DNA from: Trichopria drosophilae | Taxonomy: Eukaryota > Arthropoda > Insecta > Hymenoptera > Diapriidae | Direction: 5' to 3' | Length of the DNA: 64,000 bases | Assembly: GCA_030407085.1 (NCBI GenBank) | Contig: CM059584.1 | Location: 88,300,501-88,364,500 of the forward strand | Shown: positions 1 through 64,000 of the stretch, piece by piece | How positions within the stretch are numbered: position 1 is the first letter of the stretch | Layout: every line of letters starts with the position of its first letter | Translations under genes and position numbers: made by a program | Notes under the pieces: generated by a model | What the model was told of the DNA's origin: nothing | The model's database searches: none | The model's input: the letters and a program-made list of their open reading frames with translations, nothing else

Positions 1-480
1 AGAAAATTAAACATTTTTTCCAGACAAAAGAAATGAGCCTAGTATGGCCTTCCAATATACAATACTCATAAAGTATTAAATGGTCAAAGATAACATAAAA
101 ACCAAATTCTCGTTCACATTTTGTTTTGTATAAACCACCTATTGCATTGTAATAAATCAACATATTTTTTTCCAAAAGTAGACAAAAAGATGGAAAATTT
201 GTTCGAATTGGTCCAATAGAATAAGAAAGCCTTAATGATTTTTTAAAAAACAGGCTTTTTTGCCCTTATTTAAAAATTCACCACAGTGTATCTCGGGCTG
301 TAGGGCACATAAAGGGCTAAAAATTGGTGGAGAACTTCTTTCAGTATGTAATTTTATATAAAAAATGGGCGGAAAAATCAGCCGACCCCCATGCGCAATG
401 TTTTTGAAAAGTTGGCTGGAATAACCCATATATATATATAAACATGAAAAAAATATAGGATGGACAAGATGGTGCGTCGG
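1..480. other. AT-rich sequence, nothing recognised
   Basis: No coding pattern, structured repeat or RNA gene could be supported. The small reading frames here run through low-complexity AT-rich sequence. The segment ends in a TA dinucleotide stretch at about 430-440, just before the GC-richer retrotransposon fragment. Confidence 0.6.
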
Positions 481-499
481 ATCCCCTGGGCTTGATCTT

Positions 500-1205
500 G
501 TTCATGGTCGCCCCCAGGGATCGCGATCCACCTCCTCACAAAAGTCCTGCCAGCACTTTCTTTTCGCGGCCTTGATGGCAATCTTGAGCCTCTTTCTCTT
601 TCTTTCATAGTCCGCGGCCAGTTGGTAGTACCGGGGCTTATGAATTGCTCTCTGGTGCAGCCTTCGAGCCCGAAGGCACTCTCGACGGATATCTGCGATT
701 TCCTCGTTCAACCAGTAAACTGGGGGTCGGCCGCGAGGATTTGACTTCACGGCCATAGAGGCATCGCAAGCCGATGGTTGGTCTTCGCGCTATCCCATTC
801 CGTCGCCCATGCATTGAAGTCCCCCCCCCCCCCCCCCCCCCCGATCACTAATGGGAGTCGGGAGGTTCTTGCACTGGCGACGATGGCTTCCAGGGATCCT
901 TGGAACTCGTCGATGGTAAGACTGGGAGGGAGGTAGCAACTGTATAGTCTTATACCAGCAACCTCCACTCAGGTGAAGCTGGGCAGGGGATCGGACATCT
1001 TATTGGATATGTGGAGATTCCCACACACCCAGATGGCCGCCTTGCTGGTGGAATTCTTCACCCAGCTCGGTTTACAAAGATCCCGGTAAGCCTCGCTGAT
1101 GACGGCTATATCGGCCTTCTCCTCCTTGACCAGTTGAAACAGCAGGTCCTGGTCCACCGCACAGTGATTGAGGTTTATTTGGAGCACCTTAGCCATTGTT
1201 GGTCT
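500..1205 (-). pseudogene. R1-like non-LTR retrotransposon ORF2 start, endonuclease domain (element B)
   Basis: Reading from high to low coordinates, ORF2 begins near 1,193 with MAKVLQINLNHC, the usual opening of an APE-type endonuclease. SEAYRD follows, then GDFNAWATEWDSAKTNHR near 780-830. The sequence then jumps to RGRPPVYWLNEEIADIRREC at 502-756, which in R1-type elements lies between endonuclease and reverse transcriptase. Roughly 100 or more codons of the endonuclease C-terminal part are therefore missing, and no reverse transcriptase follows. A 22-base poly-C run has expanded inside the GGDFN motif, and there are frame breaks near 968 and 750. This is a dead 5' fragment. The clade call (R1/I group) rests on the wording of these blocks together with the ORF1 zinc knuckles next to it. 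Confidence 0.75.
821..842. repeat. poly-C homopolymer, 22 bases
   Basis: Twenty-two consecutive C on the plus strand, inside the endonuclease motif of element B, where a short G run normally encodes two glycines. It is either an expansion or an assembly-length artefact. Confidence 0.95.
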
Positions 1206-1239
1206 GTGCTCCAACCTCTTGCGTTGCACGATGTTTGGC

Positions 1240-2578
1240 TACGCAGTCCTCAATCTTGTGGCCCTCTTTGCCACACCGAAAGCACTGCGCCGAGCGATCG
1301 ACCGCGCTCTTACAACCCCTTGCCAGATGTCCGCTGTCGTGGCAACTGTAACAACGCGGGGTTCCCTCGCGTATTCGAACCCGGCAATTAACCCAGCCAA
1401 TTTTAAGCTTCCCCTATTGCAGCAGTGTGTTTGCTACTGCGACGGGAAGCAAGATATTGGCCGCCTGGGTTCCGCTATATGCTTCCCTGACCTTGATATT
1501 CTCAGGGGTCACTGCTTCCGGTGAAGTCATCTCAATGATGGCCTGTGCCACCTCCTCCCGAGTTGTGGCCTCGTCCATGTCCTTGATGGTGATGGCTTCC
1601 TTATGGGACAGTGCCTGTACAACAGCTGTGCCTTTTAGGATGGACGTGGCCGCTGCTTGGAGCTCTTGGGTGCACACGCTAGGCGTTGCAAGCTCTATGA
1701 GCAGTTGGCCTGCTTTCGTCCGCCTGATGGCGGTCACCCTTTCTCCTAACTTTTGCAGTTCTGGCGCAGCTTTCATGGTCTTCAGGATGTCGACACATGA
1801 CGCACCGTCCGCTGCCTTGATCTTGATGGAATCGGGGCGGAAGGGTCCGAGGCCGGCTTTTGATTCCGGCTTCCCCCTGTGTCGCTTATCGACATCCGTT
1901 CCCTGCTGCTGCTGCTGATGTTGTTGCTGCTGCCGCCGTTGTTGCTGTTGATGCCGCTGCGGATGTTGTTGCTGTTGATGCCGCTGCGGATGTTGTTGCT
2001 GCTGATGCTGTTGCGGTTGTTTCGCCTTCTTCTTTATGTTGTTTTGGCCGTTTCTGACCACCGTAACCCAGTCCTGGTCTTCCGACTGGGGTTGCCGCCG
2101 ATGTTCTGCAGCTGGTGGTACGGGGCGTTCCTCTTTCTCCTCTTCTTTCCTGACCCGTTTTGTCGCTTGCAGATGCAGCGGCGAGGGTCCTTTACGCTCC
2201 GGACGTTCGGGGGGCTTACGGAATAGGGGCGACGTTTGGCTCGCCCCGTCCTGGCAGGTGACCGACGCGACGCCTGCGAAGCCCCCGAACTTTCTCGTGC
2301 CTTGGCGTAATGGCTAAAGGCACGAAGTGTGCCTTTGGCCATATTCTTGAGCTCCTTGTAGAGATTTTTCTTTTCCTGAAACTTACAGTCTCGTGCGCCT
2401 TTCCTGACAGAGTGTCACTTGTAACATTTAATGCTGTTGGGGCCGAGTGACCAACACCAACAACACTGCGGTTGCCTGATAACGACGCCGAAGAGCCCGC
2501 TTGCTCACTCGTACCCGACGCCGGTACTGGGGATCCGACCCCTGCACCGTAAGCTTTTATCTGCAGCTGATCTTCCAT
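1240..2578 (-). pseudogene. R1-like non-LTR retrotransposon ORF1 (gag-like) with poly-Q and two CCHC zinc knuckles (element B)
   Basis: ORF1 starts at about 2,578 (MEDQLQIKAYG). A basic, low-complexity N-terminal region is followed by a glutamine-rich block at about 1,900-2,030, then a globular central region (about 1,414-1,860) of the kind that precedes zinc knuckles in R1-type gag proteins. In another frame at 1,312-1,353 and 1,243-1,284 are two CX2CX4HX4C knuckles, CYSCHDSGHLARGC and CFRCGKEGHKIEDC. In this family they bind nucleic acid and package the element RNA. At least three frame changes (about 2,340, 2,060 and 1,414) break the frame, so it is not functional. ORF2 follows at once at about 1,193, as expected for a two-ORF element. 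Confidence 0.8.
1896..2022. repeat. CTG/CAG-rich trinucleotide tract
   Basis: Imperfect GCTGTTGTTGCTG-type repeats that encode the polyglutamine-histidine stretch of the ORF1 remnant on the minus strand. Within it, the block giving QQQQHPQRH is itself tandemly repeated. Confidence 0.85.
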
Positions 2579-2722
2579 ACTTGGTTTATTGTTCGGGGTT
2601 CCTTCCCCTAGCTAGTTCTTTGGTCCGCGTCGGGTATTTTATTTCTCCGATACCTTTTACCAGCATTCCCCGATCCGCCACCTGGGGACGCGCCCGTGAG
2701 AAGGAACCAGCAAGACTCCGGC

Positions 2723-2724
<2 letters not shown>

Positions 2725-2791
<67 letters not shown>

Positions 2792-2870
2792 CGTGCGTGT
2801 GTGTCCGTGCGTGCGTGCGTATGCGTGGGCGTTTGCGTGTGAATGCGCGTGTGCGTGTGTGTCTCCGCGC
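2725..2870. repeat. (GT)n microsatellite grading into GTGC-rich sequence
   Basis: An uninterrupted GT run from about 2,725 to 2,787 is followed by a degenerate GTGC/GTGT tail to about 2,865. It sits at the 3' break of the R1-like reverse transcriptase fragment on the minus strand. All reading frames across it are repeat translations. Confidence 0.95.
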
Positions 2871-2899
2871 TTTGATAAATGCGGAAACGATGTAAAAAG

Positions 2900-4450
2900 C
2901 TGCGAAAACAGCAGCGCCCAGATAGCATCTGGGTCAGATGGAAAGCGACATGTCCGTGTCGTCTGCCCGTCCACTTTGATACATCTGAGATGTCGCAGTA
3001 AGTCCATCGCCCCTAGTCTGCTGAATCCCATATTAGTTGCCATTGGTCTATGATCATGCTGGACCATTTCTTGTGGTTATCATCCTGGTCGGCGATGTTC
3101 TGCTTTGTAGCCCTCCCTTCACTGTGTACTGCGGCTCTCTCGGTTGCAAGGAGGTCTACAGGAGGAAGCCCAGCGACCACCGAGACAACGATGTCCGTTA
3201 CAGTACGGTAGGCACGAGCAACTCTTAGGGCGGCTGTTCTGTAGGCCCGTGGGCAAGCGGCTCCACAGCTCATATGGATGTTCATAGCATCAGCCCACAT
3301 CGGTACCCCGTAGAGGACGACGGAGCTTACTACCGATCACAGGAGGAACCGTCGCGGTTGCTTCGATCCCTCATGTTGGGGATGATGCTGGAGAGCGTAC
3401 GGGCCACTTTGGCTGCCTTTGCGCCTACGCTCATCAGGCGTTGTTTGAACGACAGCCGCACATCTAGAGTGACCCCAAGATATTGGATAGCGTCCAACCT
3501 TTTCTTTACTCGAGAAATGAGTACCGCCTCTGTCTTCTCTGCCGCCAGATCTAACCTATAGTTTCTCAACCACGTAGCTACTACCTCGATAGATTCATCT
3601 CCGCTAAATTGCACCTCGTCGATGGTCTTCGCGACGAAGATTTGTGCAAGGTCATCTGCGAAAGCTACCATGGACACCCTGTCTGAAAATTACTGCCTCA
3701 ACAGTCGATCATACAAGACGTTCCATAGCAAGGGTCCCAGAACCGAGCCCTAATATAGGGTCCGCTCTGTTACGTAGCTTGAGATGGCTTCTCGTAGGTA
3801 GAGCGGCACCTTCAGATCTTCGAGTGCCTGCATGATGCACTCCTACCTGGCCGTATTGAATGCGATCCGAATATCCAGTGCAATATGGTACCCATGCACC
3901 TGGTATTACGGCTACCACTGATGCCATCCATGGCTATTGCTTTCACTCGGCCGATGGCATCGACGGTTCAGCGCCCCTCCTGAAAGCCGAACTGGTTGTC
4001 GGAAAGATCTCCGGCATTTTCGATGGCTGCTTCTAGTCTGGTACAAATAACCCTCTCATATAGCTTCCCGGGGATGTCAAGCATGCAGAAAGGTTGGAAC
4101 GTTGATGGGTCGTCCGGGGGTTTGTTTCCCTTAGACAGAAGCACCAGTCTCTGTTCTTTCCACTGCACCGGGAAGCATCCTTTCGTCAGACAAGCACTGA
4201 ATGTCGATGTGAAGATGGTTGGGACATTCAGTGCTGCGATCTTCATTGCCATACCAGGTACCCCATCCATTCCTAGGGCCTTACGGGTGGACATTTTCTC
4301 AGCAGCCATCTTCAGTTCGGCTTCGGTAACATCTGGCGACTCGACTGCACCAGCAATTGACATCAGGCCGGTGCCAATCGGCCGTTCCCGAAGTTCTGGG
4401 AATAGGGCGGGAACCTGCGAGAAGGCCTGCGCTTCGGCTGCTGCCCGGAC
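2900..4450 (-). pseudogene. R1-like non-LTR reverse transcriptase fragment (element A)
   Basis: From high to low coordinates: a block with KMSTRKALGMDGVPG and QRLVLLSKGNKPPDDPSTF (3,968-4,363), the fingers and palm entry of the reverse transcriptase, ending in NQFGFQEGR. A degraded middle follows (3,709-3,927). Next comes VAFADDLAQIFVA with IQYLGVTLDVRLSF (3,330-3,677), which holds the catalytic FADD. Last is the C-terminal region with ACPRAYRTAALRV (3,013-3,300). Frame breaks separate these blocks, and the GT microsatellite truncates the 3' end. The family copies element RNA into DNA at a nicked target; this copy is dead. It may be the same family as element B, placed head to tail with it on the minus strand, but no overlapping domain allows a test. 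Confidence 0.8.
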
Positions 4451-4600
4451 CCTGGGACTATAACCTGCTTGCAGGCCACTACCGGGCGCCCCATGTGTGG
4501 GGTCAGGGTAGGGCCGCGGGGACGCTAGGACGAAGAGAAAAGCCCAATTGTATGGAGCAGAAATTCACCGCAGGGAATAAGGGAAAGGGGTTTAGCGTGG

Positions 4601-5206
4601 GTGACAGTGACGAGGCGAGCCGGGCTGTTCTGCCCCAGAGCGGGAGCAGCAGCCCACGGCTCCTCGATGAGGGGGAAGTGGGAGGCACCGACTGTGCAAA
4701 TTGCTTGTGTGATGGCGCGAGCAAAGGAGAATTGCCGCCCAGCAGAGCGAGGAAACACGGAGGGCCCCGGAGGCGGCGATGGCTGCCATATGGCAGTCGG
4801 CGCCGTCGCGGACCCGACGGGTGACTGGGCCCATGCCGGCACCGGGCCCAGGATCATCGCTAGCGAGGTGGTGGCGGGTTCTTCGAAGGCCGTCAGCACG
4901 AGCGCACCGTCCACGCCTCGGACGATCTTCCGCCCTAAGCGGCGGAGCGAGTCCGACGTGTTGGGCGTCGTGGTGGCGGCCACGAAGAAGTCCTGCGTAG
5001 AGGTCGAGACGGCAGGGTCCGTGGACTCCGACATGGAGTTGGACGTTGTGACCCTGCCGTCCGGATTGCATGCGGAAGGTGCCGAGGCACCGAAATGCAT
5101 GGGCGCCAAAGCTTTACTCGGAGCGATGCAAATACCGTCCTAGAGCGCCTCGGAGAGCTGCGATCGCTCCTCGAGCAGACGCTCGGGGCGGTGGTGTCGC
5201 TCTAAG
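4601..5206 (+). pseudogene. possible retrotransposon gag (ORF1) N-terminal fragment
   Basis: A GC-rich open frame (4,601-5,143) reads through KAVSTSAPSTPRTIFRPKRR and VETAGSVDSDMELDV. After a frame change near 5,110 it continues as a leucine-rich stretch, VLERLGELRSLLEQTLGAVV, that could form a coiled coil before a stop at about 5,204. A low-complexity, basic and acidic N-terminal part followed by a coiled coil is common in non-LTR ORF1 proteins, but I recognise no diagnostic domain. An equally long frame exists on the minus strand (4,525-5,109). I prefer the plus strand only because of the coiled coil, so the assignment is weak. Poly-C follows at about 5,264. Confidence 0.35.
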
Positions 5207-6546
5207 CGGGGGTGGCGAGTGGGAAACCGCGATTGACCACGGTGCAAAGGGGAGTGGTTAACCCCCCCCCCCCGTCTTTACGTTCAGTACGAACAGTATT
5301 GAGATTTTGACGTTTGCGGAATTAATGAAGAATACAGCTTTGTGGAAAAGTTATTGAAGTTGACCTGTGAGATGACACAATAGAGATCCGTCCGAAAAGT
5401 GTCTTGGAGCACCTTCTTGGAATTTTGACAGCGGTCTGTGGTCTTCTAGTATCCTTGCCAGTGAAAAAATAGAAATTTGTAGCTCCAGAAACTCTACGAA
5501 AACGTAAGTAAACTTTTCTCAATGTAATGATTGAAATGATCTTGTAAGTGCGGGTTTTAACTCCCAAAAGAATCTTCGTAGTTGATTGCTGGAAATAAAT
5601 TGAAAACGATTATAAAAAAGTGTAAACAACGGAATTAAGAATTTATATAATTTGTCGTAATGCCATGTATCATGTACAGAGAGCACAAAATACTTGTGGT
5701 TTCTCTTTCCGACACATCTGGCTTGTGTCTGATAATGTCTTGTTTATATTAAGACAAGAAGTCAAATAGACAAGTAGTTCGTCTCTATACATTAGTGAGT
5801 TGTCTTCCAATATTAGCCAGTTGTCCTCCGACACGAGCCAGTCGTCTTTAGATATTAACCACTGGTGTCTCATGACGACTCACTAACGCTTAGAGACGAA
5901 CTACTTGTCTTTGAAAACAAAACATTATTAGACAGGAGTCAGCGGTGTCAGCAAACAAACTATTAGTATCGTAGTTCGCCCAGCTTCTATGTTTACACAT
6001 TTTTAAGTATTTTTTTGCATTTTGAGTATGAAATGCACTAGAAATGTATTTGCGATATATGATAATTAATCAAGAAAGTATCTGATAATATAGTTGATTG
6101 TTACAGTGGATTGCCGATGATATGAAACAATTTAAATACGAAACAGTCCCTCTTTTTGTCTTCAATTGAAGCGTTGCTGAGAACAGCTTGACGAGATTAG
6201 TGTGTTGACATCGGTTTTCTGACATCCTGGCTGTTGAAAAAGTACAAATTTTGTAAAATTTATTGAAAAGTAAGTAAACATTTCTGAAATGTAATCTTCC
6301 AGTGTTCTTGGGAGTACATTTTTTCATTTAGAAAGGAATCTCTGTAATCGACTTATAGGAGAAAGGAAAAAACAATTAGAAGCATGTGTTGCTTCTAATT
6401 ATTGTATTAAGAATTTAAGTCTTTTCACGTAAAGATATATCATTATTTTAAGCTCTGAAGTTCTTCCATCTTTGTATATTTGCATTTTCTTAAATATTTT
6501 CTGTATATTTCAAGCCTGAAGTGCACATGCGATAAAATTGTGATAC
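5207..6546. repeat. AT-rich region with diverged repeat copies, no gene
   Basis: The motif GTAAGTAAACTTTTCTC near 5,505 recurs near 6,265 (GTAAGTAAACATTTCTG) in the same orientation and, inverted, near 7,325 and 8,930. Longer blocks at 7,128-7,345 and 8,776-8,940 also match each other directly (AAGCTGGA then GAACTT then GAGCT). I read this as four old copies of one AT-rich repeat spread over 5.3-8.95 kb, two in each orientation, with younger insertions between them. Confidence 0.55.
5768..5910. repeat. imperfect palindrome enclosing diverged 21-bp tandem repeats
   Basis: The left arm 5,768-5,804 and right arm 5,874-5,910 pair over 37 bases with about 4 mismatches; the first 20 bases, starting AGACAAGTAGTTCGTCTC, match perfectly. 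Between and within the arms, units at 5,779, 5,800, 5,821, 5,842 and 5,863 repeat every 21 bases (TTGTCTTCCAATATTAGCCAG type). Confidence 0.85.
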
Positions 6547-6561
6547 GCAACTATTCTATTA

Positions 6562-7028
6562 AGGATAAAAAAGGATAAAGGAAAGGAATTATCCCCAGCT
6601 TTAATGACATTTTAGACTATTCCCCGGTCGGCTCTCGGGTAGATAGGACGGACAGACTATCGAACACATCACAAGACAATACATAGACAAATACAAGGCA
6701 TCACCCACCCAGAGCCAGTCCCCCCCATTACTGCGCCCCGTAGAGCGACTTGACCCCTCCGTATCGCATTTGCACGAGATCTGGGAAAACTACGGGAAAC
6801 CCAGACAGATACAGTCGATGAACTACTTTATCGTCAGAGGATACCCTCTGACGGTAAAGCAGGTGTGTCTCCCACTCAGGAATCGGCCTGTTATCTTTGT
6901 CGTAGCAGGCGCAACGCTCGTTTTTTTTATTCTAACAGACACCCTTCCAAGTATGCATTCCCAATCAGGATGCTTTACTTGAAAGAGCGACTACGAGTCG
7001 CGCCGACCACAGGACAATTGCTGTCGGT
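6562..7028. mobile_element. 467-bp insertion flanked by a 15-bp direct repeat
   Basis: GCAACTATTCTATTA occurs at 6,547-6,561 and again at 7,029-7,043, bracketing a GC-richer block in AT-rich surroundings. That is what a target-site duplication of a retroposon would look like. Inside, the plus strand can be read as CYLCRSRRNARFF followed by LKERLRVAPTTGQL, which might be a degraded transposon protein, but I cannot name it. A small hairpin (CGTCAGAGG / CCTCTGACG) lies at about 6,833-6,853. Confidence 0.55.
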
Positions 7029-7592
7029 GCAACTATTCTATTATATAATGAAAGTGTCTCGTGATATATTTATCTTCTACAGTCGATTGTCAGGATTTCC
7101 ATGACAGGGAATGCTACAAGAAGTACGAATAGATAAAGCTGGAAGAACTTGGGAGCTCGAAATAATAGCAATATAACTCATTGGGATAAAAGATTTAAAT
7201 TCTAAGTACGATTGCTCACAGTTTCTTCTAATCAGTTTTGGATTTCCTTTCTTCCGTAAGTCAAGTACCGAGATTCTATTGTAAATTAAAAAACATACTC
7301 CAAAGATCACTGAATATTACATTTGAGAAATGATTACTTACGTTTCAGGAATTTTTCAGGACCTTCAAAAATTTAATTTTTTTTCCAGCAATGATTTCGT
7401 TGAAGTGCTGTCAAAATACCAAGTTCGTTAAGCTGTTCCCAGCTACACTTCAATAGTTTCCTACGGTCAAGAGCTACGAATGTAACGAGGTGGTCTATTT
7501 TGTGTTGAATAGGATCTGCCAGTGGAACCATGGCTACGGATGAAAAATCGACTGCAATAGAAATGTGTATCGTTAGATAATTTCTTTATTAA

Positions 7593-8695
7593 CCCCTTGC
7601 GTCTCATTGGGACTGACGTCGCCCCACTTACATTTACATACATTTTGCTGTTTTTCTCGTGAAATCTAAGACGCATTTTGATCCAATCTTTTTCTGTTAC
7701 TTATATAGACCCTAATGATCAGTAAAAAAATTGTTTCCCCTTTATTGCTAATAATATAATTGTTATTAACAAAACAATTTAAATAAATAAGTTTTTTCTC
7801 GAATAAATGCAGATTTAAGAAAACCTCCCATTATTATTTTCTGAAATTTTTTCTCGAATTTTCTCGAACAAAATTTGGTACTCGAGTGTTTTCGGGTTCG
7901 CTGATTGCGAATCCGAGGTTAGATTTGCGAAATTCATAATGTCGAATCCAATACGACGGACAAAAATTTTAAATATAATTCTATTTGGACAATATTTGTT
8001 ATTTGGTGGTTTCTGGGGTCGCTGATCACAAATCCGAGGTTTCTTTTGCGAAATTCAAAATGGCGGATCCAATATGGCGGCAGAAATTTTAAATGTAACT
8101 CTAGAAAAAATTTATGAAATATTTAATTCGTATTACACATTGGAAAAGAGGCTGGGATTCGTTACTTCATAGAAGCTTCCTGGGAATCCAGGACTCACTA
8201 GACAGAAGGTCCTCAGTCCGATTTTAAGTCCCTTCTTTATTTAAAAAAATTTTTTTTTTTATTTTAAAATTTTTAAACAAAATTTTTAATATTTAAATAT
8301 AATCATACTAATATTTATTTATTCATTTACGATATGCAATAAAACAGTTTCTTTTAATGTCAAGCACAACGGAAAATTGAAAAATGTTAGTCCGTCATAT
8401 TGAATTTCGAAAAAATAACTTCGGATTCATAATCAGCGACTCCGAAAACCTCCGAGTAAAAATTTTGTCCAAATAGAATTATATTTAAAAACTTTTAGGC
8501 TATATTGGGCGCGCGATTTTGAATTTCACAAATCTAACCTCTGAAAGTTATATTTAAAATTTTTGTCCGCCATATTGAATCAAACATTTTGAATTTCTCA
8601 AAACTAACATCGAATTCGTAATCAGCGACCCCAAAAACCCTGAGTAACAATTTTCGGCTGAATTGGACAAAAGGAAAAATGCGTGACTTAATGGG
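7593..8695. mobile_element. piggyBac-like nonautonomous element (TTAA target) with inverted fold-back arrays
   Basis: TTAA flanks the block on both sides (7,589-7,592 and 8,696-8,699). The ends are CCCCTTGCGTC and the inverted GACTTAATGGG, which share CCC-N-TT-N-N-GTC. TTAA duplications and CCC...GGG ends are the hallmark of piggyBac-superfamily elements. Inside, about two units of a GTCGCTGATTAC / AAATGGCGGATCC repeat lie in plus orientation (about 7,870-8,105) and two to three in minus orientation (about 8,370-8,660) around an AT-rich centre. No transposase remains. Confidence 0.7.
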
Positions 8696-9175
8696 TTAAT
8701 TTATTTCTGTAAAATATTTCTAGTACATTCCATATTCAAAATGCCAGGAAATGTTTCAAAAATTGTATACATGCACGAAGCTGGATGAACTTTAGAGCTG
8801 AAAATAATAACAACATATGACATTACGAGAGATGATTCAAATTCTTAATACTGTTGTTCGGACTTGTTTTTAATCATTTGTAAATTAAAAAATGCATTTT
8901 CAAGTTCGTTTCCACATCACATTTGAGAAAAGATTACTACCATATATTAGCAAAAATGAGTGAAATCCCCCAAAAAACACTTCTTGTAAAAAAACTCACC
9001 AAGTTCTTATAAGTTAAACATAATTGCCACAAAAAATGCTATCAGAATTAAATTATGTGCTATTATAAGACTATATTCTTATTCTACAAAAAGCATTGAA
9101 ATCATGTAATAAGGCCAATTTCTAATGAATGAAACTATTCATTAATGCAATATACAATAATTTGGAAAGAAAATT

Positions 9176-9690
9176 TTGGGTACATTCAACTATCTTTTTT
9201 ATATTAGTTTTGTTTACTAATAGAGTTATATAATACAAGAGTTGTTGTCGTATGAGTTATTGTAAAGATGAATGTTTTGTTGTGCAAATGAATGTAAATA
9301 CTGTAATATAAAATTAACTGCAATACGGGCGTAACGAAATGTAAAAAATTTCAAATAATGCAATAGTATACTGACTGACACTTCTAAATGGGGATCATTC
9401 CTTCGGGGACCAAGATTCTCCGAAAAACTTGACTAAAAGGGCAGCCAAGTTTTTGACAACCCAGTTGTGGAATGCTTGGAATAAGGGCCAATGTGTATAT
9501 TATTGGTGATATTGCATCGATTTTTAAAGCTCATTAAATACATTAATAACATTTTTTTATTAAATGGTAATTTCATTGAACAAATAATTAGAAATACTGA
9601 GATTTGAATGAAGTTTCTTAAAAATTTTGTGGCGTACGCAAAATTTTCTTTCTAATAATATAGATTTAACGTAGGTGTATTTAAATATTA
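9176..9690. mobile_element. insertion in the left palindrome arm with 14-bp inverted ends
   Basis: This segment is missing from the otherwise matching right arm. GAAAGAAAATTTTG near 9,168 is mirrored by CAAAATTTTCTTTC near 9,640, so the insert may be a small terminal-inverted-repeat element. No coding capacity was seen. Confidence 0.55.
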
Positions 9691-9904
9691 AAATAAAATA
9701 ATTAACGGTTTAGACCCACCAATTGCATTAGATTTTAAAATGCCATGTTTGGAAATTTCTCAAACATTTCAAACACCTTCCGTCGTAATCGCTCGGATTC
9801 ACAAACGTTTAGGCATTGCCGAAATATTTGTAATCTCAACTAGTAATGAAATTAACAACGAAAAAAAGGTAATAGAAAAAAGGAAAGATAAAATTATCCT
9901 TAAA

Positions 9905-9922
9905 GGTTAGGTTAGGTTAGGT
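9905..9922 (+). repeat. interstitial TTAGG telomere-type repeat
   Basis: The 18 bases form GGTTA-GGTTA-GGTTA-GGT, matching the (TTAGG)n telomere repeat of many insects. It lies exactly at the turn of the palindrome, between the direct repeats AAAATTATCCTT at about 9,890 and 9,924. Confidence 0.85.
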
Positions 9923-10313
9923 AAAATTATCCTTTCCTTTTTTCTATTACCTTTTTTTCGTTGTTAATTTCATTGCTAATTGAGATTAGAAATATTTCGA
10001 CAAGGCCTAAACGTTTGTGAATCCGAGCGATTACGACGGAAGGTGTTTGAAATGTTTGAGAAATTTCCAAACTATGGCATTTTAACATCTAATGCAATTG
10101 GTGGGTCTAAGCCGTTAATTATTTTATTTTCTTTCCAAATTATTGTATATCTCATTAATAAATAGTTTCATTCATTAGAAAGAACTTGGCCTTATTACAT
10201 GATTTCAATCCTTTTTGTAGAATAAGAATATAGCCTTATAATTGCACATAATTTAATTATGATAGCATTTTTTGTGGTAATTATGTTTTACTAATAAGAA
10301 CTTTGAATATTAG

Positions 10314-11825
10314 GTTTAGAATATGTTCCAAAAGATAATAAAAAGTAAAATAACAAATTCAGGCGTATATACTAATTACACCTATAGACGGCAAATGTTT
10401 GCGACACCGCCCCGTACCTACTCACATGGCCAGTGAGCGTCGAGGCAGCGCGGAGCAGCCGACAGAGTTTGGGCACTTAGTCCTCACAAGAACCTTTATT
10501 CCTATTTTAAGTTCTCATTAATGCCAGTATACGTATTGGAAGTCCTGGCTTGATCCATTCCACCCATCGGAGATCCTTAGAAACTGCCTTATAAGAGCCG
10601 CTTTATGATTTTGTTTACGCCTTCAAAACATTATTGCTCTTTTTGCATTTACTTCTTATTGACCGCCTTCTTTCCTCGTAAAGTTCGCCATACAAACATA
10701 TATATAATTTTGTGACCCTTTATTTTACATATAAACATTGTTATATAATACTTCTTAACATATACGTTATAGTATGAATTATTTATCATATGTGGAAATT
10801 ACCATACTTAATAATTATCTTTCTTTATGATATTATACCAAACTGGATTTTGATGAAGCCAAAATTTCGCGGAAATCATCGAAGAGAAATTAATATGATT
10901 ATAAAATTATTGGATTTATAACTCTTTGTACGGTCCACATAGCAAAGAAGGCCGAATATGTCATAGTGTACGTATGTTACGGGATGTGAGAATACTTCCA
11001 CCCTCTTCTCCTGTGCAATAGACTAAACTAAAATCAATAACCTCGCAAATCTCGAAACTAGTCGAAATTTTAGAGATTTCCTCAACTTTCTAAAATATAG
11101 GTTAGAAAATATCCATGTTATTACCAAATGTTATATGTATCAACTCTTCTTGACGGAGCAATAAAATGTACACGTATTTTACAAGAATTACTTATTTCGA
11201 AATAAAAACTGTAAATAATGTGATACACTATTTGGAAACGTTGAATTAATATCTGACAATAAAGCTTTTGAATCTTGTGTACTTTCATGGATCCATGTGT
11301 CGTTGAGCAATTGAATGCCTTCTTTGTTATGCGATCATTGGTATTGAGTGGTATTTTGAGGCCTTGTAGGTAGATATATACCATCGGTGATATCTTTACC
11401 ATACTTTGCACTTTGATCTAAAAGTAGATATATTAAGATATTAAAATGTTCATAGTGGATAATTAAATTATTTTTAATTGAAGTATTGGCAAAAGGTACA
11501 ATATGTTTTCGGATACATGCACTACATTATACCAAATAAAATATATACTTCCAACTAACATTTCAATTACTACTAAATAAATTATATATATTCATTCGAT
11601 TTATGTGTTTTGGATATTCACATGCGACGTGAATAGCGGCGTACCTGTAAATATTTAGTTAGGAAATGAGCTACTTTTCTTAGGGTTAACGGTCTGTTTA
11701 ATCAAAAGCTCGATGCCTATTAGATAAATATAAACTTGTAACCATCTTAAAACGATCATGAACAGGGTGTCAGAGAAAGCTACAAAACACTGTGAATGAT
11801 ACAGTCAACCTCTTTTCTATTATCA
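10314..11825. other. AT-rich intergenic or intronic sequence
   Basis: No gene is supported. A GC-richer patch at about 10,390-10,480 could be a decayed mobile element but shows no recognisable motif. The rest is AT-rich, without long repeats that I could detect. Confidence 0.5.
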
Positions 11826-11830
11826 GACGT

Positions 11831-12470
11831 TGTTCGTGATATAATCACAACAAAGAGTTGCTCGGAGTCGGTTAGGAGGGGGCGCTCCCGTTACAGGTTG
11901 AACACCCATGCATATCAGAAGGGAGTACACAGGACTCTGAGTCGCTGTTTCTAATTGTGTGGTTGGTTGAATTTCCCGAGGTCTTGGCGCAATGGGAGAT
12001 TTCCTTGAACATATAAATAATTCTAATCAGTTTATCGAGAAGATCCTAAGCGATCAGTTCTCGAGCGTGTGGCAGTGCTTGAGTAGTAATTTATATAAAA
12101 TGATTTCGGGAACAATTAGTCGGTTAATTATTGTTAATTAATATATCCATTTATTTCATATGCCGTTATATATTTACATATATTTGCATGCAATGTCTGG
12201 GGCAGGGCCCGCTTCTCGTAGCCCCACTGACGAGTCCGTGAGTGGGCCCGGGACGAAAGATCAGCAAACTTGTAATAACTAATGCATGTTTATATGTGCG
12301 TGCCATTTCTTACCCGAGTTACCGGATCAGCCAACTTTTGTCTTAGAAATAGGCCACCGACGGCTTTCTCAGCGATCATACACTCTTCTCCCAGGGCCAG
12401 GGGTGCTCTCGATTTATTAACTGCACTTGCGCCACATACAGTCCACTTAAAGACCCCTATTTCCCAAACA
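11831..12470 (+). mobile_element. solo LTR, copy 1 of a hammerhead-bearing LTR family
   Basis: The 640-bp block begins TGTTCGTGATATAATCAC and ends TTTCCCAAACA, so it has TG...CA ends. It is flanked by a perfect 5-bp direct repeat GACGT (11,826-11,830 and 12,471-12,475), typical of LTR retrotransposon integration. It aligns along its whole length with 58,946-59,659. It has a short palindrome at its start, a TATA-like CATATAAATA near 12,010, and a degenerate hammerhead motif at 12,192-12,262. No internal coding region is attached, so it is a solo LTR left by recombination between the two LTRs. Relative to copy 2 it lacks about 75 bp in the middle. Confidence 0.9.
12192..12262 (+). ncRNA. degenerate hammerhead ribozyme in solo LTR copy 1
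   Basis: GTC (cleavage triplet, 12,195-12,197) is followed by stem I TGGGGC/GCCCCA, core CTGACGA (12,227-12,233), stem II GTCC/GGAC, and GAAA (12,255-12,258). Stem III is damaged: the bases after GAAA read GATC against CAAT upstream, leaving mismatches beside the cleavage site. Loop 1 GGGCCCGCT and loop 2 AGTGGGCCC can still pair over 9 positions with one G-U. The core is present but this copy is probably weak or inactive. Confidence 0.75.
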
Positions 12471-12475
12471 GACGT

Positions 12476-13300
12476 TACAACACGATCATCAAGAAATGGC
12501 CATTCCCGTATACACTTCCATAAGGTGGTCCATTAAAGTAGTAGGTATAACTACGACGCTTAACACCACCGAACGATCATCGGTAGCGCTAATCACATTT
12601 CAAACCGTTTAGGAGACATAGCACACGAAAAACAAAGTAAATGACAGAAAACATTGTATTGCTTAGATTTATAATAAATTCTGCTAAAATAAGAGATGCA
12701 TATGAAATTCGTTTTCGCAGCAGAAAGACAGCATAAAAGAAAAATTTCCGAGAACAGTGAAATATGTTCATGTGATATGTGGCATTAGTACCGGACATAT
12801 AAGAACTTTGTACGTCAATTCTTTGGACTGGCGGCCGGCCCCATACGAAAAATGAACTATTTGAAATATTCTCCTCCACTGAAGTATAATTTGTTCGGTA
12901 ATGTACAAATAAAGAATGACCATTCTAGAGTTCACGATTCTTCAATATTTTCTTTTATGGCCTTTTTGCTGCGAAGACAAATTGTGTATAAATCTATTGA
13001 TTTGGAAATACACATATGGTAAAAATGTATGCACTACAATTTTTTTCAGGATATTTATCATGTTTATATTTGTTGTTTCGAAAACGACCAAGACTATCTG
13101 CTTTTTCTCAAGTAGAGTTCGTATGTATGTATGTAAGTATTTTTATTGCTTCCAATGTCGTGAAGACAAGCGACTTCCGTTTTAGCCTCCTTTTACATTA
13201 CAAAGCTTTACATTTTTTTACATTTCCACCTTAGTTTCTCCGACTTATACATTTTCTATTAATTGCTCTTATTTACACTTTACGTCTAACTCATTCTTCG
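12476..13300. other. AT-rich sequence, no gene recognised
   Basis: The reading frames on both strands are short and without recognisable domains. The T-rich stretch from about 12,920 gives hydrophobic-looking translations that are a base-composition effect. Confidence 0.5.
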
Positions 13301-13627
13301 CTTGTCTCTCTCTTCCTCTCACTCACTAGCTTACTCACTCACTCACTCACTCACTCACCGCTCTCTCTCTCTCTCTCTCGTTCTATTTGTCTCTCTTCTC
13401 TTATCTCTTCTATCACCTTCATCTAATCACACCCATCCTCATTCATCACCTTACAGTTTCTTGACTTTCTCAGTAAGTCTTTAACCAGTACTTTCCCGCA
13501 CTCTCCTCGTTTCCACATCTCCATCTTGCTATTCTTACTATCTTTTCCCTTTTTTCCTTTTATATTTTCTTATGTATTCTGGTGTTCCTAGGACCTTTAG
13601 ATCATTTCTGCATGATCTTGATCTCAC

Positions 13628-13671
<44 letters not shown>

Positions 13672-13787
13672 TCCCATTTATTCTCTCCATATTCACTTCA
13701 ACCTACCTCACTCATCCCTTTCTCTACAAGTAATCTCTTCTCTCCACACTTTCTCTTGTCCAATTTTTAATTTCACTTCCCCCATAT
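13300..13787. repeat. pyrimidine-rich block with (CACT)n and (CT)n microsatellites
   Basis: CACT repeats at about 13,320-13,357, CT repeats at about 13,360-13,380 and a long CT run at about 13,629-13,665 lie in generally C/T-rich sequence. Composition resembles the purine-rich non-LTR family found nearby on the minus strand, but I could not align a domain here. Confidence 0.8.
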
Positions 13788-13788
13788 T

Positions 13789-14343
13789 ATGCATTATTGG
13801 AGCGTAGAAAATCCCCATTGGTTACGACAAGTTAATCATCAACGTCCTTGGTCGGTGAACGTTTGGTGTGGAATTATAGGAAATAAACTCATTGGTCCTT
13901 ATTTCATTGAAGGTAATTTGAATGGAACAAAATATCGAGATTTCCTAGAACAAGAAGTACCATTACTACTTGAGGATGTTGCTATGGACGTCCGACGGAC
14001 AATGTGGTTTCAGCATGATGGTTGCCCAGCACATTTTTCAAGAGTAGCAAGGGAAATACTAGACCGTGATTACAATGGTAGGTGGATTGGTAGAGGTGGC
14101 CCCATTAATTGGCCTGCGAGGTCACCTGATCTAACATCTCTGGATTTCTTCCTATGGGGTTACCTAAAAGGTAAGGTTTATGAACAAGTACCAACGACTC
14201 GTGAAAACATGGTGGAACGCATAAGAACTGCTTGCGCAGAAATTTCTGCAGATATGATTCTAACATGTATAAAGTCATTTGAAGAAAGAATAAATAAATG
14301 CATTGAAGTGGAAGGTCAACATTTCGAACACTTACTCAAGTAA
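13789..14343 (+). pseudogene. Tc1/mariner-type transposase, C-terminal catalytic part
   Basis: The frame reads WSVNVWCGIIGN, then WFQHDGCPAHFSR, INWPARSPDLTSLDFFLWGY and KGKVYEQVPTTRENM. The aspartate of QHDG is the second catalytic residue. The third is in the SPDLTSLDFF block, with an inserted loop (DYNGRWIGRGGP) typical of an arthropod mariner-like group. Only 184 residues remain; the N-terminal helix-turn-helix region and the first catalytic aspartate are absent, so it cannot act. Related helix-turn-helix N-termini occur at 41,890-42,110 (plus) and 29,560-29,713 (minus). The remaining downstream end of the element is the inverted-repeat-like GGCCACCCTGTA at 15,295-15,306. Confidence 0.85.
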
Positions 14344-14358
14344 GTGAACAGTGAGACA

Positions 14359-14915
14359 CTTGAGTGTTGTTTATTTAAGGTGTCTTCCCTCCCTTTCGGG
14401 TTTAAGGCACCCCCCCCCCCCCCCCGAGGGAATGGGGCCAAATTTTAGTGATGCGCCAGCACCGCTGGTTGTGCACACTTGAAAAAGATATACAAGTCAG
14501 CTACCACATTATTAGCAACAAGCTGCCTGCCTTGATGCTTCTGTTGGTTCAGAGAACCTTTCTAACGTTGCCACGGCCCGCTAGAGGCCAACCCTTTCTG
14601 CGGTTACTGCCTGAACGGAAACGGCACGCCGTAGCGCTCCCCCGTGTGGAACCCGCCGGCAGGGGCTTGACACCGCACCCTAGCTCCCCAGTACGGTGGG
14701 TCTCTCGAGTCGTTTCACGATCAGGCATTCGTCGGCACAGACCAGCCGAACGATCGGGTCCGTGAGGTCGTCAATTCTCAAAACTTGCTAAGAGAAGCGG
14801 ATCTTTCAAAAGCATTGCTCCTCTTCGAGCTCGGGCACTTCGACCCCTCACTCTTCCACAAAAATTGTGGACGGAGATAACCCGCTCCGCTCTTTTCCAC
14901 AAGTCCCCTGCGGGG
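14359..14915. mobile_element. 557-bp block between 16-bp direct repeats inside the mariner 3' region
   Basis: AGTGAACAGTGAGACA occurs at 14,343-14,358, overlapping the end of the transposase frame, and at 14,916-14,931. The block between is GC-richer and contains a poly-C run of about 17 at 14,409. A 16-bp duplication fits target-primed retroposon insertion, though no A-rich tail is visible. A local duplication is also possible. Confidence 0.5.
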
Positions 14916-15308
14916 AGTGAACAGTGAGACAGTGAGAGGCAAGGGGACTCACGTAAAACAAGCACCCCAAAGGGAACAGAAAAATACTACGTCCACGTCG
15001 TTGTTCCTGGGTAACGCTAAATGTATTTTTTCCCGGCTTTGTTAGAATGGCCGTATTCCATATCCGCTACGCGGGCGAAAATTGTCAATATTGGAGAATC
15101 CAAATCTGCAATAAAAACTGGGGGTTCCTATTTAAGTTTTATTGTTTTTGCCCCCACTCCACCCCCAGGGGATGGGGGAGGGGGTAAATTTCATTATTAC
15201 TGGATGCCCCCCTTCGTGTCGAACAACTTTCATCCGACAACTTTTTTGATTCTGCGCATAGTTCTCGAGGTATTTCAATGTCTTCAGATAAATCGGCCAC
15301 CCTGTATA

Positions 15309-16459
15309 TCCTGGAGATCTTCTCTCCAACCCTAAAATCGATTTCAAATACTTCTCCTATATTGCTTCAATTTCTCTTCTCTCCTTATATCTCCATATCT
15401 CTACCCCGTAACCCAAACAGCACAATCCGTCCCGGGATATCCTGATGAGCTCCTGAGGACTTCCAAATGTCCGCTTTTGGTCCTCGGGAGCTCCTCAGGG
15501 GCTCATGCGGACGTCCTGGGATGGTCTTGGGCAGTTTGGGAAGATAATATTCCTTGCACAATCTTATCAAATAGTTTTAACCTCCATCTCACATCTCCCT
15601 TGAATTTTCGCTCTCCATAACTCCATACCCACGCCATTGCTATTCTGGCTTTTCTTATTCGCTCTCTGATGTGTTCTTGTTGTCCTCCACTTTTCTTTAT
15701 AATAGATCCGAAATACTTATAATTGTTCACTTCTTCCAATCTTTCCTCGCCCCACCACCAAAACCTTTCTTTTTTCTCCCCCCCCCCCTGTGTTCTTAAA
15801 CACCATTATCATATATACCCGCTAAATATACATTAAAAAGTGTCAAATTAAACGGACATCCCTGTCTCACCCCTTTTTCTACCCAGAATTATTTCATTAT
15901 ATATTTACTACACATTTCATCTCCTTACATATTTCTCTCACCCTGTAAAGTCTTCACTTACTCCTCTCTTTCTCATAATTTCTCACAATTCTTTTCTCTC
16001 TATCAAATGCACACTTTTTCTTCCTTTTGCAAAAGTTTTCCCACTATATGTTTCAATATCTTTATGTTTTCCACGGTTCCTCTTCCTTTTCGAAAACCTG
16101 CCTGTGACCTACACCATCCATCTTATTCATCCAGGTCTTTCGCTAATCTTTTATTAAGTATGTTTGCATATATATTATATCCTGTACTTGTTAACGTCAC
16201 TCCTCTGTAATTCCGTATATCCTTCTTATCTCCCTTTTTCCAGATCGGCACCACTACCCTCACTCGCAATTTCTCTGAAAACCCTTCTCCTACCCACACT
16301 CTTTGTATTCTGTTTCCCAACTTCTTTTCTACCCTTTCTCCCCCTTCTTTCTTCGCTTCATTTCTAATCCCATCTAAGCCCGTTGCTTTTGCCTCTTTTA
16401 GTCTTTTTATCTCCGTTTTTACATCTTCCTGACATACCCCCTCTCTCCCTTTCCTATAA
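15309..16459 (-). pseudogene. purine-rich non-LTR retrotransposon, reverse transcriptase and C-terminal part (element P1)
   Basis: From high to low coordinates: VKTEIKRLKEAKATGLDGI, then VVVPIWKKGDKKDIRNYRG (16,123-16,450), the first reverse transcriptase blocks; a degraded region with GVRQGCPFNLTLFNVYLAGI (about 15,830-15,900); NNYKYFGSIIKKSG and RWRLKLFDKIVQG (15,503-15,739); and EKYLKSILGLERRSPGYT (about 15,310-15,365). The coding strand is strongly purine-rich. The active-site region is degraded and several frames are needed. The same element continues on the other side of the 16.5-20.45 kb insertion, and a mariner element interrupts its low-coordinate end. Clade not assigned. Confidence 0.8.
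15418..15556. repeat. short GC-rich inverted-repeat insert within element P1
   Basis: The block contains GAGCTCCTGAGGAC near 15,448 and GTCCTCGGGAGCTCCTC near 15,480, an imperfect inverted repeat. It interrupts the element P1 frame: purine-rich coding sequence resumes on either side. It looks like a small miniature element; exact ends are uncertain. Confidence 0.5.
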
Positions 16460-16511
16460 ACTTCCTTGCTCCCTTTTTCTATTTCCTTATTTTCCCTACC
16501 CGTCACAAGCT

Positions 16512-16847
16512 ATGGAACAGAACCAGCCACCTCGTCCGCGCACTATCATTGCTCGTTTCTCTAGTCCTCTAATTCGGACTATGTTTATCATTGGAATGCG
16601 GCAACGGAAACTTATAAAGGTGTCTGATATAGACAACTCTATGACTGTACCTGAGTTACGTTTTTATATTAACGAGCATCTGCCTGCTGAAACTTTGGAT
16701 CTCTTGAAACGGGCCCGATTACTCATTAAAGGAGATAAAAACAAATCGGTATACATATACCGTGGACTAGTCTGCTACCGGCCACTCAAGGGTGCTCCAG
16801 CCGTCGAGATTGCGACCGTCGAAGATCTTGAAGTCATAAACAAATGA
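16512..16847 (+). CDS. ORF1 C-terminal part of element Q (FP-like nucleic-acid-binding domain)
   Basis: About 111 codons from an ATG at 16,512. The segment ALLKRAR-like (LLKRARLLIKGDKNKSVYIY) followed by VEIATVEDLEVINK corresponds to the C-terminal end of the longer ORF1 at 57,309-58,382 (LLKKAKELAKNAGYKRVW, then ILIATEQDLTKII). In this group the domain binds nucleic acid and supports retrotransposition in the RNP. The PHD finger and central part are missing because the copy is 5' truncated, so the ATG is probably not the original start. It ends with TGA at 16,845-16,847, followed by C, and ORF2 continues in the same frame. Confidence 0.7.
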   Translation: MEQNQPPRPRTIIARFSSPLIRTMFIIGMRQRKLIKVSDIDNSMTVPELRFYINEHLPAETLDLLKRARLLIKGDKNKSVYIYRGLVCYRPLKGAPAVEIATVEDLEVINK

Positions 16848-19820
16848 CGCCAACTCTCGTCACCCGGTAACAATCCTCAGCAGCCTGACTCCGGTCCTTT
16901 ATCTTCTGCGATATCAAGGCACGAAATTCATGCAGTGAGTGACACGAGCTTCAATAGTATTAATAGTTTTTACAATTTAAAAATCTGTCATATCAATGTA
17001 CAATCTTTAATGGCGAGGAACAAAATGAATGAATTGCGTGACTATTTCCGATCTAAATTTTTTCATGTAGTACTAATGTCTGAAACCTGGCTCAGTGACA
17101 ATTGTTGTAGTGATTTTCTTACATTGGAGAATTATTCTTTGATACGTAATGCTCGTAGTTACGGGCTGGGCGGTGGCGTTGCAGCATATATACATAATTG
17201 TCTGAAATTTAAGATCTTAAAAACTTCTGACAGCCAGACGCCTCTATTCGCCGAATTCATATTTTTCGAAATCAGGATGCCTCGTCAGCCTACTATCTTG
17301 GTTTCTGTCATTTATCGCCCACCAAGAAAGTCATTACAACGGTTTAACGATAGCTTCGAGAAAATAAGTGCATCTTACGAACGAATCATCATTATGGGAG
17401 ACTTTAATATCAACTTAAATCGCGACTACTCTGATTCTACCCACTTAAAACAATTTGCCTCTGAGAATTGTCTGTGCATTGTTCCATTCGCGAATACATT
17501 CCATAGCTCAACAGTCGATTCGTGGATTGACCACTGTTTGGTTGATGACTTTGGCAATATCGTGGATAACTATCAGGACAACTTACCTTTCATTTATGGC
17601 CATGACCTGATTGCTGTGGAGTATAAGCTACAATTAAAAAACGTGGTAAAGCCAATTTTCTGTAGGGACTATCGTAACTTTGATTGTTTGCAAATGCTCC
17701 GTGATCTTGAGGCTTACGATTGGAATGATTTTGGTAAAGCGACAACTAGTATAACTGATATTAACATATTGAGTAACACGATTTCTTCGAGGATATGTAG
17801 TGTTTTTGATGTACACGCCCCTCGCATCTCTTTTATACCTAAACACAAACCTGCGCCATGGCTTACTCAAGAGCTTCGTGAGTTAAAGCACGAGCGAGAC
17901 TCAACGCTTAGAGCTTATCATAGAACGCGTGACCCTCATACTAAGTCTCGTTTACTCCAATTAAACAAAGCAAATAAATTTGCCTGGAGAAAAGCTCGTG
18001 AAACTTATTACCAAAATCGCTTATCTGGGCTCAAAAACCCGAAACTTATATGGAAGGAGCTACGTAAACTCGAATTAGTTACAAAGGGGAATCATGAGTC
18101 GTCCCTCTGTTGTACAGCCCATGAAATTAATCTGCACTACGTTTCCCTAACTTCTCAGCACAACACAATAGGGTCCAACTATTTGAATCCTATCGGCATC
18201 AGCAAATTTAATGATGAGGATTTCTATTTCTCTAATGTCAGCATTACTGATCTTGCTGATTGCATGGAGAAGGCCAAATCTGAGGCAAGAGGTACGGACG
18301 ATATCCCTCTTAGTTTTTTAGTCAAAGCTTTTCCTGCAATTGCCTCACTCATGGTTGATCTCATTAATTTATCATTCAGTACTGCCACGTTTCCGTCAGA
18401 TTGGAAGAAATCAATTCTCATTCCACTAAGCAAGGTGCGGAACCCTGCTGGACCCTCCGATTATCGATTGATTGCCATTCTTTGTGCATTCTCCAAACTC
18501 GTTGAACGACTAGCTTATAATCAAATTTCTGATTTTTTAAACAGGAGAAATTGGCTGGACTCGCATCAATCCGGTTTTCGGAGAGGTTACAGCACGCAAA
18601 CGGCCCTACTGATGGTGACCGATTATTGTCGCAAAGCCATCGATGAAAGAATGGTAGTCGTCATCATTTTATTTGATTTTAGTAAAGCATTTGATCTTGT
18701 TGACCACGAATTGCTTATCAAGAAAATGAGGTCGGCAAACATCTCCAGCTTGGCCTTAGCATGGTTTGCTTCATACCTTTCGGGTCGTTCCCAAGCTATC
18801 CTGGGCAGTGATGGAAAGCTATCTCCGTGGTTACCGACCAATGACGGAGTACCGCAGGGCTCTGTCCTAGGACCACTGCTTTTCTCGATGTTCATCAATG
18901 ATTTCCCTGGGGTACTTCAGCATTCGCGTCATATGATCTATGCAGACGATACTCAAATATTTTTAAAATGCCATTATTCTGAGATTAATACTTCGATTTT
19001 GCGAATTGCTGCTGACGCTGAGCGTTTTTGTGACTGGGCTACGGAGAACAAAATTGTGATCAACTTAGGAAAGACAAAGGCCATGATCATGGGGAGTCCG
19101 CATCACATCAACAGTATTGATCTAACTGCCTTGACGACTATATCTATTCGAGGCTGCTCTATCCCATGGGTAAAATCGACAAAAAATCTAGGGGTCATCA
19201 TTGATTCCACTCTTTCCTGGAACGAGCATATCACCTACATCTCAAGGAAAGTTTACAGCATTTCTCGGCAACTAAGAACTAATCAGAATGCGCTTCCTCT
19301 CCACCTACGTAAACATCTTGTCTCGTCGCTGATATTACCTTACTTCGATTATTGTTGCACCGTCTATAATGATCTTAATGCCACTCAAAAATTGCGAGTC
19401 GAGCGATTGCTTAACGTAGGTATTCGCTTCATCTTTAGCATTAAGAGATATGATCACATCACCCCGTACAGAATGAAGCTTCGTTGGCTCACAGCAGCCT
19501 CAAGGCGACTCTACTTTATTGGTATACTAGTCTTTAATCTGTTCAAAACTAAAACCCCATCTTACTTGCACAGCCAATATGTACGTCGGAGTACTGTACT
19601 CGATCGTCAACCAAGGGCGGGCACCAACGAACTTATAATACCTATGTACAGAACTGAGACTTATGGAAGTTCTTTTCATGTCACTTCCATCAGACTTTGG
19701 AATGCTCTCCCAGCAAAACTTAAAAAATGTACCAATGCAGATACATTTGACATTAAGTTAATGCGACTACTTTTGGAGCTAGACGCGACAGGTAGCTCTT
19801 TACTTATTATTATGGTTTAG
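16848..19820 (+). CDS. ORF2 of element Q: endonuclease and reverse transcriptase, intact
   Basis: Open from the codon after the ORF1 stop to TAG/TAA near 19,820; the 961 codons from GTG at 16,935 are uninterrupted. The endonuclease comes first: ICHINVQSL, SETWLSD, IIMGDFNINLN, SWIDHCLVDD and GHDLIAVEY match the catalytic blocks of APE-type nucleases. The reverse transcriptase follows: ILIPLSKVRNPAGPSDYR, QSGFRRGYSTQTALL, FDFSKAFDLVDH, DGVPQGSVLGPLLF, and the active site YADDTQIF at about residue 670, then LGVIIDSTLSW. The C-terminal part ends like CR1/Jockey relatives (HITPYRMKLRWL). There is no good ATG: the first one falls after the endonuclease asparagine of HIN. The protein nicks target DNA and primes cDNA synthesis. 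All key motifs are present, so it could be active in trans. Confidence 0.9.
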   Translation, partial: RQLSSPGNNPQQPDSGPLSSAISRHEIHAVSDTSFNSINSFYNLKICHINVQSLMARNKMNELRDYFRSKFFHVVLMSETWLSDNCCSDFLTLENYSLIRNARSYGLGGGVAAYIHNCLKFKILKTSDSQTPLFAEFIFFEIRMPRQPTILVSVIYRPPRKSLQRFNDSFEKISASYERIIIMGDFNINLNRDYSDSTHLKQFASENCLCIVPFANTFHSSTVDSWIDHCLVDDFGNIVDNYQDNLPFIYGHDLIAVEYKLQLKNVVKPIFCRDYRNFDCLQMLRDLEAYDWNDFGKATTSITDINILSNTISSRICSVFDVHAPRISFIPKHKPAPWLTQELRELKHERDSTLRAYHRTRDPHTKSRLLQLNKANKFAWRKARETYYQNRLSGLKNPKLIWKELRKLELVTKGNHESSLCCTAHEINLHYVSLTSQHNTIGSNYLNPIGISKFNDEDFYFSNVSITDLADCMEKAKSEARGTDDIPLSFLVKAFPAIASLMVDLINLSFSTATFPSDWKKSILIPLSKVRNPAGPSDYRLIAILCAFSKLVERLAYNQISDFLNRRNWLDSHQSGFRRGYSTQTALLMVTDYCRKAIDERMVVVIILFDFSKAFDLVDHELLIKKMRSANISSLALAWFASYLSGRSQAILGSDGKLSPWLPTNDGVPQGSVLGPLLFSMFINDFPGVLQHSRHMIYADDTQIFLKCHYSEINTSILRIAADAERFCDWATENKIVINLGKTKAMIMGSPHHINSIDLTALTTISIRGCSIPWVKSTKNLGVIIDSTLSWNEHITYISRKVYSISRQLRTNQNALPLHLRKHLVSSLILPYFDYCCTVYNDLNATQKLRVERLLNVGIRFIFSIKRYDHITPYRMKLRWLTAASRRLYFIGILVFNLFKTKTPSYLHSQYVRRSTVLDRQPRAGTNELIIPMYRTETYGSSFHVTSIRLWNALPAKLKKCTNADTFDIKLMRLLLELDATGSSLLIIMV

Positions 19821-19870
19821 CGATTTAGTAATTTAGTGTAGCGAACTTGGCTTGTTCCTTTAATGTCTCT

Positions 19871-20146
19871 ACACGGAAAGACCCGTGGAGCGATGATCGT
19901 ATGAGAGGTTCGGCACGCTGATCGTGTGGCAGACTCGATCGATAGTTGCGCCGCGCTCGGACGACTAGAGTATGAAGTCATCCGATTATATTATGTAGAC
20001 ACCGTATAATCGTGCAAGGCCACCGGAAAATCCTGTGGCTCCGGACGAATTTCATATGGTAGAGGGGATACGTTTAACGTGCAGCACTCACACGATCAGC
20101 GTGCCGAACCTCTCATACGATCATCGCTCCACGGGTCTTTCCGTGT
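19871..20146. repeat. perfect 58-bp inverted repeat in the 3' region of element Q
   Basis: 19,871-19,928 (starts ACACGGAAAGACCCGTGG) is the exact inverse of 20,089-20,146. The 160-bp centre is moderately GC-rich. TTTAATGTCT occurs just outside both arms (about 19,859 and 20,158), possibly a target duplication. Either a young miniature element or a structural part of the 3' untranslated region. Confidence 0.92.
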
Positions 20147-20422
20147 ACGCAGAACTTTTAATGTCTAATTCGGCACAATTGCGGGCGTATTTTATTTTAT
20201 TTCATTCTATTATATTTTATTTCATATTATTCTATATCAATGTAAATATTTAGCTATATAAGAAACCACGGCGAAACCGATTGAATCAGTAGATGTACTA
20301 CCTTTGTATACTTTCTTTCATAATCTTACAATTGTCTCTTCCGTATTTTGTAACTGTACTTACATATTTTGTTATGCTACTTATAGTTGGCCAGAGAAGG
20401 TTACACTTCAAGCCAAAGTTAA

Positions 20423-20454
<32 letters not shown>

Positions 20455-20463
20455 ACTTCCTTG

Positions 20464-20945
20464 AAATATTTTTTACATTCTTTTATTTAAATTTCCTTGC
20501 ATACCCCCTTTCTGTTCTTTCTTCCTCTATTTACATACTTCCATGACTCCTCTTGTGTTCTTATACTTTTCTCTGTTTCCTCTCTCTTTCCATTCCCCTG
20601 CTTTTTCCCTACATAGTTCTCTGTACTCTTTTCTGCACTTCACATATTCTTCGCGTTCCTTCTCCCTTTTTTGTCTATATTTCCTCCTTACACTATTAAC
20701 CTCTCTCTTTTTGTTCCTACACTCTTCGTCCCATCACGGGCACCATTCTATTTCTCTCTTCTTCCCTATCTTCTTCATCGTCACTGCTTTAGTTCTTTCT
20801 CTTTCTAATTCCTCCTATTCCTCCATTACCCCATTACCTTTCCATTCCATTTCTTTCATTTTCTTCATGAACTCTTTCTTTCCTTCCTTCGACCAATCTT
20901 GCACCCCGTTTTCTTTTCTTCTCGTTTTTTCTAATTCGAATATTA
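20464..20945 (-). pseudogene. purine-rich non-LTR element P1, region between endonuclease and reverse transcriptase
   Basis: Minus-strand reading gives VQDWSKEGKKEFMKKMKEME, then KKREIEWCP, WDEECRNKKREVNSVRRKY and KCRKEYRELCRE. This parallels the second family member at 43,516-43,956 (MTQGWSEDGIKYF, RRKEIGCMKWWDRECRETKK, YRELCEKEGEE). At its low-coordinate end it reads ECKKYFKEV, which joins the 15.3-16.46 kb part across element Q. Stops are present, so it is dead. Confidence 0.75.
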
Positions 20946-20989
20946 TTAGTTGATGATTCGATCCTATTCTACATCCCATTTAAAATCTC

Positions 20990-21684
20990 CGTACTCTATG
21001 CCAAGTTGCAAGTTTGGGGCAAAAAATAGATGACTACAATTCTGATATTCGGTCCACCCTAGAACTTTAGGGTCAGCGCCTCGATAACCTCAAAGTTGAG
21101 CAGCGTACCATCCGCAATGATATTATCGAATTGCAAACGGCATTCAAGGCCTCTTATACTGCTCCATTCAAATATATACCTCCGAAAGTGATCGTCGATA
21201 ACATTCCGACGAATATCTCGCTCACGAATGATGAAATTGTGCCCATTCTTTTAGCGGAGTTGGGCATAGAGTCTCTGGTCTCAAATATTGCCCTGATTCG
21301 CGAGGTCAATCATGTCCGAACCAGTAATGTTAGCGACACTGCGAGAAAATTACTCATTTTGGTTTTGTCGGGTGAATCGGCCAAAGATTGCGCAAACGTC
21401 GTACTATCAGGGACTGCATAGCTTTCAAGATTTTCAAAGTATCTTTGGAATTTTCGATCTCTATACGCGAAACATTATCACCGGACTCTTTCACACTGTA
21501 TCGCGCAGCTCGAAAGTTTGCTAGAGGGAATTCTTTACCGAATCCATGGACCGAGCATGGACAAATATATATACGAAAAGATCGATCTTCAGGAAAAATT
21601 CGAGTAGTTTGTGAACCCTCGTTCTCTAAAATAGTCAATCCTCATTGTAATATGCAAGAGAGCTTGTACCCTCACTTTTCATGA
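20990..21684 (+). pseudogene. ORF1 fragment of a CR1/Jockey-like element (element R)
   Basis: A coiled-coil-like stretch (RLDNLKVEQRTIRNDIIELQ, about 21,075-21,130) is followed by KVIVDNIPTNISLTNDEIV and, after a frame change near 21,420, by LSPDSFTLYRAARKFARGN and GQIYIRKDRSSGKIRV. The order matches the central and C-terminal parts of the complete ORF1 at 57.3 kb (VNGIPNTCGL, YALLKKAKELAKN, NIFVRKDGGIPEI). The PHD finger is missing. The frame ends in TGA at 21,682-21,684, overlapping the ATG of ORF2 as ATGA. Several in-frame stops and a frameshift make it nonfunctional. Confidence 0.7.
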
Positions 21685-22400
21685 CTAACGCCTTGCGCTT
21701 ACGGTCCTCGCGTGATGGCACCTCCCCTCCCCCAACGCGTATTAATTCTGTCGATAAAAAACAAATAATTAAAATAAGACACATTAATGCTAATAGACTA
21801 CTTTCGCACTTTGATCTAATTTCTATCCACACACATTTCAATAAGTATCACATTTTAGGCATAACCGAGACACTCTTAATTCCCGAGATTCGTGATTCAA
21901 CAGCAAATATAGAGAACTACAATATTTACAGAACTGGCAGAATTGGCAAGTCTGGTAGCTGTGTTGCAATGCATATCCATTCGGGTTACCAACTAGAGTT
22001 CTAGCGCTTCGACTGGCGATTTTGCGAATAAACCAGAATTTATCACATGTGAGGTATCTACTGGTAGCGATGTTCTCCTTGCCGCGGTTGTATATCGTCG
22101 ACCTAAAGCAGTGTTGTCTTCTGAATTTGTTCACTTTTTATCTATATTTATACCAAATTATAATAATGTAATTGTCATGGGCGACTTCAATTGTAATATG
22201 AATAATAAAACTATAGAGTCTGATTATTTATAATCTTTAATTTCAAAATATTGCTTATATTTTGTTCCGTCGAATTCCGCTTATCATACTGCCTCTTCTA
22301 GCACTTAGTTAGACATGTTCATAACAAAATCTGAAGGCGGCATTGAGTGATATTCTAAGTCAGTGCGCCCTTTATTGCTGGTCATGACTTCATTGAAGCG
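21681..22400 (+). pseudogene. ORF2 endonuclease part of element R
   Basis: The frame opens with an ATG that overlaps the ORF1 stop and reads IIKIRHINANRLLSHFDLIS, LGITETLLIPEI and GRIGKSGSCVAMHIHSGY. After a frameshift near 22,000 it continues with LLAAVVYRRPKAVLSS, VIVMGDFNCNMNN and FIAGHDFIEA. These are the catalytic blocks of an APE-type endonuclease. In-frame stops occur near 22,230, 22,305 and 22,350. At 22,400 the reading frame is cut by a Chapaev-like element and resumes at 23,764. Confidence 0.8.
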
Positions 22401-23763
22401 CACGGTGCGGCTGAAGCAACTTTCACCCAAAAATGAAAACACATGAAATTTTCTTAATTATTATGCTTCTTTAGCATCCCACGAACAGTTTAAGACCAAA
22501 TACAAAATAATCGGTCGGTCCCTTTTTGAAAAAAATCGGTTTTTGTGTTTAATTAATTTTTAAATAAGAAATTTGATGAAACTATCATTGCATTTGTATT
22601 TTTCATTTTCGGTTTTCATAATTTACATTCTCGAAACATTAAAAGTTAAAATTAAGATTATTATTAACAAATTACTTACCTGTAAAGATGAGCGCGTGAA
22701 TATTGAGCCTTATAGTTAATAATTTATATTCATTGTAATGCTTAATATTAAAGTCTATAAATTCTTACTTTGTTTAAAATAAATAATGAAATATATATGT
22801 AAGTGAACATGAATTTTAATAACTTGTACACACTGAGAAAAATCTGAAGGCATTTTAATACCAAAGAATAAACTTAAACATGTAGGCCATTATACTCGCA
22901 AACAGCTTTCAGTAACTGATGACCATATTCCGGGTGATTTGTATCAACTTTATACTTTTCCCACACTCCCTTGAAATCGAAATGTACAGCTTCCATTGCT
23001 TGCTCGCTGTAAAACCCTAAACCTTTACAGCTCTTCGAGCAGAATTCTTCCACGTGAAAAAATACTGCGTGGACTTTCGGCGTTACAGAAATTTTCAAAT
23101 CCAAGTAGCTTTTCTTAAAACTTGCTATAGAAGTTTTGTAATTTCGATCAAGATGATTGCCAAAACAGTGTTTGACAACAGATTTAAAATCATCGATTAC
23201 TTTGACATACTTTAAGCAGTCGAGGGAACAGGATGATCGTAGTAGATCAACTTTATCTAAAAGTTGTTTGCAGGCATTTCCATTAAAGCTCGGACTACCA
23301 TGAACTACTTGACGTTCGACGAAGTATATTCTTTGTACAAGTTATTAAAATTCGTGTTCACTTAAATATATCTTTCATTATTTATTTTAAACAAATTAAG
23401 AATTTACAGACTTTAATATTAAGTATTACAGTGAATATAAATGATTAACTACAAGGCCCAATATTCACGCGCTCATCTTTACAGGTAAGTAATTTGTTAA
23501 TAATAATCTTAATTTTAACTTTTAATGTTTCGAGAATGTAAATTATGAAAACCGAAAATGAAAAATACAAATGCAATAATAGTTTCATCAAATTTCTTAT
23601 TTAAAAATTAATTAAACACAAAAACCGATTTTTTTCAAAAAGGGACCGACCGATTATTTTGTATTTGGTCTTAAACTGTTCGTGGGATGCTAAAGAAGCA
23701 TAATAATTAAGAAAATTTCATGTGTTTTCATTTTTGGGTGAAAGTTGCTTCAGCCGCACCGTG
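22401..23763 (-). mobile_element. Chapaev/CMC-like DNA transposon with about 430-bp inverted repeats
   Basis: Ends are CACGGTGCGGCTGAAGC and its inverse ending GCACCGTG. The 4-bp sequence AGCG lies immediately outside both ends (22,397-22,400 and 23,764-23,767) and the interrupted ORF2 frame is restored without one copy, so the duplication is 4 bp. Ends starting CAC with a 4-bp duplication fit the Chapaev branch of the CMC superfamily. The inverted repeats span about 22,401-22,830 and 23,333-23,763 with few differences. The centre keeps one protein fragment, so this is an internally deleted copy. Confidence 0.85.
22874..23104 (-). pseudogene. transposon protein fragment inside the Chapaev-like element
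   Basis: Minus-strand frame: KISVTPKVHAVFFHVEEFC, then GLGFYSEQAMEAVHFDFKG and WEKYKVDTNHPEYGHQLLKA. The pattern PKVH...H..EF, then YSEQ..E..H.DF...W.+YKV is one I associate with a protein family widespread in arthropod and cnidarian transposons, but I cannot assign a domain name. Seventy-six codons remain. The sequence near 23,105-23,300 may be further decayed coding sequence of the same protein. Confidence 0.55.
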
Positions 23764-25041
23764 AGCGGTGTTCTCTTTTTCTAAACCTGAGGTTCACATA
23801 AAAATAATTACTACCAGGAACATGCCTGGTTTTGACAGCGCGTCCTATAAAAACTTAATAAATGATAGAAACAAAATAACTAATTGGTCTGACAGTGACA
23901 TCAACTGTACAGTAACTAAGCTCACTCAGAACATTACAAATGCTCTGGATATTGTTGCGCCGTATCGGATAGTAATATTCTCAAATAAGAAGAAGCCATG
24001 GGTAAACTCTACTTATAGATTGCTTACAAAAGAACAAGATTCTCTCTATACGCCTGCTAAGTCGACCGGGTCTGCAGCACTTATGAGTCAATAGAAGTCT
24101 AAGAGCGGTAATATTAATTTTCAGTTGCAGAAAGCGCGATGTAATAACTTTGCGGCGATAAATGCCAAACCTACGAGACAAACATGGCGAGAATTATAGA
24201 GCCTTGGAATTTCTTCACACCATAGCCAATCGCCTACCACATTCTTCTCTGGAAAGAGGGATTAGCCAAGGTTTCTTCAGACTCACAAGCGATAGCTAGT
24301 TGGGCAAAAGAAAGCGGGGTTTCCCTCAATATGTCTAAGACCAAAGCGATGATTCTGGGTAGCCTTGCGTATGTTGGTGCTATAGACTCAACTCAACTCA
24401 AGGATATTCTCTTGGTAGTTGGTCACAGCATTCCATTCGTCGAGTCACTTAAGTACTTGGGCATATGGATAGCTCGTTCACTTGATTAGAAATTGCATAC
24501 AACATCTATCATACGCAAGATCCACTCCACCCTTTATGCTATCAAATTTCATAAGAAAAGCCTTTCTATGCACCTTAGGAAACCCCTCATTGAATCACCT
24601 GTTTTCCCACACATCGATTAAGCTTGCCTTGCCTTGTACCATCTATCCTGTGAGTTAAATCCAGCCCTTCAATGAGATGAACACATAACCCCATACCGAG
24701 TAAAGCTGAATTGTCTTCCTGTTGCACGTAGAAAGAAATTCTTTTTAGGAACGCTCATTTGGAAAATCCTAAATCAGCAGGCGCCTCCGTATTTGACCGA
24801 CAGGTTTGTTCTAGTCGCTGATCTACCTGATCTTAGAAGGACGGCTCGAAGGGCTCCCCCTGAACTATTTCACATCCCATCTTATCGCACTACTACCTAC
24901 CAAAACTCTTTCACTATAATAGCATCATATTTTTACAATTCAGTAGTCATCGCCAAGGCAAATTCTCTTGAACTGTTTAGAAGTCGGCTGCGCACCTTGC
25001 TCTTAACTAATGATACCTCTACCTTACCCTCAACTACCTGA
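23764..25041 (+). pseudogene. ORF2 of element R after the DNA transposon: linker, end of reverse transcriptase, C-terminus
   Basis: The frame resumes exactly after the transposon (AVFSFSKPEVH) and reads LTQNITNALDIVAPYR and KKPWVNSTYRLLTKEQDSLY, the region between endonuclease and reverse transcriptase. The reverse transcriptase core is deleted: the sequence jumps near 24,250 to SWAKESGVSLNMSKTKAMIL and SLKYLGIWIARSL, then PYRVKLNCLPVARRKKFF and the final block to 25,041. Many stops and frame changes. The right end is not clear; no A-rich tail is seen before the CT repeat at 25,240. Confidence 0.75.
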
Positions 25042-25241
25042 ACACTACCTTAACATCAACAAAGTCAAAACTTTAAAGGGCTGCAGATCCGGTCGATCTA
25101 GTAGAAAACTCGAGTTATAAGTCTATGCATGCAGACGTCAGATGTAAAAGTATTTTAGTTTAAGTTTATAGCGTTTTTTTAAATTCACAGTGTATTACCA
25201 GCGCATTAGTTGAATCATTAATTCAAGCATATAACTAACTC

Positions 25242-25510
25242 TCTCTCTCTCTCTCTCTCTTATTATTCCTGCCATCACTCTACCCTTTTCTTTTCTCTCT
25301 TCCCTGGCTGGCATTTCCATCTCCATCCTTCAGGCATTTTTTCGTTTAATTTCCCCCATCCTGCTTCTTCTACCCATATCTCCATCAATCCAATCACGTC
25401 GTATTCTTTCACCAAATCCAAAAAATCGTTTCTTATTAAACCTGCCATGTTCCAGAAAACACCTTTAACACATTGCTTAACCCTCTCCTCGGTTTCTATA
25501 CCTTTCTCCC
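25242..25510 (-). pseudogene. purine-rich non-LTR element P1, endonuclease N-terminus
   Basis: The minus strand reads VFWNMAGLIRNDFLDLVKEY, then DVIGLMEIWVEEAGWGK, then KMPEGWRWKCQ (about 25,300-25,490). WNMAGL and the acidic residue in LMEIW match the start of an APE endonuclease. The block ends at a CT microsatellite (about 25,240-25,260). In order and strand it is the missing head of the P1 pieces at 20.7 and 16.4 kb, although most of the endonuclease is gone. Confidence 0.75.
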
Positions 25511-25659
25511 CCCCCCCCTCTGCCCTTTTTCTCCCCTCTCCACGTTATCGGTTGTGAGCATGTTTTTAAAAAGTTTTTTCATTCATACACTTACATACGC
25601 TAATATTCTGAAGATAGTGACTTTACGAGGTTTTGTTAGTATGTGTACGTGGTAGATAG

Positions 25660-25945
25660 TAAAATTCTGATGGGTTGTACTACAGTGTTAAGTTGGGCTC
25701 TTACCTTTGAAGGTGAAGAATATAAGTATGCGTTGTAATTTTACCACTACAGTTTGGACAAAATCAAGGACACGTTGAACGTGGTAATTTTACCATTCGA
25801 GATAAAAACATACAAATTGGTAGAATTATAATCCGTTCAGAAAATTTACAGCATTACACGTGAAAGATTACCACGTTCAACGACGCTCGACTTTGTCCAG
25901 CATGTAACGTGGCAAAATTCCTTTTTATTTTTACAGTGTATATTT
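25660..25945. repeat. inverted-repeat miniature element
   Basis: TTGGACAAAATC...ACGTTGAACGTGGTAAT at about 25,754-25,790 is mirrored by ATTACCACGTTCAACG...GACTTTGTCCAG at about 25,867-25,904. Arms of about 40 bp are roughly 80-85% identical. The outer ends (near GTACTACAGTG and TTTACAGTGTA) are not certain. Confidence 0.6.
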
Positions 25946-26221
25946 CTGCATGGATGTTCGGCCGAGGATAGAGTTTAAATACAACAAATATCCGAGCACA
26001 AAACTCAAACTTTGGGTTATGTTCGCAATCGATTTACGTTTAAGTCAGTAAATTGTTTAGTTTCTGTCGGTATGTTACCGATAAGGCACTCTTCCGTTGG
26101 AGAGTTACCTCTCGGTCTTCGCGACTACAAAACTTTCTCGCAAGTGCACAACTCTAAATTATTCTGTATAGAAACAACCTCCTACGAAGGACACGGTGAA
26201 CGTTCCACTATGACGAATGGA

Positions 26222-27389
26222 GCATTCCACGTCAAGTGATACCACCCCAAAATATGACGCATTCGGAGAGGAGTTTCCAAGTCTTAATTCTTTTTTTTTT
26301 TATAGCAGCTTTAAAAATGTTTGACCATCGATCCTTAAACCTCTTTTCCTGATCTTTCAATCTGTAGTCTTTATTTTTAACAATTTTGAAAATTTAACTT
26401 TCATTTTTTTAATTAGGCTTAAAATGAAGCTGAACTAATATAATATAAATTCGCGAAGGAAAAATGGGCTGTGCAATTATTAAAAAGTTGTATTGATTAT
26501 GGTAAGTAAACAACGGCACGTTGCGCCGCACGGTTGTAGGCATATGCGTACTATGTAGCGTTCGGCATCGATCGCGTAATTTCGAGCTTTAATTTCAAAT
26601 ACCACAATTTAATGAAAATAAGTTATTGAATTAAAATTTATACTCACTCCATTCCTTGTCTGTTTAAAATCTCGTTAAACATATGAATTCCTTTTTATTT
26701 CTGAGTAATTCATTCCTCACACACTAAGAACTTTACACTGGAAAGTTCACTTCAGTTAACAGTGAACCTTTTTTCACATCGAATTTAATTTATCACCGAA
26801 ATGAAAGTAAATTTGTGTTCTTTATCCAACACTGTCACTATTTTATCTTTTAATTCGAAATTAGTTAAATGCATTTTAAGTAGAACTGTGTAATATTTTT
26901 CGAACAATATTGGATGTACACGAAAGCAGTCTCGAAATACGAGGAATTGAGCGAGTAGTATACATTTTAATTCATTAACTTATTTTCATTTAAATGTGCT
27001 TTTTGAAAATAAAACGCGAAATTACGCGCTACGTTGTATGCATATACCGACTGCTGCGCAGCGCGCCGTTGTTTACTTACTATAATCAATATAACTGTTT
27101 ACCAATTGCCCAGCCTATAATGTTTGCTTCGCCAATTTATAGTACATAAGTATAGCTTCATTTCAAGCCTAAATTTAAAAAATATGTGAGCTAGTAAAAA
27201 ACTTAATTTTATTCCTTTTTTTTTGAAAATGGAGGTTAAATTTTCAAAATTGTTATAATTAAAGAATACAGGTTGAAATATCAGAAAAAAGAGGTTTAAG
27301 ATATATATGCTATAAAAAAATGATATAAGCGTTGGAAAAGTCCTCTACGAACGCGCCGTTTTCGGGTGGTATTACTTGGCGTGGAATGC
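26222..27389. mobile_element. fold-back DNA element with about 500-bp inverted repeats
   Basis: The outer ends GCATTCCACGTCAAGTGATAC (left, from 26,222) and the inverse of GCATTCCACGCCAAGTAATAC (right, to 27,389) match. The arms then continue inward with gaps, for example GTAAACAACGGC near 26,514 against GCCGTTGTTTAC near 27,066. No open frame remains. Flanks do not show an obvious target duplication. Confidence 0.75.
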
Positions 27390-27486
27390 ACCATATATCG
27401 ATACGATTTGTATGGTTCTATGCGGGAGAGTACTCGGATTTCAAGTATTTTATGACTATGAGAAATGTAGATTTTTCAGATACTTT

Positions 27487-28860
27487 TGAAGTATACCATG
27501 CCCGATTTATGTGCCCTTACCAGTTTTTCGAATGAAATGCCCTTAAGGATGGAATAATAATGGATACCAAGAGTAAAGTACTGGAATTAACAATTAAATT
27601 GATATTATAAGAAATTCATATTTTATAAGATGTGTTTCGAATCATAATAAAGAACGAACATCGCACCAGTTTGATTAAATTAATTTAAAATAAAGGCGTG
27701 TCATTGTAAATAATTATTTATATCATATCATTCTACTGATTGACCCAACTTTATTTGAAATCATGGATCTTTAGTCATTGGCTTTTTAAATTGATTTTAT
27801 TCTTTTTGTGGCAACCTTGGCTGTTGTGATTGGAAGGTTAGCTACCTTTTTTTTAACAGAAAAATAACTCAGGTATGTTTGTTTCACAGTTTGAAAAACT
27901 TTCTTTTCGTAGTAACCTCGACCGCGGTGCCTGGAAGGTTGACTAATAATTTTTTTCTTTTTACCAACCTGGTGTACGTGTTAGTCTCTTCTTTTGCAAC
28001 AACCTTGGTCATTGTGCCTGGAGGGTTGACTGACATATTTTTTTAATGTAACCTATAATTTGAAGGCCATATTTGAATATTGAAGCAGACCATTTCATGT
28101 CTTTATCAAATTTTTAATTTTATAAATTTATAATGACATCCTTTTCCCATTTTCAACTAATTTTTAAGAAAATAATAAACCAAATTTTTGTGAACCAATT
28201 TCGAATCCACATATACTCTCCGATTATTTTCATATTTTTCAGTAAATGCTGTCCAAGGATCGATAGGATTGCAGTGGCCCTTCACGCAGTTCAAGTCGTT
28301 CGAACACTTTCAATTCAAGTTTATAGTGAAATCAATTATTTCCATTCAAGCTTTTAGTTTGTAAACCGCCACCCAAGGCTTTTACACGCTGCATGGTTTT
28401 TGTCCCTAGGGTATTTTCTTTTATTATTTTTGATGGTAAGAATCGAGGTTGCAGAAAGATCAGAACTAGTGTCACTTATGTGCAATAGCGACATTACTCT
28501 AATCTGGTACTCGATATATAGGACTTTTTGTTTTTATATTTCCTATAATTGACGGGACCTCAATTCTTTTCGGTCAAGCGTAATGTACGGAATTCATATT
28601 TTATAAGATGTGTTTCAAATTATGTCATCGAGTTCCTTGCATGCTCGTGTCTACACGCGCTTCAATTGTCGGGCTCCAGTTTACATATTCAGTTTCAGTC
28701 TAATCTTTCAATAATAAAGATATTTTTAAAAACTTTGTGTTCGTTAATTTGTTACAATATTATATGTATATGTATAAGTATTTGACATTTATTAGGTGCT
28801 TTTGAAATACACCATGCCCGTTTTAGGTGCTCTTACCCATTTTTTAAAAATCATCCTCAA
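27487..28860. repeat. AT-rich interval with direct repeats, no gene
   Basis: The pair TTCATATTTTATAAGATG (about 27,613 and 28,592) and the pair ATACCATGCCCG / ACACCATGCCCG (about 27,493 and 28,808) recur in opposite order, so this is duplicated sequence. At 27,808, 27,908 and 27,997 a diverged unit (AACCTTGG...TGGAAGGTTGAC type) repeats roughly every 90-100 bp. Nothing protein-like was recognised. Confidence 0.55.
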
Positions 28861-28939
28861 ACCTGAAATAACGATAATAAAATTAGGGAGGGCTTTTAAC
28901 CTACAAAGTAATTGCTTACCGATAGTAGGCCTCCACCTA

Positions 28940-29045
28940 CTACCAAGAGCAATTATGGATGGTAAATAGTCCTAACTTTTCGGACCTCTTGGGTCCCTCT
29001 TCAGGGGAAAAATAAGCTTTCTAGGATTGTAATTTAAAAGTAGCC
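28940..29045 (-). mobile_element. Penelope-like element 3' end remnant
   Basis: On the minus strand, CCTGAAGAG is followed by GGACC CAAGA GGTCC and GAAA (plus positions 28,978-29,004). CTGAAGAG-stem-GAAA is the same layout as at 35,153-35,185, downstream of the Penelope-like reverse transcriptase, but with a different stem sequence. I take it as the tail of a second, otherwise lost, Penelope-like copy. Confidence 0.45.
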
Positions 29046-29070
29046 GGTGTTCGTGCCCGGTCAAGCTTTA

Positions 29071-30936
29071 TACAGGGTGATCCAAAAGTCCCGGAACAGC
29101 AAAATATCTCAGCGGGAGTGCATTTTCGAGGAAAATGTTTCAGACAAAAGTTTCAGGATTTTTCCCTGGCTATTTAATGGCGATATTGAATTTGACCTTG
29201 AACATGACCTTGAAGGTTATTTCAAGGTCAAGTTAATTTTTTTAAATGGGAACCCCTATTTTTTTTCACGGATTCGGAAAGAGCACAAAATTTTACGTCC
29301 GAATATGCTATGGCCGTTTTTTTCGGCAAGGTCATTTCAAGGTGAAACTTAAAACTCCCGTGACGGCGAAATATCTCAGAGGGTGTGCATTTCTTTGGAA
29401 ATTGTTTCAGACAAAAGTTTAAGGATTTTTCCCGGGCTATTTAATGGTAGCACAGAATTTGACCTTGAACATAACCTTCAAGGTTATTTCAAGGTCAAGT
29501 TTGTTTTTTTTAATGGAAACTGCTATTTTTTTTCACGGATTCGGAGAGAGCACAACTTATTGTTCTGCTAACAGTAGATTTAGAAATCGGTTCTCGTCCC
29601 TCTCTAAATGATGCGTTAAATAAGGTTCGCACATTCTCTAAAGATCGCTGGTTATCACCCCAGCCTCTCATCATGAGAATGGTTATTCTTTCTCGTTCAC
29701 TTAGCGCAGCCATTGCTCTTTGTACGAAATATACGTATGTATTTTGTTACTGAAATGATGCTTAATACGTTTAGATAGGAAAGGCGTTTAGATAGGAAAT
29801 CCATGTATCTCACAAAACGATAAAGTTAAGACCAAAATGTAACCTTATAAGACTGTACACGTATGTATAAATTCAATGTGAATGTATGTTGTTTATTTAC
29901 TTCGCTGGTGACTCGTGCTCTCTGTCGCTGTTCGCGCGCCCAAGTTCACTTTGCACAAGTGTTGCGTAAGATGTATGTATACACTTTTTTTAAACAGTTT
30001 ATTATTCTATTTACAAAATTAGACGACAAGCGAGGGACAGGAACTGATTCCTAAATCGACTTTTGGCAGAACAATAAATTGTTTCGAAGTTTACGGCACT
30101 GTAAAGGATCTCCCTAGAGCAGATCGTCCAGTAGTAGCATCGACTGAACAAAATGAATTTAACCACTCTCAATACCGGAAGATCCTCATAACTTCGTTAA
30201 GAAAATGAAACGGGGTTCCAATTAAAAAAAAAAAATAATCTTGACCTGAGAATAATCTTCAAGGTAATTTTCAAGGTCAAATTTTATGCTAGCATTAAAT
30301 ATCCCGGAAAAAATCCTGAAACTTTTGTCTGAAACATTTTACCCGAAAATGACCTCTTGCTGAGTTAATTCGCAGTTCCGGGAGTTTTAAGTTTGGCCTT
30401 GAAATGACATTGCCGAAAAAAACGGCCATAGCATATTTGGACGTAAAATTTTGTGCTCTCTCCGAATCCGTGAAAAAAAAATAGCAGTTTCCATTAAAAA
30501 AAACAAACTTGACCTTGAAATAACCTTGAACGTTATGTTCAAGGTCAAATTCTGTGCTACCATTAAATAGCCCGGGAAAAATCCTTAAACTTTTGTCTGA
30601 AACAATTTCCAAAGAAATGCACACCCTCTGAGATATTTCGCCGTCACGGGAGTTTTAAGTTTCACCTTGAAATGACCTTGCCGAAAAAAACGGCCATAGC
30701 ATATTCGGACGTAAAATTTTGTGCTCTTTCCGAATCCGTGAAAAAAAATAGGGGTTCCCATTTAAAAAAATTAACTTGACCTTGAAATAACCTTCAAGGT
30801 CATGTTCAAGGTCAAATTCAATATCGCCATTAAATAGCCAGGGAAAAATCCTGAAACTTTTGTCTGAAACATTTTCCTCGAAAATGCACTCCCGCTGAGA
30901 TATTTTGCTGTTCCGGGACTTTTGGATCACGCTGTA
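29071..30936. mobile_element. mariner-derived element with long, internally repeated inverted repeats
   Basis: Both ends read TACAG-G/C-GTGATCCAAAAGTC and are flanked by TA (29,069-29,070 and 30,937-30,938), as for Tc1/mariner elements. The left arm runs to about 29,560; the right arm occupies about 30,240-30,936. Each arm contains a roughly 284-bp unit about twice (for example ATATCTCAG...ATTTTC, then GACAAAAGTTT, then TTAATGG). The middle retains a transposase N-terminus on the minus strand and noncoding sequence. The catalytic region is deleted, so it is nonautonomous. A related arm fragment lies at 40,833-41,215. Confidence 0.9.
29560..29713 (-). pseudogene. mariner-type transposase N-terminal fragment
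   Basis: Minus-strand frame: MAALSERERITILMMRGWGD, then NVRTLFNASFREG and ISKSTVSRTI. This is the helix-turn-helix region that begins the arthropod mariner-like transposases (recognition helix around SKSTVSRTI). Only about 50 residues survive before the frame runs into the left inverted repeat. Confidence 0.75.
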
Positions 30937-31865
30937 TATTCAATTTGACGGTGGTGGTGGGGAGTAATTTTTCAACCTTAGTAACAGGTCATCATATATG
31001 GTATTTAAATTTTGGCAATCTTCAACTTTATTCAATGCATTTTTTTGCAATTTTATATGCAGAATTTCAGAAATTCTTCTGCTGGACCAATTTTTTTCGG
31101 TGTCTAAAATTTGTACAGTACCTAAAATTTGCCATTTAAAATCGGAAAAGTGTTGTCAATGCACAAAACATTATATGTTTTGCATTGAGAACAAGAGGCC
31201 TTCAATGTAGCATCGCGAACCGGGTCCAATGTAATTTAATCAATCTACAAAGCTATTTAAATATTGGGTTTCGCTCATCTTGCCTGTGTTATTTTTTGAC
31301 TCTGACCCTATCATTTTAGTTCGCTCTTCTGCCGGTAGAGATCGTAGGCGGCTGTGTTAACAGGGCGAATACCGAAGAAGATCATAACAAATTTTTGCTA
31401 TAACTGAATAAACGATTCCCTGATCCACCTGCTGTGCCTACAATTCAAATGCGTCATGCATTTATTCCTACTACCGACAACAAACTTGAAATTAAAAGGT
31501 ATTCAAGTGCAACCAGTGGATGTCTCATGTAATATTAATTACTTAAACATTTAAGTCACACAATTTGAAAATAGACGATTTATTGTATACTATACGGTAC
31601 ACATAATTTTCGAGGTCGCTGCAGGAAATAAACGAAACAAATGTGTGCAAAATTATCAATGAAAATTTGAAATCAAAACAATTAGAAATGAACAAATAAC
31701 CAAAAAAAATAATAAAAAATAATAAATAAAAAAAATCAATATAAAAAATAAAAAATAAAAAAATGTAAAAAAAAGAAACAAAACTCTGACATCGATGGTC
31801 CCAAGCCCGTGTATAAGAGATGGATGTTCCGAAGATTGCAATCGCTAGCAATCTTGTGCGCTATG
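30937..31865. other. AT-rich interval, no gene assigned
   Basis: From about 31,320 to 31,500 the plus strand can be read as NKRFPDPPAVPTIQMRH and TTDNKLEIKRYSSATS, which looks more protein-like than its surroundings but matches nothing I recognise. The stretch 31,680-31,770 is A-rich low complexity. Confidence 0.4.
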
Positions 31866-31869
31866 TTGA

Positions 31870-32050
31870 ACCTGTCATTTTGAATGTTCAAAACTAAACT
31901 GTTACTACTGTAATCAGCGATACAGAAATCGCCGAATATTGATTTTTACGAGCCTTGTTCAGCTTTTAAAAAATTTGTCTCCAATATTGGATTCATCATT
32001 TTGGATGTCCAAAACCTGACACCGGATTCGTAAGCAGCACCCCTGAATCA
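31870..32050 (-). repeat. two diverged units of the GTCGCTGATTAC repeat family
   Basis: Minus orientation, with GTAATCAGCGA near 31,910 and GGATTCGTAAGCAGC near 32,023 plus TTTTGGATGTCC-type spacers. These are decayed relatives of the arrays at 7.9, 8.4, 49.5 and 55.2 kb. Confidence 0.55.
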
Positions 32051-33550
32051 CATGATAATGCTTTGTATGATTTCTCACACGCTGTAGTCCAGAACAGGGT
32101 TGAAAATATTGACTTATAATAGATTTGTTTGAAGGTTCCAAACGATTATGATGCGAAAATTTAATTCCAGCGATTGACTGGGACTTACAATTAGCCAATT
32201 TCATCTACTAATGGAAGAAGAGTAGGATATGAAAAATGTAGGTTTCATTTTTCTTCTAGTAAATTTGTTCATTCGTTTCTACCTGCTTCTTCAGGTTAGA
32301 AAAAAGGAGCGGTGATAGCTATATACGTGTCTTAGCATAACTTAGATCAGATTAGATTTTGGCGCAGCTCCATCCGTCCATTACTAAAAAACATTAGCCC
32401 CAATTACGTTCCTTCGTAATTTTTTGCACTTACTTTGTAAAAAGACAAATTTGATTGGAAAAAGTTATAAACAGAAAAAATAGAGCATTAAATTCTCAAC
32501 AAAAAAGGTTGTATGCATTTTCTTTCTACAATCAACGATAATTCTATAAAAACTGATTTAAAATGCGTATGACTATAGTCTGAAGAAGTATTGAATTTGG
32601 TCTTCTAGCAAAAAAAATTTCCCTATAGTTTTTCATAAAATGTCGACGTTTCAGACCAAAAAAGCGGTGGTGGTGGTGGAGGAGGGAGCAGATATAACTA
32701 CGTCGACACTGAAACAACTGAAGCGTTGCCGTCCTTCGGGTACGGTGATCACCTACGGGCGCAAAGTTATTTTACGTCCTTGATACGAAAATAACTATTT
32801 CGATTAACCTAAAAAATATCTTATAGATATTTAAAAGACATCTGTTAGAGATCTTTTCGACACTGTTAAGATATCTTTGACGGGTTGAAGGATATATTTA
32901 AGACATTTTAAGACTTGTGTTTGCTTATTGGCTAAAATTATATTTATGCAAAACGCATACTTCCAGGACCAAAATACATAAATTTATGATACTTCAGGGA
33001 CCTTTGTATAGTTCCAGGACGGTCCTGGAACTTTTGACTGATTTTCACGATGACAAATCTCACGACTGATAGTTTCAGGATCTATAACCAAATTTAGGCA
33101 TAACCATAGGGTGGGGTGAATCGGAAAAGTTTGTTTGTAACACTTATTTTTTGGTAGTTTTTGATGCGCTAAGAACGAAAATGACCATAAAAAAATTCTA
33201 AAAAAATGTTTCACATTCGCCCCGACGTCCCAAAGATGCCGTTTTTGGGGTGTTTTTTTTCGATTGTCTGTAACTCCGTCATTTAAAAAATTTTTTTTTT
33301 TTTTGGAAAAGGTGCCCACATTATCCATCTATTAAATCCATATAATAGAAATTTTTATTTTATTTTTATTATGCCTCTAAAAAATCGATATGTATGTCGA
33401 TTTTTAAAAAAATTGAATATTTCGATATTTTTCATTTATAACAAGTCAAATATCGGCAAAATCGAAGTGTGGCTACGATTTTTCGATGTATTTTGACCTC
33501 CTAAACATGAAAATGATCGTAAAATTTAGCTAAATGTCTAAGCAACCATA
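32051..33550. other. AT-rich interval with a short perfect palindrome, no gene
   Basis: GTTCCAGGAC/GTCCTGGAAC forms a near-continuous palindrome at about 33,011-33,032. A GGT-rich run lies at about 32,667-32,683 and poly-T at about 33,288-33,303. The frame at 32,984-33,328 runs through low complexity and I do not treat it as a gene. Confidence 0.5.
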
Positions 33551-33555
33551 TTTTA

Positions 33556-34731
33556 AAACAAAAATGGAGAGAAATTGAATCATTTACTAATTTACCTAAA
33601 GCGGAATTTTTCAAAGGACTAAATTTAGTTCTAAATTCTACTTATTTCAAATTTCAAAATAAGGTTTTTAAACAAGTTTATGGGGTTCCTATGGGGTCTC
33701 CATTATCTCCTATAATAGCAGATATTGTAATGGATTTTATAGAGAACATTCTCATTAACAAATTACCCTTTACATTACCTTTTTACTTCAGATATGTAGA
33801 TGATATTTTCACTTCTATTCCTATTAATTTTATTAATAATATTTTAACAATATTCAACAGTCTACCTAAAATTTAAGGGATTCACAATAGAATTTCTTCC
33901 ACCTTAGAATTAGAAAATGATAATAAACTAAATTTTTTAGATGTGCTTGTCATTAATGATGGTGGAAAACTGATTACCGATTGGTTTCATAAAAAAACTT
34001 TTTCAGGACGATACCTAAACTTTTTTTCTAATCATCCACTTTGCTATAAATTAGGAACTGCTTACGGCATTATAGATAGGGTTATCAAACTCAGCGATGT
34101 CAAATTTCGAAAGAAAAACTTAGATATCGCAAAAGAAATTTTACTAGATAACGGGTTTTCCCATTATATTATCAAACACTGTATTAAAAAACGAGTTTCC
34201 AAATTTTATAACAACATTGATTTCTCTCCCAATTTAGAACAAGATTTCATTAAAACTGTGAGCATACCATACATTAAGGGAATATCTGAAAAAATTAAGA
34301 AGATTTTAGCTGATCAAAAAATTAGAATTGTACACAAACCATTTAATATCAATATTGGAGGCATCAAACCCTTTAAGGACAAACTAGATATTTCTCAATT
34401 AAATGACGTCGTTTATCAAATTAACTGCAAACATTGTAATGGTTGTTATATAGGACAAACGAAAAGACTGCTTAAAAATCGCATTCTTGAACATAAACGC
34501 AATATCACAGGCAACGAAGAAAATTATACAGGATTAACTTTACACACAATCAATACTGGACATGATTTTGACTATAGCAACATTAAAATTTTGGCCACAG
34601 AACATAATTATCATAAAAGACGTCACATTGAAAATTACTTTATTAAATGCAATAAAAACACAGTTAATGTCAGATTTGAAAAATCTTTACTTCCAGAAAC
34701 TTATTTTTCACTTATTAATTTTACTGGTTAA
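33556..34731 (+). pseudogene. Penelope-like retroelement: reverse transcriptase end plus GIY-YIG endonuclease
   Basis: The frame is open from about 33,556 except for one TAA at 33,874-33,876. The reverse transcriptase part shows YGVPMGSPLSPIIADIVMD and the catalytic YVDDIF near 33,810, then LNFLDVLV and DWFHKKTFSGRYLNF, as in Penelope-like elements. At the C-terminus, VYQINCKHC...CYIGQTKRLLKNR followed by EHKR is the GIY-YIG nuclease with its upstream zinc-binding cysteines. The 5' part of the reverse transcriptase (first palm aspartate block and fingers) is missing. In this class the nuclease nicks the target and the reverse transcriptase primes from it. The single stop in a long intact frame suggests fairly recent decay. 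Confidence 0.9.
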
Positions 34732-35326
34732 AAATTTAAAAATTTTAAATTCGAATTATATAAACACACATGGTTCGCCCTTCCATCACTGTTTACAATC
34801 ATACTAATATTGTAAGAAGTCAAGTATTAAACAGTTTAATTCTACACTCCAAACTTACAATAGTGTAAAATTTAAATTCCGTACACTTTTTTTCTTACTG
34901 AGTTTACAATAAACTCACTTTTTTGTGCTTAATTATTTTAGATGCAGTCCTCACACACCGCAATACTCACAACATAATAGTGAAAATAAGAATTTTAATA
35001 TTTAAACTGTGCTCTACAATATTTACAGGTAAGAAAAAAAGACATTTATTCTTCAAATAATCAATACTTGACTTCGTCATACATTTTTTTCAAATTAATT
35101 GTTGTAAATAATTAATTTAATATTAAATTTATTTATTTATGTACTCACATTTCTGAAGAGGACCTAAAATAAATATGGTCGAAACTTTAACTTTTTCTTT
35201 GTTTTGATTATTATTTTACTGTATATCCGACATACAAGAAACCTATATAATTCACAAGAACTTTTTCACTTACGAAACAACAAGCGGATAAGAAGAATTC
35301 AAAATTTAATTATTTTGTTTAATAAT
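34732..35326. other. 3' untranslated region of the Penelope-like element and AT-rich flank
   Basis: Downstream of the stop the sequence stays AT-rich to the CTGAAGAG...GAAAC motif near 35,153-35,185, which is typical of the end region of Penelope-like elements. The exact element end is not visible. Confidence 0.5.
35153..35185 (+). ncRNA. hammerhead-like motif at the 3' end of the Penelope-like element
   Basis: CTGAAGAG, stem GACC / GGTC with a 12-base AT loop, then GAAAC. This resembles core and stem II of the hammerhead motifs described in Penelope-like elements. I could not identify a convincing cleavage triplet with stems I and III, so catalytic ability is not supported. Confidence 0.4.
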
Positions 35327-35626
35327 GTAGACTGTCTTGTTTTGAAGTGGCATTATTGTGCCTGTATTGTATAGATTTCCAACTTCTTTTTCATTTCATT
35401 AAATACGCAAACTGTCGCCGCATTCGTAAACAGCCACCCAAAAATCATCCCGTTTTGGAATTTTGGTATTGTTGTATTTAAAAAATCTGTCCGTCGAGAT
35501 TGATTACAACTCGTTGAAATTATGGATAAAACGGGATGATTTTTGCGTATTTAATGAAATGAAAAAGAAGTTGGAAATCTATAAAATACAGGCACAATAA
35601 TGCCACTTCAAAACAAGACAGTCTAC
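35327..35626. mobile_element. 300-bp miniature inverted-repeat element
   Basis: GTAGACTGTCTTGTTTTGAAG starts the left arm, and its inverse ends the right arm. Arms of about 85-90 bp are nearly identical (left to about 35,415, right from about 35,543). The centre holds a second inverted pair, ATCATCCCGTTTT and AAAACGGGATGAT. Confidence 0.9.
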
Positions 35627-35698
35627 AAGAGCTTGCTTGGCTTTGTTTGAAGTGAAGGCTTTGTTTCGGTACATGGAGAGAATGAGATATTGACGTTG

Positions 35699-35835
35699 GG
35701 TGACCATTCCAAAGTCACCCCAAAGCCACCCCAAAGACACCCCGAAGACACCCCAAAGTCACCCCAAAGACTCACCAAAGACACCCCAACGTCACTCCAA
35801 AGTCACCCAAACGACACCCCAAAAACACCAACGTC
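35699..35835. repeat. 11-bp minisatellite (CACCCCAAAGN), plus orientation
   Basis: About 12 units of CACCCCAAAG plus one variable base follow one another with few changes. A (CAT)n run follows at about 35,850-35,872. The same unit appears inverted at 36,613-36,776. Confidence 0.92.
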
Positions 35836-36404
35836 ACCACGTCGTCATCTTCATCATCATCATCATCATCATCGTATGCGGGTTGTAAAAACTCCAATCA
35901 AACGACGAAATATCCATTATCGCCCTCTGACGTCACGTTTTATTTCCCCCAGAAAATTTATCATGACAATTCGATCTTGTAAAGTTTTAGATTTCTTCCA
36001 GATTTCATTTCTCACAAGCAAGACGTGTCGAATGAAACTATGAATAGGGTTTTCCCGGCTCGTGATTTTCTAATGCAAATTTATACTTTATCAATCGAAG
36101 ATTGTTGACATACATTGATTATTAGTAGTTAAACATTTTAAATTTATCATTTATTTTAAAATTTCCTTTTTAAGTTTTACCTTGTATTTGGTTGACGAAT
36201 GCGTTAAATGTACTTGCAAATACCTGTACACATTTCTCTCTGGGATTATCATATAAAGTTTTAAGTACTATTAGAACGCGTGTTCTACTTCAATGAGAAG
36301 ACCGAATAATTTTCTGGGCACAGAAAATAAAGTTTATCGTATTTCTTGTTTTAAGACGTATTGAAAGATTTACTGATGATCATGTCATCGGGACACGCCG
36401 ATAG

Positions 36405-36535
36405 GTGTTGTAACCCATTCAACTCCCCTTCACATAAGGGAAAAAATTTAAGAAAATTACCGACACAAATTCAAGAGATGTTTCCAGATTTCTCTGAGAA
36501 GGCCAGAATATGTTGGGAATGTCGAAAAATGGCCA
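36405..36535 (+). pseudogene. fragment of a cysteine-rich protein, unrecognised
   Basis: The plus-strand frame reads CCNPFNS...HKGKNLRKL, then IQEMFPDFSEKARICWECRK. The pattern CC-x-PF...HK...C-x-x-CRK looks like a zinc-binding unit that I have seen at the start of uncharacterised arthropod and transposon proteins, but I cannot name it. The frame has no credible upstream or downstream continuation; downstream it enters the minisatellite. Confidence 0.4.
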
Positions 36536-36612
36536 CAGAAAGCCACCATGCGGGACTACCCGAGGTGTTAGCTGAGAACTTACAAGATCCAAAGGAAGAT
36601 ATGCCAGAAGCA

Positions 36613-36776
36613 TATTTGGGGTGTCTTTGGTGTGTCTTTGGGGTACTTTGCGGTGACTATGGGGTGTCTTTGGGATGTTTGGGGTGTCTTTGGGGTGACT
36701 TTGCGGTGCCTTTGGAGTGATATTGGGGTGACTTTAAGGTGACATTGGGGTGACTTTGGGGTGTCTTTGGGGTGAA
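36613..36776. repeat. 11-bp minisatellite (GGGGTGNCTTT), inverted copy
   Basis: About 14 units complementary to the array at 35,699-35,835, about 780 bp away. Together they could pair over more than 100 bases. Confidence 0.92.
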
Positions 36777-36849
36777 CCCCCTGCAGGGGTCCGATCTTGG
36801 AAGTCCGAAGGTGATCCTGGGTACTATGACACGGTTTTACGTGTCCAAT

Positions 36850-37555
36850 CATCGGCATCACAAGAGTGCAGGCATCTTCACAGGTCCTTCCAGGGGCTGT
36901 GACATTGAAAGGGTGTCCGTACTTGGAGGACCACCTAGGCAACCCGGGGACTATGACACTAACAAGTGGCCGATCTCAGGTCGCGAATCCAGTGTACCCA
37001 TCCGGGGCGGCTTCGACTGCCCGGTGGCCACATTCCAGCTGGGTCGGTAGGAGGGGATTAACCCCGCAGAGCTGCCACAGGACCAATGGTCGAAGATCGA
37101 GGCTTCCTTTTGCAAAGCCGGGGCCATCATATTCATCCCGGCGAACCAGGCAACCAGGGACCATCTCTCTCGACCAGGGCTGAACTTGCGCCCTAGGGGG
37201 GCCCCTGGAAGGGTCCAAAGGTCAGGACCGGGAGGTTGAACTCCTCCAAAAGATGCTGAAGGCTACAGCCTGGATTCTGGATGAACCGGAGGATCCAGCG
37301 ATAATACTTCGGCGTCTGGGTGCTTACAACCCCTCGTTGAAGACGTCGTGATGGAGGGTTATCCGACAGCCGGCATCTTTAGCCACGGCTCCAGCATCTG
37401 GGCAACGAAGCGGAACAAGAATGCTGCTGGTTGTCCAGATTTCGGAAGCCCAAGCAAGGGCGCTCGCGTCCCTCGATAATCGGCCTTACTACCGGTGTAC
37501 CCGGGTGGCATTCTACGTCACCGGTTGCACCAGACAGTAAGGGCCGATCATGGTA
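36850..37555 (+). pseudogene. ORF1 C-terminal part of a LOA-like non-LTR element
   Basis: Across several frames the plus strand reads PAELPQDQWSKIEASF, IFIPANQATRDHLS, then WILDEPEDPAIILRRLGAYN and ISEAQARALASLDNRPYYR. This order resembles the C-terminal domain of LOA-group ORF1 proteins (DUF4780-like). Frame changes are frequent. It directly precedes ORF2. Confidence 0.5.
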
Positions 37556-37589
37556 AAAGAAGAGGCGCTACGTTTCACAATGGCGTCCG

Positions 37590-40500
37590 GGCAACTTCAG
37601 TTTACCCAGATTCACTTGCACCACAGAAAGGGCGCCTCTGCTTGTTTACAGAGGCGCATGGTTGTGGCGCACACAGGCATAGCGCTAATCCAGGAACCTT
37701 GGGTTGTCAAAAATACCATTAGGGGGTTTTCCTTAGGGCTTTACATTGTTTTAGCAAAACAGGGGCGGTCAAATCCAGGGCCTGTATCCTCACCAAGGGA
37801 ATCAACGCAGTTCCATTGATGGATCTGAGAAACAGAGACCTAATGGTGATAACGATCAACACAAATGAGTTGAGGACAATAGCAGTGGCACCTCAGCTTA
37901 CTTCCCATATGACGGGCCAGTTAATCCCTGAAGGGAGGTAAGGAAACTGGTGGAACATTGCAAGCAGAAAGGGCTCCCCCTACTGATTGGCAGTGACGCT
38001 AATTCACGCCGTCAGATATGGGGCAGTACCGACATTAATGAAAGAGGACAGGCGTTGCTGGAATATCTGGTCACCACTGACCTAGATATCCGCAACACCG
38101 GCAGCACCCCAACCTTTCGCAACGCTATCAGAGCTGAAGTCCTGGACCTCACACTCTGTAGCAGTAGCCTCCTTCATAGGATCAAAAATTAGATAGTTAA
38201 AGATGATCCGTCACTGTCGGATCACATGACGATTGCATTTCATTTGGCGGCTGATGCAGGCGCCAATATGAAATCTATTAGGAACCCCAGATGTACAGAC
38301 TGGGATGGTTTCAAAAGAGACCTATGTGTAGCTCTCGAGGATGTGCCAAAAGCTAAGATCAAGAATCCTCTTAGTGCAGGAATAAAATACGCCTTCGAGC
38401 GAAACTGCCAGGAGACTCCTGTCAGGGATAGGAGGCTGACCTGGTGGAACCGCAACCTGGAGGCTAAGAAGGTTAACACTAAAAAGCTTTTCAGGTTAGC
38501 CAGGAAGAAGAATTATCCCCAAGCCTGGGACAGCTATACTATAGCAAGAGATGACTTCAAAGATGCAGTCAGGAAAGCCAAGAAGGACAGCTGGGAATCC
38601 TTCTGCTCGGAGGTCGAGAAGGGACCTCCGGCAGCCAGGCTTGGAAAGGTTCTAGTGCAGGACACGGCTGCAATCATGGGAGTACTAAAACTGCCAGATG
38701 GCACCAGTACGACGACAGACGCGGATACACTGGACTGCCTGATCCGAGCCCACTTCCCGGGCTTTTATGGGTCTGGGAGTGGGAAGGGGGGAGACGAAGA
38801 CCTGTACCGAGCCGTTCCCGGCACGGGAGGTAGGGTGTCCAAGGCCCGCAGAGAACTTGGACGCCGAACCGCTCCGAAAATCGTCACCCCCGTGAGGATG
38901 AGGTGGGCCGTATACTCCTTTAGTCCGTATAAGCCACCGGGGGCAGATGGAATTTATCCAGTTCTTCTCCTAAGAGCTGGCGATGTTATTATAGGACCAC
39001 ATATGAGACTAACTATAGCTAGTCTCATCCTGGGCCATGTGCCTAGTGTATGGCAGTAGGTGGTTTTCCTACCTAAAGTAGGTTATGATTCGCCCAAGGA
39101 CTTTAGACCAATCAGTCTAACGTCGTTCATACGAAAGTTAGTAAAAAGACTCGTGGATAGATACACGAGGGAGACGGTCTTAGTCCGATGTCCACAGCAC
39201 GGAAGCCAACATGACTACAGAACAGGTCTCTCCAATGAGACGGCACTGCATCAGGCTGTCTCACTGATAGAGACCCAAAAGGAGAACAAGGGCTTCGCAG
39301 TGCTCGCAATGCTGGACATTGAGGGAGGCTTCAATCACACCGCGCGTGGAGTGATAAGGAAAGCCCCAGTGCGCACGACACGCCGGAACCAATCGCGGAC
39401 TGGGTGGGCCACATGCTGGCGAATCTTAGTTTGCGAGCGGAGAAGGGTGATACGAAAATCCGGGGCTACGTTGACTCCGGCTGTCCACAGGAAGGGTTTC
39501 TTTCACCACTATGGAATGTGATGATGAATGAACTCCTGGCTGGAATCAGGGAGCTTAGACTACACGTCACGGGATATGAGGATGACGCCCTGGTAATTGC
39601 AGGGGAGCGTTCTTGAGTCCGCTGACAAGTTTAATGCAGCGTGCACTTACATTTGTGAAGCACTGGTGTCAGGAATCGGGGCTCTCTATTAACCCTAGGA
39701 AAATAGAGGTGCTGGTGTTCACCAGAAACTACAAATGGGACCGTGTCTGTCCGCTCACTCTGTCTGGACACAGACTAGAATGCGCGGAAACAGCCAAATA
39801 CCTCGGGGGTGACTCTAGACAGCAAACTTAGCTGGACGAAACACAAAGACAAATGCGCCGGAGTCATAGCTTCCCTATGGCTAATGAGACGGGCCATAAG
39901 CTGCAGCTGGGGCATCGAGCCGGCTATTATGCTATGTTAACCCACACTTCACTGGCCTGGTGGAATAGATCAACTATCACTACACCTCTCAAGGACCTAG
40001 AGAAAGTAAGAGGGCTCATACTCAGGAGTATGACGGGCGCTGCGAGGTCAACCCCCACGGTGGCGCTAGGTATTTTCCTGGATATAGAGCCCTTTCACAT
40101 AACCTTGAAAGCCGAAGCCGCAAAGGCCTGGCGCTATCTTTTTGACAAAAAATACAAAATCAGTCTCCCGACCAGAGAAGACTGGGAAAGCATCCATGCG
40201 GAGGAGTGGAGCAGGGGTATATAGAGGAAGAGGTGGAAAAGGGTCCACATACCCTTTGGAAGCCTACACCACCGTTTTGCAAGCAGAACTAATGGTTATC
40301 ATTCAGTGTTCCGATAGAGCGCTAAATGAGGATAATGGTACCATTACCACCATTTTTTCTATTAGTAGGGCAGCCTTACAGGCCCTCAACAACTTTAGTC
40401 AAAGGTCATGACTAGTCTGGGACTGCTACCAGTCCCTGAATAGACTAGCTGCGAAAACCCGCGTCACGCTGCGCTGGATCCCAAGCCATAGTGGATTCAA

Positions 40501-40832
40501 GAGCAACGTGATTGCAGATGAGCTAGCCAAACTGGCAGCAGAAAAGAACTTCATTGTCCCCGTACCCGTGGTGGACATGTGCAAAAACGTCGCTCGGGAA
40601 GCATTCCGGACGAAGGTTGCGCTCAAACATCAAAGGATATGGAGTTCCACACTGGGATGCAGGCAAGCCAAACTTTTTATTGACGACAGCTGGCCCTGCA
40701 AGTGAAAACGGGTATTCCTGAGTGCCAAACGATTGGCGGCCAAAGATTCGCTGGCAATGATCACTGGGCACGGGGATCTCCGGGGACATCTCTACTAAAT
40801 AGGACTGGCAGACTCGCCGCCGGCCTGTAGGC
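37590..40832 (+). pseudogene. ORF2 of a LOA-like non-LTR element: endonuclease, reverse transcriptase, RNase H
   Basis: Endonuclease: LQFTQIHLHHRKGASACLQR and IALIQEPWV (from about 37,590), then LLIGSDANSRRQIWGSTDIN and EVLDLTLCSSSLL (37,950-38,190) and LSDHMTIAF near 38,215. Reverse transcriptase: RMRWAVYSFSPYKPPGADGI (about 38,905), VVFLPKVGYDSPKDFRPISL (39,060), AMLDIEGGFNH, GCPQEGFLSPLWNVMMNELL and GYEDDALVIAGE (about 39,575), where YEDD replaces the usual Y-x-DD third position. RNase H: YPLEAYTTVLQAELMVIIQC, VTLRWIPSHSGFKSNVIADE (about 40,465-40,525). The RNase H domain and the wording of the endonuclease point to LOA. At least five frame breaks. The end is cut by a mariner inverted-repeat fragment at about 40,833. 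Confidence 0.82.
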
Positions 40833-41215
40833 CCCTATTTTTTTTCATGAATTCAGAAAGAGCACAACATTTTACGTCCGAATATGATATGGTCGATTTT
40901 TCTGGCAAGGTGATTTGAAGGTCAAACTTAAAAATCCGGGAACTGCGACTTAATTCAGAGAGAGTGCATTTTCGGGGAAAATGTTTCAGGAAAAGTTTAA
41001 GCATTTTTCCCTGGCTGTTTAATTGTACCAGTGAATTTGACCTTGTTCATGACCTTGAAGGTCATTTCAAGGTCAAGTTCAATTTTTCAAATAGGAATCA
41101 TTATTTTTTATCGCGAATTTGGAAAGTGGGGAAAATTCTACGTTCAGAACATGCAATATACCTTGAAGGCAGAGTCAAGGTCATTTCAAGGTGAATATCT
41201 CATAAATTCACAATA
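40833..41215. mobile_element. fragment of a mariner long inverted repeat
   Basis: Matches the arms of the 29,071-30,936 element, including GAGCACAACATTTTACGTCCG, TGCATTTTCGGGGAAAATG and TTTGACCTTG...TTTCAAGGTCAAG. It abuts the broken RNase H end of the LOA-like element. The terminal TACAGGGTG sequence is absent. Confidence 0.8.
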
Positions 41216-41885
41216 ATAAATCACAATAATATCTCGACGATAAAATGGGAATCATTATTTTTAGAGCGGAAAGCCTGACGTTAGAACTTACCATGACCAG
41301 AACCTTTAATTTAATATCAAGGCCATTTTAAGGTGAATGCTCGAAAATAGCAAGTATAACAATAGTAACATAGCGAGGATTTAACTGCACTTCCAAACAC
41401 CCTACAATATGTATGTATTCAGTCTTTTCTAACAATACCGTCGGCATTAGTATTATCCTTGATGTACCGCGTGGAGGTCGCACGATCGGGTTCACATCTC
41501 ATCAGGGTGCTTTGTGCAGGTGGTTCCCCTTGCCGTCGCCTGTGTGCGTGCGTGCGTGCGTGCGTGCTTGCATGCGTGCAATCACACGCATGTCAAAATT
41601 ACTTTTAGTTTTTTGAGAGGTGCATGTCGAAATCCATTTAGATTTAATAATTCAACAGTTGTTAATTCAACGAAATTTTAACGTAATAATATTTCTGTGT
41701 AGACTACCACATTATTTGTGCAAATAAAAAATTTAGTTCTCTTAAGCTTTAGATAGTTTTTGAGTATCTTCTTAGTGCTAGTATCGTTGTAAAAATCACT
41801 TCATACAATTATTTATTGTTGCATTGTTAGTTTATGGTTGTTTTTTATCGGATATATCGAGTATGCATTTGACTGATACAGACCG
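41216..41885. other. interval with a short (GCGT)n run, no gene
   Basis: GCGT/GTGC repeats occupy about 41,540-41,580. The remaining sequence is AT-rich with nothing recognised. Confidence 0.5.
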
Positions 41886-41889
41886 AATT

Positions 41890-42185
41890 CATGTTCTTAT
41901 AATGTGAGGATGTGGTGATAAAATTAGATTCTATGAAGAATTTTCCATGCTGTTTAATAACACTTTTCCAAATTATGATTCTATTTCAAAATCTACTGCA
42001 TATCGCACTGTTTCACGATTCGAGAGATCTGGCTCAATTCATGACGAACCAAGATCGGGTAGACCAAAAACAGCTACTAACTATGACGTGTCTATGCAGG
42101 TTCTGTAAAATATTATTGAAAACCCGTACAATCCTCTTTCGAGAATAGCACAGGAATATGGTATTGACCGTACGTTACACAAATT
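41890..42185 (+). pseudogene. mariner-type transposase N-terminal region
   Basis: Across frames the plus strand reads FYEEFSMLFNNTFPNYDSIS, STAYRTVSRFERSGSIHDEP, RSGRPKTATNYDVSMQVL, stop, then NPYNPLSRIAQEYGIDR. This is the paired helix-turn-helix DNA-binding region of the same arthropod mariner-like group as 13,789-14,343, which preserves the complementary C-terminal half. It is cut at about 42,190 by the purine-rich non-LTR element. Confidence 0.75.
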
Positions 42186-42199
42186 TTTAAGTCACACGG

Positions 42200-43956
42200 T
42201 TGCCACCCGTATAACATACGACTCGTCCAAGAACTCTCTGAGGATAACAGAATTTCAATTCTTCCCTCGCAATGTACCCCGGAGTGCTAATATTCACCCC
42301 TAATATCCATCTCAAATATTTTTCCTGCAAAGTCTCTATCTCTTTCCATTCTTTAAATGCGCATATCTCCACTCCTTATAAAAGTACTCCTTTCACTGTA
42401 CTATCGAATAACTTCAATCTCCATCTTATGTCTCCCTTAAATTTTCTTTCACCATAAATCCACACCCATCCCATAGCTACTCTCGCTCTCCTAATACTAT
42501 CTCTCGCGTGTTCTGTATCCCCTCCATACCTCGACACCCAATATCCAAGATATTTATATTCCTTCACCTCCTCTAGTCGTTCCTCTCCCCTACAACAGTC
42601 TTTCTTTCCCCTTTTTCCTAAATACCATCACTTTTGACTTTTCTGCGCTTAATTTCAATTTTTTCCTTTTCATACATCTCTTTAGACCTCTTATCATCTC
42701 TCTAAGTCCTTCTTCTTCTTCCGCTACGACTACAATATCGTCTGCATACTCCAAAGACCACACTTTACCCCTTTCGACTCTAACTCCCCCCCCCCCTATT
42801 ACTTCCTTTTCTTAGTTCCTCTTCTAGATCCGCGATATAAATATTAAAAAGAGTCTGGCTCAAACGGCACCCCTGCCTAACCCCGTTTTCTACCCAGTAT
42901 TCTTTTGAAATCTCTTCCTCTACATTTTTAACATATCTTGTCTCCTCATATATTTCCTTTACTCTTTCTACGAGTACCTCACTTATCCCCCTTCTTCACA
43001 TTATTTCCCACAATAGCTCCCTATCTATTTTATCAAACGCCCCTTTCAGAGCCAGAAAGAATGCCCGCACCCTTTTCTTCTTCTTTATCCTCCTTCCCAC
43101 GATATGTTTTAAGATCTTTATATTTTCTATTGTTCCTCTACCTTTCCTGAATCCTGCCTGGGTTCGGCCCATCCTCCTTTCTCATCTAGTTCTTTTACCA
43201 ACTTCTTATTGACGATATTCGCGTATATCTTATACGCCGTGCTCGTTAGTGTCAGCCCCCTATAATTCCCTGTTACATTCTTTCCCCGTTCTTCCATATC
43301 GGCACTACCACCCCTGTTCTCCATCTGTCTGGAAATCCTTCCCCTCCCCAAATCTTCCTGCAAATTTCCTCCAGTTTTCTACTCAATTTTATGCCCCCCC
43401 CCCCCCCACTAGCCATGCTTCGTTTCTTATCCCATCTACCCCTGCCGCCTTTCCCTTCTTTAACCTTTTTATTTCTATATTTATTTCTTCTCGGCTTATC
43501 CCTTCTTTTTCTTTTCTAACTATCTTCTGCCATTCTCATGTCTCTTCCGGTTTCTCTTTTATTCCTTCTAATGCCTTCATGAAATACTCTTCCCACTCTT
43601 GCATTTTGATTTCTCTGCTTACTCCTTTTCTTTTCTTCCTCCCCTTCCTTTTCGCATAACTCTCTATATTGCCTTCTCTTTTCCTTAAATTCTTCGTATC
43701 CCATCTTTCTCCTCCGGTATTTCCTCGCTGCCCTGTTTGCCTCTTTTTTCGTTTCCCTACATTCTCTATCCCACCATTTCATACACCCTATTTCTTTCCT
43801 TCTCCCTCTACTCTTCATTCTTACCGCGTTTTTCAACATTTCCTCCATTTCCTCCACTTCTCCTTCCACATCGGGTTTTTTCCACTTTATTTCCTCAATA
43901 TTACTCTTAAAGTATTTTATACCATCTTCTGACCAACCCTGGGTCATCTCTACCAT
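42200..43956 (-). pseudogene. purine-rich non-LTR retrotransposon, second copy (element P2)
   Basis: From high to low coordinates: GWSEDGIKYFKSNIEEIKW and KWWDRECRETKKEANRAARK (43,516-43,956), the linker after the endonuclease; ISREEINIEIKRLKKGKAAG (about 43,460); NYRGLTLTSTAYKIYANIVN (43,127-43,363); ENGVRQGCRLSQTLFNIYI (about 42,850); KVWSLEYADDIVVVAEEEE (about 42,720-42,780), holding the catalytic YADD; YKYLGYWVSRYGG and RWRLKLFDSTVKG (42,376-42,567); and LQEKYLRWILGVNISTPGYI (about 42,250-42,330). Several frame breaks and two poly-C runs (about 42,788 and 43,397). This copy is more complete than P1 and shows the domain order expected there. Confidence 0.85.
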
Positions 43957-44115
43957 CCTCTAATATATTTATTATTATTATTATTATTATATGTCTTTAT
44001 TGACACAACCAGTTAATACAATTAATAGTACAATAATTGAACGCATAGATCGCTCGAAGGGCAAGCCACAGCAGCAGCTGTTTAACAGACTGACCCGTAA
44101 AAATATAATTCGCAT
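43957..44115 (-). mobile_element. 3' end of another non-LTR element with an (ATT)n-type tail
   Basis: On the minus strand the sequence ends TCAATAAAGACATATAATAATAA, that is, an AATAAA signal followed by a TAA/ATA repeat tail (plus 43,968-43,990). Upstream on that strand is CAGCTGCTGCTGTGGC. Only the 3' untranslated end appears to be present. Confidence 0.5.
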
Positions 44116-44720
44116 AAGATACTTCATTTTCTTTGTACAATCTGAAAATGGAATACGTTAAAACTTTTACACTGTATATAACATAACTTTAACATTTGTT
44201 TTGTTTTTCGTTCTACTTTGTAATATCAATGTTAAAAAATTAGCCTTATAAATTGCTAAAGCGTGTAAGCACTACTCGTCCTATTAAAGGCACAGGAACA
44301 TTAGTGTGTTTTAAATAAAAATTTTTTATTTCTGTAATATTATAAAATACTTGTGTATCAATACAAATTACGTATTAAGATATATATTCAGTACTTAATT
44401 TAAAAAATGAATGAAATGCAATAATAAATAATTATAAATTATACAATGTGCGGAATAATGTTGACTAAAGGTTAAACGATTTATGTTTTTTTTTAATATA
44501 GCCACGAGGGGTAATTTTGAAAATGATTAATAATTTAATGTCAAGGATATTTGTCTGACACTAAGGTAAAACATAATTGCATTCGGTATTCAAATAATTA
44601 CCGCACGGCTTTCTGAATATTTTACAATTGCCTAGATATTAATAATGAAACGCAAATTCTGCAATTGGATGCTATCTTGCTGAACTTCGTGAACGACTTC
44701 TGATATTCCCTCTCAGTTAA
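44116..44720. other. AT-rich interval, nothing recognised
   Basis: No open frame, repeat or RNA gene could be supported. Confidence 0.5.
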
Positions 44721-44722
44721 CC

Positions 44723-44932
44723 GTGCATCTCTGTATCGACAAAAAACAAGTGTCATTCAATCTTCAAAAGTTTTGGAGGACAGAGAACTTTCCAACAAGC
44801 AGGTTTCTCAAGGACGATACATGGACCGTCTCCCTATACGTACGACATTTCGTTAGTTCCAAAAACGATTATCTCGTAACACGGATGATGCATCCGCGTA
44901 CCAAGAAATCGGGGTTGAACTATGAGAAGTAG
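44723..44932 (+). pseudogene. possible BEL/Pao polyprotein fragment
   Basis: The frame reads VSFNLQKFWRTENFPTSRFL, then VRHFVSSKNDYLV. LQKFWRTE resembles the LQKFWE-E motif that opens the region before the reverse transcriptase in BEL/Pao elements, and the following part could correspond to the EEHF block in degraded form. No other BEL motif is nearby, so this is tentative. Confidence 0.3.
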
Positions 44933-45784
44933 ACTCATATGAGTCCAGTCGGTCCCTCCAGTACGGAGTCTCGCCGTATATCTGCCATATCACGGAGTTA
45001 TAAAAGAGTCGAGCATGTTGTCCGTTGCGCTGAAAAGAATATCCAAGGATCGGATAAGATTTAGGTCCTTGTAGGTAACCATATGGTGGTTTGAAGTGAG
45101 AGATAAAAATACACTTCGATTACTTTCAAATCTTCTGTAAGTTGCACTTGCGTACAACGGTAACCCGTATTTTCAAATACAGTCTAATTATTTGCAATTT
45201 CGATAAATGCACAACCTCGGTTTTTGAAGTAGAGCAACAAGAAGCGAGCGAACTTGATGCTCGCTTAAACGAAAATAACCGGATTTTGGCGAACAATCCA
45301 CCGAATAAAAAAACGCGATTGTTTACCTTTTTTCGAATTACCTGCGTAAGGTAATCGAATATGCGTATATTGCGATATACCGCCCCCGTGAGACACACAA
45401 CGTGGTTCCCAAAATCATAACTAGCTTAAACACTAACCCGTGACAATATTGCGATTAATCATTTGGCATCGGTTCCCGCATGACACGCGGTGACTCGCCC
45501 AAGGGCCACTTGTAGGGGCGTTAAAAAAATAATTAAGAATTGAACATTTTCCAAAAACTTGCAGTCGTTTTTAAGACTTTTAATTTTTTCTTTATTTTTT
45601 ATAAGTTTGTTAAATACATTTTGATATATCCGAGTGAGTGGAAAGATTGATATATAGATATAGAAAGTAGAAAAAAATTATATATCGATTATAGATATAG
45701 TATTATTCCGTAAATTTGAACAGATAATGCAAAAGAAAATACGGCCTTCATAACTCTGGATGAAATCGGACAGTTAAGCGAGAT

Positions 45785-46065
45785 ATGTCCGGATTAATAA
45801 ATGCGCTATTCATCACTTATTAAGACGATATTCTGTTGTTTATTACAAATTCGTCGGAGTTGCTCGAAAAAATGAAGAAGATTTGGGACTACTTTAGAGT
45901 ACAGGACTCACCTTAAATTTGTAAAGGTATAAACTCGGAATGGACCACGTTAATTATATAAGATTCGTTATAGAAAAAGGCGGAATAAGATTAGACGAAA
46001 GATGGGTTCGCGAGATGTTGGATTGTCCAAGGCCAAAGAACGCCCTTGATGCTCGTTGTGTCAAA
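45785..46065 (+). pseudogene. Ty3/Gypsy reverse transcriptase remnant
   Basis: Reading through stops gives ALFITY-stop-DDILLFITNSSELL, EKMKKIWDYFRVQD, then KLGMDHVNYIRFVIEKGGIR and VREMLDCPRPKNALDA. This matches the YLDD active site of Gypsy-type reverse transcriptase (leucine codon now a stop, about 45,816), the following helix, and the connection block around YLGFVI...P.PKN. Two or more stops make it nonfunctional. No LTRs were found for it. Confidence 0.7.
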
Positions 46066-46401
46066 TTGAATATAAGCCAAACTGTTATATCTATTAATAT
46101 TTCGAGCACTGTTGCAGATGCTGTATAGCTATTTTTTTAAGCTTACATAAGGATTGAGTCAATAATTAACAATAAACGACGAAACTTACAGGGAAGAAAC
46201 TCGGAGCCGGGTGATTCGAAAAATTGAAATGGAGTACAAATTGGCTAAGGTAAGGTAAAGCGCATACTACAAATGCAATATATAAGGTGGGCCAAATATT
46301 CTTTATGAACTACGTGCCAGAAGCGACCGATGAACCGATAAATCCACCAAGGTACAATCTCGCTCTATAGGACTCCCCGTAATTACTGAAGTACTATGGT
46401 C

Positions 46402-46553
46402 AATTAATTGTTTATTTTTCGACCGCTTTTGAATTAATCAAATATGTAATAGATATTCTTATATTCAATATTTAGAAATAGACCGATACATACCATGGAT
46501 ATCTATTACATATTTGATTAATTCAAAAGCGGTCGAAAAATAAACAATTAATT
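46402..46553. repeat. perfect 55-bp inverted repeat (hairpin)
   Basis: 46,402-46,456 is the exact inverse of 46,499-46,553 around a 42-bp loop. The loop sequence (CAATATTTAGAAATAGACCG) and the flank GTACTATGGTCAAT recur in direct orientation at about 46,927-46,983. This suggests a larger tandem or miniature-element family. Confidence 0.92.
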
Positions 46554-47171
46554 ATTTCATAATGGTCCTATCACGTTCAGTATTTAACGATATGAAGTTA
46601 AGAACGTGATTTAATTGTTTTTAAAGGTTCATCCCAGCCTTAAGTTTTTCAAAAATTGAGATTAACTATCGCGTCCAGGGCTAGAATGTCATTAGCCCTG
46701 CTGAAGAGCACAAAAATGACATCCAGGTGCGATACGCATATTTGGCAATAGTTCAAGTTTTACGGCTAGAGGGATATTTTCTACTTTTTCCTTTTTACAT
46801 TAAAACCCAATAGTTATTGTATCAAACATTTTTTATATAAGAAGACAATTAAGTAATGCTCTCGACGTGCACTGGCATCCCACTGACGTCTATATATTTA
46901 CGTATTTATTTATTTTGATTTAAGTCAATATTTAGAAATGGACCGATACATATCAAGAATATCTATCACGTACTATGGTCAATACGTACCGCGTTCAGGT
47001 CTAATTTCTAATTATACTACCGTGAATAAAACTTGTTTTATTTTAACGATTCGAGCTGGCTGTTGATACTTAACATAAGTATGATATTTCAAAATGTAAA
47101 TATCACAATTTCCAATGAATTTACTTAAATACAGCTGTAAACGACAAATTAAAAATTAATTTTGTACTTAC

Positions 47172-47265
47172 TGTAAGGATGTAGGACGAGATGAAATAAC
47201 AAATCTGACAGAGAAATTATTCCAATGACTTTATTATCGTCGTCTACTACAATAAGTCGGTGCAC
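47172..47265 (-). CDS. SNF4Agamma: internal exon of the AMP-activated protein kinase gamma subunit (SNF4A gamma)
   Basis: The minus strand carries a 94-base exon between an acceptor TTTTTCAG (47,266-47,273) and a donor GTAAGTAC (47,164-47,171). It encodes VHRLIVVDDDNKVIGIISL, then SDLLFHLVLHPY and one leftover base, so it begins in phase 0 and ends after base 1 of a codon. The text matches the end of the last CBS motif of AMPK gamma (VHRL.VVD....GI.SLSD.L..LVL), where the SLSD aspartate contacts the ribose of bound nucleotide. The protein is the AMP/ATP-sensing subunit of a cytoplasmic and nuclear energy-stress kinase. No stops and good splice sites suggest a working exon. Flanking exons were not found in the window, which is plausible given repeat-filled introns. 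A transposed fragment is the alternative. Confidence 0.85.
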
Positions 47266-47345
47266 CTGAAAAAATAAAATTTTAGGTACATTATGAACAT
47301 AACGAGTATGGAATATTCAACAAAAATTATTTCATCAAAATAAGT

Positions 47346-47474
47346 ATTATTTAAATAGAAATATTGTTGGGATTAGTAATTTCGAGAGATTTGAAGAAAG
47401 GCACTGGAAATATTTCTCATAACACATTAACCGAGCTGCAACACACCTCTGTTAGAAGAATTCATCTGAAATTT
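47346..47474. repeat. about 130-bp segment also present at 53.64-53.77 kb
   Basis: ATTTAAATAGAAATATT to CATCTGAAATTTGTTA matches 53,637-53,768 with few differences and a small indel. It lies 80 bp upstream (in transcript sense) of the AMPK gamma exon, hence in its intron. Confidence 0.85.
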
Positions 47475-49005
47475 GTTAAGTGCAAACCAACTCTTCATTA
47501 TTAATTAAATAATCAATTATTGGCATAATAAAAATTATGTAAATAGCTGTAATGTTCTCTTTCCAACACTAACAGCACCGAAACTATTTAATATCAGTAT
47601 TATAATGGCTGAATAGCCCAATGGGGTTTACTGAACGTATTCGCAAAAACCTAACTTTTCGTGGTATTACAATTGGTCTTAAAAATCTGGCGAGAAAGTA
47701 TCTGAGGCTTTGGGTGCGTAATGATTTGAATATTAACTTTTCGCGTTTATAAATAAAAGAATGATCCAAAAATGAAAAATTAATAGTCTAATGCAAATAC
47801 TAGTGAATCAATTAAATTATTCAAATCATTGTGGAATCGCAAATAAAGAGTGGAGTTTCATAAGAGATTGTGTGATCCTAATTTCGTGAAGGTCTAATAA
47901 TACCAATACATACCAAAAACATCTAAAAACAAAATTAACGGTCGATACCATAAAACAAAGATTTCATAATGTCTTACTGTACAATGTTATAAAAACATGA
48001 AATTGTCTACTATATTCACAGCTCGTTCGTATCTAATGGCTAGTATCAATTCTGGATGAACTGGCATGCGTAGTCTCGGGTTTAGATGGATTTCCCTGCT
48101 TTTCTGGTTGATGCACTCGTTGAACAAGTTGTATTAGGAGACATGCTAAATCTATTCGCGGCCTACGCGTTTCCCTAACTTCTTAACGATGCGTCCTACC
48201 AAAAATTGGCAAGAGGCCAAAAATGTTTGGAATCGGGCATAATGTAAGGTGGACCTGTCGACTTTTTTAAAAAGGCCTGGTTAACGACCGTCACAGCGGT
48301 GTTAAGGTCAAACTCGGTCAATAAAAAAAAAAATTGCATGCATTTGCGAATTAATTTATTTCAATATTTCTACAGGAATACTGCTCCGTGCCGACCTACC
48401 GATCCGTTAACCGAATGTATACCAGGTAAGAAAACTTGCATTAAAATTAATTAACATTTAAACGAAAACACGATTCAAGCAACGAATTTCCAATTGAATG
48501 CATCCTTGATTTGTCCAATGCCATAATTCGAAATTGGTTATCGTGTAAGTTGAATAACATTCATTGCACGTCGATGTACGAGCCATTTTTCTGTTCGTTC
48601 GAATGCCATAAAAAGAGATTTGGTTTCAAAACTTTTAATGAGGCAAAATTCGATACATAACTCACGTCAAATGAATCGATTTCAATGAAATTTATCGGAA
48701 TATAAATTTCGTATTTTTTATAATATCTAATAATAGTGTACTTAGTAAAACAATTCTTTTTTAATAAGAATTCCGTTGAGAAGTTTCGATTAACGAATGA
48801 CAAAAAATCAATCGAAAAAAAATCTATTCATTTTATGCAGTTTACTGCCAAGTAATGCTCCAGTAAACGGAAATGGTTTGGAAATTAATTAAAATGTATT
48901 CATTTGAAAGTAATTGAATACGTAAAGTCGTTTAATGCCAACGAAACAAAATAACGTTTTCGACATACGTATGCGTAAAATTTGACCGGTCTATCTAATC
49001 CCATG
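47475..49005. other. AT-rich interval, presumed intron of the AMPK gamma gene
   Basis: Apart from the small plus-strand exon candidate there is only AT-rich sequence. A GC-richer patch at about 48,050-48,300 could be a decayed mobile element. No long repeats were seen. Confidence 0.4.
48376..48425 (+). other. weak exon candidate (plus strand)
   Basis: TTTCTACAG precedes and GTAAG follows a 50-base, GC-richer segment in AT-rich surroundings. One frame reads APCRPTDPLTECIPG, a cysteine-proline pattern that could belong to a secreted protein. Length and signals are too short to be sure, and it would lie on the strand opposite the AMPK gamma exon. Confidence 0.2.
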
Positions 49006-49012
49006 TTAACCC

Positions 49013-50650
49013 TTTAAGGACGGGACGGACACTTTTTGAACGCCAACTTCAGCGCGATATTGGATAATGTTATGGGAAAGAAAAAAATCTGCACCCAATG
49101 TTTCTTACGTAAAAAAGGCTGCTCTTTGAGATTCTGCAAAAAGAATTGGTCCAAAACTCTTTCCAAAAAAGATACAGCTGTTTTTATCCAAAAAAACGCA
49201 AAATTTTTAAATATTTTTTTCATAAATCATCAATTTAGACTGGGAAACTGCAACGCAGAGAACTTGGAAATGCAAAATATCGCGTCCAAAATGTTTGAGC
49301 TTCAAAATGATACCTTCGATTTTTCAAAATTTTAAATTGGCGGTTTAAAAATGGCGCCCAAAATGCAAAATTTGTATATTGTTTCATTTTTAGCCAACCG
49401 ATTGAAGTTTCGAAGTCGGCACTTGCTCAATAACTGCAAATTTATGTTTTTGGAGTCGCTGATTACAAATATGAGGTCAGATTTTCAAAATTCATAATGT
49501 GCAGATCCAAAATGGCGGATGACATTTTAAAAATATTAACGGATTTTCTTAAAAATGGTCACTAAAGGGTTTTCGTGGTCGCTGATTACAAATACGAGGT
49601 CAGATTTTCAAAATTCAAAATGGCGGATCCAAAATGGCGGATGACATTTTTAAAATATTAATGGATTTCCTTAAAAATGGTCACTGAAGGGTTTTGGGTT
49701 TGCTGATTACAAATATGGGGTCAGATTTTCAAAATTCAAAATGTCGGATCCAAAATGGCGGATAACATTTCTAAAATATTAACGGATTTTCGTAAAAATG
49801 GTCACTGAAAGTCGTTAGTTGGGGTCGCTGGTTGCAGATATGAACGTCTTTTACCATCTAGAAAAATGGACGTTGTCCGACTCTTACCACGAGGAGGTAG
49901 ACGTATCAAAAGTCATTTTTTTTTTGACATTTTTTAATTTTTTGTGTGTTTTTTTGTTTGTTTTTATAATTTTTTAAAAATTATTTTCTGTATTTATACC
50001 GTTATTCGGCGTGTCCCTTCAATTTTTGTAGAAATCGATTTTGGTTTGTATTATGACTAAGAAAGCCCTTCCAAATTTGAAGAATATCAAATTGCTAATT
50101 TGATTTTATGGTGTAAAATGCTAAAGATAGAATAAAATTATAAAGAACATTATTTGTACAGCATACATTTTTTACGCTACTTACTGTGGTAAGAATACAA
50201 AGATAGAGATGGATAAATTATCACATTGCGTGAGTCATACAACAAATGATTACAGAATTATTCTTGTTCCCTTTTCTAAACAAAGTAAAGGGTTATCGCC
50301 TTTATTCCGGTAATTTTTTTTTATGAACCAGATATAATGGCCAGGTTTACCACATGATTCGTTTCTTAAAACTAAATGCGTTTGAAAAATATAGAAAAAA
50401 GACGAAAAATATAAACAAATTATACGTAATAAAAAATTATAATAAAGAAGATAACCTTTAACGATACGCTTACCTCCTGGTGGTAAGAGTCGGGCAACGT
50501 CATTTTCTTGATGGCAAAAGACGTTCATATCTGCAACCAGCGACCCCAACTAACGACTTTCAGTGACCATTTTTACGAAAATCCGTTAATATTTTAGAAA
50601 TGTTATCCATCATATTGGATCCGCCATTTTGAATTTTGACGATAAAAAGT
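49013..50650. mobile_element. TTAA-starting fold-back element with an about 123-bp tandem array
   Basis: TTAA at 49,009-49,012 is followed by CCCTTTAAGGACGG, similar to the end of the 7.6-kb element. From 49,455 the motif GTCGCTGATTAC recurs at 49,455, 49,578, about 49,699 and 49,824 (period 121-125), with AAATGGCGGATCC in each unit. From about 49,735 to 49,910 the sequence is mirrored almost perfectly at about 50,465-50,645 (CTCTTACCACGAGGAGGTA against its near inverse), around an AT-rich 555-bp centre. A matching right-hand GGG-TTAA end was not found, so the copy is incomplete or decayed. Confidence 0.65.
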
Positions 50651-51745
50651 CAGAAAACATAATCGAAAGGTAATTAAATTTACTACCTTTTAAATCTTTT
50701 AGCTTTTGTTCAATATCACATTTACTTCCTAAATATGACCATATTTGGTAAAAATGACGATTATATCGTGTATATATACTATTATATCGGTGTTCGCTTA
50801 TGCAAACAATCGGTAAATGAATATTCTGATAGTAGAAAGTTACCCTATGCATGAAAAAAATGGTTGCGGGCACCTACAGTTGAATATCTTTGTTATATAA
50901 CCTTTAAAAATTCATTCATTGCCTTAAAGCGTTTCACGAAATCGGAGTCATCCCTCGAGTAAACGGTCGTAATCTCGTTAAAAAAAGTCTTTGTTGCGTA
51001 TTTTCATAACTTTAGGGTCATATTTAAAAGACCTTAATGTCTAAACGGTGTAAATATAAGCATTCTTGATTTATAGTAATTTCAACAATACTTGTTTTTC
51101 GTAACATTGTCAAAAAACACGACATTTTTTATGTTTTCTATAAATTGTTCGGATTCTATGAGGTTTACGTAAAAAATGCTTCCAATCAAAATTGAAACTT
51201 ATTAAATTCTCTATAAAATGACGTTTTTACATTTTTCTTTTTATATTGAAATTGATGAGATACAGGTGCCCAAAGAAAGAATATTTTTGTTTCTTTTTTT
51301 ACATAGTTTTTCAACCGATTAATTTGTTACAAAAAAGAACATTTAAAAAAATCTACTTGATACTAACTTGTACTTTCAAGTTTTTTTGATATCAGATTTT
51401 ATAAGAGCATATTTCTCAAGATATTGAACATAGAGCGCCCTGCTGCGTGTGGCACTGTAACGTCCAGGGACATTGTAATAGACGTAATTCCATCTAGCAA
51501 CTCCGTCCTATATTCTCAGAGTTCTCGAGCCATTTAAGGTATACTGGCAATACTGTAATATACATGGAATATCCTCGTGACTTGTTTTCAGTATCACATG
51601 CGTTTCTATTCAGTGCATTTCGTGTCAGCGATATGGCTGAGAGAGAAGTGGAAAATTATTTTATTTGGGACAATCAGTTGTTAGAAGGTGTCATCCAAGT
51701 AAAACTGAAAGGCATAGCGACATTCCGTAAATCTAGTTTTAAGAG
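50651..51745. other. AT-rich interval with one short frame
   Basis: At 51,624-51,742 a frame reads MAEREVENYFIWDNQLLEGV and ends where the Gypsy LTR begins. It may be the head of a gene or transposon protein cut by that LTR, but I do not recognise it. The rest is AT-rich. Confidence 0.4.
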
Positions 51746-52035
51746 TGTGACGAAACCCGTCACAGATCGCCACGCTAGCCAAACCCCGCGTCATCTGTTG
51801 GGGTGGGGCTTAAGCCAGCCATCCTTTCTCCGCCCCTCCAGGAGGAGGGTCAGGTTGTACCGCAGTGCGCCTCCACCCGGTCACCCCCACCAGGAAAAAT
51901 ACTATATATTGGGTCGAAAACGCCGTAATTTCCGGTTTCGCCCAATCCGAGCTTAAATAAAGAAAATATCCCCTCCCGGAACAGTTTTCATCGCGTGGAT
52001 CTTTCGTTTATATATTTTTTTTGCGTTTTGCCTGC
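51746..52035 (+). mobile_element. 5' LTR of a Ty3/Gypsy element (approximate end)
   Basis: A GC-richer block starting TGTGACGAAACCCGTCACAG lies upstream of a Gypsy gag-pol remnant. It contains CCGCCCCTCCAGGAG, a TATA-like ACTATATATTGG (about 51,900) and an AATAAAG (about 51,956). A diverged copy of its middle part is found at 56,769-56,895. The 3' boundary and primer-binding site are not certain, and no matching 3' LTR follows the pol remnant. Confidence 0.6.
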
Positions 52036-52256
52036 ATCGGATTGCAGGTTGCGAGATCATTGAATCGAGTAGCTGGACGTAGAACCTCGAGTTGCATCGC
52101 GACCTTGAGAAGCGTCCGATCTGTTAGTGTCTTTTTAGATTTCAGTATTTCCCGTAGTGATTAGCGATTACATTCCGATACCTACCCCAATACCTACCGG
52201 CACGCTTCCACGGTTTCCTTAATTACGTTCTTAGTTGTCAAAATAACCACGGAAAA

Positions 52257-52660
52257 ATGGATTCTTTCGAGTATACCCCCGCTACTTCTCCCGTAACGAG
52301 AATACCCACGTTAACGGTGGTGACGCCAACCACTACAACGGGACATTTCACCATTACGACCTCGCCCGTGTCGTTCACGGCAACCGCTACCCACGCCCCG
52401 CCCTCTCGTGCGGCTGGGCGACGCGTCGGAACAAATTTCGGCATTTCGGGCAGAGATCGACCGAGTAGTCGATTTACGTGACCTTATCGGTCGCTGCGAC
52501 AAAGCCGAATTATTAATATACGGGCCGATAGAGGTAGTACGAGATCGGCTCGTAAGATATACGATCTTGCAGCGGTTCCCGGACACACCGGTCGAGTGGG
52601 ATAGAAATGCAGATGGGCGAGGCGACCACCCCCACATACATTGTCCGAAGCTGTAAGTTG
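52257..52660 (+). pseudogene. Ty3/Gypsy gag remnant
   Basis: A threonine-proline-rich start (MDSFEYTPATSPVTRIPTLT) continues, after a frame change near 52,410, as GDASEQISAFRAEIDRVVDL and LIYGPIEVVRDRLVRYTILQ. This is the N-terminal part of a gag protein by position and style; the capsid and nucleocapsid regions are not recognisable. No zinc knuckle was seen. Confidence 0.5.
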
Positions 52661-52989
52661 CCCCTTCTATGGTAAAATGTTGAGAGGATCTTTTCAGGCT
52701 ACCCATCTTGATCTCGCCGGACCCCCACGGGCAATTCGTTTAGGAACTTCAGTGTTGCCTACCTACGGTCTCCCGTCTGACCAATCGCGTGCTCATTTTC
52801 GGGACCCGAACTCATGTGGGGAAGAGAGCTTCCGGTTCTCGGTGGCAGACGCGACCACGTACCCGGTTGATAGGCCCAATGAAGGGTCCATAGTCCCCCC
52901 TCGCGACGCACAATGCGAAGATGCTCCTCGACGGCAAGTACAGGCAAATATTGACCACAATCCATCCAGGCGCTAATGGAGGGTAATCA

Positions 52990-54440
52990 CCCGCAGAACG
53001 GGTCACGTGACCCTACCCTTTCGGCACCCGAATCTTTCCGACTCACTAACGCGCCGGCGACATTTCAGCGATTAGTGGACCTCCTCATCGATCCAGCGTG
53101 GGAACACCACGTCTTCGCGTATCTTGATGACATCATCATCGCCACAGACGATGAGGAGGACCATTTTCGTTATCTTGACTTGTCCCGACTAGTCTGCGCA
53201 ACGCCGGATTGGAATTAAACCTCAAAAAGAGTGAATTCTTCCGGGACGAGGTAAAGTACCTTGGCTTTGTGCTAAACCGAGACGGTTTGAAGACGGATCC
53301 GGACAAGGTCGCCCCTGTTCTCGAATTCCCGCCCCCACCAATCTCAAACAGCTGCGGCGTTTTTTAGGGATGGTGGGGTGGTACTCGTGTTTCCTCCCAG
53401 ATTTTTCGCGTGATCGCGTTCATTTGACCAAGCTGTTAACAAAGAATACTCCCTGAGTGTGGGATCCGGAGCAGCAGTTTGCTTTCGAATCCCTCCGTGA
53501 CTCTCTTACCCGCACCCCCGTCTTGGCACGCCCAAATTTCGACGTTCCCTTCACGATCCAGACGGATGCGAGCGACTTTGCGACCGGGGCGGTAATCACT
53601 CAAGAGATAGCCCGTAACGAGCACCCGATTAGTTTTATTTAAATAGAAATATTTTTGGGATTAGTAATTTCGAGAGATTTGAAGAAAGGCACTGGAAATA
53701 TTTCTCATAACACATTAACCAAGCTGCAATATAACAAACCTCTTTTAGAAAAATTCATCTGAAATTTGTTATTTGAAATTTGGATGCGAGCGACTTTGTG
53801 ATCGGGGCGGTAATCACTCAAGAGATAGCCCGTAATGAGCACCCGATTAGTTTTGCTAGTCGCGTGCTCACCAAGGCCGAACTAAGGTATACCGTCACGG
53901 AGAAAGAGTGCCTCGCCGTCCTCTGGGCCGTGAAGAAGTATCGACCCTATGTCGAAGCAACCCACTTTCGAGTGATTACGGATCATAGTAGTCTGCAGTG
54001 GCTCAGAAATTTGCGTCCAGTCGTCCACCAAAATGACCCCTGCGTTTCTGAACTATGTCCGCAATCCAGTAGCTATTAGAAATTTGCGTACTGACCTTCC
54101 CCCTCCTCCGCTCACACTGTCTAAGGACCCTGAGTTCTGGCGTGATCGGATGAGGAGGCTACCTTTTATTCACGACTGGGTACATCGTAACCTTGAGCGC
54201 GCCGCGACGCGCCAAGCCGAGTATTATAATCGCTCCCATCGTGAGGCCGAGTATAAGGTGGGTTATCTAGTGCTACGTCGCATACGATTCCTGTCGTCGG
54301 GAGTCCAAAATTTTGCGGCCAAACTTGCGCCTAAATTTAGTGGCCCGCATTGTATAGTCCGAGTAATCTCCCCATCGTTTTCGAACTTAACGACCCGGAT
54401 AGTCGTCAGAACCCTAGAGCGCATATTTAGGAGTTGAAGC
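52990..54440 (+). pseudogene. Ty3/Gypsy pol remnant: reverse transcriptase, RNase H, end of integrase
   Basis: FRLTNAPATFQRLVDLLI and the active site VFAYLDDIII (about 53,020-53,150) belong to the reverse transcriptase. Then come LKQLRRFLGMVGWYS, PVLARPNFDVPFTIQTDASD (53,515-53,575) and, after a 145-bp insert with a 73-bp duplication, RNase H with YTVTEKECLAVLWAVKKYRP and FRVITDHSSLQWL (53,889-54,010). Near 54,030 the frame jumps to the integrase tail: AFLNYVRNPVAIRNLRTDLP, EYYNRSHREAEYKVGYLVLR, FSGPHCIVRVISP. Protease, the start of the reverse transcriptase and the integrase catalytic core are missing. Several frame breaks and stops make it nonfunctional. An upstream LTR (51,746) and gag remnant belong to it. 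Confidence 0.85.
53564..53854. repeat. 73-bp direct duplication flanking a 145-bp insert in Gypsy pol
   Basis: 53,564-53,636 and 53,782-53,854 are near-identical copies of one piece of pol (start GGATGCGAGCGACTTTG). The 145 bases between match the AMPK gamma intron repeat at 47,346-47,474. Confidence 0.9.
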
Positions 54441-55145
54441 CCTATCGAGCCCCCGTCGCCGGGATAGTTCGAGAAGCGACCTAACCGCTTCGCCTCCAAC
54501 ACACGAGAACCCTTCGGGTTCCCAGTCGAAAGTTATGATTCGGAACTTGGTGGAGGTGGGACCGTTGCCGCGTCGCACACTAGCGGCTTGGATGTTGTTG
54601 GTTTCAAAAAAGTCTGGAGGTGTGAATTCTTAACCGATTTTAATGAAATAAAAACGAAAATATTCTGTATGAAATTTGTAATAGACTGATGGAGGTCGAT
54701 TCTTTATTTTTGTTTTTGTTTTTTTTTAAGTTCCAAAAATATTCATTAATCCGTTCCGGCTATATTCTAGCTATCTTTTACCTTAATAATTTTCACAGAA
54801 CGCGTGAATGAATTTCTATAAAAGTGCATATCTTATAGTAGCGAAGCCTGCTTTTTCCGAATCTTATGTCCATTTTCGAATATGTACAGTTGATTTTCTA
54901 ATATGGCGCCCAGAATGGCAAAAAACTTGAAAAAAGTAGTATTTTCAGCCATTTTTTTATACGAGGACGTTAATCAATCGAATCATACTTCTGGATCGTG
55001 TGGCGTAATTAATTGTACCAAAAGATAATGCCAAGTCTATCCTGAAATTCAAAATGGCGAAATTCAAAAGAAAATGTTCGTTTTTTAGTTGTAATTCTTT
55101 TTTAAATAAATATTTTTTTACTACTACTTGATCAAGGAGTATTTC
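54441..55145. other. Gypsy 3' remnant and AT-rich flank
   Basis: GC-rich sequence to about 54,600 is the end of the pol region and perhaps untranslated sequence; ACTTGGTGGAGGTGGGAC near 54,547 could be a polypurine tract. AT-rich sequence follows without recognisable content. Confidence 0.4.
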
Positions 55146-55149
55146 TCAC

Positions 55150-55465
55150 AGCCATGATTACGAATCCGCTCTCAGATTTTTAAAATTCAAAATGTCGGAT
55201 CCAATATGGCAATCAAAAATTTGAATTTTTTATTGATTTTCGCAAAAATGCTTATAGGGGGTCTTTGAGGTTCTTGATTGCGAATCCGTTTTTAGATTTT
55301 TGAAATTCAAAATGGCGGCTCCAATGTGGCCAACAAAAATGTGGAAAAACTGTAGTTTTGTCTGATGTTGGCTATGTAGGATTTTTTTGAAGTCGCTGAA
55401 TGCAAGTTCGCCATCAAAACTTCAAAATTCAAAATGACGGCTCCAAAATGGCCGTCCAAAATTTA
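55150..55465 (+). repeat. three diverged units of the GTCGCTGATTAC repeat family
   Basis: GATTACGAATCCG (55,155), GATTGCGAATCCG (about 55,276) and GAATGCAAGTTCG (about 55,397) are each followed by TTCAAAATGGCGG-type text. Spacing is about 120 bp, as in the 49.5-kb array, but divergence is higher. Confidence 0.75.
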
Positions 55466-56187
55466 TAGATATGGTAGTTTTCGCTGATATTAGGCAGTTT
55501 TATCTGATATGCACATAGATATCCGTATATATATATTTTTTGTAATTCTAATAACTTAACCCAAAATTATTTTATATTAAGTAAAGTATAAGTTTCAGCG
55601 GGATCTCCGAAACACTCGTCGAGGAACCCCTGAAATTAGATTGGACAATTTCGTTTAGCCTACTATTAGCAGAGTGGTTTACTACGTCATTTTAAGTGAT
55701 TTTTAACTGGATTTTCTGATAGATATTTCGGTGGTATTTTCAACGTTGTTTATTGGGTGGTTTTTACGTGAAATTTCTGGTGGTTTATTAAAGTTTTCTT
55801 TTTTATAGTTTTTTTGGTAGTATTTTTAAAGCGGCTTATCGGGTGTTTTTTAAGTGGTTTTGTTTAATGTTAAAAGTTTAATATGTGATTAAACTATTTA
55901 TCGCAATTAAATATCAACGAAATTTAAGATTATTATGTCACCTATTAATGTGTATATTATTATTATTATTATTATTATTAATGATCACATAAATATTTTC
56001 CCGATATTATAATAATTTATATTTCTATAATATTTATATGTTATACAAGGAGTTCCTGTTTCTGCCTCAATCTATATCTTCCTTTCTCTCACCCTAATTC
56101 TATATCTCTCTCAAACTTTTTTTAAAAGTTCAATGACAATGAGATTTTTTTTCATTAAAATTACTGAAACTAGGTAAAAAAAAACCG
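55466..56187. other. AT-rich interval with a (TAT)n microsatellite
   Basis: TAT repeats occupy about 55,948-55,980. From about 55,725 to 55,870, GGTGGTTTTT-like phrases recur loosely. No gene recognised. Confidence 0.5.
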
Positions 56188-56345
56188 ACAGTAGTCGGCC
56201 ACCTTCCACTTTTTGACATGAATGTTAATATTTTTTAGTGATATTTATATTTATATATGATATTTATATATATATTTATATTTCGTAAATTTAGCCAACA
56301 AATTTTAACATTAACGACCAAAATTGGAAGGTGGCCGACAACTGT
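56188..56345. mobile_element. 158-bp miniature inverted-repeat element, Tc1-like ends
   Basis: ACAGTAGTCGGCCACCTTCC at the left end is mirrored by GGAAGGTGGCCGACAACTGT at the right end. The centre is AT-rich and partly palindromic. The ends begin with ACAGT as in many Tc1-type elements. Confidence 0.8.
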
Positions 56346-56768
56346 ACCGTTTACCCTATATGCTGGTCTTTAAATACAGAAGTTTATATTTTTAATTGAA
56401 ACTGATATCAGATAATTTCTCAAATAAGCAATACTCTATTGTACGCGAGCGTTAGCGAGTTCCGAGAGACCGTTAGGTAGATAAAGGGTTCATTTCTTCA
56501 GATCCTTATATATCAAATATAAGTCATAAGTCGAATAGTAAAAAAGCAGAGCTTGATGATGAAGCTAAACAATTATTAATTTTAAGTGACAATTGCGATA
56601 GTGAGTAACATTTTTTTTTTAATTCTTACCCGAGTAACCAAAAATAAACAGTGAAATATTAAAAGTACAAAAAAATTAAATATTTATAAAAAAGTGTATA
56701 TCATAAAAATAAAAAAAAAATATTAAAAAACAAAAATACAAAAAAAAATTATTAAAATTAGAAAAATA

Positions 56769-56900
56769 GCCATCCTTTCTCCGCCCCTCCAGGAGAAGGG
56801 TCAGGTTGTACCGGATTGCACATCCACCCGGTCACCCCCACCGGTCGTGCCGCAGTGCGCCTCTAGAGTTCCCGAGGAACGAGCCTCGGCCATGCCGCCG

Positions 56901-56942
<42 letters not shown>
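56769..56942. repeat. Gypsy LTR fragment followed by a (CT)n microsatellite
   Basis: 56,769-56,895 matches 51,815-51,890 (GCCATCCTTTCTCCGCCCC), with an internal rearrangement of the CCACCCGGTCACCCCCACC block. A CT run at about 56,905-56,941 follows. Confidence 0.8.
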
Positions 56943-56944
<2 letters not shown>

Positions 56945-57308
56945 CTCGGTGAGTACACATCAGACGTGCTAAAACTTTGCTCCCATTAAACTGCAAATTT
57001 CTCACCAAATTTTCATTCTCCGGAGCGAGAAACTATTTTCAATAGGTGCACCAGCTGCGGACGAACATATCGCTGCAATTTCTGTCGATATTCATCATCA
57101 ATTTAGTCCACGGTGTACCTTTTTCTGAAAAGCGAATATCTCATTTCACTGCTCTCGCCGGCCACGTGTCAACGCCATCTTGGAGCTAATGCCTAGTGCG
57201 CAAGTCCGAATACGTCACCCGAGGAAGTACATCAGCTGACTCATTACAATATCTACCGTTGAGCGCCTGTCAGCATAACTTCATTTACTGAAAAGGTATG
57301 CTAAATTG

Positions 57309-58382
57309 ATGCCCAAACCTAAATCGCGTGCTCCTCGGCCGGAAAGCATTACAGCCGCTTTGATCTGTGCGAAGTGTAAGAAGAAAACTGTAATAAATCC
57401 CGTCGCGTGTAATACATGTAAATCGGCATTTCATCCATCGTGCGCCAAATTGTTTATCGACGGCAAAGACGACTCAGTGTGTTGCGTGCGTGCTCTGTCG
57501 CACCTGCTTGTGACGTCATCGCCCCCATCTTGTGTTATTACCACGTGCAGTCCGCCCCTCCTTTCTCTGTCAACTCGCCACGCGCCCGAGAATACCACAC
57601 CTACCAGTGCCTTCACGACGCAGCCGACTACATTTTCTGCAGGCCCCTCTACTTCCAAATTGTTATCAGTCGCGCGTGCCCTATCTCCTTCTCCCTTATC
57701 CTCAACGGCGATGGATACGCAGCAAATACTCGACGCGATTGCCGATGTCAAAAACGACACTAATGCCATTCGGCTAGAAATGGCATCCCTAAATTTGGCT
57801 GTCCAGAAAAATACAGCGTCATACAATGCTCTGGCAAACGATGTAGCTTATATAAAGCACTCTATGGCACTTGCTAGACCAACAGCCGAATTAATAGTTA
57901 ATGGTATCCCTAATACCTGCGGTTTGGTACACCAGGACATCTTTCTCCGTGTTTTAACACATTTGAAACTTCCAGGCTTGTATGCCGACGTCCTTGCCAT
58001 CAATAAAATTGAATATAAAAGAACGGCAGTGCCTAAAACCAGCTCCACAAATGCAACTTCTTGTTACTTTGCATTAAAAGTGCATCTTAAATCCGTCGAT
58101 ATCCGAAATTTTATTATCGACGACAAACGCAAATTGGGGAAGATTACCGTTCAGGAACTTTTCCCGGAAATAGCTGACGGTGATATAGTAGGCAAACCTG
58201 TTTACGTTAACGAATTTTTGCCATCGTCAACGTATGCGCTCCTTAAGAAAGCTAAAGAGCTTGCAAAGAATGCAGGATATAAGCGTGTATGGGCTCGCAA
58301 TGGAAATATATTTGTTCGTAAAGATGGAGGTATTCCTGAAATTTTAATTGCCACTGAGCAGGATTTAACCAAAATTATTTGA
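57309..58382 (+). CDS. ORF1 of a CR1/Jockey-like element (element S): PHD finger plus FP-like domain
   Basis: About 357 codons from ATG at 57,309, uninterrupted. Near residues 19-52 CAKCKKKT...CNTCKSAFHPSCAKLF...CC forms a PHD-type zinc finger, as found at the start of CR1-group ORF1 proteins. A proline-, serine- and threonine-rich linker follows, then a coiled-coil-like stretch (ILDAIADVKNDTNAIRLEMA), and a C-terminal domain with ELIVNGIPNTCGLVHQDIFL and YALLKKAKELAKNAGYKRVW. In this family the protein binds element RNA and may bind chromatin through the finger. It ends ATT-TGA-CAA and ORF2 continues in the same frame. Element S runs from about 56,943 to 62,217 with a (CAAT)n tail. Confidence 0.85.
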   Translation: MPKPKSRAPRPESITAALICAKCKKKTVINPVACNTCKSAFHPSCAKLFIDGKDDSVCCVRALSHLLVTSSPPSCVITTCSPPLLSLSTRHAPENTTPTSAFTTQPTTFSAGPSTSKLLSVARALSPSPLSSTAMDTQQILDAIADVKNDTNAIRLEMASLNLAVQKNTASYNALANDVAYIKHSMALARPTAELIVNGIPNTCGLVHQDIFLRVLTHLKLPGLYADVLAINKIEYKRTAVPKTSSTNATSCYFALKVHLKSVDIRNFIIDDKRKLGKITVQELFPEIADGDIVGKPVYVNEFLPSSTYALLKKAKELAKNAGYKRVWARNGNIFVRKDGGIPEILIATEQDLTKII

Positions 58383-58945
58383 CAACCACGGCGTAATACA
58401 TCAGCTGCAAGCCAACGTACCCCCATCTCGGTTCCTGCGTTTATTAAAATTTCATCCGTTAACATTAATTCCATTCGTGCCCACCTACACGACGTTGAAG
58501 CTGAGCTCCTCGATTGCACAACTCATGCACTAGCTCTGACGGAAACGTGGCTCACACCGAATATTGACACATCGTGTGTAAGCATTCCCAACTACAATTT
58601 TGTGCGAAATGACCGCGCAATCCGAGCTGATGGGCAACCGCGTTTCCTCCAAGGAGGAGGCGTAGCATGCTACCTTCACAAGTCGCTGTCTTACACAATC
58701 CTGGAACATTCTGAAAACACCAATGTTAACTCTCCGGAATACCTTTTTCTTGATATTAAATCTTCTTCTCATAATTTGTTGCTTATCATTATGTATCGAC
58801 GGCCGGAGGGCCTACTTTTTTCCGACTTTTTAGTGAAATTTAACTTATATATCTCATCTTTTAAAAATATTATTGTTACTGGTGATCTTAATTGTAATCT
58901 GCTTACTAATACATTCGAATCAAAATATCTTAAAGGTTTTATTTC
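58383..58945 (+). pseudogene. ORF2 of element S, endonuclease part 1
   Basis: Open in the ORF1 frame directly after TGA: FIKISSVNINSIRAHLHDVE, LALTETWLTPNIDTSC, QGGGVACYLHKSLSY, IIMYRRPEGL and IIVTGDLNCNLL. These match the APE-endonuclease blocks. There is no ATG before the catalytic asparagine of NINS; the first ATG comes far inside. At 58,945 a solo LTR interrupts the frame; the residual reading continues into the LTR only by chance. Confidence 0.85.
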
Positions 58946-59659
58946 TGTTCGGGATATAATCCCGACAAAGAGTTGCTCGGAGTTGGTTAGGAGAGGGGGC
59001 CCTCCCGTCACTGGTTGAACCCCCATGCATATGAGAAGGGAGTATACAGGACTCTGAGTCGCTGTTTCTAATTGTGTGTTTGGTTGAATTTCCCCGAAGT
59101 CTTGGCGCAATGGGAGATTTCCGTGAACATATAAATAAGCCCGTTGAGGGCATTTTTAATCAGTTTATCGAGAGGATCCTAAGCGATCAGCTCTCGAGCG
59201 TGTGAGAGTACTTGGGCCAAGACTGCGGGAGGTGCGGACGACTGATTGTGAGCCCCGGGACGCCGCTCGGACTCGTCTGTGAGTGAGTAGTAAGTATATA
59301 GAATGAGTTCAGGAACAATTAGTCGGTTAATGAATATTAATTAATATTTCCATTTATTATATATTTACATATTTGCATGCGATGTCTGGGGCAGGGCCCG
59401 CTACTCGTAGCCCCACTGACGAGTCCGAGAGCGGGCCCGGGACGAAACATCAGCTAACTTGGAATAGTTAATACTTGTTTATATGTGCGTGGAACTTCTT
59501 ACCCGGATTACCGGATAAGCCAACCTTTGTCTTAGGAATAGGCCACCGACGGCTTCTTCACCGATCGTACACCCTTCCCCCGGGGCCAGGGGTGCTCTCT
59601 ATTTATTAACTACACTTGCGCCCTATACAGTCCACATAGGGATCCTACTTCCCAAAACA
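58946..59659 (+). mobile_element. solo LTR, copy 2, carrying an intact hammerhead ribozyme
   Basis: The 714-bp block starts TGTTCGGGATATAATCCCG and ends TTCCCAAAACA. The 5-bp duplication ATTTC lies at 58,941-58,945 and 59,660-59,664, and removing the LTR plus one copy restores the endonuclease frame, so both ends are exact. It aligns with copy 1 over its full length and has about 75 additional bases near 59,135-59,290. A TATA-like CATATAAATA lies at about 59,128. There is no internal region: it is a solo LTR. The family is otherwise unidentified; TG...CA ends and a 5-bp duplication are compatible with Ty3/Gypsy or BEL/Pao. Confidence 0.92.
59381..59451 (+). ncRNA. hammerhead ribozyme, all core positions intact
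   Basis: Stem III 5' strand GATGT, cleavage triplet GTC (cut after 59,386), stem I TGGGGC (59,387-59,392) with GCCCCA (59,410-59,415), core CTGACGA (59,416-59,422), stem II GTCC (59,423-59,426) with GGAC (59,440-59,443), GAAA (59,444-59,447), stem III 3' strand CATC. Together with the last A of GAAA, stem III has 5 pairs. Loop 1 GGGCCCGCT (59,394-59,402) is exactly complementary to loop 2 AGCGGGCCC (59,430-59,438). This would make the loop-loop contact that natural hammerheads use for fast cleavage unusually long. Confidence 0.88.
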
Positions 59660-61816
59660 ATTTCCGACTACTCACTCTTTTCCGTTCCCTTTGGTACCAC
59701 TCATCACTCTCGACTGTCGTACTCGCAACTAGATGTCATGATCGTAGACTCAAGTGACAAGATTAAAAATTTTTCTAAATCCTCTATGCCTTTTGCTGCG
59801 GGTCATAGCCTTATTTCAGCCTATTATGAATTTACTAATCTTAATCGTGTTCCGGAAACTATAACATACCGTGATTTTACAAATTGTGACTACACGTCTT
59901 TAATAAGCGACCTTGTAGCGCTACTTAGTCAAAAGCTTCCTAACATGCTTACACTTGAGCGAAACTATCGCGTAGCAAACTCAGATCAAATAGATTTTGA
60001 GACCAACCTCGCGGCACTATATGAATGTTTAACGGAAGTACTTAATACTCATGCGCCATTTGTTACCAAACGTATTCTACAACGTTCTATTCCATGGCTT
60101 ACACCAGACCTGCGAGCTAGAATTAAGGAACGCGACAAATTGTTTACTCGCGCTAAACGAACTAGAAACCTGTTACTACTACAGCAATATAGAATATCGC
60201 GGCGTGATCTTAAAAATCTATTAAAAGCAGCCAAGAACCGTTACTTAGCAGATTTGGTACTTCAACAAACTAGTCCGAACAAACTCTGGTCCTGCCTTCG
60301 AAGGCTTGGACTTGTAAATGAATCATCGCAGTCAGCCCTACATTATTTCCATTCTTCCATACTAAATCGTCATTTCGCTCAAGTATCTTCATCTCATCCG
60401 CCATGCGACCCATCGACTCTTACTACAATACTAATGCGGCCGCTACCTACTTCAAACACATCTTTCACCTTTTCTTCAATTAGCTGTCAAGAAGTCCTTA
60501 GTAGTCTTAATCTCGTCATTCATAAGTCACGCGGGTTAAGCTCTGACCATCTCTGTCTAACACACTTAAAGTCATTGTTTCCAATCATAGCTCCATATCT
60601 GACAGCCATTTTCAATCATTCACTCGCCATTGGTTATTTTCCGTACATTTGGAAACTGTCTTTCATTATTCCACTCAAGAAAATTGCAAATCCTCTAAGA
60701 CCCTTCGACACTCGTCCAATAGCTAATCCACCCCTCCTCTCTAAAATCATCGATTCCCTTGTCACGCAGCAAATTACTAGATTCTTGGAGGAAAATCAAC
60801 TACTAAATTCCAAGCAGAGTGGTTTTCGTAGATTTCACAGCACTCAAACAGCATTACTTCATCTCTTGGACGATATCCGTCTGGGAATAGACAGAGGTTA
60901 TGTCACCATCCTAGTACTATTCGATTTCTCGAAGGCCTTTGATTCATTGAGCCACGTCGTAATACTAACTTGCTTGCGAGACATAGGCTTTGAGGACTCT
61001 GCGCTCAGATGGGTACACTCATTCCTGACGGCTCGTTCTCACACGATCATTGGACTAGATGGACAAACATCTGAGCCGGAGTACATTACATCTGGTGTAC
61101 CCCAAGGTTCGAGTCTTGGCCCAATTTTATTTATCATAGTTATCAATACCTTATTTTCCAGGCTTCAGTACTGCCGAGATACTACTGTAATATTTGCAGA
61201 CGACACTCAACTCTATCTATCCACTCCAATAAGTCGTGTGAGAGAAACCGTACAACGCATAAATAGTGATATTGCTGAGCTGGTTAAGTGGTCCCAAGAC
61301 TTTGGCCTCACACTGAACACTCGTAAGACACAAGCCATCATTCTTGGGTCCTCCCAAAATCTTGCTACCATTAAAGACTTAACTATGCCACAAATCATGG
61401 CCGGGGATGATGTAATATCCTATTCTGATGAAGTTAAGGACCTAGGAGTGATAATAACTCACTTGCGGCGAGATGAAAGACTAGCGCCGTACCGTAGGAA
61501 AGCAAATTGGCTTAATATCCTATCTAGGCGACAATATTTTCTTGGCAATCTCACCCACCAAATCATAACAACCTCCAAGCCTTCCTATCTCGCAGATAGA
61601 TTCATCCCTTTAGCCGATTCCGTTCGCCGATCATCCCGCCTTCATTCCTCTCGTTTTACGCTCCCTATTCCACGTACTAACATTTTTGCACACTCATTCT
61701 GGATAACCGCCATACAGTTTTGGAACTCTCTTCCACATCATATGCAAATCATTACCTCCCCTGCCGCCTTTCGATCACATCTCTTCTCATATTTGTTTAG
61801 GGCTGACCAGAGATAA
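59660..61816 (+). pseudogene. ORF2 of element S after the LTR: endonuclease end and reverse transcriptase
   Basis: The frame resumes with LSYSQLDVMIVDSSDK (endonuclease end), then FAAGHSLISAYYE. Reverse transcriptase: SFIIPLKKIANPLRPFDTRP, QSGFRRFHSTQTALL, ILVLFDFSKAFDSLSH, SGVPQGSSLGPILF, and the active site VIFADDTQLYL (about 61,195). After DLGVIIT the sequence jumps straight to HLRRDERLAPYRRKANWL: about 90-100 codons present in element Q are missing, in frame. It then runs to a stop at 61,816. The catalytic core is otherwise intact; the LTR and the deletion both inactivate the copy. Confidence 0.88.
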
Positions 61817-62217
61817 GGACACAAATAACCTGTATACCGAGAACTAAGAAAAATCTCCTTTCTTATGCTACGAACGGTCATTGGTACTCTAGGTTTATAG
61901 TTAGATTTAAGTCATGATAAAAGTTAAAAGTTACTACGTAATTTAATGCGTATTATAGGTTTTCATTTCTTCTATTATACTATATTTTATAAGTGTGCAT
62001 TTGCTAAAACATATTTATCTCTATACTATTGCGATATACCTTTATATATTTGCGCTTGCTAAAACCGTATGGCAGGGAGAACGACTCTCCAATATCTACA
62101 ATTGTATAATTACATCCTGTCGAAGTTTTGTAACGACAGGGTGTTCATGCAATATGTCCACGGCCCTTAGTGGCCAGGACATTAATAAAATTGTTATCAA
62201 TCAATCAATCAATCACC
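61817..62217 (+). mobile_element. 3' untranslated region and (CAAT)n tail of element S
   Basis: AT-rich sequence carries AATAAAATTG near 62,185 and then ATCAATCAATCAATCA at about 62,198-62,214, a short-repeat tail typical of CR1/Jockey-group elements. CATTTGCTAAAAC / CGCTTGCTAAAAC at about 61,998 and 62,052 is a small internal duplication. Confidence 0.75.
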
Positions 62218-62790
62218 AGCGACACCGAGCCCAAGACGAGTCGGGGACGCACGAAGCACTTTTCAGCGCTCCGTGTCGCCCCTCCACCACGAAGGCCCCG
62301 GAGACGGTGCTCTTCGACACCCCGACGAGCACGCCACCGCGGACAAGCCCCGATGTCGCGCCCCTCTCTCGCGCGGGTCGCGCGAGCGCACACGCGCCGA
62401 CTCGTAGGCGCACCGTAGCGTCCGAGCACAGTCAGTCTCGAACAGTCTCTCGAACGGAATACATCGGCTCTCGTAGGAAATTCGTCCTTTTTCGTCGATC
62501 GTCCGCGAATCCCACTGGTACCGTCGCGATGATTACGCGAAGGCAGGTTCCAGGAAAGTTGATTAACGTGCATCCCAGAGAAGATCCAAGGAGAAGAGGA
62601 CCGAGCCAGCGTGACTCCGGTGCCAGCTAGTGCTGACGCCATCACCCTCGTCCCGAGGACGGACGGCACCCCGGACCCCAGGTGCCGGACCGTCAACCGA
62701 CGCCACTGAAACCGATACCCCGGAATCATCGCCTATAAGTAGGCCAAATTTCAAATAAACCGACCCGCATCGTATCCCGTGAGTGTGACT
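62218..62790. other. GC-rich unassigned block
   Basis: Strongly GC-rich against its surroundings. A plus-strand frame to 62,630 and a minus-strand frame (62,205-62,729) are both open, as GC-rich sequence allows, and neither shows a domain I know. CCTATAAGTAGG and CAAATAAACCG near 62,730-62,758 could be the promoter and polyadenylation signals of an LTR. It may be the LTR or gag end of a further retrotransposon. Confidence 0.35.
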
Positions 62791-64000
62791 GTATTTTTTT
62801 CCGGTAATTTTGTGAGAAGCGCCGCCGTCGAGGATTTCGGACCCGCGAAATCTCGCGCCCGGTCATAGTGCCGCGTGTTCCGTCCTTATTTTTTTTTTGT
62901 ATCCCGTAAAACAATTTTTTTCAAAGGAAAAATGTTCTTAGAATTTATCACAGAATCTACTGTTAACCGGTAGTCAGTGACTCGAGAATCACCCTGTGTA
63001 ATTCAAAATTTTGCTTATCATCACCTCTGAATAAGAACCGTCTTGCAAAGAAAATATTTAATTTAGTTTTGTTAATATTTGTACAATTTATACGGCATTA
63101 TGAATTACGGGAAAAATGATAGTTTTATGAATATGTCGTTTTATATTTATGTTTTGGAATTTTAGAATAGAAGTAAATAATTCTTTTCTTTCATTCAATT
63201 TATTTTTATTTCATTCACGTTTTAAGTATATGATTCTTTTGTTCTGTAACGGTGATTTCAAGTCCGGGCCACGTAGTTATATTAATTAATCAATCGTAAT
63301 ATTTTGTTGCAGGGGCCGAAATGGCCTAGGGCCGACTATGGCCCGAAACTAGAGACAAGGAAGGAGAAATAGAGAGAGAATAGTATTAAACGTCGAAACC
63401 GCGGAAAAAGAGTGCCGCGAAACGCGGAATTCGACACTTTTGATTCGACCTTCGGGAGTGACGCATCGTGCGTGATTAAGAGCTCATTTTTCGGTTGTGC
63501 CCAATTGGCACTTTTTATTTCGCTAATAGCGATAGTTTGATGCATTGCGCAAGGTGCACATTTGATGTGCAATTCATAGTGCGGTAGGGACTTTCTATTA
63601 CGAAATCGGGCAGATTTGTATATTGCGCACTTGCAAAAGCAAGAACTCCGAATCATTTTTATATTTTGTCTTTTTTTTGTATGCGACTTTTTTTATAATA
63701 TATATTCTGTCTCCGTATACGAGATGTTATTATTCTTTTATTCTCACTAATAATTTCGGAATACATTTTTCCGCATTTTCTTTCGGTAACGGCCGTCTCG
63801 TAAACTCACCGCGAGTGAGTTAGTCGGTGAACGAGTGTTTCGTCGAGGGTTGCGTCCATACCAGGACGTCGGTGCATGTCCATTTGGGTCGTCCGGAGGC
63901 CATTTGCTCGGACGGAGCCCGGACAACGTGGGTCGGCCATCCTGGCCTTTTTGGGTCGCACATCCGTCGGGAAAAACCGTTATAGTATAAATTCATTAAA
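62791..64000. other. unassigned sequence to the window end
   Basis: AT-rich to about 63,250, then mixed composition. TTTTGTTGCAG before GGGCCGAAATGG (about 63,305) looks like a splice acceptor, but the reading frame after it closes quickly. The GC-rich end (63,780-63,970, with GTCGGTG, GGACGTCGG and CGTCCGGAGG phrases) may be another mobile element. Nothing was named. Confidence 0.35.

Follow-up and report, generated by a model that had tools for sequence, protein, structure and literature searches.

What would a 71-base stretch with the look of a hammerhead ribozyme be doing inside a long terminal repeat (LTR) of an insect genome, and what kind of element carries it? The stretch lies in the window analyzed here, 64,000 nucleotides of contig CM059584.1 of Trichopria drosophilae, in which we placed the following features.

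11831..12470, + strand: second, decayed family A solo LTR with an internal deletion; target-site duplication GACGT
12190..12264, + strand: hammerhead in the second LTR, with altered stem III; 27.9 bits, E 0.092
58941..58945, + strand: 5′ target-site duplication ATTTC
58946..59659, + strand: solo LTR of family A, TG...CA, 714 bp
59130..59137, + strand: predicted TATA box TATAAATA, present in 47 of 51 LTR rows; putative function
59159..59165, + strand: predicted initiator ATCAGTT, present in 48 of 51 LTR rows; putative RNA start near 59162
59381..59451, + strand: predicted type III hammerhead ribozyme, predicted cut 59386/59387; from Rfam match, genomic copies and pairing
59394..59402, + strand: loop 1 strand of a predicted loop-loop pseudoknot; from complementarity and covariation
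59430..59438, + strand: loop 2 strand of the same predicted pseudoknot; from complementarity and covariation
59660..59664, + strand: 3′ target-site duplication ATTTC

The window LTR and its predicted ribozyme

The LTR at 58946-59659 runs from TGTTCGGG to AAAACA, and its hammerhead begins at LTR base 436 of 714. A TGTT start was found in 19 of the 20 family A loci that we read as neighborhoods of 9.5-9.9 kb, the window copy included. Excising the LTR together with one ATTTC from the window restores an unbroken 904-aa LINE frame; the interval is therefore a solo LTR interrupting a LINE frame that is open apart from it. The ends and the duplications agree with the preliminary description of this locus, which had claimed a solo LTR with TG...CA ends and ATTTC flanks. 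The second window copy was not mentioned there. Within the LTR, TATAAATA at base 185 and ATCAGTT at base 214, which by their consensus we take to be a TATA box and an initiator, place the predicted RNA start ∼225 nt before the cut.

The interrupted LINE (57279-61816) comprises ORF1, with Baculo_FP_2nd and a weak PHD-like zinc-binding match, and ORF2, with RVT_1. A LINE of the window has 90 protein matches, the best at about 37-39% identity, and all 13 that name an organism are from insects. Elsewhere in the window, a frame at 33877-34731 matches GIY-YIG weakly (E 0.0064, below the cut-off) and looks, we presume, Penelope-like, and several plant miRNA models match both strands of 46400-46555 below their cut-off, probably as an inverted-repeat artifact.

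The core, the triplet and the three stems claimed for 59381-59451 were all found in place. The core letters are GTC (59384-59386), CTGACGA (59416-59422) and GAAA (59444-59447), and the stems are formed by 59387-59392/59410-59415 (stem I), 59423-59426/59440-59443 (stem II) and 59381-59385/59447-59451 (stem III), giving the layout GATGTC / TGGGGC-loop-GCCCCA / CTGACGA / GTCC-loop-GGAC / GAAA CATC. The architecture is that of type III, with three stems round CUGANGA, GAAA and NUH and with stem III open. The covariance-model search proposed in the preliminary description matched 59379-59453 to Rfam RF00008 (type III hammerhead) at 39.5 bits, with E 2.1e-7 over 281 bases and 4.7e-5 over the whole window. 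Since this falls short of the RF00008 gathering score of 48.5, the window hammerhead is absent from a default Rfam scan. By sequence and pairing, we assign the 71-mer to the type III hammerheads and predict that it self-cleaves.

Absent from the preliminary description was a perfect 9-bp complement between loops 1 and 2, which 87 of 200,000 shuffles of the family A loops matched; the two loops of a second family, family B, are complementary over 12 bp. When the hammerhead structure with the pseudoknot was applied to 22 distinct ribozymes of families A, B and C, 96.2% of 520 cells were paired, compared with 93.9% in shuffles (none of 500 as high) and 35-54% in slid versions. Double changes were found at 4 pairs (10 cells) in these ribozymes, compared with 1.8 pairs in shuffles (10 of 500 as high), a test in which related rows may exceed shuffles even without structure. 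Four family B rows from three loci carry a loop-loop change from C-G to U-A at columns 18-56, and two family C rows carry a stem I change from G-C to A-U and a stem III change from G-C to U-A. Two further double-changed cells, in row C_L062, belong to the loop helix; as this loop is missing from C_L029, we gave them no weight. The best nested fold by minimum energy is not the hammerhead but a competing structure (−33.5 kcal/mol vs −16.3 kcal/mol for the hammerhead without the pseudoknot), and the loop 1-loop 2 duplex by itself was computed at about −19.9 kcal/mol.

Genomic copies and conservation of the ribozyme

A 221-base query of family A gave 602 candidates in the 936-Mb genome, and all 40 that were scored match, the window included. 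In 12 of the 20 neighborhoods, that of the window copy among them, a solo LTR is flanked by a perfect 5-bp duplication; L024 is a full element, also with a 5-bp duplication. A PPT lies upstream in L013 and L025 and a PBS-like sequence downstream in L028; L012 is doubtful, L015 has 4 shared bases, and L023 and L026 have none. L020 and L022, which have the same flank and the same duplication, may represent a single locus that was duplicated.

The ribozyme 71-mer has 64 genomic sites with up to 3 mismatches, 17 of them perfect, and the reversed control has none. Together with the E value over the window, these counts rule out a chance hammerhead. At the same threshold, control 71-mers from the promoter part and the downstream part of the same LTR have 11 and 7 sites, respectively, in counts that tolerate mismatches but not indels, a limit that could make both control figures too low. 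We therefore rejected promoter-like conservation as the cause, the promoter part having 11 sites vs 64. The preliminary description would have been refuted by a core no better conserved among genomic copies than chance, and the 64 sites against 11 and 7 speak for the opposite. By eye, NUH, CTGANGA and GAAA are kept in 62 of the 64 sites; the other two have CTGACAA (L025) and a GTG triplet.

Pairwise comparison of LTRs showed the same trend. Among 50 aligned LTR rows, 214 pairs have a similarity of 0.70-0.85 outside the ribozyme (bin means 0.79 and 0.83); within it their similarity is 0.95, and the inside value is the higher one in all 214. For the outside bins 0.85-0.90, 0.90-0.95 and >0.95, the inside value was higher in 168 of 168, 441 of 514 and 229 of 280 pairs, respectively. 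By mean column majority, the ribozyme ranks 20th of 645 alignment windows in 50 LTR rows, where promoter-side windows reach 0.963 vs 0.961, and 10th of 645 in the 39 rows from the 221-base query. In the 6 LTRs of L037-L039, which were picked by their PPT junction and not by the ribozyme, it ranks 529th of 645 (0.847 vs 0.861 for the rest of the LTR). An intact core was found in 37 of the 39 query rows, which are biased to intact cores because the search query held the ribozyme, in 5 of 5 Rfam-found rows and in 2 of the 6 LTRs of L037-L039. These counts leave out L009 (a duplicate of the window LTR), L040, L031 and the L013 fragment (too short) and L058 (no LTR match). We read the low rank in L037-L039 as decay after insertion, with the ribozyme kept in the spreading lineage.

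The 5′ LTR of L037 (∼640-670) has lost 46 nt of the ribozyme, and the deletion starts, within one base, at the predicted cut site. A spreading ribozyme-deleted subfamily was considered and rejected, as the deletion junction has one exact genomic site; a second match, with 2 mismatches, is an ordinary undeleted copy. A search of viral contigs for relatives gave no matches.

In the Rfam genome search, 68 of 124,751 candidates were scored and 8 reported, namely six of family A (L030-L035), one of family B (L036) and one of family C (L029). Family B has 1463 genome candidates, and all 40 of those scored match. Its LTR, as read in L063 (about 635 bp), aligns with the family A LTR only over ∼80 bases round the ribozyme, at 86-87%, and L036 aligns over 144 bases at 78%. 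The family B ribozyme has 189 genomic sites with up to 3 mismatches, 57 of them perfect, and the reversed control has none. Among 100 sites listed, we counted by eye at least 9 same-strand pairs 5.0-7.3 kb apart, and in at least 4 of these 9, judged by their site matches, both ribozymes are perfect. Family C is represented by a third type III hammerhead (L029:1501-1564, 44.5 bits, below the cut-off) with a short loop 2 and 43 matches. Its unit of ∼650 bp lies between 66-bp direct repeats, some copies are close inverted pairs, and it is not clearly an LTR element.

Full elements and their coding content

Five full elements were read, four of family A (L024, L037, L038 and L039) and one of family B (L063). 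In L024, the LTRs are 99.2% alike, the target-site duplication is AGGTG and the distance from cut to cut is 4971 nt; both cores are intact with the cut triplet GUA, and the 3′ copy has one stem I mismatch. In L063, the LTRs are 99.1% alike, the duplication is ATACC, the spacing is 5112 nt and the internal part measures ∼4.48 kb. The hammerhead is recognizable in both LTRs of L038 and L063 with the 3′ core changed (to CTGACGC and CTGAAGG, respectively; the 5′ core of L063 is intact), and both cores of L039 are broken. Thus both cores are kept only in L024, one is kept in L037, L038 and L063, and none in L039.

The elements have a PBS-like sequence next to the 5′ LTR and a PPT next to the 3′ LTR. 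In family A, TGGTCCTTCGAGCCGGAT stands one base past the LTR and GTGGGGGAGTA before the 3′ LTR; L063 has TGGTGCCGAAACCCGGGA and the PPT TTTGTGGGGGAGAA, near that of family A. The PPT of the hammerhead LTR elements is TTTGTGGGGGAG. We take the PBS-like sequences to match tRNA-Tyr in family A and tRNA-Phe in family B. The 5-bp target-site duplication is common to the 12 solo LTRs and L024 among the 20 loci, and to L063. Genome-wide counts gave 30 PPT-LTR junctions, with 1 in the reversed control. PBS-like junctions numbered 187, with none in the control, for a pattern that also catches other elements. At least 14 of the 30 PPT-LTR junctions have, by eye, a same-strand PBS-like junction upstream within ∼10 kb among the 100 PBS-like junctions listed. 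The PBS-PPT spacings of these are 2.2-4.4 kb in 12, 6.8 kb in L038, which has inverted repeats inside, and 10.1 kb in one.

The internals of L024, L037, L038 and L039 have blocks in common. The internal part of L063 holds a single ORF of at least 110 aa (115 aa, antisense). Pfam returned no family at E 0.1 for 8 ORFs of 115-208 aa from the five elements, and none at E 0.01 for 3 further ORFs from L013 and L037; these tests covered the longer ORFs and part of the antisense ones. With no recognized gag or pol in the ORFs tested, an ordinary coding LTR element with gag-pol between its LTRs was rejected for the five full copies. L025 has an RVT_1 (reverse-transcriptase) piece upstream of the part that it has in common with L024. 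The genome search suggested in the preliminary description yielded full-length elements and, judged by the copies read, the family is not an ordinary coding LTR one.

Two other features were seen at these loci. The minus strand of L038 (2572-2644), between its two inverted repeats, has an HDV-like ribozyme match (RF02682, 40.1 bits against a cut-off of 44, E 3.6e-4). In L012, an LTR is followed, at and downstream of 5131-5160, by fragments of a frame resembling a tyrosine recombinase (Phage_integrase at E 0.0011, below the cut-off); this interval presumably holds a longer tRNA-Tyr-like stretch, in which ARAGORN found no tRNA.

Proposed cycle, alternatives and known systems

Taken together, the window copy is probably a solo LTR from a family of large LTR retrotransposons that seem to be non-coding and whose conserved type III hammerhead would cut the transcript in each LTR and free a one-unit RNA of ∼5 kb. 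Our best reading of the elements is that they are large non-autonomous LTR retrozymes. More tentatively, and as a serious possibility, two families with different tRNA primers and one pseudoknotted type III hammerhead may have their ribozyme-cut, ∼5-kb circles copied in trans by the reverse transcriptase of an LTR element, which would make them animal LTR retrozymes. Transcription would start near 59162, upstream of the ribozyme, and with one hammerhead cut per LTR the remaining RNA would measure 4971 nt in L024 or, from its spacing, 5112 nt in L063 and would have no R repeats. We infer that linear strand transfer would then fail for want of these repeats, and that a circle is the simplest template; the same argument from missing R repeats is made for plant retrozymes in part of PMC4918200. 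A host RNA ligase would close the self-cleaved RNA, a tRNA would prime reverse transcription on the circle with enzymes from an autonomous LTR element, and integration of the cDNA would duplicate 5 bp of the target. The many solo LTRs could stem from partial cDNAs or from recombination between LTRs. The non-hammerhead minimum-energy fold, the damaged cores in 4 of 5 full elements, the lack of extra conservation of the ribozyme in the LTRs of L037-L039 and the RVT_1 piece in L025 count against this explanation.

Three other explanations were weighed. The ribozyme might trim transcript ends without any circle, with the 3′ LTR cut substituting for poly(A) in making the 3′ end, the 5′ LTR cut removing the cap, and reverse transcription switching templates on linear RNA. 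Neither AATAAA nor ATTAAA occurs in the window LTR or after TCAGT in the 5′ LTR of L063, and they are present anywhere in 4 of the 51 LTR rows scanned, as end-trimming would lead one to expect; but two 6-mers missing from ∼500 bases are not unlikely by chance, and cuts in both LTRs take away the R repeats that linear strand transfer requires, as is also argued for plant retrozymes in part of PMC4918200. We consider end-trimming unlikely. It is less likely again that the ribozyme is a brake, by which most transcripts are cut and only uncut or misfolded RNAs are reverse transcribed linearly, keeping copy number tolerable. The four full elements with at least one damaged core fit a brake, and the competing fold favored by predicted energy makes uncut RNA plausible; yet a self-imposed brake should soon vanish from spreading lineages, whereas the ribozyme has 64 sites vs 11 and 7 elsewhere in the LTR, and the 46-nt deletion of L037 was found once in the genome.

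Least probable of all, in our view, is that the block is conserved as an RNA structure without catalysis, such as a kissing, dimerization or packaging signal. Such a signal would suit the conserved, covarying loop-loop pairing and the palindrome GGGCCC in loop 1 of family A. However, loop 1 of family B reads GGGTCC and is not palindromic, and the unpaired CTGANGA and GAAA, neither of which a pairing signal needs, are kept across families A, B and C with few rows excepted. We thus prefer the non-autonomous LTR retrozyme, in which self-cleavage and circularization of the hammerhead RNA would be part of the cycle. The preliminary description had raised an animal counterpart of plant LTR retrozymes; the anatomy supports this, with hammerheads in the LTRs, PBS-like sequences, PPTs, target-site duplications and no recognized gag or pol, while the few intact cores among the LTRs of L037-L039 count against it.

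To our knowledge, Penelope-like elements and Terminons lack a tRNA-type PBS and LTR integration. In the part of PMC7761336 used here, they resemble the present elements in carrying hammerheads in retroelement repeats and differ in that these are of minimal type I. Plant LTR retrozymes, as covered in parts of PMC4918200 and PMC7761336, are alike in being non-coding and non-autonomous, in having a type III hammerhead per LTR, a PBS, a PPT, target-site duplications and solo LTRs, and in that elements of different species are dissimilar save for the ribozyme and small end boxes. They differ in LTR length (about 350 bp, vs 714 and about 635 bp here), in the unit between ribozymes (about 700 nt within a range of 600-1000 nt, vs ∼5 kb), in the duplication (4 bp, vs 5 bp, with 4 shared bases in L015) and in the PBS (tRNA-Met, vs tRNA-Tyr- and tRNA-Phe-like by our assignment), and the long loop-loop helix is a feature of the present families. 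Retrozyme circles in the literature consulted measure 170-800 nt, and the ∼5-kb circles proposed would exceed them severalfold.

Metazoan non-LTR retrozymes are likewise animal, non-coding and hammerhead-bearing, and the portion of PMC7229834 consulted gives them type I hammerheads in repeats of 170-400 nt without LTR, PBS or PPT, whereas the elements here have type III hammerheads, LTRs, PBS-like sequences and PPTs. This source and PMC7761336, in the parts seen, describe metazoan retrozymes as lacking these three features and LTR retrozymes as coming from plants. Helenus and Ajax (PMC10886601, in part) are non-autonomous LTR elements of animals and fungi whose LTRs include pieces of RNA genes; these pieces are of tRNA or 5S rRNA, the elements are under 1.3 kb, and the sections consulted describe no ribozyme.

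No report of a hammerhead in an animal LTR was found in the portions of the open-licence literature covered, so a description elsewhere is possible. The ribozyme class is already known in insects, and the LTR setting is what was not found reported. Insects are named among the holders of type III hammerheads (PMC7761336, in part), and passages of PMC7936874 list pseudoknotted ones in Drosophila pseudoobscura and, as "in preparation", in Rhagoletis, Musca and Hermetia, with no host element named there. The termite, fly and HDV-like-RNA hammerheads of the same passages are, like ours, of type III with long loops and Watson-Crick pairing between loops 1 and 2, and occur in insect genomes; those of toad and termite have an extra hairpin in helix I, unlike ours. 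An animal LTR version, if true, would mean that ribozyme-bounded LTR elements either arose across kingdoms or moved between them, and would make the circle-template model testable in an animal. In such elements the orphan insect hammerheads of type III could find their host, and the hammerheads of the same type in HDV-like RNAs would gain a further cellular source, the kind of origin that the part of PMC7936874 cited here proposes for them.
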